Made by a program: the position numbers and the translations under genes. Below are positions 1-64,000 of a DNA stretch of 64,000 bases, in pieces (the first letter of the stretch is position 1; the number at the start of each line of letters is the position of its first letter). Under the pieces are notes generated by a model. It was not told the origin of the DNA, made no database searches, and saw nothing but the letters and a program-made list of their open reading frames with translations. This stretch comes from Blautia sp. (GTDB lineage Bacteria; Bacillota; Clostridia; Lachnospirales; Lachnospiraceae): the NCBI GenBank assembly GCA_022769545.1, contig JALEJS010000034.1, positions 78,088-142,087 of the forward strand, in the 5' to 3' direction.

Positions 1-1271
1 TCATCCACAACCGTCACATCGCTGTCGGCCGTCTCATCTTCCACAACCGTAACGTCTTCTGTGTCCTCCATATCTGTCACGACTTCCTCATCCTCTGCGA
101 GCTCTTCCTCACTTTCCGGATACACAAACGTAAAGGTGTGGGAATCGGTAAGTACAAGTGTATTCAGAACCTTTTTATCTACCTCGATTTCGGCTTCTTC
201 CAGCCATTTTTCTGTAAGCTCTGTAAAGTATTCCTGCTCACGGGAAGATTTCAGAGATTCCTTCTTGGATTCCGTTGCATCCTCATCCTTTTCGCTGTCC
301 AGACGCACAATATAGTAAGAGGAATCTGTCTCGATCACTTCCGGTGCCACTTCACCTTCCTTCAGCGTACGGAGAACCTCCATCACCTCTTCCGGATAGG
401 AATCGGCAAGCTCCTCATCCTCCGACTTGGTTGTCGTAAAGTTACCGCTAAGTGCGGAATAGGTTTCATCCACACCCTTGGCAATCTCATCCATATCGCC
501 CTCCGGATCTGCCTGAACCTGTTTCAGAATCTCCTGTGCCTTTTCTTCCGCCGTCATTTCCGGCTCAGCAGCCTCTTCTTCTGCGTCTGCAGTCTCATCC
601 TCTGCAGCTTCGCCATCTGCTGCCTCTTCCGTGTCGGCAGCCTCACCGGCATCTTCTGCCTCGGCATCCGCAGTTTCTTCTGTATCCTCCGCCGGAATGG
701 AAATGCTCACATAGGTGAATGCAGACTGCTGTGCTTCCTCGTCTGTCACCTCTACCGCAGCCTCTTCCAGTGCCTTATTGTGCACTCTGGAATAATAGGT
801 CTCCAGTTCCAGATACTCCTTCACCTGATCCTCTGTCACAGAAAGTGTTTCAATCGTTTCCTCGGAGTTTGCTTCCATGAATGCAGCCGCAGCCTCTGCT
901 ATCTTCTGCTCATCCTCTTCTGTGATCTCCACTCCGTAATCCCCGGCCTTTGCCCTGGCAATATAGTAGATTTCCATCTGCTCCAGAATATGGTCACGGG
1001 ACTGTTCCCCATAGGTTTCCTTTCCCGCCTCATCTGCCTCGCTGTCCCAGATCGTCGTACCTGCACCCATATACATCCGGTACAGTTCCTCTGTGGCAGC
1101 CTGCTGCTCACGAACTACCAGGCTCAGAACGCCCATGGGGATCGCCTCTCCATTTACCGTGGCAACTGTTTTTGTTCCATCTACTTTTTTTTCACCACAG
1201 CCGGAAAGCATTCCCACCGCAAGAACTCCTGCAAGTGCGGCCGTGGCTGCACGTTTCATTGATTTGCTCAT
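1..1271 (-). CDS. PrsA/SurA-like peptidyl-prolyl isomerase lipoprotein (C-terminus cut by window)
   Basis: Not in the ORF track because it runs off the left edge; I translated the minus strand. It starts MSKSMKRAATAAL with a lipobox (MLSGC, Cys25), so it is a lipid-anchored extracytoplasmic protein. The ATG at 1271 is preceded by GGAGG at good spacing. A SurA/PrsA-type helical N-terminal chaperone region (TVATVNGEAIPM) is followed by a very acidic Ala/Glu/Asp low-complexity insert. A parvulin-like segment follows (EIAKGVDETYSALSGNF, then EVAPEVIETDSSYYIVRLDS), and then an acidic tail still open at base 1. Known role of the family: folding of secreted proteins outside the membrane. It lies 114 nt downstream of mfd on the same strand and may belong to the pth-mfd-prsA transcript. 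The parvulin catalytic residues are not clear, so isomerase activity is uncertain. Confidence 0.85.
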   Translation of the reverse strand, partial: MSKSMKRAATAALAGVLAVGMLSGCGEKKVDGTKTVATVNGEAIPMGVLSLVVREQQAATEELYRMYMGAGTTIWDSEADEAGKETYGEQSRDHILEQMEIYYIARAKAGDYGVEITEEDEQKIAEAAAAFMEANSEETIETLSVTEDQVKEYLELETYYSRVHNKALEEAAVEVTDEEAQQSAFTYVSISIPAEDTEETADAEAEDAGEAADTEEAADGEAAEDETADAEEEAAEPEMTAEEKAQEILKQVQADPEGDMDEIAKGVDETYSALSGNFTTTKSEDEELADSYPEEVMEVLRTLKEGEVAPEVIETDSSYYIVRLDSEKDEDATESKKESLKSSREQEYFTELTEKWLEEAEIEVDKKVLNTLVLTDSHTFTFVYPESEEELAEDEEVVTDMEDTEDVTVVEDETADSDVTVVD

Positions 1272-1385
1272 ATTTGCCTCCATATCTTCTTTCACTTCGG
1301 ACAGTACCGCAAACACCCGGACAGCCTCCGCCGTTCTTTTGTATTTCCTGCACGTATCGCAAAGCCATATTAGTATGAGTATAAA

Positions 1386-4300
1386 CTATTCTTCCACCAG
1401 TTTCAACAGTTCCTGGACAAAATCTTTCAGTGCATGGATCAGATTCCCCTGTGGAATCAGAATAAATTTTGGTTCTGTATCCGGTTTGAAGCTTAATCCC
1501 CGCCGATATTTCTGCATTAGCATCGGAATTCCCTGCGGATTCAGACGTGCATTCTGATACAGTGTGATCCGTACCTCTTTTCCCATCTGTTTGATTTCCG
1601 TGATATAGGCCTGGTGCGCATCTGCCTTCAGGCGGGCAATCGACAGCAGATTCAGAACCGCCTTCGGAGCTTCTCCGAACCGGTCCAGGAGTTCCTCTAA
1701 CATATCATCGTAATCCTGCTGGTTTTCAATTCCTGCAATCCGCTTATAAATATCCAGCTTCTGAAATTCATTGGTGATATAGCTGTCCGGAATAAAGGCA
1801 TCCATACTCAGATCAATGGCTGTCTCGAAGTCTTCCATGGTGTGGATTCCTTTCTCCTCTTTCACGGCCTCATTCAGCATTTTGCAGTACAGATCATATC
1901 CCACCGCATTCATATGCCCATGCTGCTGTGCCCCCAGAAGATTTCCGGCTCCGCGCAGCTCCAGATCCCGCATGGCAATCTTAAAGCCGCTCCCCAGATC
2001 CGTATACTCCCGGATTGCCGCCAGCCGTTTTTCTGCCGTCTCCTTCAGGACCGTATTTCTCCGGTACATGAGAAACGCATAGGCAGTCCGGTTGGAGCGC
2101 CCGATCCGTCCGCGAAGCTGATACAGCTGCGAGAGCCCGTAACGGTCAGAATCATGAATGATCATGGTATTCACGTTGGAAATATCCAGACCCGTTTCGA
2201 TGATGGTGGTGGAAACCAGCACATCAATCTCCCCGTTGATAAACTGGTACATCACCTGTTCCAGCTCCCGCTCGCTCATCTGTCCATGGGCAAACTCTAC
2301 CCGGGCATCCGGCACAAGCTTCGCGATTTTCAGAGCCATCTCCGCAATATCCGTGACACGGTTGTACACATAATAGACCTGTCCGCCCCGGCGGAGTTCT
2401 CTTCCGATTGCCTCCCGGACCGTCTCCTCATCATACTCCATCACATAAGTCTGAATGGGCATGCGGTCTATGGGCGGCTCCTCCAGAACACTCATATCAC
2501 GTATTCCGATCAGGCTCATGTGAAGTGTCCTGGGAATGGGAGTTGCCGTCAGCGTCAGCACATCCACATCCTTTTTCATCTGCTTGATTTTTTCCTTGTG
2601 TGTCACTCCGAACCGCTGCTCCTCATCGATGATCAGAAGGCCAAGATTCTTAAACTTCACATCTGCGGAGAGCGCCCGGTGCGTCCCGATGATAATATCC
2701 ACCATTCCCTTTTTCAGGTCCTCAATGGTCTTTTTCTGCTGTGCCGGTGTCCGGAAACGGCAGAGCAGATCCACGCGCACCGGAAAGTCCTTCATACGCT
2801 GTACAAACGTATTATAATGCTGCTGTGCCAGAATCGTCGTCGGGACCAGATACACCACCTGGCGGCTTTCCTGTACCGCCTTAAAGGCTGCCCGAAGAGC
2901 AATCTCCGTTTTTCCGTAGCCCACATCTCCGCACACCAGACGGTCCATGATTTTTGTACTTTCCATGTCCTTCTTGGTGTCCTCAATGGCCGCCAGCTGA
3001 TCCTCTGTCTCCTCATACGGAAACATTTCCTCAAATTCCTTCTGCCACACCGTATCCGGCCCACAGACATAGCCTTCCTTTTCCTGTCTGGAAGCATACA
3101 GCTCCACCAGCTCTTTCGCGATGTTTTTTACCGCACCGCGGACCTTTGTTTTCGTGCGGTTCCACTCCTGTGTTCCCAGCTTGTTCAGCTTCGGGACTTT
3201 ATCGGAATCGGATCCGGCATACTTCTGCAGCGCATCCAGCTGTGTGGCAAGAATATAGAGGTTGCTGCCGCCCCGGTATTCGATTTTAATATAATCTTTG
3301 ACGACCTTATCCACTTCCACCTTTTCCATTCCCCGGTAAATACCGAGGCCATGCCGCTCATGGACAACATAATCGCCAATGGACAGTTCTGAGAAATCCC
3401 GGATATGCTTTCCGCTGTAAGCCTTCTTTTTTTTCTTCTTTTTCTGTTCTCTGCCGAAAATATCCGACTCCGTCATCACGGCAAATTTGATCAGTGGATA
3501 TTCAAACCCTTTTGCCGCATTGCCGTACACCACCATGATCTCCCCGGGATGAAGCTCCCGTTCCGGGTCCTGTCCGTAAAATGCACTCAATCCCTCATTC
3601 TGCAGATCCTTTGCCAGTCTCTCAGCCCTGGTTCGGGATCCGGACAGAAGCACGATCTGATACCCCTGTTTTTTATACGCCCTCAGATCCTTTACGAGAA
3701 GCTCAAAGCTGCCGTTGTAGGAACTGACGGATTTTACCGTCAGGCTGAATTTATCCGTCACCTTCCAGCCCGACTGGCGTGGCTCCAGCGCACATAAGGA
3801 AATGCAGTTTCTTCCATTCAGCGTCTTCTGCAGACTGCCGTATTCGCACAGCCAGTTTTCGGGAAGCCTCTGTTCCCCTCTTTCTTCTCTGTGAATGCAG
3901 CTCTGCCGAAATTCCTCTTCCACCTCCTGCGCCCGTTCCGTCAGCCGGTTTGGCTCATCCAGAAACACCAGTGTCTGCTGCTCCGGAAAGTAATCCAGAA
4001 ATGTGGTCTTCGCGGTCTCATCCATTTTTTCCACAGCCGGATAAATGGTGATTTCCTCCAGATTCTCCAGTGACCTCTGGCTCTGTACGTCAAAGCTCCG
4101 GATCGAATCAATTTCGTCATCCCAGAGCTCCAGCCGCAGCGGATTCTCCTCCGTCAGGGGATAAATGTCAATGATGCCGCCCCGGATGGAGAACTGTCCC
4201 GGCAGTTCCACCTGCCCCACGCGCTCATAGCCCAGCGCCACCAGCCTTGCCTTCATGGCATCCAGATTCAGAACGCTGTCATTCCGATAATGCAGAAGGC

Positions 4301-4703
4301 TCTCCCGGATCTTTTCCAGCGGCTGCAGAAAATCCATGCAGCCATCCACCGTGGTGACCACAGTGACCTCTTTTTGCTCCAGAAGAGCCTGAATAACCCG
4401 CATTCTCTGCCGGATCAAAAGATTCCCGTGAATATCCGCCTGGAAGAACAAAAGATCCTTCGCCGGATAATATTGTACATTTTTATCATAAAAGCGATAA
4501 TCTTCATAGATTTCCTTCGCCCGCCGCTCATCCTCTGCCAGGATCAGACGGCATGGAAAAAGCCCGGAAAGTCCATACATCATATGAACCTTCTGGGACT
4601 CTATACATCCTGAGATCTGGAGAATCCCTCTGTGATTCCCCGCCCGTTTCCATATTTCTTCATACTCTGCAAGATTCTGCAGCGGTCTCATAATTGCTTT
4701 CAT
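1386..4703 (-). CDS. mfd: Transcription-repair coupling factor Mfd
   Basis: A 1105-residue protein of near-normal family length. It is a superfamily 2 translocase that removes RNA polymerase stalled at DNA lesions and recruits UvrA. UvrB-like N-terminal modules come first. The RNA-polymerase interaction domain ([17 protein letters not shown]) is near residue 440, Walker A GDVGYGKT near 590, and the DEEQ Walker B (IDEEQRFG) near 692. The TRG-type C-terminal region ([11 protein letters not shown]) completes the motor. A run of lysines just before the polymerase-interaction domain is encoded by an A-rich stretch; such basic linkers are seen in Mfd of related bacteria. It starts 18 nt after pth ends, so pth and mfd are probably co-transcribed. 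An alternative start 12 nt downstream (MRPLQN) is possible. Identification is secure. Confidence 0.97.
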
Positions 4704-4721
4704 GCGAACCTCACACGTCTT

Positions 4722-5303
4722 CTATTTACTTGCGCTTTTCTTTTTATTGTACTGGTTCATGGCAATATCAACGCCTTTTTCCACTGCCATTTCCACCGCA
4801 TCCGCCGCCTGTTCAATTCCCTCATCGATCACTTTCCGGTCCGCGTCTGAAAAGCGTGACAGCACATAATCCGCCAGATCCCAGTCCTGGGGCCGGGCTC
4901 CGACGCCGACTTTCACACGCACAAACCGATCCGTTCCCAGACAGCGGATAATATCCTTCATTCCATTGTGTCCGCCGGCACTGCCCTGTTTGCGGATCCG
5001 CAGCTGCCCCGGATCCAGATCGATATCGTCATAAATCACGATCAGTTCCTTTTCCGGATCTATCTTAAAGAAATTTACCATCTCCCGGACAGGGCCGCCG
5101 CTGAGATTCATGAACGAAAGCGGCTTCATCAGAATCACACGCTCTCCCCCGATGATTCCCTTTCCGAACATGGCATTGAATTTCACACCACTCTGTGGAA
5201 CTCCATGCTTTTCCACCAGGCAGTCTATGACATCAAAGCCCATATTATGACGCGTCTTCTCGTACTTTCTGCCCGGATTTCCCAGCCCTACAATTAAATA
5301 CAT
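4722..5303 (-). CDS. pth: Peptidyl-tRNA hydrolase
   Basis: A 193-residue protein that matches the bacterial Pth family end to end. The enzyme cleaves peptidyl-tRNA released by aborted translation, recycling tRNA in the cytoplasm. The N-terminal signature GLGNPGRKYEKTRHNMGFD holds the conserved Asn (residue 9) and catalytic His (residue 19). SFMNLSGGPV and IYDDIDLDPG carry the remaining substrate-binding residues. GSAGGHNGMKDI is also conserved. It sits 18 nt upstream of mfd, a widespread pairing in Firmicutes. The C-terminus is basic (NKKKSASK), as is common. No truncation or anomaly is seen. Confidence 0.97.
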   Translation of the reverse strand: MYLIVGLGNPGRKYEKTRHNMGFDVIDCLVEKHGVPQSGVKFNAMFGKGIIGGERVILMKPLSFMNLSGGPVREMVNFFKIDPEKELIVIYDDIDLDPGQLRIRKQGSAGGHNGMKDIIRCLGTDRFVRVKVGVGARPQDWDLADYVLSRFSDADRKVIDEGIEQAADAVEMAVEKGVDIAMNQYNKKKSASK

Positions 5304-5351
5304 ACTGTTTCCTCACTTCATATATTCCTGTTTGCATCCGTTGAACCTGCG

Positions 5352-6302
5352 TCAGTTGAAATAAACCATTTCTTCTTCCAGGGGCTGACATTCCCTCACG
5401 TCCTCGGCGTACAGAACAATCCCTTCCTCACGGTATTCCATCCGGTACTCAAAAGCAATCTTTGCCGTCACTTCCACCCAGCTTCCCTCACGGATTTTCG
5501 GCGCGTATGCACTTTTGCAGACATATCCCAGAAATGTGGTGTCATCCGCACAGCAGGTCATCGCCGTGCGCCCCGGAACAAAAAATTTGCTTCCCATTCC
5601 TCTGGGCTTCAGTGCCCGGGCCTTGAATCGGACAGTTTTCCCCACATATCTCTGCGGATGATCCATGGAATCCACAAACCAGATGCCGTAATCCTCCGGC
5701 AGGATCTCCACAATGGGAGCATCCAGATCATAGGGCATCTCGTCCTGGAAAATATCGTCCAGTTCTCCCTCTTCATCCTCAAAAATGATTTCCGCACGCT
5801 GATTTGCCACCTTAATAGCTCTTCGGTAAGACGGAAGCGGATCCTCCCGGCTGCACCGGTTAAATACTACCATATCACTTTCCCGAACCATATCCATGAA
5901 AAGAGACTTCATATTCGCCATATAGATCTGATAAGTGCCGGCATCCACACAGGTGATCTCCTGTTCGATCCCCCAGCCCTGAGGCAGCCTAAGCTGCCGG
6001 AATCTGCTGACCAGCCACATACCATTGTATTCGATCACAACACGCTCCGGCTGGTGAATGATATCCATGGCCGAAAGACGTTCCTCCGTCAGATCCTCTT
6101 CCTTTTCCAGGACCTCCACAACGACATTTCGAAGCGCCAGCTCCCTGCGGTCATATTCCTCCTCGCCCTCTTCACAGAGAATGAGAAGTGTCTTCCCGTC
6201 AATACGGAAATACTCCTGCTGCAGAGTAAAATTCAGAAATGTGGTTTTCCCGCTTTCCAGGAAACCGGTTACCAGATAAATCGGTACTGTGATTTCGTCC
6301 AT
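5352..6302 (-). CDS. CobW/COG0523-type GTPase fused to a YcgQ-like (DUF1980) C-terminal domain
   Basis: A 316-residue protein. The N-terminal part is a CobW/P47K-type G domain with P-loop GFLESGKTT near residues 13-21 and an acidic linker (EDEEGELDDIF) in the middle. The C-terminal 110 residues (YVGKTVRFKARAL, MTCCADDTTFLGYV, GSWVEVTAKI) resemble the C-terminal domain of YcgQ/TIGR03943 permease-partner proteins. The two-Cys CCADD motif is characteristic. It lacks the GCICC zinc motif of canonical COG0523 members. It follows the His-rich CobW gene by 23 nt on the same strand, suggesting a shared metal-related role. Function is inferred from domains only: GTP-dependent metal or cofactor insertion, possibly linked to a YcgR-type permease that is not in this window. 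Confidence 0.75.
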   Translation of the reverse strand: MDEITVPIYLVTGFLESGKTTFLNFTLQQEYFRIDGKTLLILCEEGEEEYDRRELALRNVVVEVLEKEEDLTEERLSAMDIIHQPERVVIEYNGMWLVSRFRQLRLPQGWGIEQEITCVDAGTYQIYMANMKSLFMDMVRESDMVVFNRCSREDPLPSYRRAIKVANQRAEIIFEDEEGELDDIFQDEMPYDLDAPIVEILPEDYGIWFVDSMDHPQRYVGKTVRFKARALKPRGMGSKFFVPGRTAMTCCADDTTFLGYVCKSAYAPKIREGSWVEVTAKIAFEYRMEYREEGIVLYAEDVRECQPLEEEMVYFN

Positions 6303-6325
6303 AATCAGCCCTTCTTTCTCACTTC

Positions 6326-7402
6326 TTATTCCAGCCCGAACAGCTGTGACAGTTTTCCTTCATCGATCCGGGATCCGATCACACAAAGACGGCCGGTATA
6401 TTCCGGTGCGCCCTCCCGGATTTCTGTTTCTCCCGGAACCATATCAAAATAGATCCACGTTCCGTCCTCTGCCGGAAGCATACCCTTTGCACGGAGGATC
6501 GTTCCAAACTCTTCCGTCCGGCCAAGCTGCTCCAGAATACTCTCCAGCTGCTGGCGGGTATATTTCCGGATCGTCTCCCGTCCCCAGCTGGTAAATATCT
6601 CATCTGCATGATGATGGTGATGGTCATGCTCATGGCCGCAGCCGCATCCATGGTCGTGGTCATGATGGTGGTCGTGCTCGTGATGATGCTCGTGGTCATG
6701 CTCATGCTCGTGGTCACATTCATGGTCATGATGGTGTTCACCATGGGCATGGACATGTCCGCATTCCGGGCAGACCTCTTCTTCCATCATTTCCTGTTCC
6801 AGAGATACCGGATGTTCCATAACCTCCAGGATTTTCTTTCCGTCCAGACGGGCAATCGGTGTCGTGATAATCGCCGCTTTTTTGTTGATCTCCCGCAGCA
6901 TGTTCATCGCTTCCTGCGCCTTCGCCTCATCTACGATATCCGTTCTGCTCATGATCACTGCACCGGCATATTCTACCTGATTGTTAAAGAATTCCCCGAA
7001 ATTGCGCATATACATTTTGCATTTCTTGGCATCCACTACGGTTGTATAGCTGTTCAGAGTAATATCCGCATCCTCCTGCACACCCTGAACTGCTTTGATA
7101 ACATCGGAAAGCTTGCCCACACCGGATGGCTCAATGAGAATTCTGTCCGGATGATATTTGCTTACCACTTCCTTCAGAGCCGTTCCGAAGTCTCCCACCA
7201 GCGAGCAGCAGATACATCCGGAGTTCATCTCCCGGATTTCAATTCCCGCTTCCTTCAGAAAGCCTCCGTCGATACCGATCTCTCCGAATTCATTTTCGAT
7301 CAGAACGACCTGCTCTCCCTGAAAAGCCTCCTGAAGAAGCTTTTTGATGAGCGTCGTCTTTCCTGCGCCCAGGAATCCTGAAATAATATCAATCTTTGTC
7401 AT
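6326..7402 (-). CDS. CobW/COG0523 family GTPase with histidine-rich metal-binding region
   Basis: I place the start at ATG 7402 (MTKIDIISGFLG), which has AGGAG about 10 nt upstream, rather than the ORF-track start 14 codons earlier. The product is 358 residues. It carries P-loop GFLGAGKTT, the zinc motif GCICCS and ENEFGEIGIDG, all typical of COG0523 metal chaperone GTPases. Residues about 210-265 are a His/Asp/Glu-rich stretch with roughly 27 histidines plus CPECGH and CGCGH, most likely for zinc or nickel binding. A CobW_C domain follows (GTILRAKGMLP). Known family members deliver zinc or other metals to client proteins, often under Zur control. I see no clear Zur box here, but the 5' region is short. 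It is probably co-transcribed with the second CobW gene downstream. Confidence 0.9.
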   Translation of the reverse strand: MTKIDIISGFLGAGKTTLIKKLLQEAFQGEQVVLIENEFGEIGIDGGFLKEAGIEIREMNSGCICCSLVGDFGTALKEVVSKYHPDRILIEPSGVGKLSDVIKAVQGVQEDADITLNSYTTVVDAKKCKMYMRNFGEFFNNQVEYAGAVIMSRTDIVDEAKAQEAMNMLREINKKAAIITTPIARLDGKKILEVMEHPVSLEQEMMEEEVCPECGHVHAHGEHHHDHECDHEHEHDHEHHHEHDHHHDHDHGCGCGHEHDHHHHHADEIFTSWGRETIRKYTRQQLESILEQLGRTEEFGTILRAKGMLPAEDGTWIYFDMVPGETEIREGAPEYTGRLCVIGSRIDEGKLSQLFGLE

Positions 7403-7484
7403 TTTTTCTGCACTCCTTTTAACGTAAATTTGACCAGGAAGCATTTCCGCCCCCTGGTTGTTGTCCTTTTTTCATCATCAAAAT

Positions 7485-7508
7485 GGGGACATGACGAATC
7501 ATGTCCCC
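7485..7508 (-). terminator. Rho-independent terminator after the 79-residue protein gene
   Basis: A perfect 10-bp stem (GGGGACATGA / TCATGTCCCC) with a TTCG tetraloop on the minus strand, followed by ATTTTGATG. It lies 16 nt past the stop of the small gene at 7525 and separates it from the CobW genes. Confidence 0.8.
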
Positions 7509-7524
7509 GAAACCACATTTTTAA

Positions 7525-7764
7525 TCAGCCCTGCATCATAAAGTTGATCAGATCTTTAATATCGTCCTCATCGTAAGCAACGATCTCCAGTTCCGGAATC
7601 TCTGCCTCTCCACCGTTAAAAATGGTTGCCAGAGAAACATACTGACACAGTTTGGATTTCAGATTCAGTCTGTCGCCTTCGCCTGTAACCAGCTCTACTT
7701 TTCCTTTGCAATGATCTACTACCTCAAAAAATCTGTCTACGTCTTTAATGTTGGAAATCTTCAT
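7525..7764 (-). CDS. Small conserved hypothetical protein (79 residues)
   Basis: A 79-residue acidic protein starting MKISNIKDVDRFFEVVDHCKG. It shows no signal peptide and no transmembrane segment. The central segment (KVELVTGEGDRLNLKSKLCQYVSLA) looks like an ordered alpha/beta fold. I recall near-identical small proteins in many Lachnospiraceae, often given uninformative names, but I cannot assign a function. It has its own promoter (see 7833-7861) and terminator (7485-7508), so it is a monocistronic unit. The ribosome site is AAGGGAG a few nt upstream of ATG. Confidence 0.8.
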   Translation of the reverse strand: MKISNIKDVDRFFEVVDHCKGKVELVTGEGDRLNLKSKLCQYVSLATIFNGGEAEIPELEIVAYDEDDIKDLINFMMQG

Positions 7765-7832
7765 AACTAACTCCCTTCTGTGCGCAGCTTCTTTCGCGCA
7801 CCTTTCAAATTCATTTTCCTGTTTTCGCGCAC

Positions 7833-7861
7833 ATTATAACCCAGGTCCTTCAAAAAAGCAA
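7833..7861 (-). promoter_or_regulatory. Sigma-A-type promoter of the 79-residue protein gene
   Basis: On the minus strand TTGCTT and TATAAT are separated by 17 nt. The transcript leader carries GTGCGCGAAA twice plus a complementary GCGCAC, so a stem can form just upstream of the start codon. Confidence 0.6.
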
Positions 7862-7906
7862 TACCTGATTTCACAAAATTTAAAAGGAACTCCGATGCGT
7901 ATCTTT

Positions 7907-9790
7907 TTAGTATACAAATACGGCAATTCCGTAGCCCGGAAGCGGATATGCAAAGGAATAATCTCTGTTATCGCATTCCTTCTTCTCTGCCTTAAATACC
8001 TGCGGTGTGCACATACCGCTCTCATTCATGATCAGTTTATACTGCTTTTTCCTCGGCACACCCACACGGTAATCCGGACGGTCCACCGGCGTGAAATTGC
8101 ATACCACCAGAATATTGTTGCGCTTCGTGGGAGATTTCCGCACAAAGCTGAAAATACTTCTGTCGCCGTCATTCGGATTGATCCACTCAAAGCCCTCCGG
8201 ATCATTGTCCGTGGCATGGATTGCCGGGTACTTTCTGTATATATGCAGCAGCTCTTTGTAAAATTCCTTCAGATTCTGGTGATTTTCTTCTTCCAGCAGG
8301 AACCAGTCAAGCTCGCGTTCCTCGCTCCACTCCCGAAGCTGTCCGAAATCCTGCCCCATAAACAGAAGCTTTTTGCCCGGATGCATCATCATGAACGTAT
8401 AGCCAACCTTCAGATTACGGAACTTATCATCCAGCTCACCCGGCATTTTGTTCAGCATGGAGCATTTCAGATGCACGACCTCATCGTGCGAAAGAACCAG
8501 TATGTATTTCTCACTGTACGCATACATCATGGCAAACGTCATCTTGTTGTGGTTATATTTGCGGAAATACGGATCCAGCTTCATGTATTCCAGGAAATCG
8601 TTCATCCATCCCATATTCCATTTCAGAGAGAAGCCCAGTCCTCCGTCCTCAGCCTTTCCTGTAACCATCGGCCATGCCGTGGATTCCTCTGCAATGATGA
8701 TCGTTCCTTTGTTTCTTCCCATGACGATCGAATTCAGATGTCTGAAAAATTCAATTGCCTCCAGATTCTTGTTATCGCCGTATTTATTTGCAACCCACTG
8801 ACCGCTCTGCTTTCCGTAATCCAGATACAGCATGGAGGCAACGGCATCCACACGAAGTCCGTCCACATGGCACTGCTCGATCCAGTACAATGCATTGGCG
8901 ATCAGGAAATTCTTTACCTCCGGCCGTCCGTAATTATAAATCTTGGTTCCCCAGTCCGGATGCTCACCCTGACGCGGATCCGCATGTTCATAAACGGCCG
9001 TTCCGTCAAACATGGCAAGACCGTGGGCATCTCTCGGGAAATGTGCCGGTACCCAGTCCAGAATGACACCGATCTTATTCCGGTGCAGATAGTCAATCAT
9101 ATATTTGAAATCCTGCAGCGTGCCGTAGCGGGAGGTCGGCGCATAATATCCGGTAACCTGGTATCCCCAGGAGCCGTCAAACGGATGCTCCGCAATTCCC
9201 ATCAGTTCCACATGGGTATATCCCATTTCCTTGACATACGCAGTCAGTTCCTTTGCAAATTCGCGATAATTATAGAAGCCTTCCTTATTTTCTTCTGTCC
9301 ACGGATGTTTTTTCCAGGAACCCGGGTGAACCTCATAAATGGCCATCGGACTCTTCGTCTCGTCAAAGCTTTCCCTGTTTTTCATCCATGTGGCATCTTT
9401 CCAGGTATAATCAGAAAGATCTGCGATCCTGGATGCTGTTCCGGGCCGCATTTCCGCCTCATTTGCATAGGGATCTGCCTTGTACAGATTTTCTCCGTGC
9501 ATTCCCTTGATATAAAATTTATAGAGCTGTCCGATTTTCGCGCCCGGAACGAATGTCTCATAAACTCCGATCTCTCCTACGCGCTCCATCGGGTTTGCCT
9601 GCTCATCCCATTCATTAAATTCACCGATGACGGATACCGCCTGCGCATTCGGTGCCCACACTGCAAAATAGACACCTTTCCTGCGGTTCTGCGTGGTCGC
9701 ATGCGCTCCCAGTTTTTTATAGATCTCGTAATGAGTCCCCTGCCCAAAAAGATACTGATCCATCTCTGTAAAGTGCATTTTCTTTGCCAT
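7907..9790 (-). CDS. glgB: 1,4-alpha-glucan branching enzyme (GH13)
   Basis: The ATG at 9790 (MAKKMHF) has AGGAGG seven nt upstream; the ORF-track ATG two codons earlier sits almost on the ribosome site, so I use 9790 (627 residues). An N-terminal CBM48-type domain (YFAVWAPNAQAVSVIGEFNEWD) precedes the GH13 barrel. The barrel has the catalytic Asp (DGLRVDAV, near 310), Glu (IIAEES, near 365) and third Asp (LSHDEVVH, near 436). It makes alpha-1,6 branches in glycogen. The segment after the third Asp reads VVHLKCSML where most GlgB have HGKxS, a small departure. No other synthesis genes (glgA, glgC) are near; glgP is 47 kb away in this window. Confidence 0.95.
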   Translation of the reverse strand: MAKKMHFTEMDQYLFGQGTHYEIYKKLGAHATTQNRRKGVYFAVWAPNAQAVSVIGEFNEWDEQANPMERVGEIGVYETFVPGAKIGQLYKFYIKGMHGENLYKADPYANEAEMRPGTASRIADLSDYTWKDATWMKNRESFDETKSPMAIYEVHPGSWKKHPWTEENKEGFYNYREFAKELTAYVKEMGYTHVELMGIAEHPFDGSWGYQVTGYYAPTSRYGTLQDFKYMIDYLHRNKIGVILDWVPAHFPRDAHGLAMFDGTAVYEHADPRQGEHPDWGTKIYNYGRPEVKNFLIANALYWIEQCHVDGLRVDAVASMLYLDYGKQSGQWVANKYGDNKNLEAIEFFRHLNSIVMGRNKGTIIIAEESTAWPMVTGKAEDGGLGFSLKWNMGWMNDFLEYMKLDPYFRKYNHNKMTFAMMYAYSEKYILVLSHDEVVHLKCSMLNKMPGELDDKFRNLKVGYTFMMMHPGKKLLFMGQDFGQLREWSEERELDWFLLEEENHQNLKEFYKELLHIYRKYPAIHATDNDPEGFEWINPNDGDRSIFSFVRKSPTKRNNILVVCNFTPVDRPDYRVGVPRKKQYKLIMNESGMCTPQVFKAEKKECDNRDYSFAYPLPGYGIAVFVY

Positions 9791-9892
9791 GCCCATACCT
9801 CCTGTAAAATCCCTTTTATTTATTATAACGCCCAGCCCCCGGAAAAGTCTATACGGGTTTTACCAAAACGCCAAAATATTTTATTATTATGT

Positions 9893-9921
9893 TTGACATT
9901 CTATTCTGCTGTTGATAATAT
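9893..9921 (+). promoter_or_regulatory. Promoter of the BMP-family ABC transporter operon
   Basis: Perfect TTGACA (9893-9898), 17-nt spacer, TAATAT (9916-9921). It lies 50 nt upstream of the start codon and its AAGGAGG ribosome site. Confidence 0.8.
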
Positions 9922-9970
9922 TAAATCAGAAAAAGCTCACCAGTTTTTTTAAAAAAAGGAGGGACTCATT

Positions 9971-11152
9971 ATGAAATTCAAAAAATTAACAATCGCAGCT
10001 GTTGCAGCACTGGCAGTTGCAGCTACCGCCAGCCTGGCAAACGCAGCAGAGCCGGTTGATCCCGCAGATGTAAAAGTGGGTATTATCTACATCGGTGATG
10101 AAAATGAAGGCTATACCGCAGCTCATATGGCAGGTATTGATGCCATGCAGGAAGCACTTGGACTGAGCGATGACCAGGTTATTGAAAAAACGCTGATCGG
10201 CGAAGACGAAACCTGTGCAGATGCTGCATTTGACCTTGCAGACCAGGGATGCCAGATCGTTTTTGCAAACAGCTTTGGTCATGAGACATACCTGATGGAA
10301 GCCGCAGGAGAATACCCGGATGTTCAGTTCTGCCACGCTACCGGTTTCCAGGCAGCATCCAGCGGACTGGCAAACATGCACAACTATTTTGACAACATCT
10401 ACGAAGCACGTTATGTTTCCGGTGTTGTTGCCGGCATGAAGCTGAATGAGATGATCGCAGACGGAACCATCACCGAAGAGGAAGCCAAAATCGGTTATGT
10501 AGGTGCATATCCCTATGCAGAAGTTATTTCCGGTTTCACCTCCTTCTATCTCGGTGCAAAAAGCGAATGCCCGAGCGTAACCATGGAAGTAAAATATACA
10601 AACAGCTGGGCAAGCTTTGACCTGGAAAAAGAATGTGCAGACGCTCTGATTTCTGACGGCTGCAAACTGATCGCACAGCACGCAGATACTACAGGTGCTC
10701 CTACTGCCTGCCAGGCAGCCGGCATCCCCTGCGTAGGCTACAATGTTTCCATGATCGAAACTGCTCCGGATTCCGCACTGACATCCTCCACAAACAACTG
10801 GGGTATTTACTACACATATGCAGTTCAGTCCATCATCGACGGAACTGAGATTGACACAGACTGGACCGCAGGTCTGGCAGACGGTGCCGTTCTGATTTCC
10901 GACCTGAACGAAAACGTAGTTGCAGAAGGAACTGCTGAAAAGGTTGAAGAAGTGGAAGCAGCCATCATAGACGGTTCTCTGAAGGTATTTGATACTTCCA
11001 CATGGACAGTAAACGGAGAGACACTGGACAGCTATGTAAAAGAAGGCTCTGATATCGACTATATCTCTGACGGATATTTCCATGAATCCGAATACGGCTC
11101 TGCTCCTGCATTTGACATCATCATCGACGGCATTGAGTGTGTAGCAGAATAA
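9971..11152 (+). CDS. BMP-family ABC transporter substrate-binding protein
   Basis: A 393-residue extracytoplasmic binding protein of the Bmp/Med family (PnrA-like), usually for nucleosides or related purine compounds. VGIIYIGDENEGYTAAHMAGI opens the first lobe. Typical family segments include ANSFGHETYLMEAAGEYPDVQFCHATG and VGYVGAYPYAEVISGFTSFYLG. The N-terminus is a signal peptide (LAVAATASLANAAEP) with an ANA-type cleavage site and no lipobox cysteine, unusual for a Gram-positive binding protein. It is followed by two hairpins and then the ATPase and two permeases, so the four genes are a complete importer. A strong ribosome site (AAAAGGAGGG) and promoter suggest high expression. Substrate is inferred. 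Confidence 0.93.
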   Translation: MKFKKLTIAAVAALAVAATASLANAAEPVDPADVKVGIIYIGDENEGYTAAHMAGIDAMQEALGLSDDQVIEKTLIGEDETCADAAFDLADQGCQIVFANSFGHETYLMEAAGEYPDVQFCHATGFQAASSGLANMHNYFDNIYEARYVSGVVAGMKLNEMIADGTITEEEAKIGYVGAYPYAEVISGFTSFYLGAKSECPSVTMEVKYTNSWASFDLEKECADALISDGCKLIAQHADTTGAPTACQAAGIPCVGYNVSMIETAPDSALTSSTNNWGIYYTYAVQSIIDGTEIDTDWTAGLADGAVLISDLNENVVAEGTAEKVEEVEAAIIDGSLKVFDTSTWTVNGETLDSYVKEGSDIDYISDGYFHESEYGSAPAFDIIIDGIECVAE

Positions 11153-11174
11153 ATTCATTACAAAGACTGTTTGG

Positions 11175-11234
11175 TACTGCAGGGAATCATTCCCGGTTCC
11201 CTGCAGTATTGAGGGCTGATTTTGTATCAGCCCT
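11175..11234 (+). terminator. Two tandem hairpins between binding protein and ATPase genes
   Basis: The first stem is TACTGCAGGGAA (11175-11186) with its complement at 11197-11208. The second is AGGGCTGAT / ATCAGCCCT (11212-11234) followed by TATTTACTTT. This is probably a leaky terminator or mRNA-protecting structure that keeps the binding protein more abundant than the membrane subunits. Confidence 0.65.
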
Positions 11235-11264
11235 TATTTACTTTAGAAGAGGAGGAGGAAAGAA

Positions 11265-12806
11265 TTGGAGCAGACATACGCCATTGAGCTGAAAAACATA
11301 ACCAAACGATTTGGCAGTGTCGTGGCAAACGACAAAGTAAACATGTCCCTGAAAAAGGGCGAGATCCTCAGCCTGCTCGGGGAAAACGGATGTGGAAAGA
11401 CCACTCTGATGAACATGATTTCCGGTATCTATTATCCGGACGAAGGAAACATTTTTATGGATGGAAAAGAAGTATCCATCCGTTCCCCGAAAGATGCCTT
11501 TGAGCTGGGAATCGGTATGGTCCATCAGCATTTCAAGCTGGTGGATATTCTCACCGCGGCGGAAAATATCGTTCTTGGCCTTCCCGGAAAACAGGTTCTG
11601 AACATCCGCCAGGTAGCTGCCGAAATCAATGCTCTTGCTTCCAAATACGGTTTCGACATCGACCCGAACAAAAAGATCTACGACATGTCTGTTTCTCAGA
11701 AGCAGACCGTGGAAATCATCAAAATGCTGTACCGCGGTGCCCGCATTCTAATTCTGGACGAACCGACCGCCGTACTGACCCCGCAGGAATCAGACCGCTT
11801 ATTTGAAGTCATGCGCAACATGCGAGATGATGGCTGTTCCATTATCCTGATCACGCATAAGCTTCACGAAGTATTATCCGTATCGGATCGGGTGACCATC
11901 CTTCGCAAAGGCAAATACATCGGTACCGTAGAAACTGCACAGGCCACTGTCTCCTCGCTCACCGAAATGATGGTTGGCGAAAAGGTGGAGCTGAATATTG
12001 ACCGGCCGGATCCGGTCAATCCGGTAAAACGTCTGGAACTGAAAAATGTCACCTGTAAAAACATCGAAAACGTCACTACTCTGGATCATGCTACCCTCAC
12101 CGCTTACGGCGGCGAGATTCTTGGCATTGCGGGAATTGCCGGCGGCGGCCAGAAAGAGCTTCTGGAAGCGATTGCCGGACTGCAGCCCATGACAGAGGGC
12201 GAAATTGACTACTACCCGAACGATTCCCAAAAAGCGGAACGGATCTCCGGCATGGATGTCACCAGCATCCGCAAGCTGGGTGTCCGTCTGGCTTTTGTCC
12301 CGGAAGACCGTCTCGGAATGGGACTTGTCGGTTCTATGGATATGACCGATAATGTCATGCTTCGAAGCTACCGCAAAGGCTTTTCCCAGTTTCTGGACCG
12401 GAAAACTCCCGGAAAGCTGGCAACCGAAATCAAAGACCGGCTGGAGATCGTTACTCCCAGCATCACCTCTCCGGTCAGCAGAATGTCCGGCGGAAACGTA
12501 CAGAAGGTTCTGGTCGGCAGAGAGATTGCACAGAATCCCAAGGTTCTGATGGTTGCCTACCCTACCCGCGGTATCGACATCAACTCATCCTACACCATCT
12601 ATCAGCTTCTGAATGAGCAGAAGCAGCAGGGTGTCGCTGTAATATGTGTCATCGAAGACCTGGATGTTCTTCTGGAATTATGTGACCGAATCGCGGTTCT
12701 GTGCGCCGGTCAGATTACCGGTATCGTGGATGCCCGTTCTGTGACCAAAGAAGAAATCGGGGTACTGATGACCAAACATGAGAAGGGAGGCGCAGCCCAT
12801 GCATAA
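11265..12806 (+). CDS. BMP-type ABC importer ATPase (two nucleotide-binding domains)
   Basis: A 513-residue duplicated ABC ATPase of the simple-sugar/nucleoside (CUT2-like) type. The first domain has Walker A GENGCGKTT (residues 39-47) and MVHQHFKLVD at the Q-loop. DMSVSQKQTVEI stands in place of a classical signature, followed by LILDEPTAVLTP. The second domain has a degenerate Walker A (GIAGGGQKE) and a good signature (MSGGNVQKVLVGRE), which is standard for this family. The start is TTG at 11265, chosen by the strong GGAGGAGGA site just upstream. It overlaps the next gene by 8 nt. It energises import of the ligand held by the upstream binding protein. Confidence 0.93.
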   Translation: MEQTYAIELKNITKRFGSVVANDKVNMSLKKGEILSLLGENGCGKTTLMNMISGIYYPDEGNIFMDGKEVSIRSPKDAFELGIGMVHQHFKLVDILTAAENIVLGLPGKQVLNIRQVAAEINALASKYGFDIDPNKKIYDMSVSQKQTVEIIKMLYRGARILILDEPTAVLTPQESDRLFEVMRNMRDDGCSIILITHKLHEVLSVSDRVTILRKGKYIGTVETAQATVSSLTEMMVGEKVELNIDRPDPVNPVKRLELKNVTCKNIENVTTLDHATLTAYGGEILGIAGIAGGGQKELLEAIAGLQPMTEGEIDYYPNDSQKAERISGMDVTSIRKLGVRLAFVPEDRLGMGLVGSMDMTDNVMLRSYRKGFSQFLDRKTPGKLATEIKDRLEIVTPSITSPVSRMSGGNVQKVLVGREIAQNPKVLMVAYPTRGIDINSSYTIYQLLNEQKQQGVAVICVIEDLDVLLELCDRIAVLCAGQITGIVDARSVTKEEIGVLMTKHEKGGAAHA

Positions 12807-13875
12807 AGAACCGTTTCTGCGTATGTCCAAAAGAGAATCCATCGGCCTCGGCAAGGTCATCCTGATATATGCCGCAGCTCTGCTTATGGCCCTGATCGTC
12901 AGTGCCGGTGTCATTGTGGCACTGGTGCATATGAATCCGGTGGATGTATATAAAGCCATCTTTGACGGAGCTCTTGGCAGTAAACGCCGTATGTGGATCA
13001 CCATCCGTGATATGCTGATCCTTCTGTGTATTGCCGTAGGTCTGGCACCTGCATTCCGGATGCGTTTCTGGAACATCGGCGCAGAAGGCCAGATTCTTGT
13101 GGGCGGTGTCGTTTCGGCCGCGCTTATGATCAATCTGGGAGGAAAGATCCCGAATATTCTGCTTCTGGTTCTCATGTTCGCAGGCAGTGCCGCAGCCGGA
13201 ATGATCTGGGGATTGATTCCAACGATCTTCAAGGCTTCCTGGAAAACGAATGAGACCCTGTTTACGCTGATGATGAACTATATTGCCATGCAGGTCGTTA
13301 CCTTCTGCGTGGTATTCTGGGAAAACCCGAAGGGTTCCAACTCTGTCGGCATCATCAATCAGTCCACCCGCGCCGGCTGGCTTCCGAAAACACTGGGTAC
13401 CGATTACTTCTGGAACATTGTCATTGTTTCGATTCTCACCGTTGCAATGTTCATTTATCTGAAATACAGCAAGCAGGGCTATGAGGTTGCTGTCGTCGGA
13501 GAAAGCGAGCGGACCGCGCGCTATGCCGGAATCAATGTCCGCAGAGTGCTTCTGCGCACCATGGCCATTTCCGGTGCCATCTGCGGAATTGCAGGATTTA
13601 TCCTTGTCAGCGGCTCCGGCCATACCATTTCCACATCCACTGCCGGAGGACGCGGATTTACCGCTATTATCGTTGCATGGATGGCGAAATTCAACACCTT
13701 TATCATGGTGCTGATTTCTTTCGGAATCGTGTTCATGGAAAAGGGATCCATTCAGATTGCCTCACAGTACGGCCTGAACGAAAACGCATCCAGCATCATC
13801 CTGGGAATCATCCTGTTTTTCCTGATTGGTGCAGAATTCTTTGTCCGTTATAAAGTAGAACGAAATCATAAATAG
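12799..13875 (+). CDS. BMP-type ABC importer permease 1
   Basis: I start it at ATG 12799 (MHKEPFLRMSKRES), which has GGGAGG at normal spacing; the ORF-track start is 7 codons earlier inside the ATPase gene. The 358-residue protein has about eight or nine hydrophobic segments. Family segments include PAFRMRFWNIGAEGQILVGG and NETLFTLMMNYIAMQ, of the BPD_transp_2 permease family. It overlaps the ATPase stop (ATGCATAA), so the two are translationally coupled. It pairs with the next permease to form the channel. Confidence 0.92.
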   Translation: MHKEPFLRMSKRESIGLGKVILIYAAALLMALIVSAGVIVALVHMNPVDVYKAIFDGALGSKRRMWITIRDMLILLCIAVGLAPAFRMRFWNIGAEGQILVGGVVSAALMINLGGKIPNILLLVLMFAGSAAAGMIWGLIPTIFKASWKTNETLFTLMMNYIAMQVVTFCVVFWENPKGSNSVGIINQSTRAGWLPKTLGTDYFWNIVIVSILTVAMFIYLKYSKQGYEVAVVGESERTARYAGINVRRVLLRTMAISGAICGIAGFILVSGSGHTISTSTAGGRGFTAIIVAWMAKFNTFIMVLISFGIVFMEKGSIQIASQYGLNENASSIILGIILFFLIGAEFFVRYKVERNHK

Positions 13876-13887
13876 GAGGAAAATGCG

Positions 13888-14868
13888 ATGAGTACAATTA
13901 TCATTTTTATACAAAAAGCAATCGTACAGGGCATGGGAATCCTGTTTGGAGCAGAGGGCGAGATTCTGACAGAAAAATCCGGAAATCTGAATCTTGGTAT
14001 TCCCGGAATCATGTATATGGGCGGAATTGCCGGACTGATGGGCGCATTCTTTTATGAAAAGAGCACGGAAAACCCCAATTCCTTCGTTGGTATGCTGATT
14101 TCTCTGCTCTGTGCATTTTTATGTGCCACACTGGGTGGTCTGATCTACAGTGTTCTGACCATCACCCTGCGGGCAAATCAGAACGTCACCGGTCTTGCGT
14201 TGACCACCTTCGGCACCGGCTTCGGCAACTTCTTCGGAGGTTCCATCTCCAAGCTGGCCGGCGGTGTCGGTCAGATTTCGGTTGCCACGACCGCCAAGGC
14301 CTATCAGACTAAAATACCGGGACTTTCCAAAATACCGGTGATCGGAGATATCCTTTTCTCGTATGGTTTTCTCACCTACGTTGCTCTGATCCTGGCTGTC
14401 ATTCTTTCTTTCTTCCTGTTCCGCACAAGAAAGGGACTGAACCTCCGTGCGGTGGGAGAGAATCCGGGAACGGCAGATGCGGCAGGCATCAACGTGACAA
14501 AATACAAATATCTTTCCACCTGTCTCGGTGCCGGAATTGCCGGGCTGGGCGGTCTGTATTTCGTCATGGAATACAGCGGCGGAACCTGGACAGACAACGG
14601 ATTCGGTGACCGCGGATGGCTGGCAGTTGCTCTGGTTATTTTCGCGATGTGGAGACCGCTGAATGCCATCTGGGGCTCTGTTCTGTTCGGTGCCCTGTAT
14701 ATCCTCTATCTGTATATTCCGGGGCTCGGCCGAAGCATGCAGGAAGTATTTAAAGCGCTTCCGTATCTGGTAACCATCATCGTTCTGATCATTACCAGCT
14801 TCCGTAAGAAAAAAGAGAATCAGCCTCCGGCAGGTCTGGGTATCCCATACTTCCGTGAGGAACGATAA
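13888..14868 (+). CDS. BMP-type ABC importer permease 2
   Basis: A 326-residue integral membrane protein of the BPD_transp_2 family and second half of the channel. LFGAEGEILTEKSGNLNLGIPGIMYMGG is typical of the second permease in this transporter class; AVGENPGTADAAGINVTKYKY is the conserved cytoplasmic coupling loop. It begins 12 nt after permease 1 with an AGGAGG site and is last in the operon, followed by a strong terminator. Confidence 0.92.
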   Translation: MSTIIIFIQKAIVQGMGILFGAEGEILTEKSGNLNLGIPGIMYMGGIAGLMGAFFYEKSTENPNSFVGMLISLLCAFLCATLGGLIYSVLTITLRANQNVTGLALTTFGTGFGNFFGGSISKLAGGVGQISVATTAKAYQTKIPGLSKIPVIGDILFSYGFLTYVALILAVILSFFLFRTRKGLNLRAVGENPGTADAAGINVTKYKYLSTCLGAGIAGLGGLYFVMEYSGGTWTDNGFGDRGWLAVALVIFAMWRPLNAIWGSVLFGALYILYLYIPGLGRSMQEVFKALPYLVTIIVLIITSFRKKKENQPPAGLGIPYFREER

Positions 14869-14887
14869 AAACAAAAAAACACTCCCT

Positions 14888-14926
14888 ATGGCAGTGATTC
14901 CATGCAGGCTATGGAATCACTGCCAT
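14888..14926 (+). terminator. Terminator of the BMP transporter operon
   Basis: Perfect 16-bp stem (ATGGCAGTGATTCCAT and complement) with a 7-nt loop, followed by TTTTTGC. It may also serve the convergent minus-strand gene at 14984, since A residues lie on the other side. Confidence 0.85.
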
Positions 14927-14983
14927 TTTTGCGTATGAGCGTGTTCGTCTATGGATTTGACAGCAGATGACCGGAAGTAATAT

Positions 14984-16105
14984 TTACTGTCTGTTTCGTG
15001 TCAGGAGAAAGCCGCTGGTAAGCGCAGTAAAGGGTGCAACCGTAACCAGTCCGAAGCTTCCCACCACCGTATCCAGAAGCTCCGCAGATACATACTTGTA
15101 ATTTAATATGTTTCCAATGGGTGTCCCCTGCGCCATAAAGGTCATCAGAAGGGCGATATACCCTCCGGAATAAGCCAGAAGCAGTGTGGTCGTCATGGTA
15201 CCCATTGCGGCACGCCCCACATTCATTCCCGAACCGGCCGCTTCTCTCCAGCCGATTCCCGGCTTCTTTTCAATCACCTCATTCACCGCCGATGTGATAT
15301 CCACCGACAGATCCATCATTGCTCCGGACGCTCCGATCAAGATCCCGCTCATAAAGATTCTTGTCAGATTCAGATCCTGATAGCCGGAATACAGTAGACT
15401 TTCGGAATAAGCCATCACTGCCCCGTGAATTTTAAATGCATCCGTGAACAGACATCCCATCACACAGGTCACCAGAACTCCCAGAAGAGCGCCGCTGCTG
15501 GCTGCAATGGTTTTGCGGCTGAAGCCGTATACCAGAAAAATGATCAGTACCGTAAGGAATGCCGTAATCAGAATCCCGCACCAGACCGGATTGATTCCCC
15601 GCAGATATGCCGGAACCAGGATTTTCCATATGGTCAGAATCGTGATCACAAAAGAATAGACTGCCCGCAGGCCGGTCCGCCCGGCAAACAGTACAAGCAG
15701 AGCCACAAACAGTCCGCCCAGCAGCAGCTCCTTATCCACCCGGTAATGATCGCTCATCATGACCGACAGGATTTCATTGTCACGGTAGCTGATCACCACC
15801 TGCGCAACGTCTCCCTCCCGGAACATTTTATCGCTTTCCAGAGAACCGCTGAGCATGTTTACTGCCCGGGTTTTCTGCCCTTTGAACTTTCCTCCCAGAA
15901 TTTCCACCTGACAGTACTGCTCCCCGGACTGAATCAGCCCGGAGTTGGTAACGGTACTCTCGTCTGTGGAAAGTACTCTGGCTCTCACACGGTCTGTACC
16001 TTTATAAATGACAGCATCCTCATAGCCCGTGGGAAGGGCCATGAGGATACCGATCAAAAGAATTGCCAGAAGAGAAACGGAATTCTTTTTCAGTATTTTC
16101 AGCAT
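14984..16105 (-). CDS. YibE/F-like family membrane protein
   Basis: A 373-residue protein with an N-terminal membrane anchor and a soluble segment (residues about 35-125, KGTDRVRARVLSTDES through VVISYRDNEILSVMMSDHYRVD). Seven or so hydrophobic helices follow. This is the arrangement of the YibE/F-like family, whose function is not established. Conserved-looking polar positions lie in the membrane part (GASGAMMDLSVDITSAVNE). The start codon is one base after the stop of the upstream alkaline phosphatase gene, so the two are translationally coupled, suggesting a role near the cell surface or in transport. That link is inference. Confidence 0.85.
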   Translation of the reverse strand: MLKILKKNSVSLLAILLIGILMALPTGYEDAVIYKGTDRVRARVLSTDESTVTNSGLIQSGEQYCQVEILGGKFKGQKTRAVNMLSGSLESDKMFREGDVAQVVISYRDNEILSVMMSDHYRVDKELLLGGLFVALLVLFAGRTGLRAVYSFVITILTIWKILVPAYLRGINPVWCGILITAFLTVLIIFLVYGFSRKTIAASSGALLGVLVTCVMGCLFTDAFKIHGAVMAYSESLLYSGYQDLNLTRIFMSGILIGASGAMMDLSVDITSAVNEVIEKKPGIGWREAAGSGMNVGRAAMGTMTTTLLLAYSGGYIALLMTFMAQGTPIGNILNYKYVSAELLDTVVGSFGLVTVAPFTALTSGFLLTRNRQ

Positions 16106-16106
16106 A

Positions 16107-17642
16107 TCAGTTTACTCCTGTCAAAGCAGCCAGTTTGTTATAGATATCTGTATTATCATAATATCCTTCAAACTGCTCCTGTCCATTGCCCATAGCAAAT
16201 ACTTCCACAGGAAGTCCTGTATGTGCATAGGAGGAGAAGCTGATACCGGATTTGTTGTTCAGAATATGTGTGATGGTAACAGTCAGCGGCTCATAACTTC
16301 CATACAGAAGATATTCTTCCTGCCCGAATTCCTCCTCGTCACCGGTTCTGGACATGGTTTCTTCGTATGCTGCCTTCAGTTTGTCATATTCATACTGCGT
16401 CAGTACCAGGGATCCGGTATCCTCAGATTCCGGATGGGAATCTACACTGTCCTTCTGCGCTGCTGCCTCATTCTCTCCGGCTGGTGCCTGAAGACCAAAC
16501 AGTTCTGTCACATCTGCCATGACCGTGTCAAAATCTGTTTTGTTTTCTTTATAGGCAGAAACGTAGTCGGAATCAAACCTGGCATAAGAAAGCTTCTGAT
16601 TGCTGATATTTGCAAGGAAGGTATCATAATCTGTTCCCGCAAATCCGATCGTCAGGCCACCGGTCTCATGATCGCCGGTCACCAGAATCAGTGTTTCTTC
16701 CGGATGTTCCTCATAAAAATCCACAGCCTTTCCGATTGCATCATCCAGCGCGACGGTATCCGTAATGGTAGCTGCCGCATCATTGGCATGACATGCCCAG
16801 TCAATTTTTCCGCCTTCCACCATCATGAAAAAGCCGTTGTCATTGTCCAGAACCTCGATTCCCTTCTGCACATAATCTGCCAGGCTCCAGTCTCCTTCTT
16901 CCAGATCCATTTCATAGCTCATGGCACTTTCATCTGCCAGATTCTCATCGATGATAATGGTCTTTCCGGTCTCTGCTGTCACTGCCTCTGCTTCCGCCGT
17001 TGTCATGGCTAACGTGTATCCTGCATCCTTTGCCAGCTCATAGAGATCCTCCTGATCTCCCTCTGCTCCGGTTGTCTTTTTCAGGCCGCCTCCGGCGAAG
17101 TAATCGAACTCACTGGCAATCAGTTCCTGCCCAATCTCATAGTAGCTGTTTCGGGATGCCTGATGTGCATAGAAGGCTGCCGGTGTGGCATGGTTCAGGT
17201 TTACAGAGGAAAGAATTCCGACCTTATATCCCAGCTGTTTTTTCAGCTTTTCCGCGATGGTCTCATAAGCTGTTTCCATCTTCTCATCCATATTAATGGT
17301 TCCGCTGTAAGTCTTATGTCCTGTGGCAATAGATGTGGCTGTGGAAGCGGAATCCGGACAGAAGGATGTGCTGTCATAAGTCTGCGCGGATCCGGCAACC
17401 GAAAATGCCATCATATTCAGCTTGCTCTCGCTGGTAAGAATCTCATCTTGGTCATCCTCAATGGCATTCAGATAATAATTTGTGGTCTGAATCTGCGGGT
17501 AGCTCATTCCATCCCCGATAAACAGGAAAATATATTTGGGTGTCTTTGTTTCTTCCGCTGCCATAACATTCCGGGGAACGGCCACTCCCGGTACCGTCAT
17601 GCTGGCTGCAAGTAATAATGCTCCGATTTTTTTTGCTTTCAT
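16107..17642 (-). CDS. Secreted alkaline phosphatase
   Basis: The start at 17642 (MKAKKIGALLLAASMTVPGVAV) gives a proper signal peptide and has AAGGAG upstream; the ORF-track start adds 19 residues with no ribosome site. The product is 511 residues. Metal-ligand motif FLFIGDGMSYPQ and the nucleophile segment DSASTATSIATGHKTY (Ser near 98) mark the alkaline phosphatase superfamily. DWACHAND, VTGDHETGG and the C-terminal histidine segment SYAHTGLPVEVFAMG carry the other metal ligands. A Glu-rich insertion (AGENEAAAQKDSVDSHPESEDTG) lies late in the sequence. Known role: release of phosphate from esters outside the cell. No Pho box is obvious in the 150 nt upstream. Confidence 0.93.
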   Translation of the reverse strand: MKAKKIGALLLAASMTVPGVAVPRNVMAAEETKTPKYIFLFIGDGMSYPQIQTTNYYLNAIEDDQDEILTSESKLNMMAFSVAGSAQTYDSTSFCPDSASTATSIATGHKTYSGTINMDEKMETAYETIAEKLKKQLGYKVGILSSVNLNHATPAAFYAHQASRNSYYEIGQELIASEFDYFAGGGLKKTTGAEGDQEDLYELAKDAGYTLAMTTAEAEAVTAETGKTIIIDENLADESAMSYEMDLEEGDWSLADYVQKGIEVLDNDNGFFMMVEGGKIDWACHANDAAATITDTVALDDAIGKAVDFYEEHPEETLILVTGDHETGGLTIGFAGTDYDTFLANISNQKLSYARFDSDYVSAYKENKTDFDTVMADVTELFGLQAPAGENEAAAQKDSVDSHPESEDTGSLVLTQYEYDKLKAAYEETMSRTGDEEEFGQEEYLLYGSYEPLTVTITHILNNKSGISFSSYAHTGLPVEVFAMGNGQEQFEGYYDNTDIYNKLAALTGVN

Positions 17643-17792
17643 AATAATCTCCTTCATTTCTTCCATTTTGTATCCATGGATTTCTCTTACAGGACACAAT
17701 ATAAAAGAGAAATATTAAATGAAAGCACCTGTTTTTGCTAAATTCCGGTAAAACCTGCACAAAGCCTGCCCCCCCTCCAGGAGTATCATGAA

Positions 17793-17832
17793 AAAACGAC
17801 ATGTCCCTTTCAGAAATTGAACATGCCGTTTT
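17793..17832 (-). terminator. Terminator after the polysaccharide deacetylase gene
   Basis: On the minus strand AAAACGGCATGT pairs imperfectly with ACATGTCGTTTT across a 16-nt loop, followed by a T run. It lies 70 nt past the stop at 17904. The rest of the 17643-17903 gap holds the leader of the phosphatase gene and no gene. Confidence 0.6.
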
Positions 17833-17903
17833 ACAATCTTTATTTTATCTCTGCCTCGGAATGTATCTCTCACCGTTCACTCCGGCTGCTGCAGCATCCC
17901 GGA

Positions 17904-19178
17904 CTATTCACTGTAGTCCGAATCATAGCTGTCATAGTCATAGCCATAACTCTCATCGTAATTTTCGCTGTCATAACTGCTGTCATAGCTGCTGTCATAA
18001 CTTCCGCTGTCGGAAGAATCCGAAGAAGAACCGGAATCCTCCGTCACTGCAGCTTCCTCCCCGGATCCCTCGTAACCGGCTACCTGCCCGGAATTGAGAG
18101 AGCTTGCCCAGAAGTCGGAATAATTCGCACTCTGCAGAGTTACGCCTTTGGCCGCTGCCATCTCACTTAAGGTCACCAGCTTATATCCTTTTTCCACCAG
18201 TTCCGGAATGATCCGCAGCGAAGCTTCCACGGACGGCTGATGTATGTCATGCATGAGAATAATGGAACCATCCGTCAGATCGCCATTCATAATGGAATCA
18301 TAATCCTGCTGAGCATCCAGAAGAGACCAGTCCAGAGAATCCAGCGACCACATGAAGAACGGCTTTCCTACCGCCTCAATGATTTCCTGATTGTAAGAAC
18401 CATAGGGTGCCCTCGCAACCGTGGATGCCTGTCCGCAGGCTTCTATCAGAGCTGCGTCTGTATCCGTGTACTGCTTTACCGCCTCATCCAGACTGACTGT
18501 TGTCAGCTGCGTATGATCCCAGGAATGGCTTCCCAGCTCACATCCGATTTCCAGCATCCTCTTGGGGATGTCCGGGTAGGAGCTCACAAGCGATCCCAGC
18601 ATAAAGAACGTTGCATGTGCATTGTTCTCTTCCAGGCAGTCCAGAAGCTGATCTGTATACTGACCGGGGCCGTCATCATAAGTCAGTGCCAGCATCGGGC
18701 GCTGTTTGTCCGGATTGTATGTCCCGTCATCGTTAAAATAATAGTCATTAAATCCCTTGCTCACCCAGCCGGTCTGTATGTATCCATTCTGATCAAAATA
18801 GTATGTAGATCCGTCAATTTCCTGAAAACCGTCTGCATAAAAGGTTCCGTCTGTATTCTGATACCAGCGGCCATTCTCGCCGTCATGCCAGCCCGGTGTT
18901 TTTTCCGTAATTTTATCCGTGTCCGCCCCGCCCTTCAACGGCTGCCGGACTGCTGCATCCGGATCCGTCTCAGCTGCATCCACTGTCTGTTGTTCCGTCA
19001 CGGAACTCTCTGTCTTTCCACCGCCGGAACGGTGCATGATCGGTAAAATGATTCCCCGGATGACAAAAATCACAACCAGAATTGCAGCAACTGCCATGAC
19101 CCCCAGTCTGGTCAGCTTCCGTATCATCATCTGCCTTTTTTTCCTGCGCATTCTCTCGCGCATTTTCCGCTTATCCAT
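17904..19178 (-). CDS. Membrane-anchored polysaccharide deacetylase with cell-wall-binding repeats
   Basis: A 424-residue protein. A strongly basic N-terminus (MDKRKMRERMRRKKRQMMIRK) precedes one transmembrane helix (residues about 28-50), so the rest is outside the cell. Residues about 95-150 carry choline-binding/glucan-binding-type repeats (GRWYQNTDGTFYADGFQEIDG, STYYFDQNGYIQTGWV). The NodB domain follows, with TYDDGPG near 164 holding the catalytic Asp pair, HSWDHTQL the zinc histidines, and ARAPYGSYN. The C-terminus is a low-complexity Ser/Tyr/Asp tail. Family role: removal of acetyl groups from peptidoglycan or other surface glycans. Promoter at 19232-19260. Confidence 0.9.
   Translation of the reverse strand: MDKRKMRERMRRKKRQMMIRKLTRLGVMAVAAILVVIFVIRGIILPIMHRSGGGKTESSVTEQQTVDAAETDPDAAVRQPLKGGADTDKITEKTPGWHDGENGRWYQNTDGTFYADGFQEIDGSTYYFDQNGYIQTGWVSKGFNDYYFNDDGTYNPDKQRPMLALTYDDGPGQYTDQLLDCLEENNAHATFFMLGSLVSSYPDIPKRMLEIGCELGSHSWDHTQLTTVSLDEAVKQYTDTDAALIEACGQASTVARAPYGSYNQEIIEAVGKPFFMWSLDSLDWSLLDAQQDYDSIMNGDLTDGSIILMHDIHQPSVEASLRIIPELVEKGYKLVTLSEMAAAKGVTLQSANYSDFWASSLNSGQVAGYEGSGEEAAVTEDSGSSSDSSDSGSYDSSYDSSYDSENYDESYGYDYDSYDSDYSE
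17908..18030 (-). repeat. Low-complexity Ser/Tyr/Asp repeat tract in the deacetylase tail
   Basis: Iterated TCATAGCTG/TCATAACTG-type units on the plus strand encode SYDSSYDSSYDS and then YDYDSYDSDY. The repeats are in frame, so length variation would not disrupt the gene. Confidence 0.7.
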
Positions 19179-19231
19179 GTAATGTAACCCCTTATATCTG
19201 AAAACATTCTCTCTTAAAATTCTTCTTTTTT

Positions 19232-19260
19232 ATAATACATCATTCGCCAGAGAATTACAA
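19232..19260 (-). promoter_or_regulatory. Promoter of the single deacetylase gene
   Basis: On the minus strand TTGTAA and TATTAT are separated by exactly 17 nt, about 55 nt upstream of the start at 19178. The 241-nt gap 19179-19419 holds this promoter and the terminator at 19332-19366. Confidence 0.6.
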
Positions 19261-19331
19261 TTCATTTCCATAAACTAAATCATTTTTTTAGAATTATTTT
19301 AATTTTTATTCCTGTTTTTCTCCGATAATAA

Positions 19332-19366
19332 AACGGAGCGGTATCTCCGTGGACGCCTGCTCCGTT
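19332..19366 (-). terminator. Terminator of the deacetylase-foldase operon
   Basis: Minus-strand stem AACGGAGC / GCTCCGTT with an internal smaller stem (ACGGAG / CTCCGT alternative), followed by TTATTATC. It lies about 54 nt past the foldase stop. Confidence 0.65.
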
Positions 19367-19419
19367 CCAGTATTTCCTGCGATTTTGTTTACCGTTTGCG
19401 GCTTTCTGAAAACGCCCTG

Positions 19420-20835
19420 TTATTCTGCTGCCTCATCTGCATTTGCAGTCTCGCCATCCGCATCTTCAAAATCTGCCTCCACCGTCACATCATCTTCTCC
19501 GGCCTCTTCCTCAAAAATAATCTCCTCTTCCGGGTCGATGTCTTCCAGTTCACCGATGACCTCTGCGTTTTCCATCTCGTCCTCCGGAATTTCTTCCATC
19601 AGTGCCTCATTCTCGTCTCCGCTCTCCGCAATGGTATCCCCTACGATTACCTGTTCTTTTATATCCGCATTTTCCACAATAAATTCCAGTACACGGGTCA
19701 GACCGATGGTCTCATCCACCTCCTGGCCATACTCGTCCACAAATTCTGCCAGATTATCGTAGCCGTACATAGACATGAGTTCTTCCTGAATCTCCTGACA
19801 TCTCGCATCATCCAGTGTAAATCCTTCTGCATCCATAATAGCCTGCACAATCAGATTCTGTTTTACTTTATATTCTGCATACATCTGATTCTGCTCGTCA
19901 TACTCCTCCTGACTCATTCCCTGGGATTCCAGGAATTCCTCCATGGTCATACCAGCCTGCTCAACATATGCCTGATAGAAAGACTCTGCCTGCTCAATCT
20001 GATTTTTCAGATCCTGTTCCGGATATTCTTTGACCTCTGTCTCCTCGAGAACCTGCTCCCACGCAAGGCTGTTCAGATTTTCTTTCGCAGATGCCACTGC
20101 CTCTTCCTGAAGTTCCTTCTTTACTTCTTCTTTATATTCTTCTACCGTCTTGCTTGTTTCTGAATTGGCAGCAACCCAGTCATCGGTGAGTTCGGGCGCA
20201 CGGCTGACTTTCTGCACTGTCACGCGGAAGGTTACGCTGACACCTGCCATCTCCTCATTCCAGTAATCTTCCGGGAACGAAAGATCAATGTCCTTTGTCT
20301 CACCGGTCTTCATACCCACGACACCGTCCTCAAATCCTTCAATAAAGGATCCGCTTCCGATTTCCAGATCATAGCCTTCCGCACTTCCGCCTTCAAATTC
20401 CTCTCCGTCACGGGTTCCCACATAATCGATGGTTGCGATGTCGCCCATCTCAACGGTTCCGTTTTTCACCTCTTCCGGATTTTCCAGAAGGCGCTGGCTG
20501 ATTTCATATTCCACTGACTCCTCATCAATTTCTTCAATGGTGTTTTCCAGCGTGATTCCTTTGTATTCCGCAAGTGTAATATACTTTGTGGGATCATCCA
20601 CGGAGACGAGACGTCCGCCGGATTCGGTTGTTGTCTCTGAAGCCGGCTTCTCTTCTTTTTCCTCTTCCGCAGCAGGTGTTTCTTCTTCCTGTTCAGCTGG
20701 TTCTTCTTCTGCTGTTTCCTCCTCTGCGGCTTCCGTCTTTGTCTCTTCTTTTTTTGCGGCATCCTCATTTCCGCATGCGCTCAAAGCCAGTGCTGCACAG
20801 GCTGCCAGTACGGCAAGATATGTTCTTTTTTTCAT
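19420..20835 (-). CDS. Trigger-factor-like (FKBP-type) peptidyl-prolyl isomerase lipoprotein
   Basis: A 471-residue protein with lipoprotein signal (ALALSAC, Cys21), so it is anchored outside the membrane, unlike cytoplasmic trigger factor. A Glu/Ala-rich linker leads to an FKBP-like domain (VEMGDIATIDYVGTRDGEEFEGG through DIDLSFPEDYW). A trigger-factor C-terminal helical domain follows (SYQAYVEQ-type segments, EQAESFYQAYVEQAGMTMEEF). An acidic tail (EEIPEDEMENAEVIGELEDIDPEEE) ends the protein. The ribosome-binding domain of true trigger factor is absent. Inferred role: folding of exported proteins. It starts 26 nt after the second deacetylase gene ends, so it is the last gene of that operon. 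Confidence 0.88.
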   Translation of the reverse strand: MKKRTYLAVLAACAALALSACGNEDAAKKEETKTEAAEEETAEEEPAEQEEETPAAEEEKEEKPASETTTESGGRLVSVDDPTKYITLAEYKGITLENTIEEIDEESVEYEISQRLLENPEEVKNGTVEMGDIATIDYVGTRDGEEFEGGSAEGYDLEIGSGSFIEGFEDGVVGMKTGETKDIDLSFPEDYWNEEMAGVSVTFRVTVQKVSRAPELTDDWVAANSETSKTVEEYKEEVKKELQEEAVASAKENLNSLAWEQVLEETEVKEYPEQDLKNQIEQAESFYQAYVEQAGMTMEEFLESQGMSQEEYDEQNQMYAEYKVKQNLIVQAIMDAEGFTLDDARCQEIQEELMSMYGYDNLAEFVDEYGQEVDETIGLTRVLEFIVENADIKEQVIVGDTIAESGDENEALMEEIPEDEMENAEVIGELEDIDPEEEIIFEEEAGEDDVTVEADFEDADGETANADEAAE

Positions 20836-20861
20836 AATAATCTCCTTTACTTTTTTATCTG

Positions 20862-22367
20862 TTACATCGGAGGTACTTCCGGTCTGGAAGAATCCCAGAC
20901 TTCACTGACATCAAACAGGTCACTCAGCATCTCCGGATTGTAATACATACGGTATCCATCCAGATTTCTTCTTCCCTGGCGCAGACACAGATCTGTGATC
21001 TGTACCCAGTACTGGCTGGAATCCACATTGCAGTAGTAATTATAACCCCTGCTCTTAAAATATGCAAATTTGGGATTATCCATGGTAAATGGCTGCCAGT
21101 CTCCGATATCTGCCCCAAAGGCAAATATAATCGTATCGGTCTTTCCGACAATCGGTGCCACATACGCTTCCCATTTTTCATTGTCGGTCTGCAGCTCTTC
21201 TGCCGAAGACTGCGTGGCATTTTTATGTCCCCAGGTGTGACTGGCAAATTCCCAGCCGTTTGCCTTCATGGCATCCGCCACTTCTGTCGCCCGGCGCACC
21301 TCCTCATCATAGTCAAAATCCGGATGCGCATCCAGATATTTCTGCTGGTCTTCCTGGAGATTTTCTCTGGTCTTATAGGCAATGTCCGTGCGGTAGCCCA
21401 GAACACCGTCATACCCGGTCAGTGCAATGATTCCTTTTCTTCCGTGATAGGAAAAATCCGGATGCTCTTCGATAAACGTATCCAGCAGTGGAATCAGATC
21501 ATAGTCTCCCACCGAAACACTTCCGTCATCTTCGATATATTCACACTTCACAGCTCCGTTTTCATCCAGAACCAGACGACTGGCAAAGCCGTCTCCGTCC
21601 ATATAATGATAATAGCTCACGTCATCCTGTGACAGAACAAAAGGTGTTTTACCCGGCGGCAGCATGATGGAACCGCGGCTCATGGTTCCGTCCTCATTTA
21701 CCGTCGCCATGTCGTGAGGGCTCACCAGAACATATCCCCGGTCATACATGATCTGTGTGATCCGGTTAAACTCATCGATCGTTGTCATATACTGATTGTA
21801 TCCGCCTTCATCGGAATCTCCGTCAAAGGCCTTGGAAACATCTTTGATCAGTGTATGGTAAAACACATGCGTGATCTGCTCCAGAGGATATTCCACACAG
21901 GTGGCCTTCGTATTCTGATACTCTGTCACCGCCGCCTGAAGTTCCTCATTCTGCGCATAATCCGGCTGATTCTGCAGCAGCTGAATCGCCCCGTCATAAT
22001 CATACTGCGCCGCCATCCGCTGAGCCTGTGCCAGAGGAGAGGTTTGTCCCTCCTGCGCAGCCGTCTCTGTACCGGTATCCTCTCCGGCAGCATCCCCTTC
22101 GTTCTGTGTTTCTGTCTCCTGTACCGCAGTTTTTCCGTCCGGCGTATCCTGCGAAGAAGTCTCCCCGTTTTCCGCAGTTTCCTGCCCGGCATCCGTTTCC
22201 GGCATTTCCTCCTGGTCTTCCGGCTCTTCCTTCTGCTTTTCCTGTACCTGTGTCACTTTTGCTTTTGCAAAAGGCACATCCTCCTCAAAAGGGAGCAGTG
22301 CGCATCCTCCCAGCATACTGACCGTGCAAACAGCACCCACAAACATACTGATTGCTCTTTTTTTCAT
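20862..22367 (-). CDS. Lipoprotein polysaccharide deacetylase (paralogue 2)
   Basis: The start at 22367 (MKKRAISMFVGAVCTVSMLGGC) gives a lipobox with Cys22; the ORF-track start adds 21 unlikely residues. The mature 480-residue protein has a Glu/Thr-rich linker. A helical region (AQRMAAQYDYDGAIQLLQNQ) and a NodB-type deacetylase domain with FVLSQDDVSYYHYM and HTWGHKNA follow. The domain is interrupted by long insertions relative to minimal NodB. It is clearly paralogous to the gene directly upstream along nearly its whole length, including the ends DVSEVWDSSRPEVPPM and DVWDSSRPTPVAPMG. This is a tandem duplication. It probably acts on cell-wall or capsule glycans. Confidence 0.87.
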   Translation of the reverse strand: MKKRAISMFVGAVCTVSMLGGCALLPFEEDVPFAKAKVTQVQEKQKEEPEDQEEMPETDAGQETAENGETSSQDTPDGKTAVQETETQNEGDAAGEDTGTETAAQEGQTSPLAQAQRMAAQYDYDGAIQLLQNQPDYAQNEELQAAVTEYQNTKATCVEYPLEQITHVFYHTLIKDVSKAFDGDSDEGGYNQYMTTIDEFNRITQIMYDRGYVLVSPHDMATVNEDGTMSRGSIMLPPGKTPFVLSQDDVSYYHYMDGDGFASRLVLDENGAVKCEYIEDDGSVSVGDYDLIPLLDTFIEEHPDFSYHGRKGIIALTGYDGVLGYRTDIAYKTRENLQEDQQKYLDAHPDFDYDEEVRRATEVADAMKANGWEFASHTWGHKNATQSSAEELQTDNEKWEAYVAPIVGKTDTIIFAFGADIGDWQPFTMDNPKFAYFKSRGYNYYCNVDSSQYWVQITDLCLRQGRRNLDGYRMYYNPEMLSDLFDVSEVWDSSRPEVPPM

Positions 22368-22387
22368 TTCATTTATTTCCCCTTTCA

Positions 22388-24001
22388 TCAACCCATTGGA
22401 GCAACCGGTGTCGGTCTGGAAGAATCCCACACATCCGCCACCGTAAACAGATCACTGATCATATCCGGATTGTAATACATACGGTATCCATCCAGATTTC
22501 TTCTTCCCATACGGAAGTAGTTATCCCGAATCTGTACAAAATATTGGGACGAGTCCACATTGCAGAAGTAATTATATCCCTGACTCTTTAAATAATCAAA
22601 TTTCTCTCCCGAATAATCCGCATAATCGGAAAGATCGGTTCCGAAAGCAAAAATAATAATATCTGTGCCTCCGATCAGCGGATCCACATTATTCTGGAAT
22701 TTTTTGGTGTCCCGCTCCAGACGGTCAAGAGAGATATCCGCAATATTCTGATGTCCCCAGGTGTGGCTCGCAAACAGCCAGCCGTTCGCCTTCATGGCGT
22801 CCGCTACCTTTTTCGCCCCGGCACGTTCTTTCTCCAGATCAAAATCCGGATGCGCGTTCAGCCAGTCCACCTTATTCTGGTCCAGATCGTCCGGTCTGGT
22901 CTGATAGCTCTCATCGGTACGATATCCCAGTATCCCGTTATACCCGGTCAGTGCGATGATTCCCTTCGCACCGCGGTAGGAAAAATCCGGATGCTCCTCC
23001 ACAAAGCGGTCGATCAGCGGAACCATGTCATAATCTCCCACCGAAATACTTCCGTCATCTTCCACATATTCGTTGCGGACCTTCCCTTCTTCGTCCACGA
23101 TCAGCTTTGTGGCATAGCCGTCTCCGTCCATATAGTGATAATAGCACAGATCATCCTGCGACAGCACAAACGGAATCTTACCCGGAGGCAGAAGAATCTC
23201 TCCCCGGGAAATGCTGCCATCCTCATTCGCCTTCGCCATATCATATACGCTGACCATCACATAGCCTTTCTCGTACATGATCTGTGTGATCTTCTGAAAT
23301 TCATCGATTGTCGTCATCACCTGATTGTAATCCGCAGTCTTGTAATCTCCGTCAAATGCCTTGGAAGTGTCTTTTATCAGCGAATGATAAAAAACATGTG
23401 TCACTTTCTCCAGCGGCCAGGACACACAGCTCGCTTTCGCCGTCTCGTATTCCGACACCGCATTCTGCATCTTTTCACTGGATTCATACTGCGTATGCGA
23501 CTTCAGCAGCCGGATGGCACTGTCATAATCGTACTGTGCCGCCATGACCGACGCTCTGGCAAGAGTGTCCTGTGCTGCAGCGGCCGGATTCCCGCCTGCC
23601 GCTTCTGATTCTGTATCCGCACTCTGTTCCTCAGCATCCTGCTTGTCTGCATTCTGTGTATCTGTCTGTTGTTTCTCCTGCCCGGAGACCGTCTGCTCCG
23701 GCACTGCCCTGGTGGAAGACTGTTTGTTTTTTCGTCCGCTGCGGGCTCCCAGAAGGATTCCCAGTCCTGCAATACAGACCAGAAGAATCACTGCTGCCGC
23801 CGCAAAAATCCTGCGCCTGCGTCTTCTTTTCAGCATCTCTGCCCTGCGTCTTTTCGCTCTTTGCAGGCGGCGCCGCTCTGCATCCTCATCCACATACGGC
23901 TTCTGCCCTTCGCCGGATAACGGCGGCTCGTTCCACGCGCCCGGATCTGTCTGCTCTGACAGACGGATTTTTCCCCTTTTTTCTTCTTCTTTCTTCTTCA
24001 T
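22388..24001 (-). CDS. Membrane-anchored polysaccharide deacetylase (paralogue 1)
   Basis: I place the start at ATG 24001 (MKKKEEEKRGK), which has AGAGGG just upstream; the ORF-track ATG at 24052 has no ribosome site and overlaps a TATAAT-like sequence. The choice is not certain. The product is 537 residues. A very basic Arg-rich cytoplasmic segment (QRAKRRRAEMLKRRRRRR) is followed by one membrane helix (FAAAAVILLVCIAGLGILLGA). A Gln/Ala-rich linker then leads to the same helical plus NodB region as the next gene (FVLSQDDLCYYHYM, HTWGHQNI). The stop is 20 nt before the next gene. Together they anchor two versions of one enzyme, by helix and by lipid. Confidence 0.85.
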   Translation of the reverse strand: MKKKEEEKRGKIRLSEQTDPGAWNEPPLSGEGQKPYVDEDAERRRLQRAKRRRAEMLKRRRRRRIFAAAAVILLVCIAGLGILLGARSGRKNKQSSTRAVPEQTVSGQEKQQTDTQNADKQDAEEQSADTESEAAGGNPAAAAQDTLARASVMAAQYDYDSAIRLLKSHTQYESSEKMQNAVSEYETAKASCVSWPLEKVTHVFYHSLIKDTSKAFDGDYKTADYNQVMTTIDEFQKITQIMYEKGYVMVSVYDMAKANEDGSISRGEILLPPGKIPFVLSQDDLCYYHYMDGDGYATKLIVDEEGKVRNEYVEDDGSISVGDYDMVPLIDRFVEEHPDFSYRGAKGIIALTGYNGILGYRTDESYQTRPDDLDQNKVDWLNAHPDFDLEKERAGAKKVADAMKANGWLFASHTWGHQNIADISLDRLERDTKKFQNNVDPLIGGTDIIIFAFGTDLSDYADYSGEKFDYLKSQGYNYFCNVDSSQYFVQIRDNYFRMGRRNLDGYRMYYNPDMISDLFTVADVWDSSRPTPVAPMG

Positions 24002-24170
24002 ACGCCCTCTTTTGTTCTGTGTTTTCTGTGCCGTCCGCAACTGCCCCTTCATTATAACAGGCTGCGTTATATTTACTGTAATTTATTATAACCGCTCCCC
24101 TCCTGCTTTTCCACTCTTTTCCGTCTGATTTTATACCAAGTCTCACATGCGTTCGACCTGAATTTAATAA

Positions 24171-24199
24171 TTGCCTTTTTACCCAAATAATGATAAAAT
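24171..24199 (+). promoter_or_regulatory. Promoter of the small membrane protein gene
   Basis: TTGCCT (24171-24176), 17-nt spacer, TAAAAT (24194-24199), 50 nt upstream of the start at 24250. Confidence 0.6.
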
Positions 24200-24249
24200 A
24201 AACGTTGTGTTGTTACGATTTCAAAATTCACACATAGAGGAGGATTCAT

Positions 24250-24696
24250 ATGAGTAAAGTAACCATCGTCCTTCTGGTCATTCTGGTTATTCTGATCGCC
24301 GCACTGATTGCCTTATATTTCTTTGGCAAGAAAGCGCAGAAGAAACAGGAAGAACAGCAGGCACAGATTCAGGCTGCCAAGCAGACCGTTTCCATGCTGG
24401 TCATCGACAAAAAACGGATGCCGCTGAAGGACTCCGGGCTGCCGCAGATGGTCATTGACCAGACCCCGAAGCTGATGCGTCGTTCCAAGCTTCCCATCGT
24501 AAAGGCAAAGGTGGGACCGAGGATTTCCATTCTGATTGCCGACGAGAAGGTCTTCGATCTGATTCCGGTAAAAAAGGAAATTAAAGCAGAGGTCAGCGGC
24601 CTGTATATCGTAGGCGTGAAAGGCCTTCGCGGAGCGCTGGAAGCTCCGGTCAAGAAAAAAGGCTTCTTTAAAAGAATATTCAGCAAAAATAAATAA
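24250..24696 (+). CDS. Conserved single-pass membrane protein, function unknown
   Basis: A 148-residue protein. One N-terminal helix (IVLLVILVILIAALIALYFFG) is followed by a short charged coiled segment (KKAQKKQEEQQAQIQAAKQ). A soluble beta-rich domain follows (TVSMLVIDKKRMPLKDSGLPQMVIDQTPKLMRRSKLPIVKAKVG). It has a basic C-terminus (KKKGFFKRIFSKNK). I recall similar proteins in many Clostridia but know no function for them. It has its own promoter, an AGAGGAGG site and a terminator, so it is monocistronic. It is on the opposite strand to its neighbours. Confidence 0.85.
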   Translation: MSKVTIVLLVILVILIAALIALYFFGKKAQKKQEEQQAQIQAAKQTVSMLVIDKKRMPLKDSGLPQMVIDQTPKLMRRSKLPIVKAKVGPRISILIADEKVFDLIPVKKEIKAEVSGLYIVGVKGLRGALEAPVKKKGFFKRIFSKNK

Positions 24697-24713
24697 AAGA
24701 AACAAATAAAAAG

Positions 24714-24763
24714 AAACGCTGCAGATATCCGGATTTTCCCGGAAGCTTCCCCTGCAGCGTTTT
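24714..24763. terminator. Bidirectional terminator between convergent genes
   Basis: AAACGCTGCAG (24714-24724) pairs with CTGCAGCGTTT, flanked by A-rich sequence on the left and TTTTTC on the right. An inner TCCGG/CCGGA stem stacks inside. It suits both the plus-strand gene ending at 24696 and the minus-strand gene ending at 24793. Confidence 0.75.
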
Positions 24764-24792
24764 TCTTTCATCTTCTTCGACTGAGGCAAATC

Positions 24793-25239
24793 CTACAGTG
24801 CAAACTTTCCCGCGTGCTTGGACTGTGCATGTATGGAAAGATAACAGTCTGCCACATGCTCTTCATTCATTTCCAGCGCGTAATCCACATTTACCAGAAG
24901 ACTGTCGTTCTCCTCCTGTATCTTCATTCCGGTTGCCGAAATCCCCATCTGAATCGTTCCAAAAGGAGTGGTATAATATGTCATGTTCTTTTTCCCGTGC
25001 TCAAATACCATGTGCACGTTTACCAGACCTTTCTTGCGCACCTCCAGCCCCTTATCCGATACTTTTATATAATTCACGGTAGGCTGGTCAAAATCCTCCA
25101 TCCGTTCCTCAAAACGAAGGTAATGACTTCCGTTGCGCAGATAATATTCGCCCGGTACAATCATCTCAATGGGTTCCTGTTCGTCCTGTGCGTCTGCCAT
25201 CTGAAGTCCCCGCACATGAATCAGAACTTCCTTTTCCAT
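24793..25239 (-). CDS. DUF1934 (YwiB-like) beta-barrel protein
   Basis: I use the ATG at 25239 (MEKEVLIHVRGLQMADAQDEQEPIEMI), because the family begins at this motif and GAGGG lies about 9 nt upstream. The product is 148 residues. The pattern of alternating strands (GEYYLRNGSHYLRFEERM, MVFEHGKKNMTYYTTPFGTIQMGISATGMKIQ) and the end VDYALEMN fit DUF1934. This is a calycin-like domain of unknown function, often near argS in Firmicutes; argS is not present here. Cytoplasmic, no signal. Confidence 0.85.
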   Translation of the reverse strand: MEKEVLIHVRGLQMADAQDEQEPIEMIVPGEYYLRNGSHYLRFEERMEDFDQPTVNYIKVSDKGLEVRKKGLVNVHMVFEHGKKNMTYYTTPFGTIQMGISATGMKIQEENDSLLVNVDYALEMNEEHVADCYLSIHAQSKHAGKFAL

Positions 25240-25311
25240 CTTATGGTTCCCTCTTCCTGATTTTTCTCTCAAAGCAGCCGGAAACACTTCCTGACTGTTT
25301 TTGTTATTCTA

Positions 25312-25533
25312 TCACCAATCCAGTGCTTTCGCAAGCCAGAAGCGAACCTTTATTTCTTCTGGTTTTTCTGTGATGGTATTCTGAAAACAGAATTTGGGAT
25401 ACATGGTTCCCCACCAGGCGGACAGCATGTTTCTGTCTGCTGCCGGCTGTCTGGCTGCTGCCAGCAGAGCCGCCAGAAGCAGAGCCAGAACTGCCCTCCT
25501 CCCCGTTCCCCTTCGTCTGCACATTCTCATCAT
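25312..25533 (-). CDS. Small predicted exported protein (73 residues)
   Basis: MMRMCRRRGTGRRAVLALLLAALLAAARQPA is a signal-like N-terminus with a basic region and a hydrophobic core. The short mature part, WWGTMYPKFCFQNTITEKPEEIKVRFWLAKALDW, follows. It starts 24 nt after the GerAB-GerAC fusion gene with AAAGGAAA upstream, so it could be the last gene of the germination operon. I do not recognise it. An overlapping frame (25304-25579) looks like a shadow. It could be spurious; the directed spacing and the signal-like sequence are the only support. Confidence 0.5.
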   Translation of the reverse strand: MMRMCRRRGTGRRAVLALLLAALLAAARQPAADRNMLSAWWGTMYPKFCFQNTITEKPEEIKVRFWLAKALDW

Positions 25534-25557
25534 TTTCCTTTCCGGAACCTCCTGTTT

Positions 25558-27279
25558 TTATGATGCCGCGGTTATCCACAGCACCCGATCCGTCTCCTTT
25601 TTATTTTGCCCGGATTCCGGCAGATTATACGCACTCTGGCAGAGCACACGCGGCAGTGCCGGCAGCGTCCTTTCCCGGTACCATTCATAATAGAGCTCCC
25701 CCAGTGTCATTTTCTGCGTTTTCTGGGTAGACTTCCGATTCTCCAGAATCCCCCGGATATATTCCCCGGCAGTCTGCCCCTGCGGACTTTTCCACTCCAG
25801 GACCCCGGAGACATCCTCTGCCTGGAATACATAGACATCTTCTCCCACAAACGGTTTATTTTTCAGCCACCGAAGTGCCTCCTCCCAGTCTTCACTGCCA
25901 GTAAGTGTTTCCCCGAAAATCAGTACCTGCAGATGTCCCAGATCCAGTTGCAGTTCCTGCGTCTGGCGGTATCTCTGCTCAATCTCTTCAAATCTGCGGC
26001 CTGTCATTTTCAGGACCTCCGCCTGATCCTCATCGGTCTGCTTATCCTGTCCCGTCGTACGGGCCATATCCGGCATCTGATATTCCACAAGCCACCCATC
26101 CTGTATTTTCCCGATGCCAAGCGCCATCGGATACCTCCTTTTCTCCGGCTCGATTCCCGCACAGCCGCCTGCCGCCAGGCACAGTGCAAGCACCACCAGC
26201 GCCGCAGATCCTTTCATGATTTTTTTCCGTCTTCCCCGAAAGGCCAGATAAAGCTGCACGACAAACATTCCCGGCACAAACACATATGCCAGGAAATCAT
26301 AATAATAATCTTCGATCCGGTATCCTTCCTGGCGGATCACAGACAGCCCGAAGATCAGCACCATGATCCAGAGCCTGCCGGGAAAAAGACCTGCACTTTC
26401 TGCCACCTGATGGCTGTAGTGAAGAAGACTTCCCAGTGAAAAAAGAACTCCATACAAGAGGAACGCCATCCAGATCACATCAAACCGTGCCAGTACATCT
26501 CCGGGAAGCGCCGCACCGGCAAGCAATGGCAGCACAGGGTATTTTTCCGAAAGAAACCGGTCCCACCCCAGCACTGCCGGCAGAAGAAGCTCCATTCCCA
26601 GAAGAATTCCTCCCAGTGTAAGCACTGCAAGTGCCGCCGGTTTTCTCGCCTTTCTCCTTTTTTCCACATCGGTCAGCACAAAGGGCAGGAAGCTGATCCC
26701 CGAAAAGCAGACCAGAATCCAGTAGCAGCTGCGCAGACTTCCCGTCCAGGTCGCAGATGTTTTCAGAAACATTTCCTGCAGATAAGATACATTCCCCTGC
26801 CCTGCTGCAAGCAGCATCATAAGAATCACTGCTCCCAGAAAAAGCCTGCCGCTGACTTCTGCCATTCGGCCCCTTCTTTGCATTCCCTGGCCGGTTCCCA
26901 AGCTGCAGACCAGCAGCGCCGACAGGGAAATCCAGAATCCCGAAACTCCCATGATCAGGCTGTCCGGCACAACCTCTTCCAGAACGGCGAGAAGCAGCGC
27001 CGCTGTCAGAATAATATAGCTCAGAAAAAACAGCCCGCAGATCCTTCCCAGAACTTTTCCGCCGCATTTTAAAAGGCTGGCATACCCAGGAGCGACACGC
27101 ACCAGAAATGTTACATAGAGAAGCAATATCGCGACTGCCGCCGCCGTTCCCACGATGCCATCGGCGCCCAGTGCTTCCCTTTTCTGAAACACACACAGAA
27201 GAAACGGGGCAAGAAAAGCCAGTACCATCTGACGGTAAAGCTGTCTGTGGGATATTCTGTCATTTGACGCAAATTCCAT
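25558..27279 (-). CDS. GerAB-GerAC fusion spore germination protein
   Basis: The start at 27279 (MEFASNDRISHRQLYRQMV) overlaps the upstream stop as TGATG and has GGAGG eight nt upstream. Residues 1 to about 355 form a GerAB-type permease (APC superfamily) of about ten helices. The reading frame then continues without a stop into MKGSAALVVLALCLAAGGC, a complete lipoprotein signal. The N-terminal domain of GerAC follows (RRYPMALGIGKIQDGWLVEYQMPDM, VLIFGETL). GerAC normally is a separate lipoprotein of about 370 residues; here only about 210 residues of it are present, without the C-terminal domains. Known role of the family: sensing nutrients in the spore inner membrane. Whether the fusion is cleaved at the internal lipobox cannot be seen. 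Confidence 0.85.
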   Translation of the reverse strand: MEFASNDRISHRQLYRQMVLAFLAPFLLCVFQKREALGADGIVGTAAAVAILLLYVTFLVRVAPGYASLLKCGGKVLGRICGLFFLSYIILTAALLLAVLEEVVPDSLIMGVSGFWISLSALLVCSLGTGQGMQRRGRMAEVSGRLFLGAVILMMLLAAGQGNVSYLQEMFLKTSATWTGSLRSCYWILVCFSGISFLPFVLTDVEKRRKARKPAALAVLTLGGILLGMELLLPAVLGWDRFLSEKYPVLPLLAGAALPGDVLARFDVIWMAFLLYGVLFSLGSLLHYSHQVAESAGLFPGRLWIMVLIFGLSVIRQEGYRIEDYYYDFLAYVFVPGMFVVQLYLAFRGRRKKIMKGSAALVVLALCLAAGGCAGIEPEKRRYPMALGIGKIQDGWLVEYQMPDMARTTGQDKQTDEDQAEVLKMTGRRFEEIEQRYRQTQELQLDLGHLQVLIFGETLTGSEDWEEALRWLKNKPFVGEDVYVFQAEDVSGVLEWKSPQGQTAGEYIRGILENRKSTQKTQKMTLGELYYEWYRERTLPALPRVLCQSAYNLPESGQNKKETDRVLWITAAS

Positions 27280-28793
27280 CACTGTTTCCTCCATTTCAGG
27301 CGAAGCCTCTGTTCCCTGCGGGCATAGATCGGCCGCTGTTCTCTTTTTCGGAAAGGAATCCGCAGGATTCCATGCTGTACGGCCTGGTTCTTCTCTTTCC
27401 GGATAAAGGGAATCAGGTAAGGTGACCCGAAGCTTGTCAGTCCGGCAAGATGCGACAAAACCAGATATCCGCCGAGAACCAGCCCGTAAATTCCCAGGTA
27501 TCCCCCAAGAAACAAAAAGAAATATTTCAGCAGACGGAACGCAGAAGCAAATTCCTCATTGGGAATGGTCAGCGACCCCATCGCCGTCAGCGCCACAATC
27601 ATCACCACAATGGGGCTTACCAGATTTGCCTCCACCGCCGCCTGACCGACGATCAGGCCTCCCACAATACCGATCGCATTTCCCAGCGGCCCGGGGATCC
27701 GGACTCCCGCCTCCCGCAGCAGTTCAAACGATATTTCCAGGAAAAACAGCTCTGCCACACTGGAAAAGGGCACGCCTCCTCTGGCCTGAGCAAAGGAAAG
27801 GATCAGATTCGCCGGAAGAACCTGCGTGTGAAACCGAATCACAGCCAGATACAGTCCCGGGAGAAACGTGGCGATCAGCACTGCCAGATAACGGAGAATC
27901 CGCAGAAACGATATCATCTCAAATCGGTTATACCAGTCTTCACTGCTCTCCAGAAAGCTGCAAAAAGCGCCCGGAACGATCAGTGCGGCAGGAGAATTGT
28001 CACACAGGAGCGCCATTTTTCCATTCAGCAGCTCCTGCGCCACACGGTCCGGACGTTCGGTGGTCTGGTACTGGGGAAACGGCGAAATCCAGGAATCCTC
28101 TGTGAGCTGTTCCACCATACCGCTGTCCACCACTCCGTCGATTTCAAACCGGTTCAGACGGCTCTTCACCTCCTGAAGAAGCTCCTCCTGCACCAGATCC
28201 TCGACATACAGGATCTGTATGGTCGTGTTTGTCCGCACCCCCACCTGAACCTCTTCCACTTTCAGGCCGGTGCTTCGCAGCCGCTTTCGTACCAGCGCAG
28301 AATTTGTCTTAACACTGTCGCCGAACCCTTCCCTGGAGCCCCTCAGTACCTTTTCCTCAGCTTCCGGGACATCCATGCCCGGATAGCCCCTGCTGGATAT
28401 TTTCAGAGCAGCCGGATATCCATCCATAAAAAATACGGCATCACCGGTAAGCATTCCCTCCAGAGCATCCTCCAGAGTATACAGACGTTTCACATCCGCG
28501 ATTCCCAGGCTGTTTTCCTGAATAAACGCCTGTATCTGCTCCGGCTCGACTTCCCAGAAATGGCTGATCATTTTCCCAAGCGCAGAATCGTCCAGCATCA
28601 TATTGGGCACGGTAACTTCCACATAAATAATCAGGCAGTCCACCTTTTCCCGCTCTCCCAGACGCATGGGACGGATTTTTATGTCATCACAGTTCCGGCA
28701 CGCCTCCCGGATAAAATCTTCATTTTTCTGCAGCGTTTCAAAGATCATCGTTTTTTCTTTATCTTCCATCATTACGTTACCTTTCGCCGACAT
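27279..28793 (-). CDS. GerAA-type spore germination protein
   Basis: A 504-residue protein of the GerA/SpoVAF family. The soluble N-terminal half includes VDCLIIYVEVTVPNMM, LLTGDAVFFMDGY and the hallmark REGFGDSVKTNSALVRKRLRSTGLKVE. The membrane half includes LNGKMALLCDNSPAALIVPGAFCSFLESSEDWYNRF and FARAQGGVPFSS-type segments. It forms the A subunit of the germinant receptor with the GerAB/GerAC partner directly downstream. An alternative start at 28772 (MMEDKEK) has a better-spaced AAAGG. A 23-bp palindrome lies 18 nt upstream of 28793. Confidence 0.93.
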   Translation of the reverse strand: MSAKGNVMMEDKEKTMIFETLQKNEDFIREACRNCDDIKIRPMRLGEREKVDCLIIYVEVTVPNMMLDDSALGKMISHFWEVEPEQIQAFIQENSLGIADVKRLYTLEDALEGMLTGDAVFFMDGYPAALKISSRGYPGMDVPEAEEKVLRGSREGFGDSVKTNSALVRKRLRSTGLKVEEVQVGVRTNTTIQILYVEDLVQEELLQEVKSRLNRFEIDGVVDSGMVEQLTEDSWISPFPQYQTTERPDRVAQELLNGKMALLCDNSPAALIVPGAFCSFLESSEDWYNRFEMISFLRILRYLAVLIATFLPGLYLAVIRFHTQVLPANLILSFAQARGGVPFSSVAELFFLEISFELLREAGVRIPGPLGNAIGIVGGLIVGQAAVEANLVSPIVVMIVALTAMGSLTIPNEEFASAFRLLKYFFLFLGGYLGIYGLVLGGYLVLSHLAGLTSFGSPYLIPFIRKEKNQAVQHGILRIPFRKREQRPIYARREQRLRLKWRKQ

Positions 28794-28811
28794 CTTTCTT
28801 CGACCTTTTTA

Positions 28812-28834
28812 TTTCATAGGAATTTCCTATGAAA
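28812..28834. promoter_or_regulatory. Perfect 23-bp palindrome upstream of the germination operon
   Basis: TTTCATAGGAA, one central T, then TTCCTATGAAA: two perfect 11-bp arms. It lies between the GntR terminator and the GerAA start. It may be an operator or an RNA hairpin close to the ribosome site; no protein is assigned. Confidence 0.5.
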
Positions 28835-28842
28835 CAAAACAA

Positions 28843-28869
28843 AGGAGAGATGCTCTTCACATCTCTCCT
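28843..28869 (-). terminator. Terminator of the ispE-gntR unit
   Basis: Minus-strand stem AGGAGAGATG / CATCTCTCCT with a 7-nt loop, followed by TTGTTTTGTTT, 24 nt past the GntR stop. Confidence 0.8.
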
Positions 28870-28892
28870 AGAATTCCCCGATATTTCATTCT

Positions 28893-29576
28893 TTATTCTT
28901 CCTTCATCTCTGCCCGGATGGACCGGATGATCGCCTGTCTCTGATTTTCCAGATGCCGGAAGGACAGCTCCTGTGCCTTTTCCACATCCCGCTCCCGAAT
29001 GGCCCTGCTGAGCTCCTCATGCTCCCGGATCAGCTGATTTCTGGTGTCTTCCTCCTTCAGGTACTCCACGCGGTAGCGGTACATCTGCTCTCTCAGATTG
29101 CTGAGCACCTGATACAGTCTGGCATTGTCCGCTGCCTGATAGATAATTTCGTGGAACTCCACATCGGCCTCTGCGATACGCACCAGATTCCCCTCTGCCA
29201 TCACTCTCTCGAAGTCCTTTTCCGCACGGCGCATCTTAAGCATCTGCTCCTCTGTCATCCGCTTGCACGCCTTCTCAATGGCCATGCTTTCCAGCGCGAT
29301 CCGAACCTCCAGGACATCGTTCAGATCCTTCTCCGTGATGTTCGCCACCTGGGCACCGCGGCGGGGAATCATCACCACCAGCCCCTCCAGTTCCAGCTTC
29401 CGCATCGCCTCCCGAATGGGGGTCCGGCTGACACCCAGCTTATCCGCAAGCGCTATTTCCATCAGCCGTTCGCCCGGCTTGAGTTCTCCCTTCAGGATCG
29501 CCTGCCGCAGCGTATTGAATACCACATCCCGCAGCGGAAGATATTCATTCATCTGTACTGAAAAATCACTTGTCAT
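28893..29576 (-). CDS. GntR-family (FadR/FCD) transcriptional regulator
   Basis: The start at 29576 (MTSDFSVQMNEYLPLRDVVF) follows GGAGG at normal spacing and gives 227 residues; the ORF-track start 39 codons earlier lies inside ispE. The winged helix covers residues about 15-80 (LRQAILKGELKPGERLMEIALADKLGVSRTPIREAMRKLELEGLV). An FCD ligand-binding domain follows (EVRIALESMAIEKA, FHEIIYQAADNARL, REHEELSRAIRERD), which usually senses small organic acids. It overlaps the end of ispE by 11 nt, so it is translationally coupled to it. A GntR-type palindrome at the ispE promoter (30537-30546) suggests autoregulation. Confidence 0.9.
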   Translation of the reverse strand: MTSDFSVQMNEYLPLRDVVFNTLRQAILKGELKPGERLMEIALADKLGVSRTPIREAMRKLELEGLVVMIPRRGAQVANITEKDLNDVLEVRIALESMAIEKACKRMTEEQMLKMRRAEKDFERVMAEGNLVRIAEADVEFHEIIYQAADNARLYQVLSNLREQMYRYRVEYLKEEDTRNQLIREHEELSRAIRERDVEKAQELSFRHLENQRQAIIRSIRAEMKEE

Positions 29577-30447
29577 TTGTATTTCCTCCATTCCGGTTAA
29601 ACACCTCTGTCGCAAACACCGTTTTTGCAAGGCCGCTCTTTCGCAGAGCCTCCGCTGCCTGCTCCAGTTTCCGCGCATTGTCAAAAATTCCAAACACGGT
29701 AGGACCGCTTCCGCTCATCATAGCCTTCAGAGCTCCCTGCGCTTCCATCAGCCGTTCAATCTCCCGGATCACCGGATACCGGGCTGCAATTCCCGGCTCA
29801 AATACATTTGCCATACCGGAGATCATTTCATACAGATCCCCCTTTTCAATCGCGCCGATCATACCGTCGATATCCGGTCTTTTTTCTATGGCATCGAGCT
29901 TCAGATTTTCATAAGCCATCTTCGTAGATACACTGACTCCCGGTTTTCCCACAAGGATCCCGCACTTCGGCACAGGGGAAAGTCTGGTAAGCCGCTCGCC
30001 GATTCCCTCTGCCAGTGCCGTTCCCCGCATGATACAATAAGGCACATCCGCACCGATCTGCACCGCTCTCTCCATCAGTTCCTCCTCGGAGAGCCCCAGA
30101 TGGAACAGACGGTTGATCCCGACAAAGGCCGCTGCCGCATCAGAGCTGCCTCCTGCCATTCCGGCCGCCACAGGAATAAACTTTTCCAGACGCATGGAAA
30201 CGCCCTCTGAAATCTGAAATTCATCCATCAGAAGCTTTGCTGCCCGATACACAAGATTTCTTTCATCCGACGGAATGTAGGGCAGATTTACCCACAGGGA
30301 AATTCCCTGGGTCTCCTTCTTCTGAATATCCAGCACGTCATACATGGATATCGTCTGCATGATCATCCGCACGTCATGATATCCGTCTTCTCTCTTTCCC
30401 AGTATATCCAGTCCCAGGTTAATTTTAGCCAGTGCTCGTAATCGCAT
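29566..30447 (-). CDS. ispE: 4-diphosphocytidyl-2-C-methyl-D-erythritol kinase
   Basis: A 293-residue GHMP kinase. It phosphorylates CDP-ME in the non-mevalonate (MEP) isoprenoid pathway in the cytoplasm. LAKINLGLDILGKREDGYHDV is the N-terminal substrate site. PVAAGMAGGSSDAAA (91-106) is the ATP-binding loop. MSGSGPTVFGIF near the C-terminus is the third GHMP motif. GGAGG precedes the ATG. It is the first gene of a two-gene unit with the GntR regulator. Confidence 0.96.
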   Translation of the reverse strand: MRLRALAKINLGLDILGKREDGYHDVRMIMQTISMYDVLDIQKKETQGISLWVNLPYIPSDERNLVYRAAKLLMDEFQISEGVSMRLEKFIPVAAGMAGGSSDAAAAFVGINRLFHLGLSEEELMERAVQIGADVPYCIMRGTALAEGIGERLTRLSPVPKCGILVGKPGVSVSTKMAYENLKLDAIEKRPDIDGMIGAIEKGDLYEMISGMANVFEPGIAARYPVIREIERLMEAQGALKAMMSGSGPTVFGIFDNARKLEQAAEALRKSGLAKTVFATEVFNRNGGNTNDK

Positions 30448-30536
30448 AATCTCCTCCGGTTCTTTTTGTCAGGTAAGACTGCCTCCTCCCGGTTCCTGCA
30501 GTCCTCAGGTCTGAAGCCATTGTTCATCGTTGTACT

Positions 30537-30546
30537 TTGTATACAA
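30537..30546. promoter_or_regulatory. GntR-type operator palindrome
   Basis: TTGTATACAA, a perfect 10-bp palindrome that resembles the core of known GntR/FCD operators such as the Bacillus gntR site. It sits just downstream of the promoter -10 box, where a bound repressor would block transcription of ispE and gntR. Confidence 0.6.
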
Positions 30547-30557
30547 TATTTCTTTCT

Positions 30558-30586
30558 ATTTTACATTACCTTCCTGAAAATTTCAA
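30558..30586 (-). promoter_or_regulatory. ispE: Promoter of ispE-gntR
   Basis: On the minus strand TTGAAA and TAAAAT are separated by 17 nt. It overlaps the short space after the SipL gene. Confidence 0.65.
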
Positions 30587-30603
30587 GGGGCACCAATTCC
30601 GTT

Positions 30604-32154
30604 TTATACTCTTTTTACCAGCAAAAGCGGCTGTCCCTGATGAATTTCCTCCCCCGGCAGATGATTCAGCGCACAGATGTCTTCCACGGTGGAATAAAAC
30701 TGCTTCGCAATATCCCAAAGGGTATCCTGCGGTTTTACAATATAGACGGTAATCCCCGGCATCATCTGAATTTTTTTCATATCCAGCGGGTATTCTTCGA
30801 TTCTTTCAATGATCTTTTCCTTCATCCGCTGCACCACCAGTACACCGATTCCTGCCACTGCCCTGATCTCGATGGTATTGCTCTCTGCCATGGTAGCGGA
30901 AAGCTGCTCCAGACGCGTATCCAGAAAATACACACTGTGTTCATCCATACCCGCAGCCTCCACCACATGAGAGAACGGAATCATCGCCTCCATGGAATAG
31001 AACGGCATATCGTCATCCTCCACCAGATACAGGATTTTCAGGCAGACCACTCCCTCTGCCAGAATGCCTTTTTCCACCATCCTGGTCTGATCGATCTTGA
31101 TTTTTCCCTGACTGTAACAGAGCTGCAGCACCTTTCCCTGCGTCTGCTTCACCTCCACCCGGTCCGTCACTCTGCATCTGGACTCATTGTGGATCAGAAG
31201 GCTTTCCAGAATTTCCTCCCTCCCCACACAATTACATTCTCTGGATGGGGTATATACATCGGTGACAATCCGGCAGGACCGCTCTTCATACAGACGGATA
31301 TCCATTTCCAGAACCACATCTACCGTCAGAATCCGTTCCTCCCCGTCTTCATCCGGCTTCACTTCAATGCTTCTGTGAACCACCGCCGTCTGAATATTGG
31401 GAATCATTGTCTCCCTGCTTTCTGTGCATTCCAGTTCCCGACTGAAGGGCAGGGAATATTCCAGCCACTGCACCGGATTTTCACCGTCATCCCCCTCATA
31501 CAGAGCAAACACGAAAATCTCTCCCCGTGCGCGGATTTCCTTATTTCCCGGACGAAGCTCCAGTCCCCGGATTTCTGTCACATACCAGAGCAGCTCCGAA
31601 ATGTTTGGCCGGTTAGAGTTCAGTACAATCTCGTCCTTGATCCGCATGGTATCTTTTTTATGTACCTCCAGACTCATCAGCCGCAGGTCCTTCTTGCGCA
31701 CAGAGAATCCTTCTTTTTCTGCCTCCACCGGAAGCTGGATTCCTGTCCGCTCATCCACAGAGGCATAAAAAGTCACCACTGCCTTCACATTCAGCTTCCG
31801 GGAATGGATCACATGAATGCTGATATCTTCAATTTCCCACTTCAGACACATTTTATCCCCGTTTACAATGCCATCCAGGTTCATCCTTTCCTCAAAAGGC
31901 AGACGGACTGCCAGACTGTATATCTTCCGGTCTTCTTCTCCTACATACAGGATATCCGTTTCCAGATTCCCCCTCAGAAAAGCATGCCCGTCATTCAGGC
32001 GGACCTCCTCCATGGATACATCGCCCTTACTCTGAATCACCCTTCCCACATCCGGCTTCACATCCGGTACATTGGCATCCTCATCGAAGGTAACCTGGCT
32101 CATGGCCTTGCTTTTGGTACGAAGCATCTGAATACTTTCTTTTTTTAATTCCAA
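30604..32154 (-). CDS. sipL: SipL-like spore morphogenesis protein (DUF3794 repeats and LysM)
   Basis: A 516-residue protein without signal peptide. Several DUF3794/SPOCS-type modules lie in the N-terminal two thirds (SQVTFDEDANVPDVKPDVGRVIQSKG, then a second set near EIVLNSNRPNISELLWYVTEIRG and a third near GREEILESLLIHNESRC). A C-terminal LysM (TVYIVKPQDTLWDIAKQFYSTVEDICALNHL) covers the last 48 residues. This is the layout of Clostridioides difficile SipL, which binds the ATPase SpoIVA at the forespore surface to build the coat. It is 24 nt downstream of a PrcB-like lipoprotein gene. A possible sigma-E-type promoter lies upstream of that gene. Confidence 0.85.
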   Translation of the reverse strand: MELKKESIQMLRTKSKAMSQVTFDEDANVPDVKPDVGRVIQSKGDVSMEEVRLNDGHAFLRGNLETDILYVGEEDRKIYSLAVRLPFEERMNLDGIVNGDKMCLKWEIEDISIHVIHSRKLNVKAVVTFYASVDERTGIQLPVEAEKEGFSVRKKDLRLMSLEVHKKDTMRIKDEIVLNSNRPNISELLWYVTEIRGLELRPGNKEIRARGEIFVFALYEGDDGENPVQWLEYSLPFSRELECTESRETMIPNIQTAVVHRSIEVKPDEDGEERILTVDVVLEMDIRLYEERSCRIVTDVYTPSRECNCVGREEILESLLIHNESRCRVTDRVEVKQTQGKVLQLCYSQGKIKIDQTRMVEKGILAEGVVCLKILYLVEDDDMPFYSMEAMIPFSHVVEAAGMDEHSVYFLDTRLEQLSATMAESNTIEIRAVAGIGVLVVQRMKEKIIERIEEYPLDMKKIQMMPGITVYIVKPQDTLWDIAKQFYSTVEDICALNHLPGEEIHQGQPLLLVKRV

Positions 32155-32178
32155 AGTTCTGCCCTCCTGATTCCTATT

Positions 32179-32583
32179 CTACAAAAAATTTACCGGATCT
32201 CTGCAGTATTCCAGTTTTACCACAATATAAGGATATGACGGAACCCCCAGCTGTTCCGATTCCTGAGGTCCCAGAAGCTGTGTTTTAAAAAATATCCCGT
32301 TGGAGGAGCGGCTCAGCTCCTCTACGGAAATGCTGTATCCGCCGGACATCTGACACCCATATCCCCTTACCAGATACAAAAGCTTTCCGTCCTGATAGGT
32401 CATCCGAAATTCCTTATCTTTTTTTTCATCGATCAGCGTCTGCAGCGCCTTTGGTATTTTTTCCTCTTCCACGATCTGATATTTCACCTCTGTACGTGGT
32501 TCTTCCTCAATGCGGATCAGCCGGCACCCGCCTAGCATCAGGACAGTCAGCCCCAGCCACAACAGAAAAACAGATTTTTTCAC
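32179..32583 (-). CDS. PrcB-family lipoprotein
   Basis: A 134-residue protein with lipobox (VLMLGGC, Cys20). The C-terminal part YLVRGYGCQMSGGYSISVEELSRSSNGIFF and PSYPYIVVKLE matches the PrcB C-terminal domain, named after a protease complex subunit of Treponema. The GGYSI core and the final Tyr-Pro strand are visible. It precedes the SipL gene by 24 nt on the same strand, so a sporulation role is possible but not shown. Confidence 0.75.
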   Translation of the reverse strand: MKKSVFLLWLGLTVLMLGGCRLIRIEEEPRTEVKYQIVEEEKIPKALQTLIDEKKDKEFRMTYQDGKLLYLVRGYGCQMSGGYSISVEELSRSSNGIFFKTQLLGPQESEQLGVPSYPYIVVKLEYCRDPVNFL

Positions 32584-32650
32584 GGCGCAACTCCGATTCC
32601 CTGCTTTTGCTGCTGCTCATTTCATGCACAGCAGCCTGCTCTCTCTCCCT

Positions 32651-32680
32651 ATTCTATGACCTGATTAAAAGATTTATTGC
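32651..32680 (-). promoter_or_regulatory. Possible sigma-E-type promoter for the PrcB-like/SipL unit
   Basis: Minus strand CATAGAAT (compare the sigma-E -10 CATACAAT) lies 13-14 nt after CAATAAAT, which is weakly like the -35 element. The agreement is partial; the sporulation gene downstream is the main reason to consider it. It overlaps the divergent plsC promoter. Confidence 0.35.
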
Positions 32681-32705
32681 AAGAATTTCAAAAAACTTTT
32701 ATAAT
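32677..32705 (+). promoter_or_regulatory. plsC: Promoter of plsC
   Basis: TTGCAA (32677-32682), 17-nt spacer, TATAAT (32700-32705), 52 nt before the start codon. Confidence 0.7.
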
Positions 32706-32757
32706 GAACTTCAAATGATACGGAAATCAAAACACAATAACAGAAAGGATAGATTAT

Positions 32758-33498
32758 ATGATACGTTTCATTGTTATCTGCATTCTTCTATTTGGATATC
32801 TGATCCTGACTCTCCCGGTTCTTGCCATCGAGTGGATCATCGGAAAATTTTCTCCCATGACAAAGGATGTCAGTTCCCTGCATCTGGTCCAGGCAACCTT
32901 CCGGCTGATGCTCCGGGTCACCGGCGTAAAGCTCACCGTGATCGGCGAAGAGAATGTACCAAAAGACCAGCCGGTTTTATATATCGGCAACCACCGAAGC
33001 TATTTCGATATCCTTCTCACCTACTCCCGCTGTCCCATCCGCACCGGGTATATTGCCAAAAAGGAAATGGAGAAATGGCCGGTCCTGTCCATCTGGATGA
33101 AGTATCTCCACTGCCTGTTCCTGGACCGTAACGATATCAAACAGGGACTTCGCACCATACTGACTGCCATTGAAAAAATAAAATCCGGCATCTCTATCTG
33201 CATCTTTCCGGAAGGAACCCGAAACAAAGCAGAAAGTGAGCTGGATATGCTTCCCTTCCATGAGGGCAGCTTTAAGATTGCCACAAAATCCGGATGTCCC
33301 ATCATCCCGATTTCCATGAACAATACCGCAGAAATGTTTGAGGCACATTTCCCCAGAATCCGTCCTGTCCATGTCATTCTGGAATATGGTGCTCCCATTT
33401 ATCCGGATCAGCTAGATAAAGAACAGAAAAAGCATCTCGGAAGCTATGTACAGAACATCATTCTGGAAACCCTGAAGAAAAATCAGGAGCTTTTATAA
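32758..33498 (+). CDS. plsC: 1-acylglycerol-3-phosphate O-acyltransferase
   Basis: A 246-residue membrane-associated enzyme. An N-terminal hydrophobic segment (FIVICILLFGYLILTLPVLAI) is followed by the HX4D catalytic motif NHRSYFD (His79, Asp84). FPEGTRN, the glycerol-phosphate site, is near residue 150. It acylates lysophosphatidic acid to phosphatidic acid in membrane lipid synthesis. AAAGGA precedes the ATG. It is a single plus-strand gene between spore genes. Paralogues exist in most Clostridia, so the exact acyl acceptor is inferred. Confidence 0.92.
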   Translation: MIRFIVICILLFGYLILTLPVLAIEWIIGKFSPMTKDVSSLHLVQATFRLMLRVTGVKLTVIGEENVPKDQPVLYIGNHRSYFDILLTYSRCPIRTGYIAKKEMEKWPVLSIWMKYLHCLFLDRNDIKQGLRTILTAIEKIKSGISICIFPEGTRNKAESELDMLPFHEGSFKIATKSGCPIIPISMNNTAEMFEAHFPRIRPVHVILEYGAPIYPDQLDKEQKKHLGSYVQNIILETLKKNQELL

Positions 33499-33555
33499 AT
33501 CCCCGCTGATACCGCAGACCTTCTGCCCGGATATTTCATCCGCCCCGTCGGTGCT

Positions 33556-34074
33556 TCACGGCACCAGCAGCACCGCGGCGATGATCCCGGCAAGGTTCGC
33601 CAGAATCGCTCCGACAAGCGTATACCGGGTTTTTTCGATTTTTGCGGAACCGAAATATACGCTCATGCAGTAGAATACACTTTCTGTTGAGCTTAAGATC
33701 ATTGCCGCCATAATCCCCATTCTGGAATCTGCTCCGAATTCTTTGAATACATCCAGGAGCAGACCGGTAGCCGCACTGGAAGAAAAAAGCCGCACCAGCG
33801 ACAGCGGAACCAGCGGTGCCGGAAATCCGATCCGGCCGGTAACATTTCCCAGTACTCCCGCCAGAAAATCCAGAAAACCGGAGGCTCTCAGAATTCCTAC
33901 GGCCGTCATAAGACCGATCAGCGTCGGGCAGATTCCCGCCGCTGTTTTCAGGCCTTCCCTTGCTCCTTCCAGAAAGTCGCCGTAGATATTCCTTCCGGAC
34001 CAGAGGCCGCTTCCAAGTACATACAGAAACAAAAAAGGTATCATAAGATCCGACAGATAAGTGAGCAGTTTCAT
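33556..34074 (-). CDS. spmB: Spore maturation protein B
   Basis: A 172-residue membrane protein of the nucleoside-recognition (Gate) family. Typical SpmB segments are LYVLGSGLWSGRNIYGDFLEGAREGLKTAAGICPTLIGLM, LVRLFSSSAATGLLLDVFKEFGADS and ILSSTESVFYCMSVYFG. SpmA and SpmB act together in spore core dehydration in Bacillus and Clostridium. Here spmA is not next door but at 42248-42826, the same strand, about 8 kb away. SpmB starts 66 nt after the amylosucrase gene ends. Confidence 0.92.
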   Translation of the reverse strand: MKLLTYLSDLMIPFLFLYVLGSGLWSGRNIYGDFLEGAREGLKTAAGICPTLIGLMTAVGILRASGFLDFLAGVLGNVTGRIGFPAPLVPLSLVRLFSSSAATGLLLDVFKEFGADSRMGIMAAMILSSTESVFYCMSVYFGSAKIEKTRYTLVGAILANLAGIIAAVLLVP

Positions 34075-34140
34075 TGGGAACTCTCCGCTGTCTTCTTATG
34101 ATACCTTATGTTTTTTCTTTCGCTCCAATACCAGAACGTA

Positions 34141-35979
34141 TCAGAATTTTTTCAGCAGCCACAGAAAATCATGACCGGGAAGGCTGATCCGGGGCAGCTC
34201 CTGCGTTTCACCGGTAAGCATGTTCCGGTAGGTTCCTTCCTCATTCAGCGTAATGTTTCTGTCCAGATCATGGAAATTAAAGATGCCGATCATCTGACAG
34301 CCATCCTTATATCTTCCGATCACCAGAACGGAAGGATCCTGTACGTCAATCGTCCAGGTATCTGCATCTGCATCAAATACGTTCTGTTCCTTCCGGATCG
34401 TTTCCAGTTCCCGCAGTCCCCGGAACACTTTCCCGGGCACCGTGGACACGTCCGAAGCTTTTTCGGCTGCTTCCCACCGGAAAGTACCCCGGTGAACATA
34501 TCTGGAGTCAACCGCCTTTGCCGGATTCTCCCGATAGGTATAATCATTCAGCTGTGCCACCTCATCTCCGCTGTACAGCATGGGAATCCCCGACTGCGTC
34601 AGCATATACGCATGCAGCATGAGATCGTACCGGATTGCTGCTTCCAGCTTCTGTGCATCCTTTTCCTGCTGTGCGCTTTCAATTCCGCACATGGATGCCG
34701 TAGTTCCGCAGAAACGGGCATCACCGAGACGGGGATCGTCGTTATAGAGCTCGCCTCTGCTGACGCTTCCTTCTTCTCTGCCGGTAAAGAACGCATTGAG
34801 AAATCTTTTATGGGAAACCTCTTCCATTCCCCAGCTCCGCAGCGTACCATAGTCCAGCCCCCAGCCGATATCGTCATGGCAGCGCAGATAATTCAGGAAC
34901 GTATATTCCTTCGGAAGACGGTTCACAATATCCATCTGCTGACGCAGAAGGCGAATGTCCCTGGTCGCAACAGAATTCCAGGTCGTTGCCATGGTCGTAA
35001 CATTGTAGAGCATGTGACATTCCGGTTTTTCCACTGTTCCGAAATAGGGTGCCACCTTCTCCGGTTCCATCACCACCTCACCCAGAAGGACCACCCCGGG
35101 ACAAACGATCTCTCCGATCATCCGCATCATCCGCACAATGGTATGAACCTGCGGAAGATTCCGGCACTGTGTTCCCAGCTCTTTCCAGATATAGGGAACC
35201 GCATCAATGCGGATGATATCCATGCCCTGATTTGCCAGATACAGGAAATTGTACATCATTTCGTTGAACACACGGGGATTGCGGTAATTCAGGTCCCACT
35301 GGTACGGATAAAATGTGGTCATGACATGATGACCGATTTCCGGAAGATATGTAAAGTTTCCCGGCGCCGTCGTGGGAAACACCTGTGGAACGGTCGCTTC
35401 ATACTGTGCCGGAATATCATAATTATCATAGAAGAAATAACGGCTCATATACTCACCGTCACCCTGTCTTGCCTTCACCGCCCACTCATGATCCTCTGAG
35501 GTATGATTCATGACAAAGTCCATGCAAAGATTCATATTCCTGTCATGACACTCCTCTGCCAGATCCGCCAGATCCTCCATGGTGCCAAGGTCCGGACGGA
35601 CTTTGCGAAAATCGGCAACCGCATAACCTCCGTCGGATCTGCCCTCCGGAGAATCCAGAAACGGCATGAGATGAATGGTATTCACCTGACAGCTCTGCAG
35701 ATAATCCAGCTTTGACTTTACGCCGTTTATCGTACCGGCAAAGTTATCGATGTAGAGCATCATTCCAAGCATATTTCTGTCTTTAAACCATCCCGGCCGG
35801 GCCTCTCTTTGTTCATCCAGCCGTTTCAGCTTCGGGTTTCGGACCCGGTCATATTCTTTCAGACGGTCACACAGTTCTGCAAACATATCTCCGTTGTTAT
35901 AAAGTTCCATGTACAGCCAACGCAGTTCATCGTGGTGGCGCTGCATTCTCTGTTCAAATAAACCTTCTTTTTTCGACAT
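34141..35979 (-). CDS. Amylosucrase-type GH13 enzyme
   Basis: A 612-residue cytoplasmic enzyme of the amylosucrase subfamily (GH13_4). An N-terminal helical domain (DELRWLYMELYNNGDMFAELCDRL) precedes the barrel. The catalytic Asp is in DIIRIDAVPYIWKELGTQCRNLPQ near 254, with the AVxxIWK and NLPQ signatures of the subfamily. The Glu is in VLLGEVVM near 300 and the third Asp in LRCHDDIGW near 370. It uses sucrose, either hydrolysing it or transferring glucose to a glucan; which one cannot be read from sequence. It starts 56 nt after the LacI regulator gene and likely shares its promoter, so it is probably induced by sucrose. Confidence 0.88.
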   Translation of the reverse strand: MSKKEGLFEQRMQRHHDELRWLYMELYNNGDMFAELCDRLKEYDRVRNPKLKRLDEQREARPGWFKDRNMLGMMLYIDNFAGTINGVKSKLDYLQSCQVNTIHLMPFLDSPEGRSDGGYAVADFRKVRPDLGTMEDLADLAEECHDRNMNLCMDFVMNHTSEDHEWAVKARQGDGEYMSRYFFYDNYDIPAQYEATVPQVFPTTAPGNFTYLPEIGHHVMTTFYPYQWDLNYRNPRVFNEMMYNFLYLANQGMDIIRIDAVPYIWKELGTQCRNLPQVHTIVRMMRMIGEIVCPGVVLLGEVVMEPEKVAPYFGTVEKPECHMLYNVTTMATTWNSVATRDIRLLRQQMDIVNRLPKEYTFLNYLRCHDDIGWGLDYGTLRSWGMEEVSHKRFLNAFFTGREEGSVSRGELYNDDPRLGDARFCGTTASMCGIESAQQEKDAQKLEAAIRYDLMLHAYMLTQSGIPMLYSGDEVAQLNDYTYRENPAKAVDSRYVHRGTFRWEAAEKASDVSTVPGKVFRGLRELETIRKEQNVFDADADTWTIDVQDPSVLVIGRYKDGCQMIGIFNFHDLDRNITLNEEGTYRNMLTGETQELPRISLPGHDFLWLLKKF

Positions 35980-36035
35980 ACGAGCTCCTTCTGACTTCTG
36001 TCAGCCTGTGATTTTATTTCATGGTATTTTTACGT

Positions 36036-37022
36036 TTATTTCCTCGTGGATTCCTTTTCAATCACTGAATATCCCAGCATCCGTTCTCTCGGACTGTCCG
36101 TTCCGTTCTCCAGCTTGCTCATGAGCATGGAAGCTGCAAGTCTTCCGCTCTCCTCATAGGAAAACCGGACGGTGGTAAGCGTAGGTGACATTACGCCGGA
36201 CAGAACGGAATCTCCAAATCCGGCCAGCATGATCTCACCCGGCACATCAATTCCTTTTTCCTTCAGATACTGTCTGGCTCCGGCTGCCATGGAGTCCGTA
36301 GCACAGATGATGGCATCCAGATCCGGGAATTTTTCCAGAAGCTGTCCGGCCATCGCATAGCCTGACAGCACATTGAATTCCGCCACTACATACTGACCGC
36401 ACAAGGCATCCATACCGTTTTCCCGGAGCGCATCACAAAATCCCTCAAACCTTCCTGCTCCGGCAGCCTTGTCCTGAAGGGTCGCGCTGATAAATCCGGG
36501 ATTTTTGCTGCCCCTTTTCAGAACCAGTCCGGTGAGATCCCGTGCCGCATGATAGTCATCGTGATAGATGCAGTTTGTGTCGGCCAGCCGCTGCCCGACC
36601 AGAATCACCGGCACCTGAAGATTGTTCAGAAGCTTTCGGTGTTCCGGTGTGAATACCGTCGCCAGAAAAATGATGCCGTCCACCTGTTTTTTGTTGAACA
36701 CAGACAGATACTCCAGCTCCTTGAGCGGATTGTTCTGCGTATCCGCCATAAGCATTTTGTATCCATGCTCTTCCAGAACAGAGGAAATTCCGGAAACCAC
36801 ACTTCCCATGGATGCCGAATTGATTTTCGGAAGAATTACCCCGATCAGCTTCGTCTTCTTCGTCCGCAGTGTCTGTGCCTGAAGAGAGGGACGGTATCCG
36901 GTTCTTTCCACGACCACACGGATTGCCTCTTTCTTCTCCTCCGACAAATATCCGTTGTTAAAATATCTGGATACAGCCGCATTGGAGACCCCGGCCTGCC
37001 GGGCTATTTCCGCAATGTTCAT
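36036..37022 (-). CDS. LacI-family regulator next to amylosucrase (sucrose-type)
   Basis: The start at 37022 (MNIAEIARQAGVSNAAVSRYFNNGYLSEEK) follows GGGAGG; the ORF-track start adds 23 residues that overlap the promoter. The product is 328 residues. The helix-turn-helix with AVSRYFNNG is typical of ScrR-type sucrose repressors. A periplasmic-binding-like core follows (LIGVILPKINSASMGSVVSGI, DAIICATDSMAAGARQYL). An operator and promoter lie directly upstream (37039-37084), so it should repress itself and the amylosucrase gene. Confidence 0.9.
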   Translation of the reverse strand: MNIAEIARQAGVSNAAVSRYFNNGYLSEEKKEAIRVVVERTGYRPSLQAQTLRTKKTKLIGVILPKINSASMGSVVSGISSVLEEHGYKMLMADTQNNPLKELEYLSVFNKKQVDGIIFLATVFTPEHRKLLNNLQVPVILVGQRLADTNCIYHDDYHAARDLTGLVLKRGSKNPGFISATLQDKAAGAGRFEGFCDALRENGMDALCGQYVVAEFNVLSGYAMAGQLLEKFPDLDAIICATDSMAAGARQYLKEKGIDVPGEIMLAGFGDSVLSGVMSPTLTTVRFSYEESGRLAASMLMSKLENGTDSPRERMLGYSVIEKESTRK

Positions 37023-37038
37023 CCTTTGTCCTCCCTTT

Positions 37039-37056
37039 TGTGAAATCCTTTTCACA
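37039..37056. promoter_or_regulatory. LacI-type operator of the amylosucrase unit
   Basis: Inverted repeat TGTGAAA-AGGA-TTTCACA (minus-strand reading), with perfect 7-bp arms, directly after the -10 box and just before the ribosome site of the LacI gene. Confidence 0.65.
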
Positions 37057-37084
37057 TCATACCATACAACCGCTTCTCTGTCAA
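37056..37084 (-). promoter_or_regulatory. Promoter of the lacI-amylosucrase unit
   Basis: Minus strand TTGACA and TATGAT with a 17-nt spacer. It lies just past the ptsI stop codon and overlaps the operator by one base. Confidence 0.75.
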
Positions 37085-37120
37085 AATCCAATTCCGCAAA
37101 ATTCCTCTGAACATATGGCT

Positions 37121-38740
37121 TTACAAAATTTCCCGGATCCGTTTCCGAAGCTTCAGAATCATGGCAGGCGATACCGATAATTCATCCACACCCATCCGCA
37201 CAAATTCTTCGGTCAGCTGAAGATCCGCTCCCAGCTCTCCGCAGATTCCCACCCATTTTCCATGTCTGTGCGCACTGTCAACGGTCATTTTTATCATGCG
37301 CAGCACTGCCGGATGACGGGCATCATAAAAATCATCCAGTTTTTCGTTCTGCCGGTCGATGGCAAGCGTGTACTGTGTCAGATCGTTCGTCCCGATACTG
37401 AAAAAATCCGTCAGCTGTGCCAGCTCCTCACTGATCATCACCGCTGCCGGTGTCTCGATCATGATCCCCTGCTCCGGAATCCGGTAAGGAATCCCGGAAT
37501 CCTTCAGTTCCTGTCCCACAGATTCCACGATCTTATGGATTTTCTTTATCTCCTGGGTTGAAATGATCATCGGATACATGACCGCCAGATTTCCGTATAC
37601 GGCAGCGCGCATCAGCGCTCTGAGCTGAGTCCGGAAAATCTGCGGCTGCCTCAGGCAGATCCGGATGGCACGATATCCCATCGCCGGATTTTCCTCCTTC
37701 CCCAGCTGCAGATATTCTGCCTGCTTATCCGCACCGATATCCAGCGTTCGAATGATCACCTTTTTATCCGCCATCATCTGGAGCACCTGTCGGTATGCGG
37801 CAAACTGTTCCTCCTCAGAAGGAAGTGCCTGTCTTCCCAGGTACAGAAATTCACTGCGGAAAAGTCCGATCCCTTCCGCATCATTCTCAAGAACATGTCC
37901 CATATCCGAGACATTTCCAATGTTGGCATACAGATGGACGCATCTGCCGGAGCGGGTCACCGTTGCTTTTCCTCTCAGGCAGTTCAGCAGCATTTCCTGT
38001 TCCCGTTCCTCCCGGATCCGTGCCTCTGCCTGGCGGCACTGTTCCGGAGACGGATTCAGAATCATCCGTCCCGTTCCTCCGTCCACGATCGCCGTCATAC
38101 CATTTTTCAGCTGATCCAACTCCATCGGGACACCCACCAGTGCGGGAATATTCATCATCCGGGCAAGAATTGCCGTGTGAGACTGTGAGGAGCCCTGTAC
38201 CGTCGCAAAGGCAAGGATTTTATCCTTGTCCATCTGCACAGTCTCACTGGGCGTCAGATCATCCGCCACAATGATCACCGGACCGGAAATCACCGTTTTT
38301 TCACCGGCATTTCCCTGAAGGTTCTGCACCAGGCGATTGGAAACATCCCGGATATCTGCCGCACGGGCCTTCATATATTCATCGTCCATTCCGGCAAACA
38401 TTTCCGAGAAATGATCTCCGGTCAATGCTGCCGCAAATTCTGCGTTTACCATCTCATTCTCAATGATCCGGTGGATCGCATTCTGATAATCCTCATCCTC
38501 CAGAAGCATCTGATGCACCTCGAAAATAGCCGCACGGGCCTCTCCCACTTCGGCTCTTGCCTTCTCATACAGTGCCTGCAGCTGTTCCCCGGACAGCTCC
38601 ACCGCACGCTCCAGTCGTTCCAGCTCTGCCCCGGCATCCTGGATTTTTCTTCTTTTGACCACAAAATCCCTTTTGTCTATCACCAGAACCGGTCCCATCG
38701 CAGTCCCTTTACAGACGGATTTTCCTGTCAGCTCCATCAT
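37121..38740 (-). CDS. ptsI: Phosphoenolpyruvate-protein phosphotransferase (PTS enzyme I)
   Basis: A 539-residue cytoplasmic enzyme, a little shorter than typical EI (about 570). The N-terminal HPr-binding domain is followed by the phospho-histidine motif GSSQSHTAILARMMNIPALVG (His near 189). PEP-binding motifs follow: GLFRSEFLYLGR, RTLDIGADKQ, NPAMGYRAIRICL and SIGTNDLTQYTLAIDR. The catalytic Cys is in GICGELGAD. It passes phosphate from PEP to HPr for sugar uptake. The HPr gene lies 51 nt upstream on the same strand, the usual partner, in reversed ptsH-ptsI order as is common. Confidence 0.95.
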   Translation of the reverse strand: MMELTGKSVCKGTAMGPVLVIDKRDFVVKRRKIQDAGAELERLERAVELSGEQLQALYEKARAEVGEARAAIFEVHQMLLEDEDYQNAIHRIIENEMVNAEFAAALTGDHFSEMFAGMDDEYMKARAADIRDVSNRLVQNLQGNAGEKTVISGPVIIVADDLTPSETVQMDKDKILAFATVQGSSQSHTAILARMMNIPALVGVPMELDQLKNGMTAIVDGGTGRMILNPSPEQCRQAEARIREEREQEMLLNCLRGKATVTRSGRCVHLYANIGNVSDMGHVLENDAEGIGLFRSEFLYLGRQALPSEEEQFAAYRQVLQMMADKKVIIRTLDIGADKQAEYLQLGKEENPAMGYRAIRICLRQPQIFRTQLRALMRAAVYGNLAVMYPMIISTQEIKKIHKIVESVGQELKDSGIPYRIPEQGIMIETPAAVMISEELAQLTDFFSIGTNDLTQYTLAIDRQNEKLDDFYDARHPAVLRMIKMTVDSAHRHGKWVGICGELGADLQLTEEFVRMGVDELSVSPAMILKLRKRIREIL

Positions 38741-38791
38741 TTCTTATCTCTCCTGCAGTATTTTTTCAACTCTGATTCAATACCGGTGTCT

Positions 38792-39055
38792 TTACAGATT
38801 GGCTTCAAAAAAGGCCTGCAGCTCCCGGCACGCCGTTTCCTCATCCTCACCCTCGCAGGTTACCGTAACCTGGTCTTTGCATTTCACAGCCATTCCCATC
38901 ACGGTCATCAGTCTTGTTGCATCTGCACTTTTCCCTCTGGCTGCAATGGTAATCCTGCTTTCGTATTTTCTGGCTTCCTTCGCCAGAAGGCCCGCCGGAC
39001 GCGCATGAATTCCAAGCTGGTCTCTGATCTCATATACAAAACGTTTCATAGTCAT
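38792..39055 (-). CDS. ptsH: HPr phosphocarrier protein lacking the regulatory serine
   Basis: An 87-residue protein. The active-site histidine is in GIHARPAG (His17 here, equal to His15 of the standard numbering). Aligned by eye without gaps to Bacillus HPr, the position of Ser46, normally in KSIMGVM, is Arg in TRLMTVM. HPr kinase/phosphorylase therefore should not be able to phosphorylate it, while PEP-dependent transfer from EI should still work. The start has AAGGAG close by; an alternative ATG is two codons downstream. It directly precedes ptsI. Confidence 0.9.
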   Translation of the reverse strand: MTMKRFVYEIRDQLGIHARPAGLLAKEARKYESRITIAARGKSADATRLMTVMGMAVKCKDQVTVTCEGEDEETACRELQAFFEANL

Positions 39056-39143
39056 ACAACTCCTTTATTTTTTCCGTTCAGGAGATAGTATGCCCCTTTT
39101 TTGTATCTTGATTCAATGCCGGAAAACATATGCCGGCTCACAT

Positions 39144-39989
39144 TCAGCACAGTCCATTCTTCCGGAATGCCCGCAGCAGCCCGTCCTCTGCCACTGCCGG
39201 GCAGACCTGATCCGCCAGCTCTTTCAGCTTCAGACTTCCGTTTCCCATACAGATTCCCACTCCGGCTGCCTGAAGCATTTCCAGGTCGTTCATACTGTCC
39301 CCGAATGCCACGGACTGCGCCCTGGGAATTCCCAGATAATCGCATACCTTTCCGATGGCTGTGCCCTTATCAAACTCTTTTCCCATCACCTCACCGCTGT
39401 AAAACCCGAATTCATTGGGATCCGTGATGCAAAAATAAAAATTCTCACCCAGAAGTGCCTTCGCCCGCACAAGTATTTCCCGGTCATCTGTCATTCCCAC
39501 GATCTTATATACCGGCTGATCCAGATACCGGCTCATGGGCTGGATGTGCAGCGTCTCCTCCACTTCTGCACGCCATAACAGCATCTCCCGGTTTCTTCCG
39601 CGGTCCGGATTCTTCCGCAGATATTCCCGGAGCCCGCTTTCAATATAACTGCCGTCCTTGCATTCCACCGTGCAGAAAGCCCCCTGCTCCCGCAGCACCT
39701 GCAGAACCCGGTCCCGCATTCTGTGTGTCATAGGATGATCGTAAAGAATTTCCTGCCCGCAGAATATATATCCTCCGGAGCTGGCCGCCACACCGTCAAA
39801 TTCATATTGCAGAAGCGGCCGCAGCATTTCCCGGTTCCGTCCGGTACACAAGAACACATAATTTCCCCGCTGTCTTGCTTCCGCTATGGCCTTCACAGCC
39901 GATTCCGGCGGCACATTGCTCCCCGGCGGCGTCAGCGTACCGTCAATATCCAGAAAAATCACTCTTTTCTTTTGTTCAAAATCATTCAT
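39144..39989 (-). CDS. HAD-superfamily (Cof-type) phosphatase
   Basis: A 281-residue protein. Motif I is VIFLDIDGTLTPPG, motif II LCTGRN, and motif IV AQSVAFGDSMNDLEMLQAAGVGICMGNG. The C2-type cap gives the Cof/YbiV subgroup, which dephosphorylates sugar phosphates and similar metabolites. A row of His/Cys is absent. It lies 88 nt upstream of the HPr gene on the same strand and only 8 nt downstream of the RhuM gene, which may be a later arrival. Confidence 0.9.
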   Translation of the reverse strand: MNDFEQKKRVIFLDIDGTLTPPGSNVPPESAVKAIAEARQRGNYVFLCTGRNREMLRPLLQYEFDGVAASSGGYIFCGQEILYDHPMTHRMRDRVLQVLREQGAFCTVECKDGSYIESGLREYLRKNPDRGRNREMLLWRAEVEETLHIQPMSRYLDQPVYKIVGMTDDREILVRAKALLGENFYFCITDPNEFGFYSGEVMGKEFDKGTAIGKVCDYLGIPRAQSVAFGDSMNDLEMLQAAGVGICMGNGSLKLKELADQVCPAVAEDGLLRAFRKNGLC

Positions 39990-39997
39990 AGCATTCT

Positions 39998-40990
39998 TTA
40001 TCTTCCAGGCAACTCAGGTAATTCATCAAATATTATATCTGGTTCCTTTTTTCTTCTGTTTTCATCAAAAATACCATATTGTTTTATTGCCAGTTCATCT
40101 GCATATTTTTTTGTTACACTTCCGGCATTTTCCAACACATTCCTTCCCATAAACTGCAGAAAAGCATTAAGTTTTTCTTCCCAGTCTTTCATATACATTG
40201 GGATATGCTGTTTTGCCTGATCTTCTGCATAATCCAAATACATGGTAACAATTCTGTTAAGATTTGAAATTTCATCCTGCTTCAAATAATTTTTTGCTAT
40301 GGTTACATCTGTTTTTCGTACTCTTGCTCCTTTAAATGCAGTCAACCCCATATTATCTTTTGATGCATCTGCTCGTTCTGCAATCAATTCCGCCGCTGTA
40401 TGTCCATGTACTGAATAGTGTAGTTTGTTTTGAACTGTTTTAAAGAAAATGTCTGCCTGCCTGCTTTTAGGGTCATAATCTATCGAAGTTGCAAAAATAT
40501 CTTTTATCTTTAAGTATACTCTTTTCTCGGAAGCCCTGATATCACGGATTCTCTCCAGTAATTCATCAAAATAGTCTTCTCCGAACTTTTTAGGATTTTT
40601 GAGACGTTCATCATTCATGACAAATCCTTTTCTCATGTATTCTTCCAAAATAGAAGATGCCCAGTTTCGAAAATGCATGCCAATATTATTCCTGACGCGA
40701 TATCCAATTGCCAAAATCATCTGTAAATTGTATATTTTTACCTCTCGCTGTACCTGTCTGCTCCCCTCTTTTTGAACTTGTAAGTAATTCTTACAAGTTG
40801 CTTCCTCCTGTAATTCTCCATCCTTATATATATTTTTAATATGAAGCGTAATATTTTGTGGTGAGGTCTGATATAACTCTGCTATACTTTTTTGTGTCAT
40901 CCATACAGATCCATCATTAAAAAAGACATCTACCTTCGTATCTCCTTTTTCATTTTGATATATTAAAATATTTCCTTCAACATGATCCAT
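39998..40990 (-). CDS. RhuM-family protein
   Basis: A 330-residue protein if started at 40990 (MDHVEGNILIYQNEKGD), where GGAGG lies 11 nt upstream; the ORF-track TTG start gives 353. DVFFNDGSVWMTQKSIAELYQTSPQNITLHIKNIYKDGEL and IYNLQMILAIGYRVRNNIGMHFRNWA are hallmarks of the RhuM (virulence protein) family, named from Salmonella pathogenicity island 3. The family has a KilA-N/Bro-N-like feel and is often on mobile islands; its molecular function is not known. Codon use and base composition are visibly more AT-rich than flanking genes, which supports horizontal arrival with the next gene. Confidence 0.85.
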   Translation of the reverse strand: MDHVEGNILIYQNEKGDTKVDVFFNDGSVWMTQKSIAELYQTSPQNITLHIKNIYKDGELQEEATCKNYLQVQKEGSRQVQREVKIYNLQMILAIGYRVRNNIGMHFRNWASSILEEYMRKGFVMNDERLKNPKKFGEDYFDELLERIRDIRASEKRVYLKIKDIFATSIDYDPKSRQADIFFKTVQNKLHYSVHGHTAAELIAERADASKDNMGLTAFKGARVRKTDVTIAKNYLKQDEISNLNRIVTMYLDYAEDQAKQHIPMYMKDWEEKLNAFLQFMGRNVLENAGSVTKKYADELAIKQYGIFDENRRKKEPDIIFDELPELPGR

Positions 40991-41100
40991 ATTATTGGGT
41001 TCCTCCATAATATTTGTATATGTCTGATTGCTCATTATATAGTGATATTTGTCGGGCAACTCATATTATACATACAAATTCACCAAAAATCTTTGTCCTT

Positions 41101-42108
41101 TCAGAACTGATAGTATAATTCCACATCCACTAATCTATTATTTATAATTCTTTCGATATCCTCATCTTTGTGTACAATGCAGCCTTTTATCAACGTATCA
41201 CTTGCTCCGGTAATTTGTTTAATTATAGAGTCATTCAGACCAGCTTTTAAAAGCTGGCTTATTCCATATTTTATAATACTGGTAACGCTCGTACTTTCAA
41301 TCAATTGTGAAAGTGTATCGGAAATACCTGATGCTGATGTGGTTTCTCCCCATTCTTCTCCTTGTGCATTCGTAAAAAGAAATCCCTTCTTATTCCGAAT
41401 TTTATTTTTTTCCAAAAAATCTTTCATTCGTTTCATCTGTATCCCCATATTGATTGGCAAACGAATTTCAAATCCACCTACCGTAATCGTATTTCGTATA
41501 CTGTTATATTGATCTATTTTTATTTTTCGTAATTCACGATATGTAAAACCATAAATGAGCATCAATTTCAGTCCTAACGCTACCATAGCCTTTCGAAATG
41601 CAGTTTCATCAACTTCCTTTTTTTCGATATCACCATACCATTTTCCATCATCTTCAAGTTGAGCATCTGCCCATTTTAATACCTTTTCAGCCTCACTTCG
41701 TCCTATTCCTTCCAATTCTATGGTTCCCTGCAATTGATTACACTCATTGATGTATGACATCATCTGCTTCATATATGTATTTTCACGCAATTTATTATAT
41801 GAAATAGCCTCAAAAAGGCCAGGATTATCTATATCTGTATTTTTACGAATATAATCAAAAAAAATCCCTATCACTGTCACATATTTCTTTGCTGCATTTT
41901 TTCTCTTATAAATCCCTCTTTCTTCCACATTATAGATCAAACTGTCCAACAAAAATTTGACATCCAATCCTTGAAGTAAAAACCTGATATTCGCATCGGA
42001 CAATGAATTTTTCCATTGTTTTTCTAAATACACAGAAAAATTCCATACATCATTTTTATAGTCCGGGTACTTGCCCGAAAATTCTTCCACGATTTTTACA
42101 TAATCCAT
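41101..42108 (-). CDS. Recombinase-fold protein with degenerate catalytic site
   Basis: The start at 42108 (MDYVKIVEEFSGKYPDYKN) follows GGAGG at seven nt and gives 335 residues. The N-terminal half is helical, like the core-binding domain of tyrosine recombinases. The C-terminal half keeps the fold signature (ALGLKLMLIYGFTYRELRKIKIDQYNSIRNTITV, then SIIKYGISQLLKAGLNDSIIKQITGASDTLIKGCIVHKD). Where active integrases have GLR, HxxR, LGH and Tyr, this protein reads GFTYRE, SIIK, TGA and no clear Tyr. It is probably DNA-binding rather than catalytic. It is AT-rich and paired with the RhuM gene. It could instead be an unrelated helical protein. Confidence 0.6.
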   Translation of the reverse strand: MDYVKIVEEFSGKYPDYKNDVWNFSVYLEKQWKNSLSDANIRFLLQGLDVKFLLDSLIYNVEERGIYKRKNAAKKYVTVIGIFFDYIRKNTDIDNPGLFEAISYNKLRENTYMKQMMSYINECNQLQGTIELEGIGRSEAEKVLKWADAQLEDDGKWYGDIEKKEVDETAFRKAMVALGLKLMLIYGFTYRELRKIKIDQYNSIRNTITVGGFEIRLPINMGIQMKRMKDFLEKNKIRNKKGFLFTNAQGEEWGETTSASGISDTLSQLIESTSVTSIIKYGISQLLKAGLNDSIIKQITGASDTLIKGCIVHKDEDIERIINNRLVDVELYYQF

Positions 42109-42238
42109 TATCCGCCCTCCACACGCCCAATACATTCAATAAAATCCGTAAAATATTTTCAATGTTTTCTGCAATTAATTGAACTAATCTGTTCTATTTA
42201 TATCATGCAATACACAAATAATCAACATATTTTAAAGA

Positions 42239-42258
42239 CGAAGAGCTTCATGCTCTTC
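42239..42258 (-). terminator. Terminator overlapping the spmA stop codon
   Basis: Stem CGAAGAGC / GCTCTTCG with the TGA stop of spmA (42248-42250) in the loop, followed on the minus strand by TCTTTAAAATATG. Termination structure and stop codon coincide. Confidence 0.65.
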
Positions 42259-42826
42259 GCCTTATTCGATCCATGATCTTACAGAACACTACTGCTGCCA
42301 TCGTGCTTACAGTCGTAGCCAGCAATGCCGGCCCGACGATCGACGCCGGATCCGCACTCCCGTACTGTGCCCGATAGGCGATAATATTGATAGGGATCAG
42401 CTGCAGAGAAGATACATTGAGAATCAGAAATGTACACATAGAACGGCTCGCTGTCTCATTCCTGTTTATTCTGTCCAGTTCCCGGAAGGCCTTCAGACCG
42501 GATGCCGTACTGGCCCATCCCAGGCCCAGCATATTGGACAGAAAATTCAGAGAAATATACTTTCTGGCCAGCGGCTCCCTTTCCAGCTCCGGAAAAAGAA
42601 ATTTCATAAGTGGCTGCATACGCCGCGCCAGCACGTCCACCAGTCCGCACGCTTCCGCAATTCTCATGATGCCGGTCCACATCGCTGTGATTCCCGCCAT
42701 CGCAATACACAGCTCCACGGCTTCTCCGGAAGACGTAACCGCTGCTTTCGTCACCGCACCCAGATTTCCGGTACATGTTCCGTACAAAATTCCCACCAGT
42801 ATCATCCCCGCCCACAGATATGTCAT
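42248..42826 (-). CDS. spmA: Spore maturation protein A
   Basis: A 192-residue membrane protein of the nucleoside-recognition family. MAGITAMWTGIMRIAEACGLVDVLARRMQPLMKFLFPEL is the SpmA signature. ARKYISLNFLSNMLGLGWASTASGLKAFREL and MCTFLILNVSSLQLIPINIIAYR complete it. It works with SpmB in spore core dehydration. Its normal neighbour spmB is at 33556-34074. A sigma-E-like promoter is possible upstream (42847-42876). Confidence 0.92.
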   Translation of the reverse strand: MTYLWAGMILVGILYGTCTGNLGAVTKAAVTSSGEAVELCIAMAGITAMWTGIMRIAEACGLVDVLARRMQPLMKFLFPELEREPLARKYISLNFLSNMLGLGWASTASGLKAFRELDRINRNETASRSMCTFLILNVSSLQLIPINIIAYRAQYGSADPASIVGPALLATTVSTMAAVVFCKIMDRIRRRA

Positions 42827-42846
42827 GGTAAAATCCTTTTTCTTTT

Positions 42847-42876
42847 ATCCTATGAAATCCCTGCCACGATATATGC
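42847..42876 (-). promoter_or_regulatory. spmA: Possible sigma-E-type promoter of spmA
   Basis: Minus strand GCATATA, about 15 nt, CATAGGAT, near the sigma-E pattern GHATATT-N14-CATACAHT. A TTGACA at 42888-42893 has no good -10 partner. Weak evidence, supported by the nature of the gene. Confidence 0.35.
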
Positions 42877-42909
42877 GTTAAGTAACGTGTCAATAACGAG
42901 ATGAAAAAA

Positions 42910-42953
42910 CAAAGCGGAAGAGGGAATTTCTTACCGTTCCCTCTTCCGCTTTG
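42910..42953 (-). terminator. Terminator of the lacI-GH32 unit
   Basis: Perfect 17-bp stem (CAAAGCGGAAGAGGGAA and complement) with a 10-nt loop, followed on the minus strand by GTTTTTTC. The stretch between it and the GH32 stop contains a short imperfect direct duplication. Confidence 0.9.
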
Positions 42954-42984
42954 TAAAGCTTTTAAAATTTCCTTTGTAAAGCAA

Positions 42985-44466
42985 TTAAAATTTCAGTTCA
43001 TATTTTTCCACATCCATCTGCGCGGTTCCTTGTGCACGGAATATGATCTTCTGCGCTTCCAGCGGGGTAAACAGTACTGCTGTTCCAGTCGTTTCTCCGC
43101 CGTTCACGAAGATTTCCAGGCTGTAACGATCCATAACGAACCGAAGCTCCAGCTGTCCGTTCTTTGGCTCTGCCGGAATATCTCTGCTGTGCACGATATC
43201 GTACAGATATCCGGAAAAGCTTCGGTCTATATGCAGAAGTCCCTTTGCCGGCATAAAGCTTACCGATGTGTGATACTCTTCATTTGCAGCAACAAGGATA
43301 TCCAGGCATTCCAGCTCAGAGAATTCCCGCACCGTTATGGTCATATCCAGAATTCTTCCTTCCACACCGTCCAGCATGAGATCCTGGTCTTTTACCGTAA
43401 CGTTTTCGTGCAGCACTCTTTCTCCACGATAATTTTCAAGTTCCCGGACAGGAGTCTGAATCAGCCTTCCATCCCGGATGTGCAGTTCCCTCGGCATGGT
43501 CATCTGGCCAAAATATTTTGCGCCATCGGGCACAAATTTGGAATTCGGCCAGGACTGCATCCATCCGATCATCACTCTACGCCCGTCCGGCGTCAAAAGG
43601 CTCTGCGGCGCATAGAAATCAATGCCATCGTCGATCTGCTGCATGGTTTCCTGTTCAAACCGGCAACGCTCTTTGTCATAGCCTCCGATCATTGCCAGTG
43701 TGGTATGTCCCACATGGTATTCCTTCTCTTTCGGGATCATCGCCATCGGACTGACCATCAGTACTTTTTTTCCGTCCAGTTCAAAGAAATCCGGGCACTC
43801 CCACATACCGCCCAGCTGTTTGCTGCTCTCGGCAAGAATCCCGCAGAATTCCCAGTTCAGAGCATCTGCACTTTTATACAGCGCGATCAGGCCGTTTCCA
43901 TCCTGCTTCATGCCAGCTACAACGGTATAAAACGTGCCATCCTCTTCCTGCCACATTTTCGGATCCCGGAAGTCTACGGTACTGCAGCCCTCCGGCAGTG
44001 TCTCCGGCTGAATCACCGGATTGCCTTCATACTTCTCATAATTCACACCATCACCAAAAGCCAGGCACTGTGTCTGTCTGCCGTCTTTTCCTTCCGGTGC
44101 ATCCGGAATGGTCTGCACACCGGTGTACAGCAGCAGATGTCTGCCGTCCGCCAGCTCCAGCGCACTTCCGGAGAAGCATCCGAAATTGTCATACGTCTGA
44201 TCCGGTGCCATCGCCGCCGGCAGACGCTCCCAGGATAACAGATCCTTACTTTTCGCATGACCCCAGTGCATGGGTCCCCACAAATTGGAATATGGATGAT
44301 ACTGATGAAACAGATGATACTCTCCTTTATAATAAGAGAGCCCATTTGGATCGTTGATCCATCCGCATCCACCGGTCAAATGAAATGCAGGACGCTCTGT
44401 CTCCTGAATCTGACGGAGTTTCTCCGCTTCAAATTCCCGCGCCTTCTCTAATAATTCACTGGTCAT
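42985..44466 (-). CDS. GH32 sucrose/fructoside hydrolase
   Basis: A 493-residue cytoplasmic enzyme (no signal). The nucleophile motif is GGCGWINDPNGLSYY (Asp39). FRDPKMW near 165 is the stabiliser, and MWECPDFF near 222 holds the acid/base Glu. The beta-sandwich domain of GH32 follows (YSLEIFVNGGETTGTAVLF). It hydrolyses sucrose, sucrose-6-phosphate or short fructans to fructose and glucose units. The LacI gene ends 15 nt upstream, and a sugar ABC importer follows upstream, which favours unphosphorylated substrates taken up by that importer. Confidence 0.92.
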   Translation of the reverse strand: MTSELLEKAREFEAEKLRQIQETERPAFHLTGGCGWINDPNGLSYYKGEYHLFHQYHPYSNLWGPMHWGHAKSKDLLSWERLPAAMAPDQTYDNFGCFSGSALELADGRHLLLYTGVQTIPDAPEGKDGRQTQCLAFGDGVNYEKYEGNPVIQPETLPEGCSTVDFRDPKMWQEEDGTFYTVVAGMKQDGNGLIALYKSADALNWEFCGILAESSKQLGGMWECPDFFELDGKKVLMVSPMAMIPKEKEYHVGHTTLAMIGGYDKERCRFEQETMQQIDDGIDFYAPQSLLTPDGRRVMIGWMQSWPNSKFVPDGAKYFGQMTMPRELHIRDGRLIQTPVRELENYRGERVLHENVTVKDQDLMLDGVEGRILDMTITVREFSELECLDILVAANEEYHTSVSFMPAKGLLHIDRSFSGYLYDIVHSRDIPAEPKNGQLELRFVMDRYSLEIFVNGGETTGTAVLFTPLEAQKIIFRAQGTAQMDVEKYELKF

Positions 44467-44481
44467 ATAAAAATCCTGCCT

Positions 44482-45474
44482 TTATCTGTTAAAACTTTTT
44501 GTCGATTCTCCCTGCCGAAAAGTCACATCCAGTTCTATATTTTTCAGCTCCGGGGTTTTTCCGTTAATCCGTTCGATCAGCACATCTACACAGGTAGATG
44601 CCAGCTCCTCGATCGGCTGCACAATCGTAGACAGACTGGGGTAGGGCAGTTTGCTGACAAACGTCCCGTCATACCCCACCACTTTGAAATCCACCGGATA
44701 CCGTCTTCCCTTGGCCTGAAGTGCCCGGATCAATGTCACAGCCATGATATCCGTGGCAAAGTAACCGTCCACATCCGGATAATTTTCCGCGATCTCTCTG
44801 GCCGCCTGGTCATAGTCCGCGTACTCAAAGCCATTCCATTTCGAAAGGTAATTGTAGCATGGTATGCCGTTCTTTGCCATGATTTTCTCAAACACCTCGT
44901 GTCGGGCATTGGATGGCGTAGATACTCTTCGCACACCGGTGCACTGCAGAACGCTTCTGCAGCCAGCCTGTATCAGTGCCTCTGCCGCAAGCCTTCCGCC
45001 TTTTTCATGATTCACCGCCACACAGGGAATGTGCTCTCCCAATGTCCGGTCCAGTGCCACGATCGGCCGGTCCAGACTGCTGTACTGCGCGATATCCAAC
45101 GTATGCACACCGGTGATGATCCCGTCTACTCTCTGCTGCCGCAGAAGATCCAGATAATGCGCCTCATAATTCTGCTCTCTCCAGGTATTACAGATCATAC
45201 TCTGATACCCATGGCGGAACAATGCAATCTCTGCCGCATTGATAAATTCCGCAAAATACGGATGTGAAACCTCCGGTACAATAATGGCCACGATCCCGCT
45301 TTTTCTGTGATACAGATTTCTGGCCATCTCGTTGGGGGTATAGTTTAATTCCTTAATCGCACGAAGAATCTTATCTCTTGTTTCTTCTTTTACATAACCG
45401 CTCCCGTTCAAGACCCGGGAAACGGTTGCCGCTCCTACATGAGCATGCCGTGCAACATCCTGAATCGTTGTCAT
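44482..45474 (-). CDS. LacI-family regulator of the GH32 unit
   Basis: A 330-residue repressor. The helix-turn-helix is TTIQDVARHAHVGAATVSRVLNGSGYVKEETRDKI with the hinge YTPNEMARNLYHRKSGIVAIIVPEVSHPYF. A sugar-binding core follows (VVGYDGTFVSKLPYPSLSTIVQPIEELA). It is directly upstream of the GH32 gene and downstream of the ABC importer genes. It is the leading candidate to bind the two TGRAAC-CC-GTTYCA sites at the importer promoter. Confidence 0.92.
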   Translation of the reverse strand: MTTIQDVARHAHVGAATVSRVLNGSGYVKEETRDKILRAIKELNYTPNEMARNLYHRKSGIVAIIVPEVSHPYFAEFINAAEIALFRHGYQSMICNTWREQNYEAHYLDLLRQQRVDGIITGVHTLDIAQYSSLDRPIVALDRTLGEHIPCVAVNHEKGGRLAAEALIQAGCRSVLQCTGVRRVSTPSNARHEVFEKIMAKNGIPCYNYLSKWNGFEYADYDQAAREIAENYPDVDGYFATDIMAVTLIRALQAKGRRYPVDFKVVGYDGTFVSKLPYPSLSTIVQPIEELASTCVDVLIERINGKTPELKNIELDVTFRQGESTKSFNR

Positions 45475-45577
45475 AGCACACCTCTTTCTATTGCAAAAAA
45501 CCGTATTTCCTTTGTGACAAAGTCTCTCCTGTCACAGAACCTCTGTTTCCCAAAGAGGCTTTCTTCTCATTGACATA

Positions 45578-45644
45578 TATGGTAAGAGCCTCACATGGAA
45601 CCCTTACCACATACCATTTTATCACAATATTTTCCAGGAAACAA
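45578..45644 (-). promoter_or_regulatory. Promoter and inverted repeat of the lacI-GH32 unit
   Basis: On the minus strand TTGTTT (45639-45644), 17-nt spacer, TAAAAT (45616-45621). Downstream lies the inverted repeat TGGTAAG ... CTTACCA over about 30 nt. A second inverted repeat, TGTGACA / TGTCACA (45513-45536), is closer to the gene. Both are candidate operators or leader hairpins. The rest of the 45475-45720 gap contains no gene. Confidence 0.55.
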
Positions 45645-45720
45645 CGTATCCTTTGCCGCAGAAGCTTCCCATTGTCTGCCCGGTCTGACAGCCGGGGCCG
45701 TCAGACCGAGCTGTTTTTCA

Positions 45721-46575
45721 TCAGCCTTTGATACCGGAGGATGCGATACCTTCCACATAGTATTTCTGCATGAAGATGAACATAATGATCATCGGAATTG
45801 CGGAAATAACCAGCGCTGCCATGATTGCGCTGTAATGTACCGGCTGTGTGCCGAAGAAGGACTGCACTGCCAGCTGGATGGTTCGTTTGTTTTCACCGGT
45901 CATTACCAGGAACGGCCACATAAAGTCATTCCAGTGTGCCACGAAATCCAGAATGAATACGGTTGCATATACCGTCTTGGAAATCGGTACCACGATTTTG
46001 AAGAATGTACCTGCCGGGCTGCACCCGTCAATCGCTGCAGCTTCGATCAGATCATCCGGAATATCACAGAAGAACTGACGGAACATATAAATGGAAAAGC
46101 ATTTTGCCACAAAGGGAATTACCAGGGCCATCAGTGTATTTACCCAGCCTAACTGAGACATCTCAATGTACAGCGGCAGCATGATTGCTTCCATTGGAAG
46201 AACCATCAGTGCCACTACCAGGTTGAGGATCGCACCTTTTCCCCTGAAGTCAAATTTTGCCAGAGCGTAACCGCACATGGAGTTTACCAGCAGATCCAGA
46301 ATCAGGATCAGTGCAATATACAGCAGCGTATTCTTAAATACCTGCGGCAGATTCATACGGGTAAACACTTCGGCATAGTTTGCCAGAGAAGCATGCGCCG
46401 GAATAAATGTCTTAAGAGAATTCATGTTGGCAAAGATCTCTGCCTCCGGCTTGAGTGAGGCGGAAATCATCCAGATCAGAGGGGAAACAAAGATAATACC
46501 GATTACAATATTTCCAAAATAAAACATGAATTTCGAAAATCCTGCAGAAAATTTCATTGATGATTTAGTCTTCAT
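45721..46575 (-). CDS. Carbohydrate ABC transporter permease (MalG type)
   Basis: A 284-residue membrane protein with about six helices. The EAA loop reads EAAAIDGCSPAGTFFKIVVPISK. It forms the channel of a CUT1-type sugar importer with the next gene. It starts 12 nt after that gene with AGGAGG. After its stop a GGTCTGAC / GTCAGACC stem is present but lacks a T run. No ATPase gene is in the cluster, which is usual: a shared MsmK-type ATPase elsewhere is likely. Confidence 0.93.
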   Translation of the reverse strand: MKTKSSMKFSAGFSKFMFYFGNIVIGIIFVSPLIWMISASLKPEAEIFANMNSLKTFIPAHASLANYAEVFTRMNLPQVFKNTLLYIALILILDLLVNSMCGYALAKFDFRGKGAILNLVVALMVLPMEAIMLPLYIEMSQLGWVNTLMALVIPFVAKCFSIYMFRQFFCDIPDDLIEAAAIDGCSPAGTFFKIVVPISKTVYATVFILDFVAHWNDFMWPFLVMTGENKRTIQLAVQSFFGTQPVHYSAIMAALVISAIPMIIMFIFMQKYYVEGIASSGIKG

Positions 46576-46587
46576 TTCGCACCTCCT

Positions 46588-47487
46588 TTATTCTTTCGCC
46601 GTTGTAACCTTTTTCATGGCCAGGGACATAATCACTACGATCACGAAGAATACCGTCGCAATGGAGCAGGCATATCCGAAGTTACCCTTCTGGAAGCCCT
46701 GCGTATAAATATAATAAACCAGTGTTTTGGTCGCATTCTTTGGTCCGCCCTGTGTCATGATGTAAGGCTGCGTGAACAGTTTCATAGCCTGGATCATGGT
46801 AATCATGATGACATATTTGATGGTTCCTTTCAGACCCGGGAGAGTGATATAACGGAACTGTTTCAGTTTGGTTGCACCATCCACAGACGCCGCCTCATAC
46901 TGTTCCCTCGGGATCCCCTGCAGACCAGCCAGGAAGATCATCATCTGATAACCGGCGCCCTGCCATGCCGACATGAAGATGATTGCATTCATGGCAGTGT
47001 GTTCATTGGTCAGGAAATTGATGGGTTCCATTCCCAGCGTTACCAGCAGGGAGTTGATCAGACCGGTATTCGGGTTTGCATTGTAAAGTACAGACCACAG
47101 AACAGCGATTACTACCATAGATGTCAGCTGCGGGCTGAAATACATGGTTCTGAAAACTGCCACGCCACGGAACTTTTTGGAAACCAGAAGCGCCAGTCCC
47201 AGAGCCAGTGCACACTGTACCGGTACAACGATCACAGTAAAGTATACCGTGTTCTTCAGAGCAACCCAGAAGTTTTTATCCTGAAACAGCTTTACATAGT
47301 TGTCAAGTGCAATAAAGCTGATCTTGTCCGGTCTCATGATCTGGTATTTAAATGCGGAAAAATAGGCTGTATATATCATCGGTACAACCAGGAAAGCAAT
47401 CAGAAGAATCACTGCCGGCGCCACAAAGAAATATGCGGTTACCCGTTCATTTCTTTTCCGGCCACTTAAATTGCCTGTTTTTGCCAT
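46588..47487 (-). CDS. Carbohydrate ABC transporter permease (MalF type)
   Basis: The start at 47487 (MAKTGNLSGRKRNERVTAYFFVAPAVILLI) follows GAGGGAAAGG; the ORF-track start adds 33 implausible residues. The 299-residue protein has about six helices. Its EAA loop reads YEAASVDGATKLKQFRYITLPGLKG. It is the second half of the CUT1 channel. Order in the operon is binding protein, MalF type, MalG type. Confidence 0.93.
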   Translation of the reverse strand: MAKTGNLSGRKRNERVTAYFFVAPAVILLIAFLVVPMIYTAYFSAFKYQIMRPDKISFIALDNYVKLFQDKNFWVALKNTVYFTVIVVPVQCALALGLALLVSKKFRGVAVFRTMYFSPQLTSMVVIAVLWSVLYNANPNTGLINSLLVTLGMEPINFLTNEHTAMNAIIFMSAWQGAGYQMMIFLAGLQGIPREQYEAASVDGATKLKQFRYITLPGLKGTIKYVIMITMIQAMKLFTQPYIMTQGGPKNATKTLVYYIYTQGFQKGNFGYACSIATVFFVIVVIMSLAMKKVTTAKE

Positions 47488-47636
47488 AAACCTTTCCCTC
47501 TTTTCTATTATCCGATTTTCTTGTTCATCCTTACCGAAGAAAAAGCTGCCGCCGGACAGCCATCCGGGCGATACCCCAGCGCACATCCGGCAGCAGCTCC
47601 TTACTTACATCAAAACAGTGAAAGATAAATCAGTTC

Positions 47637-48950
47637 TTATTCAGCGTAGTATGTTTCATAATCTTCTGTGAACAGATCTGCAACGTTTGTCAGCTCATCC
47701 TGGATATAATCTGCATCAACTTCGCCGTTTGTTGCTGCGTCAGAGAAGATGTTGGTCATAGCCTCTGCGTAGTTTGCGGAGAATGTCGCGTAGGATGGTG
47801 TTCTTGGACGCGGAACTGCTGTGTTGTTCAGCTGTTCTACAAACAGAGCACGCGGTCCGTCTGCATATTCTGCCATTGCTTCTGTCTCATAAGCAGTGTT
47901 GCGTGTAGCAGGTTTTGCAATTGCTGCTGCGTAGGTTGCCACATTGTCTGTGTTCATCAGCCACTGAAGGAATTCGCCTGCTGCTTCCACATCCTCACAG
48001 TCTCTGCTGATAGCCGCAGACCAGTCACCACACGGAGAAACTGCTTTGCCTGTGTCAGATACCGGATAGTAAGTTACGCCCCAGTCGAAATCTGCACTCT
48101 GTTCCAGTGTGGAAACTTCCCAGGAACCACCGATCATGGTTGCGCAGGCTTTGTTCAGGAACTCATCCTGGATCGGATCAACGTTTGCATAACCGTTTGC
48201 GATCATCTCTGCAAGGTATGTTGTGGTTTCCACTGCCTCTTCGCTGTCTACATAGCCAGCTGCTTCTGTACCGTCTTCGCTGATGTAGTCTTTACCTTTG
48301 GAGATATACATCGGCTCAAGTGCATAGGGAAGACCTTCGCCGTGGTCCATGATGATGTGTGCTCCCACATGCTCATCTGTTGTACATTTCTCAGCGATCT
48401 CTGCCATTTCTTCCCAGGTGATCGGGTTGTCCAGTGTGCGGGAATCAAGATCATCAGTATCCACACCGCACTCTTTTAACATATCTTTATTGTAATAGAA
48501 AGCTACGCTGGATTCCGTAGCGGAAATTGCGTAAAGCTCTCCGTCATATGTACACTGTGCAACAGTAGAAGGAACGAAATCTGCCATGTCTTCTTCACTG
48601 AAGTACTCTGTGATCGGTACTGTGATACCATTTGCTGCATAGTAGGAAACCTGCGGTCCGTCTACATAGAAAATGGAGGGAAGGTCATTGGAGGTTACTG
48701 CTGTTGCAATTTTGTTGTCATATGCGTAGGAATCGGAACGGTCGATTGCTTCACGGCTTACCTGAATTTCCGGATGTGCCTCATTCCACTCAGCAAGCTT
48801 CTCTACCCACCATGCTTCAACCTGTTCTCTGTCTGTCGGGCTCCAGATGGTAAGATTTACGACATCACCGTCTTCTGCCATGACCGGTACTGCAGAAAAT
48901 GCAGATGCAGCAAGAACCAGACTTAAAATAACGCTCATTCTTTTTTTCAT
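47637..48950 (-). CDS. Sugar ABC transporter substrate-binding protein
   Basis: The start at 48950 (MKKRMSVILSLVLAASAFSAVPVMAEDGD) follows GAGGAGG. The 437-residue product has a signal peptide with VMA-type cleavage and no lipobox cysteine. The mature part is a family 1 (CUT1) solute-binding fold (LTIWSPTDREQVEAWWVEKLAEWNEAHPEIQV, GLPYALEPMYISKG). It captures an oligosaccharide outside the cell for the two permeases. With a GH32 enzyme close by, sucrose or fructo-oligosaccharides are the likely ligand (inference). Confidence 0.93.
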   Translation of the reverse strand: MKKRMSVILSLVLAASAFSAVPVMAEDGDVVNLTIWSPTDREQVEAWWVEKLAEWNEAHPEIQVSREAIDRSDSYAYDNKIATAVTSNDLPSIFYVDGPQVSYYAANGITVPITEYFSEEDMADFVPSTVAQCTYDGELYAISATESSVAFYYNKDMLKECGVDTDDLDSRTLDNPITWEEMAEIAEKCTTDEHVGAHIIMDHGEGLPYALEPMYISKGKDYISEDGTEAAGYVDSEEAVETTTYLAEMIANGYANVDPIQDEFLNKACATMIGGSWEVSTLEQSADFDWGVTYYPVSDTGKAVSPCGDWSAAISRDCEDVEAAGEFLQWLMNTDNVATYAAAIAKPATRNTAYETEAMAEYADGPRALFVEQLNNTAVPRPRTPSYATFSANYAEAMTNIFSDAATNGEVDADYIQDELTNVADLFTEDYETYYAE

Positions 48951-49016
48951 GTTTTTCTTCCTCCTCAAAAACATTTTTTTAGTTTTTTATTTCCTTTGCG
49001 CGCCGGAAATTGTTTG

Positions 49017-49030
49017 TGAAACCCGTTCCA
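49017..49030. promoter_or_regulatory. LacI-type operator copy 2 in the importer leader
   Basis: TGAAAC-CC-GTTCCA, a 6-2-6 inverted repeat with one mismatch. It is almost identical to the copy at 49136-49149, 105 nt away, and lies in the transcribed leader. Confidence 0.6.
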
Positions 49031-49135
49031 TATTTTTCCTTTTTATATCCACAGAAGAAAATTTCTGTGGATCTTAGCTTTGGTATCTTCTTATTATCAT
49101 TCTTCCTATGAACTGAAAAAGCTGTTTGGAAAATG

Positions 49136-49149
49136 TGGAACCCGTTTCA
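49136..49149. promoter_or_regulatory. LacI-type operator copy 1 at the importer transcription start
   Basis: TGGAAC-CC-GTTTCA, directly downstream of the -10 box of the importer promoter. With copy 2 it could allow a repression loop. Confidence 0.65.
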
Positions 49150-49161
49150 TATTGTGGTTAC

Positions 49162-49190
49162 ATAATACATTTCTTATCCTGTTTTGTCAA
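49162..49190 (-). promoter_or_regulatory. Promoter of the sugar ABC importer operon
   Basis: Minus strand TTGACA (49185-49190), 17-nt spacer, TATTAT (49162-49167). The leader to the binding-protein gene is about 205 nt and contains both operators; no gene is seen in 48951-49294. Confidence 0.8.
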
Positions 49191-49215
49191 TACGATTCCA
49201 CTCAAAAAATGGCAA

Positions 49216-49254
49216 AAAGCGAAATTCTGTTTGATATTTACAGAATTCCGCTTT
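49216..49254 (-). terminator. Terminator of the ACP-lux-transketolase operon
   Basis: Minus strand AAAGCGGAATTCTGT pairs with ACAGAATTTCGCTTT (one mismatch), 9-nt loop, followed by TTGCCATTTTTTG. It lies about 40 nt past the last gene. Confidence 0.8.
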
Positions 49255-49294
49255 TCTTTTTGTATATATTTCACATAAAACAGAGACCAGATCC

Positions 49295-50260
49295 CTACCG
49301 CAGCGAGATTCGGATCCTTGCTGCAATATCTTCCGCCGTCAGACCGCTGATTTTCATCAGATGCTCATAGCTTCCCGCATGCGGATAAAAATCCTCGATT
49401 CCGATCATCAGCTGCGGTGCTCTCTCTCTCATACCACAGAGCGCCTCCGCCACAGCAGACCCAAGGCCCCCGATCACATTGTGCTCTTCTACCGTGACGA
49501 TCAGTTTGCAGTCTGCATATTTTCTGATTGTCTCCACATCCAGCGGCTTGATGGTATGGACATCCACAACGGTACAGGAAATGCCTTCTTCTTCCAGCTT
49601 TTTCGCTGCTTTGACAGACTCCGAAACCATGGTTCCCGTCGCAAATACCGCAACATCTTCGCCCTCCCTCAGAGAGATTGCCTTTCCGATACAGAAGTCA
49701 TAATCTCCGGAATACACGATCGGCGTCCGCTGTGTTCCTGTGAGCCGGATATAAACCGGCTTTTCACACTGCGCTGCCGCATAGACGCACTTCACCGTCT
49801 CTGTACAGTCTGCCGGTGAAAGAACCACCATATCCGGAATGCTTCTCATAATGGCAATGTCTTCCACACTCATGTGGGTTGCACCCAGGATGCCCACAGA
49901 GTATCCGGAGGTCAGGCCGATCAGCTTCACCGGAAGCTTCATATAGCCCATGGTCACCTTCACCTGGTCCAGCACTCTGGTGGTGGCAAAGGATGCGTAG
50001 GTCGTGGCAAAAACGTTCATTCCCTCTTTTACCATACCACCTGCGACACCGATCATGTTCTGTTCTGCGATTCCCACGTTGTACAGCTTTTCCGGATGTT
50101 TTTCCCGCATCCGCTCCAGCCCCGAGAAAAAGCACAGATCCGCAGTCACCACTGCAAAGTCGTCATCATTGTCCGCCAGATCTGCCGCTGCCAGGCCGAA
50201 AGCTCCGCACGCCCCCAGCATAGACCAGGTTCTGGCATTTCTGCTGTTAAATTCCATCAT
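49295..50260 (-). CDS. Transketolase C-terminal subunit (pyrimidine and C domains)
   Basis: The start at 50260 (MMEFNSRNARTWSMLGACGAFGLAAADLA) has GGAGG nine nt upstream and overlaps the upstream stop by 14 nt. The 321-residue product holds the ThDP pyrimidine-binding domain (RMREKHPEKLYNVGIAEQNMIGVAGGM, with the catalytic Glu in GIAEQ). The transketolase C-terminal domain follows (VVDVHTIKPLDVETIRKYADC, TVEEHNVIGGLGSAVAE). With the N-terminal subunit it should form an enzyme that moves two-carbon ketol units between sugars and aldehydes. In this operon the aldehyde acceptor is probably the LuxC product. Confidence 0.93.
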   Translation of the reverse strand: MMEFNSRNARTWSMLGACGAFGLAAADLADNDDDFAVVTADLCFFSGLERMREKHPEKLYNVGIAEQNMIGVAGGMVKEGMNVFATTYASFATTRVLDQVKVTMGYMKLPVKLIGLTSGYSVGILGATHMSVEDIAIMRSIPDMVVLSPADCTETVKCVYAAAQCEKPVYIRLTGTQRTPIVYSGDYDFCIGKAISLREGEDVAVFATGTMVSESVKAAKKLEEEGISCTVVDVHTIKPLDVETIRKYADCKLIVTVEEHNVIGGLGSAVAEALCGMRERAPQLMIGIEDFYPHAGSYEHLMKISGLTAEDIAARIRISLR

Positions 50261-51077
50261 GTGCCATTTCCTCCATTGCCTGTAATTCCTGTGCCGATGA
50301 CATTTTTTTATGATGCCAGGAAGGATCATTTTCCATGAAAGAAATTCCCTTTCCCTTTACCGTATCCGCAATGACCGCCAGCGGCCGGTCTGTCCGCCCG
50401 GAAAACGCCGCACAGCATGCCGCCACATCATGACCATCGATACAGCGTACGTCCCAGCCAAAGCTTTTCCATTTTTCCTCCAGCGATTCCAGCTTCAGGA
50501 TCGTCTCTGTGTCTCCGTCATACTGCAGATGATTACGGTCCACAATGGCAACCACATTATTCAGTGAAAACTGTGCTGCCGCCATGGCCGCTTCCCAGAC
50601 GGAGCCCTCATCGCACTCACCGTCTCCCAGTACTACAAAAACTCTGGAAGTATGATTATTCTTATGGCGCATTCCAAGCGCTGCCCCGACAGCCAGTGAC
50701 AGCCCCTGCCCCAGGCTTCCGGTCGAATACTCAATTCCGATTTCCGCGTCCATGCAGGGATGTCCGTATAATCTGGTCTCGTCTTTTTTAAATGTGTCCA
50801 GCTCCTCTTCGGAAAGGATTCCAACCTGCTTCATCGCCGCATACACTGCCGGAACCCCGTGCCCCTTACTGAGGATAAAACGGTCTCTCTCCTCCGAATG
50901 CAGGAGTTCCTTCGAGATGTTCATGACCTCTGCATACAGAGCAGCTGCAATTTCAATCATGGATAAGGTACCTCCGAAATGAGCACCAGAATTTCCCGCC
51001 GCCTTCGCCATCCGCAGCACATCTCTGCGCATTTCTGCGCACATATGATTCAGTTCTTCGATTCGTTTCTGCTCCAT
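50247..51077 (-). CDS. Transketolase N-terminal subunit (ThDP diphosphate-binding domain)
   Basis: A 276-residue protein. MCAEMRRDVLRMAKAAGNSGAHFGGTLSMIEIAAAL and LSKGHGVPAVYAAM open the PP domain. The ThDP/Mg motif GDGECDEGSVWEAAMAAAQFSLNNVVAIVDRN lies near 147-178. Split transketolases are common in Clostridia and archaea. Here the pair sits in a specialised operon rather than next to pentose phosphate genes, suggesting a dedicated substrate. It starts 8 nt after the SDR gene, and its end overlaps the C-terminal subunit gene. Confidence 0.93.
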   Translation of the reverse strand: MEQKRIEELNHMCAEMRRDVLRMAKAAGNSGAHFGGTLSMIEIAAALYAEVMNISKELLHSEERDRFILSKGHGVPAVYAAMKQVGILSEEELDTFKKDETRLYGHPCMDAEIGIEYSTGSLGQGLSLAVGAALGMRHKNNHTSRVFVVLGDGECDEGSVWEAAMAAAQFSLNNVVAIVDRNHLQYDGDTETILKLESLEEKWKSFGWDVRCIDGHDVAACCAAFSGRTDRPLAVIADTVKGKGISFMENDPSWHHKKMSSAQELQAMEEMAHDGI

Positions 51078-51085
51078 ATACTACC

Positions 51086-51838
51086 TCACTTTGATCCGCC
51101 ATCCACACGAAGTGTCTGTCCGGTCACAAAAGATGCCTCATCCGATGCCAGCCATGCAACTGCCGCTGCAACCTCCTCCGGCCGTCCCAGTCGCTCCATC
51201 AGAGAACTGTTCACCATATCCGCATATGTTTTTTCTGTCATCTGGTTGGCCATATCTGTGTCCAGAAGTCCGGGCGCAACCGCATTGACACGTATGCCGT
51301 ACTTGATCAGCTCCGCCGCAAGCGTCTTTGTCTCCGCAATGACCGTTGCCTTGGAAGCCCCGTACGCACAGTTTCCCTCATTCAGATCAAATCCGGTAAT
51401 GGATGCGATATTGACAATGGAACCTCCCATCTTTGTCCGGCGCATCTTTGCACTGATGCTCTGAATGATCACAAGAGAAGAAAAAACATTGATGTCAAAT
51501 ACCCTCTTGATCTCCTCCACCGAAGTCATCTGCAGATATCCGCCATGAGCAATTCCCGCATTGTTGACCAGAATGTCGATATTTTCACCTTTTTTTCCAC
51601 ACACACTTCTCAGCTGACTTTTGATTGCATCCGTATCACTTACGTCAAAATAGACCGGCTCAATCTCCAGCTGGTATTTGTCTGCCACTTCTTTTATCTG
51701 TGTCTCAAATTCCTCCGACTGCTTCCGGGCATGGGCGTATATTTTCCTGCAGCCTTCTTTTGCAAATTTTTCTACGATGGCTTTTCCCAGCCCCCGGTTG
51801 CATCCCGTCACAAATGCTGTTTTGTCTTTTAATATCAT
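51086..51838 (-). CDS. SDR-family oxidoreductase (FabG-like)
   Basis: A 250-residue NAD(P)-dependent reductase. The glycine motif is VTGCNRGLGKAI (residues 10-21). NNAG lies in ILVNNAGIAHGG. The catalytic Ser/Tyr/Lys are in GSIVNIASITGF and YGASKAT (Tyr near 158). The C-terminal ASDEASFVTGQTLRVDGG is the classical SDR end. It resembles 3-oxoacyl-ACP reductases, but in this operon it could reduce the ketone formed by the transketolase. It starts 20 nt after luxC with AAGGAG. Confidence 0.92.
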   Translation of the reverse strand: MILKDKTAFVTGCNRGLGKAIVEKFAKEGCRKIYAHARKQSEEFETQIKEVADKYQLEIEPVYFDVSDTDAIKSQLRSVCGKKGENIDILVNNAGIAHGGYLQMTSVEEIKRVFDINVFSSLVIIQSISAKMRRTKMGGSIVNIASITGFDLNEGNCAYGASKATVIAETKTLAAELIKYGIRVNAVAPGLLDTDMANQMTEKTYADMVNSSLMERLGRPEEVAAAVAWLASDEASFVTGQTLRVDGGSK

Positions 51839-51858
51839 AATATCTCCTTATTATGTCT

Positions 51859-53085
51859 CTATCGCACCCGGATGGTCCTTGACAGCTGCTGCAGCAGCTG
51901 ATAACCGTCCCAGATAAATTCGAAATCCATGGACTGTCCCATCGGAACGATCCGGTCTACCCCCTGCAGCCCTTTTGCAAGCAGGGAATCAAACATGGAG
52001 CTTTCCCCGATATAGGTAATGGTCTGACAATGCGTATTGCTGCAGACCGCCTCCAGTTCGTCGATATTTTCACAGTCATACTCAAAAAAGTATCCGCTGT
52101 TGTCCTTCAGTTCCATGATCGTATCGTCCAGTGTCTCCACATGCATCCGCACGATCCGGTTATCCTGCGCCGGCTCTTTGCGCACCCCTTCTCTGGCAGC
52201 CGCCAGAAGAAAGGCACTGGTCAGCTTGTTCACAGCCTGAACCGGCTGCAGCTCATATTTCTCCTTCACAAGAGCATACAGCTCCGACCAAAAGCACTCC
52301 TTCGCCTCACAGATCCTGCTTCCTGTCCAGATGACTGCTCTGGGCGATGTACACGCATTCTGATCTGTCAGATAGGTATCATTATAGAAATCCTGTGCCG
52401 TTTTCTTTTTGTCACATTCGCTCAGGTATTTGTCTGCGTCAATCACCGCCAGAGAATAACGGTCCGCAAACGTGATTTCCACCCCTCTGGCCTGCAGAGG
52501 AGATTTCCGGATCTCACCGATCGTCCGGTCACCGCCCCAGATCACGCGGCCGCCTGCATATTCAGACAGTGCATCATTGATATCCTTCTCATGTCCGTAC
52601 TGAACCAGAACGATATATGGGCGCATCTGCCCGTTTTCCTCCAGACACTCACGGATAGCTCTGTTAATCAGTGTCACCTGCTCAAAGGATTTTGACGGAA
52701 TTTTTACCACATTTGCATTGCCGCCAAGCAGTCCTGTCACCAGTGAATAGGCATAATTTACCGGAACATTGGAAGGCGCAATATGGAAAATCATTCCCCG
52801 TCCCACACTGTGGCAGCCTTCTGCCGTACTGCCGTAGGTTTTTTTCAGTTCCAGCAGGCTGCCCTTACGGATCCAGAATGCAAAGGTAACCACATCCGGA
52901 AATCTGCGGGAAGCTCTGTCTGCGAGAATTTTCTTCGATAAGCAGTTCAGAAACTCCACCACGGAATCATCAAAAAGAGGCCGAACAGGAACATTCGGCA
53001 TTTCACATAAAATGTTTTCATTTCCAACTGCATACGTAAGACCGTGCAGCTTTTCTCTATTTAAATTTCTCTGCATAGGTATCAC
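51859..53085 (-). CDS. LuxC-type acyl-thioester reductase
   Basis: A 408-residue protein of the LuxC (acyl-CoA reductase) family, an aldehyde-dehydrogenase fold. GMIFHIAPSNVPVNYAYSLVTGLLGGNANVVKIPS is the nucleotide-binding region. The catalytic Cys is in DQNACTSPRAVIW near 245. It reduces an activated acyl group to the aldehyde with NADPH. Bacterial luminescence LuxC is about 480 residues, so this is a shorter form. The start is GTG with GGGGG just upstream and overlaps the LuxE gene by 29 nt. There are no luxAB genes here, so light production is not expected. Confidence 0.92.
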   Translation of the reverse strand: MIPMQRNLNREKLHGLTYAVGNENILCEMPNVPVRPLFDDSVVEFLNCLSKKILADRASRRFPDVVTFAFWIRKGSLLELKKTYGSTAEGCHSVGRGMIFHIAPSNVPVNYAYSLVTGLLGGNANVVKIPSKSFEQVTLINRAIRECLEENGQMRPYIVLVQYGHEKDINDALSEYAGGRVIWGGDRTIGEIRKSPLQARGVEITFADRYSLAVIDADKYLSECDKKKTAQDFYNDTYLTDQNACTSPRAVIWTGSRICEAKECFWSELYALVKEKYELQPVQAVNKLTSAFLLAAAREGVRKEPAQDNRIVRMHVETLDDTIMELKDNSGYFFEYDCENIDELEAVCSNTHCQTITYIGESSMFDSLLAKGLQGVDRIVPMGQSMDFEFIWDGYQLLQQLSRTIRVR

Positions 53086-54169
53086 TGCACCCCCTTATTT
53101 CTGCATTTTTTAACCGGCCAAGTATTTTGAAGTATTTTCCTTTTCTGCCGCAGGGACAGTCGTCCTCTCCCAGCAGGATTCCCTCATCCTCCGTCAGAAG
53201 AGAATGCCCCGGATAGGACTGCGGAATCATGGAAACCACCTGAACGATTCCCTTCTCACCCACCGGTGCCGGCGCAAAGGTAACAGGATCCCGGACAATC
53301 ACATCCGAGAAAATGGAAGCATGAAGATGTCCATACTCACACTGCATATAAATACAGCCGGTCTGCTCCACCATTCCGTAATAGTCATGAATATTGGACA
53401 GACCGCAAACCTCCTGGAACCGTTTTTTGAAATCCTCCTGGCTGACCGCCTGGCTGATTAGTTTCTTCCATCCTCCGCCGTGAATCATCACCGCATTGGA
53501 AAAATCAAACACGGTTCCCTGCTCTTTCAGACGCACCAGTTCCTGATAAAAGTGCTGCCAGATCATAAAGGTAAATCCAAACAGCAAAATACGCTTTCCG
53601 GCATGCTTCTGCAGGAAAGCCTGTACCGCCTCGATATCCAGCTGCATATCGTCATTCAATGCATAGGTCTTATCCAGTCCGAAAATGGAAAAGCCCAGAA
53701 TTCCCGCACCGCGGGCGGAGAACATGGCACGGTTTTTCACCACAGAGGGACAGTCAATGATCAGCATGGGCATACGTGAGGATCCGGTAAAGTCTGACAC
53801 GATCTTTACCATGGTTTTCTGCTGGTTTGACGCTGTCGCCCGGTCCAGATATATTTTTGAGACAGCCTGACCCGTTGTTCCGGAGGATGTCATGGTTTTG
53901 AATATCTCCTCATCCGGAACCGATTTCAGATCCAGTTCTTTAAACAGTCTTACCGGAAGGAACGGAAGATCATAATAGGTTTTCTCTGTACCGTCAAATT
54001 TCTGCAGCTCCTGTTCATTCAGTCCGACGCTTTCTGCCATTCTCCGGTAAGCTTCACAGTTCCGGAAATGATGAAGTGTCAGATCTGCCTGACGCTTTGT
54101 CATACATTGTATTTTTGCTTCCTTATCCAGAGAATATGGCGCAATATCCAGTATTTTTTCGTATTCCAT
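53057..54169 (-). CDS. LuxE-type acyl-protein synthetase/acyltransferase
   Basis: The start at 54169 (MEYEKILDIAPYSLDKEAKIQCM) has AGGGGG upstream; the ORF-track TTG start overlaps the ligase stop. The 370-residue product is an adenylate-forming fold: TMTSSGTTGQAVSKIYLD near 95-112, HGGGWKKL, and YYGMVEQTG. The C-terminus LGRLKNAEIRGCSDTYAEKF carries the conserved Cys that accepts the acyl chain in LuxE. A CPCG pair sits just before it. It should activate an acid and present it to LuxC. Both it and the upstream ligase can adenylate acids, so roles in series or on different acids are possible. Confidence 0.9.
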   Translation of the reverse strand: MEYEKILDIAPYSLDKEAKIQCMTKRQADLTLHHFRNCEAYRRMAESVGLNEQELQKFDGTEKTYYDLPFLPVRLFKELDLKSVPDEEIFKTMTSSGTTGQAVSKIYLDRATASNQQKTMVKIVSDFTGSSRMPMLIIDCPSVVKNRAMFSARGAGILGFSIFGLDKTYALNDDMQLDIEAVQAFLQKHAGKRILLFGFTFMIWQHFYQELVRLKEQGTVFDFSNAVMIHGGGWKKLISQAVSQEDFKKRFQEVCGLSNIHDYYGMVEQTGCIYMQCEYGHLHASIFSDVIVRDPVTFAPAPVGEKGIVQVVSMIPQSYPGHSLLTEDEGILLGEDDCPCGRKGKYFKILGRLKNAEIRGCSDTYAEKFK

Positions 54170-54189
54170 AATGCCCCCTGCTATAATTT

Positions 54190-55599
54190 TCAAGAATAGT
54201 AAGCGGTTAATTTTTTATATAATACCTTGCCGGCATCATTTTTCGGGATCTCATCGATTTTGATCACCCGGATTGCCGCATGGTTAAAGCCTGTTTTTTC
54301 CACCACAAAATCCTTTACCGGCTCCACCTGACGCTCATCGGTCACAAAAATGTACAGATGGTCGTCCACGCCTGAGCTGGCACATTCCATAAAATCAAAT
54401 TTTGACTTGATGAGACGATCCAGTTCATCCAGATTAATGCGGTTTCCGTATATTTTCAGGAAGCGCTTTTTCCTTCCCACAATATAAAAGAATCCGTCCT
54501 CATCCTTCTGAGCCATATCGCCGGTCTCCAGCCTTCCGCCTCGCTCATCGCCTTTCGCCAGATCCTCTCTGCACTCTGCATATCCCAGCGTCACGTTAGG
54601 ACCCTCGTAGATCAGCTCACCGGTCACCTGCGTTTCCTGAATTTCCTTTCCGTTCACATCAATGATGCTGAGCGTTCCGCCCGGAATGGCAATTCCCATG
54701 GAGCCGATCTTCTGAACGGCATACTCTGCCGGCAGATATCCCATACGCGCGGTCGCTTCACACTGACCGTACATAACAATAAATTTCCGCTGATTGGCAA
54801 AGGCATTTTCCGCAAATTTTTTGTGCAGCTCCACAGACAGTTTTCCGCCGGCCTGCGTACTGTAACGCAAAGACGGAAGCTCCATTCTGTAAAATCTCAG
54901 TTTATCCAGTATCTCATAGGTATACGGAACGCCGCCGAAGCTGGTGGCCTCCTGCTCCCTGAAAAATTTCCAGAATTCCTTCTGCATCAGTGTTTTTTCT
55001 GTCATCAGAAGCGTCGCTCCGACAAAGAAATGACTGTTGATAATAGACAGCCCATACGTATAGTTCATGGGAAGTGTGGAAATCGGACGCTCAGTGTCAT
55101 CCAGTTCCAGATATTCCACGATCGACCGTGCATTGCTCTCCACATTGCGGTAACTCTGACGCACAAATTTGGGGCTTCCCGTAGATCCGGATGTGGTCAG
55201 AAGAAGCCCGAGCTCGGGATACAGTTCATAATCCGTCTCAAATCCGGTCTTCAGCAGCTGGTATCCGTAACGGGAAAATACAGACTCCATTCCTGCAAAA
55301 AACTCCCGGTTCTCATCCGGTGTCCAGATGTACGCGGGATGGTACACCTGAATCAGATGCTCCAGAAGCTCCGTTTCCAGATGGGCATTCAGCATGACCG
55401 GAACGATCCGGTGGTTCATGAAGGACGCATACCCTGCCACCGATCCAATTGTATTTGTACATAACGAAAAGACCACACAACGTCTTCCGACTTTTTGCGC
55501 AATCTCTTCTCCGAAATCTTCCAATTCAGAATAGCTGACCATATTCCCGGCATCGTCGATTATGGCCGTCTTCTCTCCATACTCTTTAAAATTCCACAT
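54190..55599 (-). CDS. AMP-dependent acyl ligase (ANL superfamily)
   Basis: A 469-residue protein. The P-loop is LLTTSGSTGSPK near 131-143. MYGQCEATARMGYLP is motif A5. GRLETGDMAQKDEDGFFYIVGRKKRFLKIYGNRINLDELD carries the hinge. The catalytic Lys is in NDAGKVLYKKL. It activates a carboxylic acid as the adenylate and probably loads the acyl carrier protein encoded directly upstream, whose gene overlaps it by 14 nt. The substrate acid cannot be read from sequence. Confidence 0.92.
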   Translation of the reverse strand: MWNFKEYGEKTAIIDDAGNMVSYSELEDFGEEIAQKVGRRCVVFSLCTNTIGSVAGYASFMNHRIVPVMLNAHLETELLEHLIQVYHPAYIWTPDENREFFAGMESVFSRYGYQLLKTGFETDYELYPELGLLLTTSGSTGSPKFVRQSYRNVESNARSIVEYLELDDTERPISTLPMNYTYGLSIINSHFFVGATLLMTEKTLMQKEFWKFFREQEATSFGGVPYTYEILDKLRFYRMELPSLRYSTQAGGKLSVELHKKFAENAFANQRKFIVMYGQCEATARMGYLPAEYAVQKIGSMGIAIPGGTLSIIDVNGKEIQETQVTGELIYEGPNVTLGYAECREDLAKGDERGGRLETGDMAQKDEDGFFYIVGRKKRFLKIYGNRINLDELDRLIKSKFDFMECASSGVDDHLYIFVTDERQVEPVKDFVVEKTGFNHAAIRVIKIDEIPKNDAGKVLYKKLTAYYS

Positions 55600-55879
55600 T
55601 ATAATGATCCTTCAGTAATTCCATACCTTTCTCAAAAGAGTTAAAGTCAATAATATCATCGGTGTCCATCATGATGTCGAACGCGTCTTCCAGCATGGCA
55701 ACCAGATTCATATGTCCCACAGAATCCCATGCAGGAATTCCTGTGTACTCCAGTCCCGGAAGAACACTTTCCTCCACTTCAAATGCATCCACAAATGCTT
55801 TTACATATAATTCTTTATTTGTCATCTCTTTTTTCCATGAACCGCGGCGTCCGGATTTCCGTTTTTTTGCTTCGGCCAT
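55586..55879 (-). CDS. Acyl carrier protein with basic N-terminal extension
   Basis: A 97-residue protein starting at ATG 55879, which has a strong AAGGAG at five nt; the conventional ACP start (MTNKELYVKAFVDAF) at codon 19 has only a weak site. The 4'-phosphopantetheine Ser is in AWDSVGHMNLV (Ser53). The first 18 residues, MAEAKKRKSGRRGSWKKE, are strongly basic and unusual for an acidic ACP. It is the first gene of the operon and presumably carries the acyl group from the ligase to LuxE/LuxC. Confidence 0.9.
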   Translation of the reverse strand: MAEAKKRKSGRRGSWKKEMTNKELYVKAFVDAFEVEESVLPGLEYTGIPAWDSVGHMNLVAMLEDAFDIMMDTDDIIDFNSFEKGMELLKDHYNVEF

Positions 55880-55927
55880 GTTTACTCCTTATTTTATTTT
55901 ATCTGATATTTCAATCATCTGATTATA

Positions 55928-55956
55928 AGATTAGCCTATATTCCGCCGTTTGTCAA
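55928..55956 (-). promoter_or_regulatory. Promoter of the ACP-lux-transketolase operon
   Basis: Minus strand TTGACA (55951-55956), 17-nt spacer, TAATCT (55928-55933). The -35 box is inside the last codons of the upstream MBL hydrolase gene. A TATAAT lies a few nt further on but at poor spacing. Confidence 0.65.
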
Positions 55957-56652
55957 CCTTCCATCACTGCCCAGAAAGGGGCGCAGCCGCTCCAGACGGT
56001 CTACCTCTCCATGTCCGGGACAGACCATGAGACCATCAGGAAAGCTTTCCAGAATGGGGCGGGTGATCTGCTCCAGACGCACGGGACTTCCGCTGTAAAA
56101 CCGGGTGATGGTAGGGTGTCCGTTTACCAGACTGTCACCCGTAAAGATACAGCAGTCATCTGCCAGGATGCTGATACTCCCCTCCGTGTGTCCCGGCGTA
56201 AACCGGATCGTCAGATTATGATCCTTCCACACCAGGCGCTCCCGATCCTTCAGCAGCACATCCGGAACAATGGAAACCGGACGGATATCCATGGCATCTA
56301 CGGCTGCCCGGTCCGTCCCCTTTCTCAGAAGCAGCAGCGCCCGGTAATGTCTCGACATATTCTGTTCTTCATTCTTCAGATTTTCCGCAGCATTTTCCCC
56401 TGCATATACGCTGCATTCATACAGCGACTGCAGCCAGGGCACACCTCCGGTATGGTCCCAGTGCTCATGGGTCAGAAGAATGGTCAGTCTCCGGATTCCG
56501 TTCTCATCCAGCAGACGTTTCAGTTCCTCTGTGCGGAAGGTATCAATGATCAGTCCCTCATCTTCCTGAAGTATCACATACATATTCGCATCGTTTACCG
56601 GCTGCGTAAACTGATATACAGTCAGGTCCGGTGATATATTTAATCGTTTCAT
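55936..56652 (-). CDS. Metallo-beta-lactamase-fold hydrolase
   Basis: The start at 56652 (MKRLNISPDLTVYQFTQPVNDANMYVI) is chosen because the ORF-track start lies in the glgP terminator. It has 238 residues. Zinc motif THEHWDHTGG (His62-His67), TPGHTEGS and FTGDSLV, and a final CPGHGEVD complete a two-metal site. It is typical of glyoxalase II-like thioesterases or hydrolases. A thioesterase role in the adjacent acyl operon is possible, but the operon promoter starts after it, so the link is weak. The ribosome site is poor. Confidence 0.88.
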   Translation of the reverse strand: MKRLNISPDLTVYQFTQPVNDANMYVILQEDEGLIIDTFRTEELKRLLDENGIRRLTILLTHEHWDHTGGVPWLQSLYECSVYAGENAAENLKNEEQNMSRHYRALLLLRKGTDRAAVDAMDIRPVSIVPDVLLKDRERLVWKDHNLTIRFTPGHTEGSISILADDCCIFTGDSLVNGHPTITRFYSGSPVRLEQITRPILESFPDGLMVCPGHGEVDRLERLRPFLGSDGRLTNGGI

Positions 56653-56689
56653 CTGTTTTTCTCTGTAAAAAAATGATATTAAGATCAAA

Positions 56690-56711
56690 GGCAAAGCCGT
56701 TCAGCTTTGCC
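56690..56711 (-). terminator. Terminator after glgP
   Basis: Minus strand GGCAAAGC / GCTTTGCC stem with a 6-nt loop, followed by TTTGATCTTAAT, 17 nt past the glgP stop. Confidence 0.75.
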
Positions 56712-56728
56712 TTATCATCCTTCACTGA

Positions 56729-59191
56729 TTATTTATTCTTTACAATTACCTTGTCCAGATGCCAGATATCATCCACATATTCCTGGATGGTTCTGTCAGA
56801 GGAGAATTTTCCGCTGCATGCAGTATTCAGAAGAGCCATCTTTGCCCAGCGTTTCTCATCGCGGTATGCTTCTTCCACGCGTTTCTGCGCCTCTGCGTAG
56901 GAACGGAAGTCTGCCAGGATGAAATATCTGTCTGCGCGGTCTGTATTCTTTGTCGTAAGAAGAGAATCATACAGGTCGCGGAACAGTTCCGTATCACGGG
57001 AGAAGGTTCCGTTGATCAGCTGCATCAGCACATTGCGGATCTCCCAGTCTGTATTGTAGATCACGTTCGGATCATATCCGCCGTTGTTTTCATAGTTGAT
57101 TACCTCATCGGAGGACAGACCGAAGATAAATGCATTCTCTGCACCTACTTCCTCAACGATCTCCACATTTGCTCCGTCCATGGTTCCCAGCGTAGGTGCT
57201 CCGTTCAGCATGAACTTCATGTTTCCGGTACCGGATGCCTCTTTACTTGCCGTGGAAATCTGTTCGGAAACATCTGCTGCCGCAAAAATCATTTCGGCAT
57301 TGGATACACGGTAGTTCTCAATGAATACAACCTTGATCTTTCCATTGATGGAAGCGTCGTTGTTTACCACATCTGCCACAGAGTTGATCAGCTTGATGAT
57401 CTTCTTTGCGGTATGATATCCGGCAGATGCCTTGGCGCCGAAAATAAATGTTCTTGGATAGAAATCCATTTCCGGATGCATCTTGATCTGATCATACAGA
57501 TAGATCACATGCAGAATGTTCAGCAGCTGACGCTTGTACTCATGAAGTCTCTTAACCTGTACATCGAAGATAGAACGCGGATCCACTTCCACACCGTTGT
57601 GCTCCAGAATGTATTTTGCAAGACGAACCTTGTTCTGGTATTTGATATTCATAAATTCCTGCTGCGCCTTCTCGTCATCTGCATAAATCTTCAGCTTGCT
57701 GATCTGAGAAAGATCTGTGATCCATTCCGGTCCGATATGGTCTGTTACCCAGTTTGCCAGAAGCGGGTTTCCGTGAAGCAGGAAACGTCTCTGTGTGATA
57801 CCGTTGGTTTTATTGTTGAATTTCTCCGGCATCATCTCCTAGAAATCTCTCAGCTCCTGGTTTTTCAGGATCTCTGTGTGAAGGCGTGCCACACCGTTTA
57901 CGGAATATCCTGCCACGATTGCCAGATGAGCCATCTTTACCTGTCCGTCATAGATGATTGCCATCTTTTTGATCTTTTCGTAATTGCCCGGATATCTCTG
58001 CTGAATCTGCTCAATAAAGCGGCGGTTGATTTCCTCCACGATCTGATATACACGGGGAAGCAGTCTGGAGAACAGCTCGATCGGCCATTTCTCAAGAGCT
58101 TCCGCCATAATGGTATGGTTGGTATAGGCAACACAGTGTGTGGTGATATCCCATGCCTCATCCCAGCCAAGTCCCTCTTCGTCAAGAAGGATACGCATCA
58201 GCTCTGCAACCGCAACCGTCGGATGTGTATCATTCATCTGGAAGACTGCTTTCTTCGGAAGATCATGAATATCGCTGTGATTCTTTTTGAATTTTGCGAT
58301 GGCTGCCTGAAGAGATGCAGATACAAAGAAATACTGCTGTTTCAGACGAAGCTCTTTTCCTGCCATGTGGTTGTCGTTCGGGTAAAGAACCTCAACCAGG
58401 TTTCTTGCCAGGTTTTCCTGCTCAACCGCTTTCTTATAATCACCCTTGTCAAAGGAGTCCAGACCGAAATCAATGATCGGCTCTGCATCCCAGATGCGCA
58501 GTGCATTGACGATTTTATTGTCATATCCGACGATAGGCATGTCGAACGGTACGGCTCTGACAGACTGATATCCCTCGTGGATAAATTTGTTCTGTCTCTT
58601 AACCGGATCGTACTCTACGCGGACATAGCCGCCGAACTTAACCTCTTTTGCATATTCCGGACGACGCAGTTCAAAAGGATAGCCGTTTTTCAGCCAGTTA
58701 TCCGGCGCTTCGATCTGGAAACCATCCTTGATTTCCTGTTTGAACATACCATAACGGTAACGGATACCGCAGCCGTATGCACAGTAATTCAGAGTTGCAA
58801 GAGAGTCAATGAAGCAGGCTGCCAGTCTTCCCAGACCGCCGTTTCCCAGTGCAGGATCCGGCTCCTGATCTTCGATAACATTCAGATCAAGTCCCAGTTC
58901 CTCCAGTGCTTCTTTTACCTCTTCATATGCACAGAGATTGATCAGGTTGTTTCCAAGCGCACGTCCCATCAGGAACTCCATAGACATATAGTAGACGATC
59001 TTCGGATCCTCTTCCTCGTATGCATTCTGGGATTCCATCCAGTTGTCAATGATAACGTCCTTAACTGTATAGCTTACTGCCTGAAAAATCTGCTCCTGGG
59101 TTGCCTCCTCAAGCTTTTTCCGGTACAGGTACTTAACGTTTTCTTTGACGCTTTTCTTGAATGCCTCTTTCTTAAACTGCTTATCGATCAC
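56729..59191 (-). pseudogene. glgP: Glycogen phosphorylase gene interrupted by an in-frame TAG
   Basis: The 820-codon reading frame is intact except for one TAG at 57839-57841 (codon 451). The track therefore shows two ORFs, 57839-59191 and 56729-57835, in the same frame. The junction reads ELRDF-stop-EMMPEKFNNKTNGITQRRF; homologues have Tyr there (RDFYEMMPEKF), so a single base change TAT/TAC to TAG explains it. The N-half has VYYMSMEFLMGR and GNGGLGRLAACF. The C-half has KASAGYHTAKKI and the PLP lysine in EASGTGNMKFMLNGAPTLG. The start is GTG with TTTAGGAGG, only 11 nt after ileS. AGGAG directly before ATGATG might allow re-initiation and a two-piece enzyme. A sequencing error is also possible. 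Confidence 0.85.
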
Positions 59192-59202
59192 GTTTCTTCC
59201 TC

Positions 59203-62200
59203 CTAAATTCTAGATACTCCCATTGTTACCTTTTCTTTGTTGATGTTCCATTCTTTCACATAGCCTTCGGCTTCTCCCAGCACGATATTTTCCGCGAGAA
59301 CCTCCTGGCCGATCTGTGCTTCATGGGCGCGGATGATATCCGCAATCTTATCATTATCTTTGGCATATACACAGATCTTATCCATCACTTCAAAGCCTGC
59401 TTCTTTTCGCATGGTCTGAATCTTGCTGATAATCTCTCTCACAAAGCCTTCCTCAATCAGCTCTGCCGTCAGATTGGTGTCAAGCACCACAGACACATCG
59501 CCATCTGATTCTGTCACAAAACCTTCGCTCTGTGCGGTCTCGATCAGAAGGTCTTCCTCTGTCAGTTCCACATCATTTCCGTTGATATCCAGCTTCAGAA
59601 CACCGGATGTCCGCAGCTCCTGCATTGCCTTCGTTCCGTCAATGGTATTCAGCGTCTGACGGATGCCTCCGAGAAGCTTTCCGTATTTCGGGCCCACAGT
59701 CGGAAGGTTTGGCTTAAAGCTGTAGGAAATGAACGATTCCACATCATCTGCGAATTTTACTTCCTTCACATTCAGCTCATCTGCAATGATATCTGTAAAG
59801 TAGGAATCCATCTTCTTTTCTGCTTTGACATACATGGTGCCGATCGGCTGACGATTCTTGATGTTCGCCGTGTTTCTGCAGGCACGTCCCAGAACGACCA
59901 CCTTCAGAAGCTCTTCCATGTTTTCTTCCAGTTCTCTGTCAATCCATTCTTCTCTGGCTGTCGGATAATCACAAAGATGAATGCTTTCCGGCGCAGACGG
60001 ATCGATTCCTCTGACCAGATTCTGATAAATATCTTCTGTCATGAACGGAATCATCGGCGCAGCAACCTTGGAGACGGTTACCAGCGCGGTATAGAGCGTC
60101 ATATATGCATTGATCTTATCCTGCTCCATGCCCTTAGCCCAGAAACGTTCACGGCTTCTTCTGACATACCAGTTGCTCATTTCATCTACAAATTCCTGGA
60201 GAGCCCTTGCACTTTCCGGAATCTTGTAGTTTTCCAGATCCTCATCCACTGTTTTGATCAGAGAATTCAGCTTAGAGAGCAGCCATTTGTCCATAACCGG
60301 AAGACTGTCATAGTCCAAAGTATATTTCGTAGCGTCAAAATTGTCAATATTGGCATAAAGCACAAAAAATGCATAAGTATTCCACAGTGTACTCATGAAT
60401 TTTCTCTGACCTTCCACAACAGCCTTGCCGTGGAAACGGTTGGGAAGCCATGGTGCACTGTTAATATAGAAGTACCAGCGGATCGCATCTGCACCGTATT
60501 TTTCCAGGGCCTCAAAAGGATCCACCGCATTTCCTTTGGATTTGCTCATCTTCTGTCCGTTCTCATCCTGCACATGTCCCAGAACGATGACGTTCTTATA
60601 CGGAGCCTTGTTAAACAGCAGGGTAGACTCTGCAAGAAGAGAATAGAACCATCCGCGGGTCTGGTCTACCGCCTCAGAGATAAAGTCTGCCGGGAACTGC
60701 TGCTCAAACAGCTCTTTATTCTCAAACGGATAGTGATGCTGTGCAAAAGGCATTGCCCCGGAGTCAAACCAGCAGTCAATCACCTCCGGTACACGGTGCA
60801 TGGTGCCGCCGCACTGCGGGCAGCGGATGGTGATTTCATCGATATACGGACGATGCAGCTCTACCGTTTTTGCCGCCTCGTTTCCGCTCATCTCAAACAG
60901 CTCCTGACGGCTGCCGACAGAGTGCATATGACCGCATTCGCATTCCCAGATGTTCAGTGGTGTTCCCCAGTAACGGTTACGGGAAATTCCCCAGTCCTGA
61001 ACGTTCTCCAGCCAGTCTCCGAAACGGCCCTTTCCGATGCTTTCCGGGATCCAGTTGATGGTATTGTTGTTGCGGATCAGATCCTCCTTCACTGCGGTCA
61101 TCTTAATAAACCAGGATTCCCGGGCATAATAGATCAGAGGCGTATCACATCTCCAGCAGTGCGGATAATCATGCTCAAATTTCGGTGCGTCAAACAGCTT
61201 GCCTTCCTTTTCCAGATCCACAAGAATCAGCGGATCTGCCTTCTTCACAAAGACACCTGCATAGGGAGTCTCTGCCGTCATGTTTCCCTGTCCGTCCACA
61301 AACTGAACAAAGGGGAGGTCATAATCACGGCCCACACGGCTGTCGTCCTCACCGAATGCCGGCGCGATATGAACGATACCGGTACCGTCGCTCATGGTAA
61401 CATAGTTGTCACAGGTCACAAAATGTGCTTTCTTTTTCTGCTTCGCTGCTGCTTCTCCGGCGCAGACAAACAGCGGCTCGTATTCCTTATATTCCAGATC
61501 GGTTCCCTTATATCTCTCCAGAATCTCATAGGCCGGTGTTTCCTCCGAACCCAGCTTTCCGAGAACCTTGTCCAGAAGTGCTTCTGCCATATAATAGGTA
61601 TAGCCGTCTGCAGCCTTTACCTTGCAGTATGTCTCATCCGGGTTCATACAGAGCGCCACGTTAGACGGAAGTGTCCACGGAGTGGTCGTCCATGCCAGGA
61701 AATAGGCATCCTCTCCTACCACCTTAAAGCGCACGATGGCAGACCGTTCCTTGACCGTTTTATAACCCTGTGCCACTTCCTGTGCAGAAAGAGGCGTTCC
61801 GCAGCGCGGACAGTACGGCACAATCTTAAAGCCTTTATACAGAAGCTTCTTATCCCAGATCTCTTTCAGAGCCCACCACTCAGATTCGATATAATCGTCG
61901 TCATATGTTACGTAGGGATTATCCATATCTGCCCAGAAACCTACGGTAGAGGAGAAATCCTCCCACATTCCTTTGTATTTCCAGACACTTTCCTTACACT
62001 GCTGGATAAACGGTTCCATCCCGTATTCCTCGATCTGTTCCTTTCCGTCCAGCCCAAGCTTCTTCTCAACCTCCAGCTCAACCGGAAGGCCATGTGTGTC
62101 CCATCCGGCTTTGCGGGGAACCATATAGCCCTTCATGGTACGGTATCTGGGGATCATATCCTTGATGGTACGGGTCTCTACATGACCGATGTGGGGCTTA

Positions 62201-62355
62201 CCGTTGGCGGTAGGCGGTCCGTCGTAGAAGGTATAGGTCTCGCCTTCCTTACGGTGTTCCATACTTTTTTTGAAAATGTTGTTGTCCTCCCAGAATTTCT
62301 CGACAGCTTTCTCACGGTCTACGAAATTCAGGCTTGTGGGTACCTGCTTGTACAT
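59203..62355 (-). CDS. ileS: Isoleucyl-tRNA synthetase
   Basis: A 1050-residue class I synthetase that charges tRNA-Ile. GKPHIGHVETRTIKDMIPRYRTMKGYMVPRKAGWDTHGLPVE contains HIGH (55-58); KMSKSKGNAVDPF near 602 is the second ATP motif. The editing domain lies between. The length and the long C-terminal anticodon and extension domains fit the eukaryote-like type II IleS, which is often less sensitive to mupirocin; this is a family-level inference. It is preceded by a T-box leader, and the glgP gene follows after 11 nt. Confidence 0.96.
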   Translation of the reverse strand: MYKQVPTSLNFVDREKAVEKFWEDNNIFKKSMEHRKEGETYTFYDGPPTANGKPHIGHVETRTIKDMIPRYRTMKGYMVPRKAGWDTHGLPVELEVEKKLGLDGKEQIEEYGMEPFIQQCKESVWKYKGMWEDFSSTVGFWADMDNPYVTYDDDYIESEWWALKEIWDKKLLYKGFKIVPYCPRCGTPLSAQEVAQGYKTVKERSAIVRFKVVGEDAYFLAWTTTPWTLPSNVALCMNPDETYCKVKAADGYTYYMAEALLDKVLGKLGSEETPAYEILERYKGTDLEYKEYEPLFVCAGEAAAKQKKKAHFVTCDNYVTMSDGTGIVHIAPAFGEDDSRVGRDYDLPFVQFVDGQGNMTAETPYAGVFVKKADPLILVDLEKEGKLFDAPKFEHDYPHCWRCDTPLIYYARESWFIKMTAVKEDLIRNNNTINWIPESIGKGRFGDWLENVQDWGISRNRYWGTPLNIWECECGHMHSVGSRQELFEMSGNEAAKTVELHRPYIDEITIRCPQCGGTMHRVPEVIDCWFDSGAMPFAQHHYPFENKELFEQQFPADFISEAVDQTRGWFYSLLAESTLLFNKAPYKNVIVLGHVQDENGQKMSKSKGNAVDPFEALEKYGADAIRWYFYINSAPWLPNRFHGKAVVEGQRKFMSTLWNTYAFFVLYANIDNFDATKYTLDYDSLPVMDKWLLSKLNSLIKTVDEDLENYKIPESARALQEFVDEMSNWYVRRSRERFWAKGMEQDKINAYMTLYTALVTVSKVAAPMIPFMTEDIYQNLVRGIDPSAPESIHLCDYPTAREEWIDRELEENMEELLKVVVLGRACRNTANIKNRQPIGTMYVKAEKKMDSYFTDIIADELNVKEVKFADDVESFISYSFKPNLPTVGPKYGKLLGGIRQTLNTIDGTKAMQELRTSGVLKLDINGNDVELTEEDLLIETAQSEGFVTESDGDVSVVLDTNLTAELIEEGFVREIISKIQTMRKEAGFEVMDKICVYAKDNDKIADIIRAHEAQIGQEVLAENIVLGEAEGYVKEWNINKEKVTMGVSRI

Positions 62356-62386
62356 AGTGCGCTTCCTTTCTTTTCTTATTACAGCA

Positions 62387-62540
62387 TCATACTATTCAGC
62401 GCCTCATTCACAAAATCGCATCTTCGATGCTTTCCTTTTGTTCATTGAGGCTAGCTCGCCAAAGAAATATTTTCAGAGGTTCTTATGAATGCAAGCATTC
62501 AACGATCCTCTGTCAATATTTCATGGCTCTGAATAGTATC
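62387..62540. repeat. Structured inverted-repeat element between T-box and ileS
   Basis: An 11-bp outer inverted repeat (ATACTATTCAG at 62389-62399, CTGAATAGTAT at 62529-62539) encloses two extended hairpins. One is 62401-62451 (GCCTCA, ACAAAA, GCATC arms with complements). The other is 62464-62522 (GAAATATT, AGAGG, GAATGC arms with complements). As RNA this would be a three-way junction. The terminal repeats and compact structure suggest a small non-autonomous repeat (MITE-like) inserted in the leader. I recall similar sequence in intergenic regions of other Lachnospiraceae, but could not check. Confidence 0.6.
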
Positions 62541-62816
62541 AAAAATAGCTCCGTCCCGTAACAGGACGAAGCTCATGCATTCGTTAACCACCTCTTACAA
62601 CATACTTCCCATACGATTCCACATGTGTAATCTCACAGGAGTGATATGCTTCCCGGTAACGGCGGGATTCCGTTCAGAACTACTGACCTGGGCTTTTGTT
62701 CTGACAGCTCAGAAGTGATTTTCACGATTCCCTTACTCGCACCGGTCTCTCACCATCACCGGCTCGCTTTGCCTTTCTGCGGAAAAGTTACTCTCTTCGT
62801 CAATGCATTTTTGATA
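62540..62816 (-). promoter_or_regulatory. ileS: T-box riboswitch leader of ileS
   Basis: The minus-strand leader contains the 5' GAAGAGAGTAAC element and a specifier region with GGAATCGTG, giving the Ile codon ATC. The T-box sequence AGAGGTGGTTAACG follows (62581-62597), with TGGT to pair with the tRNA-Ile ACCA end. The terminator is AGCTTCGTCC / GGGACGGAGCT (62547-62573) followed by ATTTTTG. Uncharged tRNA-Ile would stabilise the antiterminator and switch on ileS and the co-transcribed glgP. Confidence 0.85.
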
Positions 62817-62823
62817 TACCGCT

Positions 62824-62853
62824 ATTATATATCTCATTTTTTTGCGTTGTCAA
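62824..62853 (-). promoter_or_regulatory. ileS: Promoter of the T-box-ileS-glgP transcript
   Basis: Minus strand TTGACA (62848-62853), 18-nt spacer, TATAAT (62824-62829), placing the start at the 5' end of the T-box. Confidence 0.75.
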
Positions 62854-62890
62854 GCCGGATGTTATGATTTGCTTAGAAAGCTTTTCTTTC

Positions 62891-62919
62891 TTGCTTTTCC
62901 GACATTTATTTCATATAAT
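62891..62919 (+). promoter_or_regulatory. Promoter of the diguanylate cyclase gene
   Basis: TTGCTT (62891-62896), 17-nt spacer, TATAAT (62914-62919), divergent from the ileS promoter and about 50 nt upstream of the start codon. Confidence 0.65.
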
Positions 62920-62971
62920 TATTTTAAGACTGATATGTGTACCGCTCTTACCGGAAGGGGCAGGGAATTCT

Positions 62972-64000
62972 ATGGAAAATACGCAAAATACGCCGAAAAG
63001 AAGCGGCGGTAAAATATCATATACTCTGCAGGCGATCGGCCTGATTCCCCTGCTGGCGCTGGGGATCGTCATGTTATTTTTCACTTCCCAATGGTTCACA
63101 AAAACTATGTATCAGGAAGTGGAACGTGAATTGTATGATGCCACAAAAAGTGCCACTACACTTCTGAACGCTGCCTATCCCGGCGATTACCGGCTGGAAG
63201 GTGATGTTGCCTACCTTCTGTATAAGGGCGATGTAGATATCACCCGTGAATATTCTCTATTTGATCAATTCAAAGAGGATACCGGACTGGACATCACCCT
63301 GTTCTATCAGGATACCCGCGTTCTGACGACTCTGTATAACGCCCAGGGTGACCGCATTGTCGGCTCCGGTGCTCCGGATGTGGTGATCCGTGATGTCCTG
63401 AATACCGGTGAAGATCATTTTTATATCAACACTCTGATCAATGGAAAGTCTTATTTTTCCTATTATAGTCCTGTCCGCAATCAGGACGGCAGCATAGTTG
63501 GCATGCTTTTTATAGGAAAATCCAGTGCCACCGTATCTCAGTCCATTCAACGTTATGTCTATCCGCTGACATGGCTGATCATCGGTTTTGTGGCTCTCGT
63601 GGCTGTCTGCATCTATTTTTACACCAGAAGATTCGTGGCTGTATTACTCCATATTCACAGCTTCCTGTCGGAGGTAGCCTCCGGGAATCTGAACACCACA
63701 CTGGATCATTCCGTAACAAAACGCAGTGATGAATTAGGTGATATCGGTCGCTGTGCCCTGTCCATGCAGCGCTCTCTTCGTACCATGATCGAGCAGGATG
63801 CCCTGACCGAGCTGTACAACCGACGCAGCGGGGAAAAAAAGCTGCGCCAGATCTTCGAGGAAGCCCGATCCTCCCGCCATTCTTTTGCGCTCGCCATCGG
63901 AGATATTGACTTTTTCAAAAAGGTTAACGATACCTACGGTCACGAATGTGGGGATGCCGTACTGAAAAATGTTTCTGCCATGCTGAAGCAGCATATGTGG
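62972..64000 (+). CDS. Membrane diguanylate cyclase (Cache-HAMP-GGDEF), C-terminus cut by window
   Basis: Absent from the ORF track because it runs off the right edge; I translated it from ATG 62972, which has AGGGGCAGGG upstream. At least 343 residues. The first membrane helix covers about 17-42 (LQAIGLIPLLALGIVMLFFTS). An extracytoplasmic single-Cache-like sensor follows (LDITLFYQDTRVLTTLYNAQGDRIVGS, YYSPVRNQDGSIVGMLFIGKS). The second helix is about 195-216, then a HAMP region. The GGDEF domain begins with DALTELYNRRSGEKKL near 275. It stops at GHECGDAVLKNVSAMLK, just before the GGDEF signature, so catalytic competence cannot be judged. It presumably makes cyclic-di-GMP in response to an external ligand. 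Confidence 0.85.
   Translation, partial: MENTQNTPKRSGGKISYTLQAIGLIPLLALGIVMLFFTSQWFTKTMYQEVERELYDATKSATTLLNAAYPGDYRLEGDVAYLLYKGDVDITREYSLFDQFKEDTGLDITLFYQDTRVLTTLYNAQGDRIVGSGAPDVVIRDVLNTGEDHFYINTLINGKSYFSYYSPVRNQDGSIVGMLFIGKSSATVSQSIQRYVYPLTWLIIGFVALVAVCIYFYTRRFVAVLLHIHSFLSEVASGNLNTTLDHSVTKRSDELGDIGRCALSMQRSLRTMIEQDALTELYNRRSGEKKLRQIFEEARSSRHSFALAIGDIDFFKKVNDTYGHECGDAVLKNVSAMLKQHMW

Follow-up and report, generated by a model that had tools for sequence, protein, structure and literature searches.

What is the strongly structured stretch of DNA that separates the T-box terminator from the ileS coding sequence in Blautia sp. (contig JALEJS010000034.1)? Within the window (the whole 64,000-nucleotide stretch of DNA that was analysed), a first-pass annotation had marked a compact repeat here and offered two readings of it, a MITE-like repeat with terminal inverted repeats (TIRs) or a structured RNA affecting ileS translation. 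Our analysis favours the first and puts the probability of a non-autonomous MITE of the IS66 family (ISBst12-like group) at roughly 0.88.

A structured element in the ileS leader

The element and its neighbours, all on the minus strand, are as follows.

62388 to 62540, minus strand: the whole element (MITE), 153 nt, a three-way junction; match of covariance model R1 with 137.7 bits, aligned with 30 homologues.
62525 to 62540, minus strand: left TIR, GATACTATTCAGAGCC (family consensus GTAACTATTCAGAGCC); inverted repeat, invariant columns in the 31-sequence alignment.
62458 to 62527, minus strand: hairpin 1, long, with the tip TGCTTGCA at 62490-62497; fold and helix covariation.
62401 to 62451, minus strand: hairpin 2, ATGARCAAAAGGAAAGC..GAA..GCGATTTTGTGAAT; fold, helices 5 and 6.
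62388 to 62403, minus strand: right TIR, GGCGCTGAATAGTATG on the minus strand and CATACTATTCAGCGCC on the plus strand (family GGCTCTGAATAGTTAC); inverted repeat and alignment.
62547 to 62573, minus strand: intrinsic terminator hairpin of the T-box, a neighbour outside the element; terminator scan, 12 pairs.
62559 to 62812, minus strand: ileS T-box leader, a neighbour; RF00230 at 78.1 bits (E 3.1e-17), short of the gathering score of 93.
59203 to 62355, minus strand: ileS, 1050 aa, the downstream gene; open reading frame and translation.

The element starts 6 nt past the terminator stem, a further 32 nt separate its end from the ileS start codon (62355), and its sense strand is the ileS mRNA strand. 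Since 62547 is the last base of the terminator hairpin and the RF00230 match covers 62559-62812, it lies outside the T-box, as had been proposed: the T-box leader is its immediate upstream neighbour on a common transcript, whereas the element follows the terminator and has no part of the T-box model in common with it. Given its place between terminator and start codon, the element is expected to be transcribed only upon T-box read-through. Upstream of the T-box is a perfect (12/12) promoter, TTGACA-18-TATAAT (window 62824-62853, minus strand). In the same assembly, a contig end (G000 contig C41:229-849) carries the start of another ileS, with a standard T-box of its own; the first 207 residues are 87% identical, and it is either a genuine second ileS gene or a product of mixed binning.

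As RNA of the minus strand, 62387-62540 is predicted to fold with -62.5 kcal/mol, against a mean of -30.3 for shuffled sequences (z = -9.9; reached by 0 of 200 shuffles), which bears out the claim of structure beyond chance; the plus-strand fold gives -56.9 (z = -8.65). The inverted repeat, put at 11 bp by the first-pass annotation, is real and longer, with 15-nt arms (62389-62403 and 62525-62539) that are 93% complementary and 121 nt apart, within TIRs of 16 nt each. The predicted fold consists, as described before, of an outer stem and two multi-segment hairpins (62458-62527 and 62401-62451). The outermost GCCA of hairpin 1 overlaps the left TIR, giving an alternative pairing, and the base of hairpin 2 overlaps the right TIR by 3 nt. 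In the family alignment (A1) the conserved GCC of the left TIR has two possible pairing partners, the right TIR and the TGGC that closes hairpin 1, and TGGCGAGAAGCCA could make a small hairpin of its own in many family members, so that alternative folds are possible. A scan for promoters and terminators found only weak promoter-like matches inside the element, and the one real terminator that it detected belongs to the T-box; a promoter- or terminator-carrying role was thus rejected.

A dispersed family with conserved ends and covarying hairpins

A plain DNA search of the window's genome and genus returned no further copies, and the family becomes visible only through its outer-arm pattern and a covariance model. 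The pattern CTATTCAGNGCC-N95..125-GGCNCTGAATAG, which specifies nothing but the outer arms and the distance between them, matched 79 stretches among the GTDB species genomes, where by our own estimate chance would give less than about one. Seventy-seven of them are homologous in their interior, share the same architecture and all come from Lachnospiraceae or other Clostridia; the interiors of the other two (L160 and L192) differ. The hosts include Fusicatenibacter, Butyrivibrio, Hominifimenecus, Eubacterium ramulus, GAM79 and many metagenome-assembled genomes, several of them multicopy, and the family termini read GTAACTATTCAGAGCC ... GGCTCTGAATAGTTAC. Within the window's genus, the family covariance model found 13 close copies (75-92 bits) in one genome (G035) and 35 weaker matches, part of the matches to several sub-families, in another (G010), and just the single 137.7-bit copy in the window's own genome. 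The search for copies, proposed earlier as a check, thus yielded no second copy in the genome itself and homologous copies across Lachnospiraceae and other Clostridia. No match to the element was found in plasmids. The family is below threshold in Rfam 15, and no mention of it was found in the literature searched.

Several observations accompany this survey. Nine records labelled 'Bacteriophage sp.' (fecal contigs, including MT839705.1, MT838621.1 and MT839733.1) contain copies of the element, three of which span at least 80% of its length at 74-78% identity; these copies are either phage-borne or lie on bacterial contigs that were entered as phage. Several other sub-families of the MITE, 145-194 nt in length and with very long hairpins (L256-L284, from G035, G010, G002, G026, G055 and G048), have the ends GTAACTATTCAGCC, GTTACTATTCACAGCC or GTAACAGTTCAGCC and show 8-bp duplications too. 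Many copies (among L146-L224) start within a few bases of an upstream stop codon, the median distance of MITE copies to gene 3′ ends is 10 nt, and the element's own GTAA often provides the TAA stop of the upstream gene (offset -4).

The flanks of the copies carry the trace of transposition that was to be looked for. Flanking direct repeats peak at a length of 8 only, 21 of 78 copies having at least 7/8 identity where a cross-pairing control gives 0.66%; among copies in the window's genus the figure is 7 of 9 (control 9.6%), with ATAATATT, AATTTTTT and CTTTAAAA as examples. The flanks of the window copy (CTATTTTT vs ATGCTGTA) hold no recognisable 8-bp duplication, which is likewise true of many undoubted homologues; a duplication of its own is expected for young copies only and is not needed for MITE membership. 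Its outermost bases are GATA/TATG, not GTAA/TTAC, and still largely pair with each other. The IS66 transposase (PF03050) is absent from the window's assembly, which is 91% complete. Because the copy is single, has lost its duplication and lacks an IS66 transposase in the same assembly, the best reading is that of an old insertion no longer able to move, a stranded fossil of the family.

The window element aligns over its full length with the 30 homologues, and in this 31-member alignment 26 of the 46 predicted pairs have changed on both sides. Paired cells reach 95.8% (82.2% when shuffled), and the covariation score is 0.380 against 0.125 for shuffled alignments (0 of 500 reached it) and at most 0.068 for slid partners, so the helices proposed from the single sequence pass the covariation check. 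The outer stem is invariant except at its tips, as expected of transposase-binding ends, and the two hairpins covary. In the matching helices of hairpin 1, 18 of 20 pairs show changes on both sides; in helices 5 and 6 of hairpin 2, 5 of 11 do, and the inner stem covaries strongly. The fold also appears to have a strand. Where a pair is predicted on both strands, there are 56 cases of G-U against 24 of A-C, and 62 of 68 members fold better as the sense strand than as its complement; together these point to a family that folds as RNA of one strand, with column-wise sign tests being weak (p about 0.07 and 0.09) and the members related.

The same alignment bears on coding. A frame ending KRKASKMRFCE, noted earlier across one hairpin, does exist as a 13-codon, ATG-led frame (MNKRKASKMRFCE), and its ATG is kept in 23 of the 31 members. 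The other 8 have no ATG, stops or frameshifts break the frame in several members, and amino acids change along with the compensatory base-pair changes; a conserved peptide is thereby refuted, and there is next to no chance that a short peptide gene accounts for the element. What is left is a short, 153-nt sequence with neither a transposase gene nor a conserved frame.

Could the element nevertheless be a cis-acting RNA, a second regulatory domain of the ileS leader that tunes translation or mRNA stability? It is placed for such a role, on the ileS-sense strand between the T-box terminator and the ribosome-binding site, and its very stable fold, its strong covariation and the strand preference just described all indicate folding as RNA. 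Clostridiales-1 RNAs (RF01699) moreover occur at the same place in two relatives, with remnants in two more. The element itself, however, is missing at ileS from every other genome of the genus examined, whose leaders have no such element at this spot or have different repeats there, and its homologues adjoin unrelated genes at many loci, in either orientation (27 with the genes and 14 against) and with transposon-type duplications. In the predicted fold of the whole leader, too, the element remains unpaired with both the terminator and the ribosome-binding region. We therefore consider a cis-acting RNA of ileS very unlikely; neither the proposed effect on ileS translation nor a regulatory role at ileS is supported. 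As for the spot itself, over-cut-off RF01699 copies lie between T-box terminator and ileS in G050 and in G011 (two in tandem), RF01699 fragments lie there in G006 and G052 (loci L077, L083, L085 and L059 for G006, G050, G011 and G052), and other repeats fill it in further species (L089, L096 and L080); the spot behind the ileS T-box terminator is a possible insertion hot spot. No empty orthologous site could be aligned among the genus's ileS leaders, which are too diverged for such a comparison.

IS66-type elements with the same ends

Autonomous elements with the ends of the family do exist. Lachnospiraceae bacterium GAM79 contains two identical 1817-bp elements with the TIRs GTAACTATTCAGCACC / GTAACTATTCAGAACC and perfect 8-bp duplications (ATTTTTAT and GTTTTTTT), which encode an intact 485-aa IS66 transposase as a single ORF (NF033517, 263 bits; PF03050). 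A third, homologous IS of 1796 bp, located on an IMG/VR contig, shares these ends and is flanked by the duplication CTATGGCA; the fourth, of 1824 bp and from another Lachnospiraceae genus, has similar ends and no duplication. ISDge4, an active IS66 element of the ISBst12 group, has the ends GTGACTACTCAGCA / GTAACTGCTCAGCA and makes an 8-bp duplication (PMC12898284). Set side by side, the family end GTAACTATTCAGAGCC, the IS end GTAACTATTCAGCACC/AACC beside the PF03050 transposase and the ends of the window copy (GATACTATTCAGAGCC / CATACTATTCAGCGCC) match. The ISBst12 group (ISDge4 and the GAM79 element) and our family thus have in common TIRs of the form GTAACT(R)(Y)TCAG(C/A) and 8-bp duplications. 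Unlike these IS, the element is only about 150 nt long, has no transposase gene and carries in its interior a conserved, covarying structure; nor does the interior of the MITE derive by deletion from the IS found, whose 340-nt leader is different. Matching ends and duplications suggest that the family was most likely moved in trans by a single-ORF IS66 transposase.

Other candidates were rejected. Presumptive IS units delimited by TIR pairs in GAM79 and Hominifimenecus (L245-L247) proved to be ordinary genes with a separate MITE on either side, and the ends of an IS66 element of Fusicatenibacter (L250) and of another in GAM79 (L251) do not match the family. In a PF03050 scan of nine genomes, the domain was found in two and not in the other seven (the window's genome and six MITE carriers), some of which have dozens of TIRs; since most MITE-bearing genomes examined are thus devoid of such a transposase, many copies look stranded.

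Structured repeats of the MITE or REP type, such as RUP, ERIC and NEMIS, are known in bacteria as short, gene-less, palindromic, intergenic sequences that are co-transcribed and foldable; their sequences and transposase families are expected to differ from those of the element. In the scenario that we favour, the TIRs GTAACTATTCAG(A/C)(G/A)CC of our gene-less element would have been recognised by a single-ORF IS66 transposase, which, acting in trans, would insert the element into T- and A-rich intergenic sites with duplication of 8 bp. One copy would have entered immediately 3′ of the terminator U-tract of the ileS T-box, ahead of the ribosome-binding site, and would now be stranded there, single, with an unrecognisable duplication and with no IS66 transposase in the assembly. 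On T-box antitermination it would be transcribed and fold, within the ileS leader, into a stable three-way junction; we expect it to be near-neutral for ileS.

Relation to Clostridiales-1 RNA

The nearest described RNA is Clostridiales-1 (RF01699), graded 'RNA? y, cis-reg? n, switch? n' (PMC2864571), and the element might be a divergent sRNA gene of that family with a function of its own. RF01699 matches the window element with 32.8 bits (E 2.1e-5) and six of the eight tested family loci on the same strand with 30.9-38.7 bits; the family model in turn finds RF01699 elements in matching orientation (15-27 bits), and the window's genome has 17 over-cut-off RF01699 copies and many fragments. Both have a three-way-junction shape, a long hairpin with a TGCTTGCA tip and a dispersed, multicopy distribution, and both use the same insertion spot at ileS (RF01699 in relatives). 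All the matches, however, are below the gathering score of 48, and the model scores as much as 30-40 bits even against the antisense strand of its own family, so that shape alone gives part of the score. The RF01699 consensus has three hairpins, of which the middle one is absent from the two-hairpin element, and the ends differ (TGAT and a 5-bp duplication for RF01699 copies, GTAA and 8 bp for our family). Homology of the interiors is accordingly likely but unproven, and the element is not filed under RF01699.

RF01699 itself, furthermore, behaves like a mobile element. Sister species within the genus have from 0 to 35 matches per genome, and among 7 full-length copies with the boundaries TGATRNNGGGGTCAAAA ... 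GGTATCA, 5 are flanked by perfect 5-bp duplications (TGATA, TATTA, TGTTA, TTATA and TTATA), in a small sample of T/A-rich targets where a five-copy control gives 27.5% chance identity. This indicates that RF01699 is a dispersed mobile repeat, and, taken with the differences above, makes an RF01699 sRNA gene with its own function a highly improbable explanation of the element. The RF01699 copies (L014-L030, L117-L144 and L285-L291) look MITE-like, with the ends TGATRNNGGGGTCAAAAG and many truncated copies.

A more speculative idea, to which we give only a modest chance, is that an RNA-level three-way-junction core has been selected and carried in Lachnospiraceae by two or more unrelated types of transposon, one IS66-type with 8-bp duplications and the other Clostridiales-1 with 5-bp duplications. 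If this were true, an Rfam RNA family would be a class of mobile structured RNA, and the fold, not just the ends, would be under selection, for example by insulating or stabilising the transcripts that it enters.

Returning to the IS66-type MITE, the structured feature in the ileS leader would be a transposon remnant, not to be modelled as a part of the T-box or as a regulator of ileS. Recognising Clostridiales-1 'sRNA' as a mobile repeat would change the annotation of its many copies and the way in which covariation is interpreted for families of this kind. The element also names a widespread family of structured MITEs in gut Lachnospiraceae, for which ISBst12-type IS66 elements are a plausible mover.
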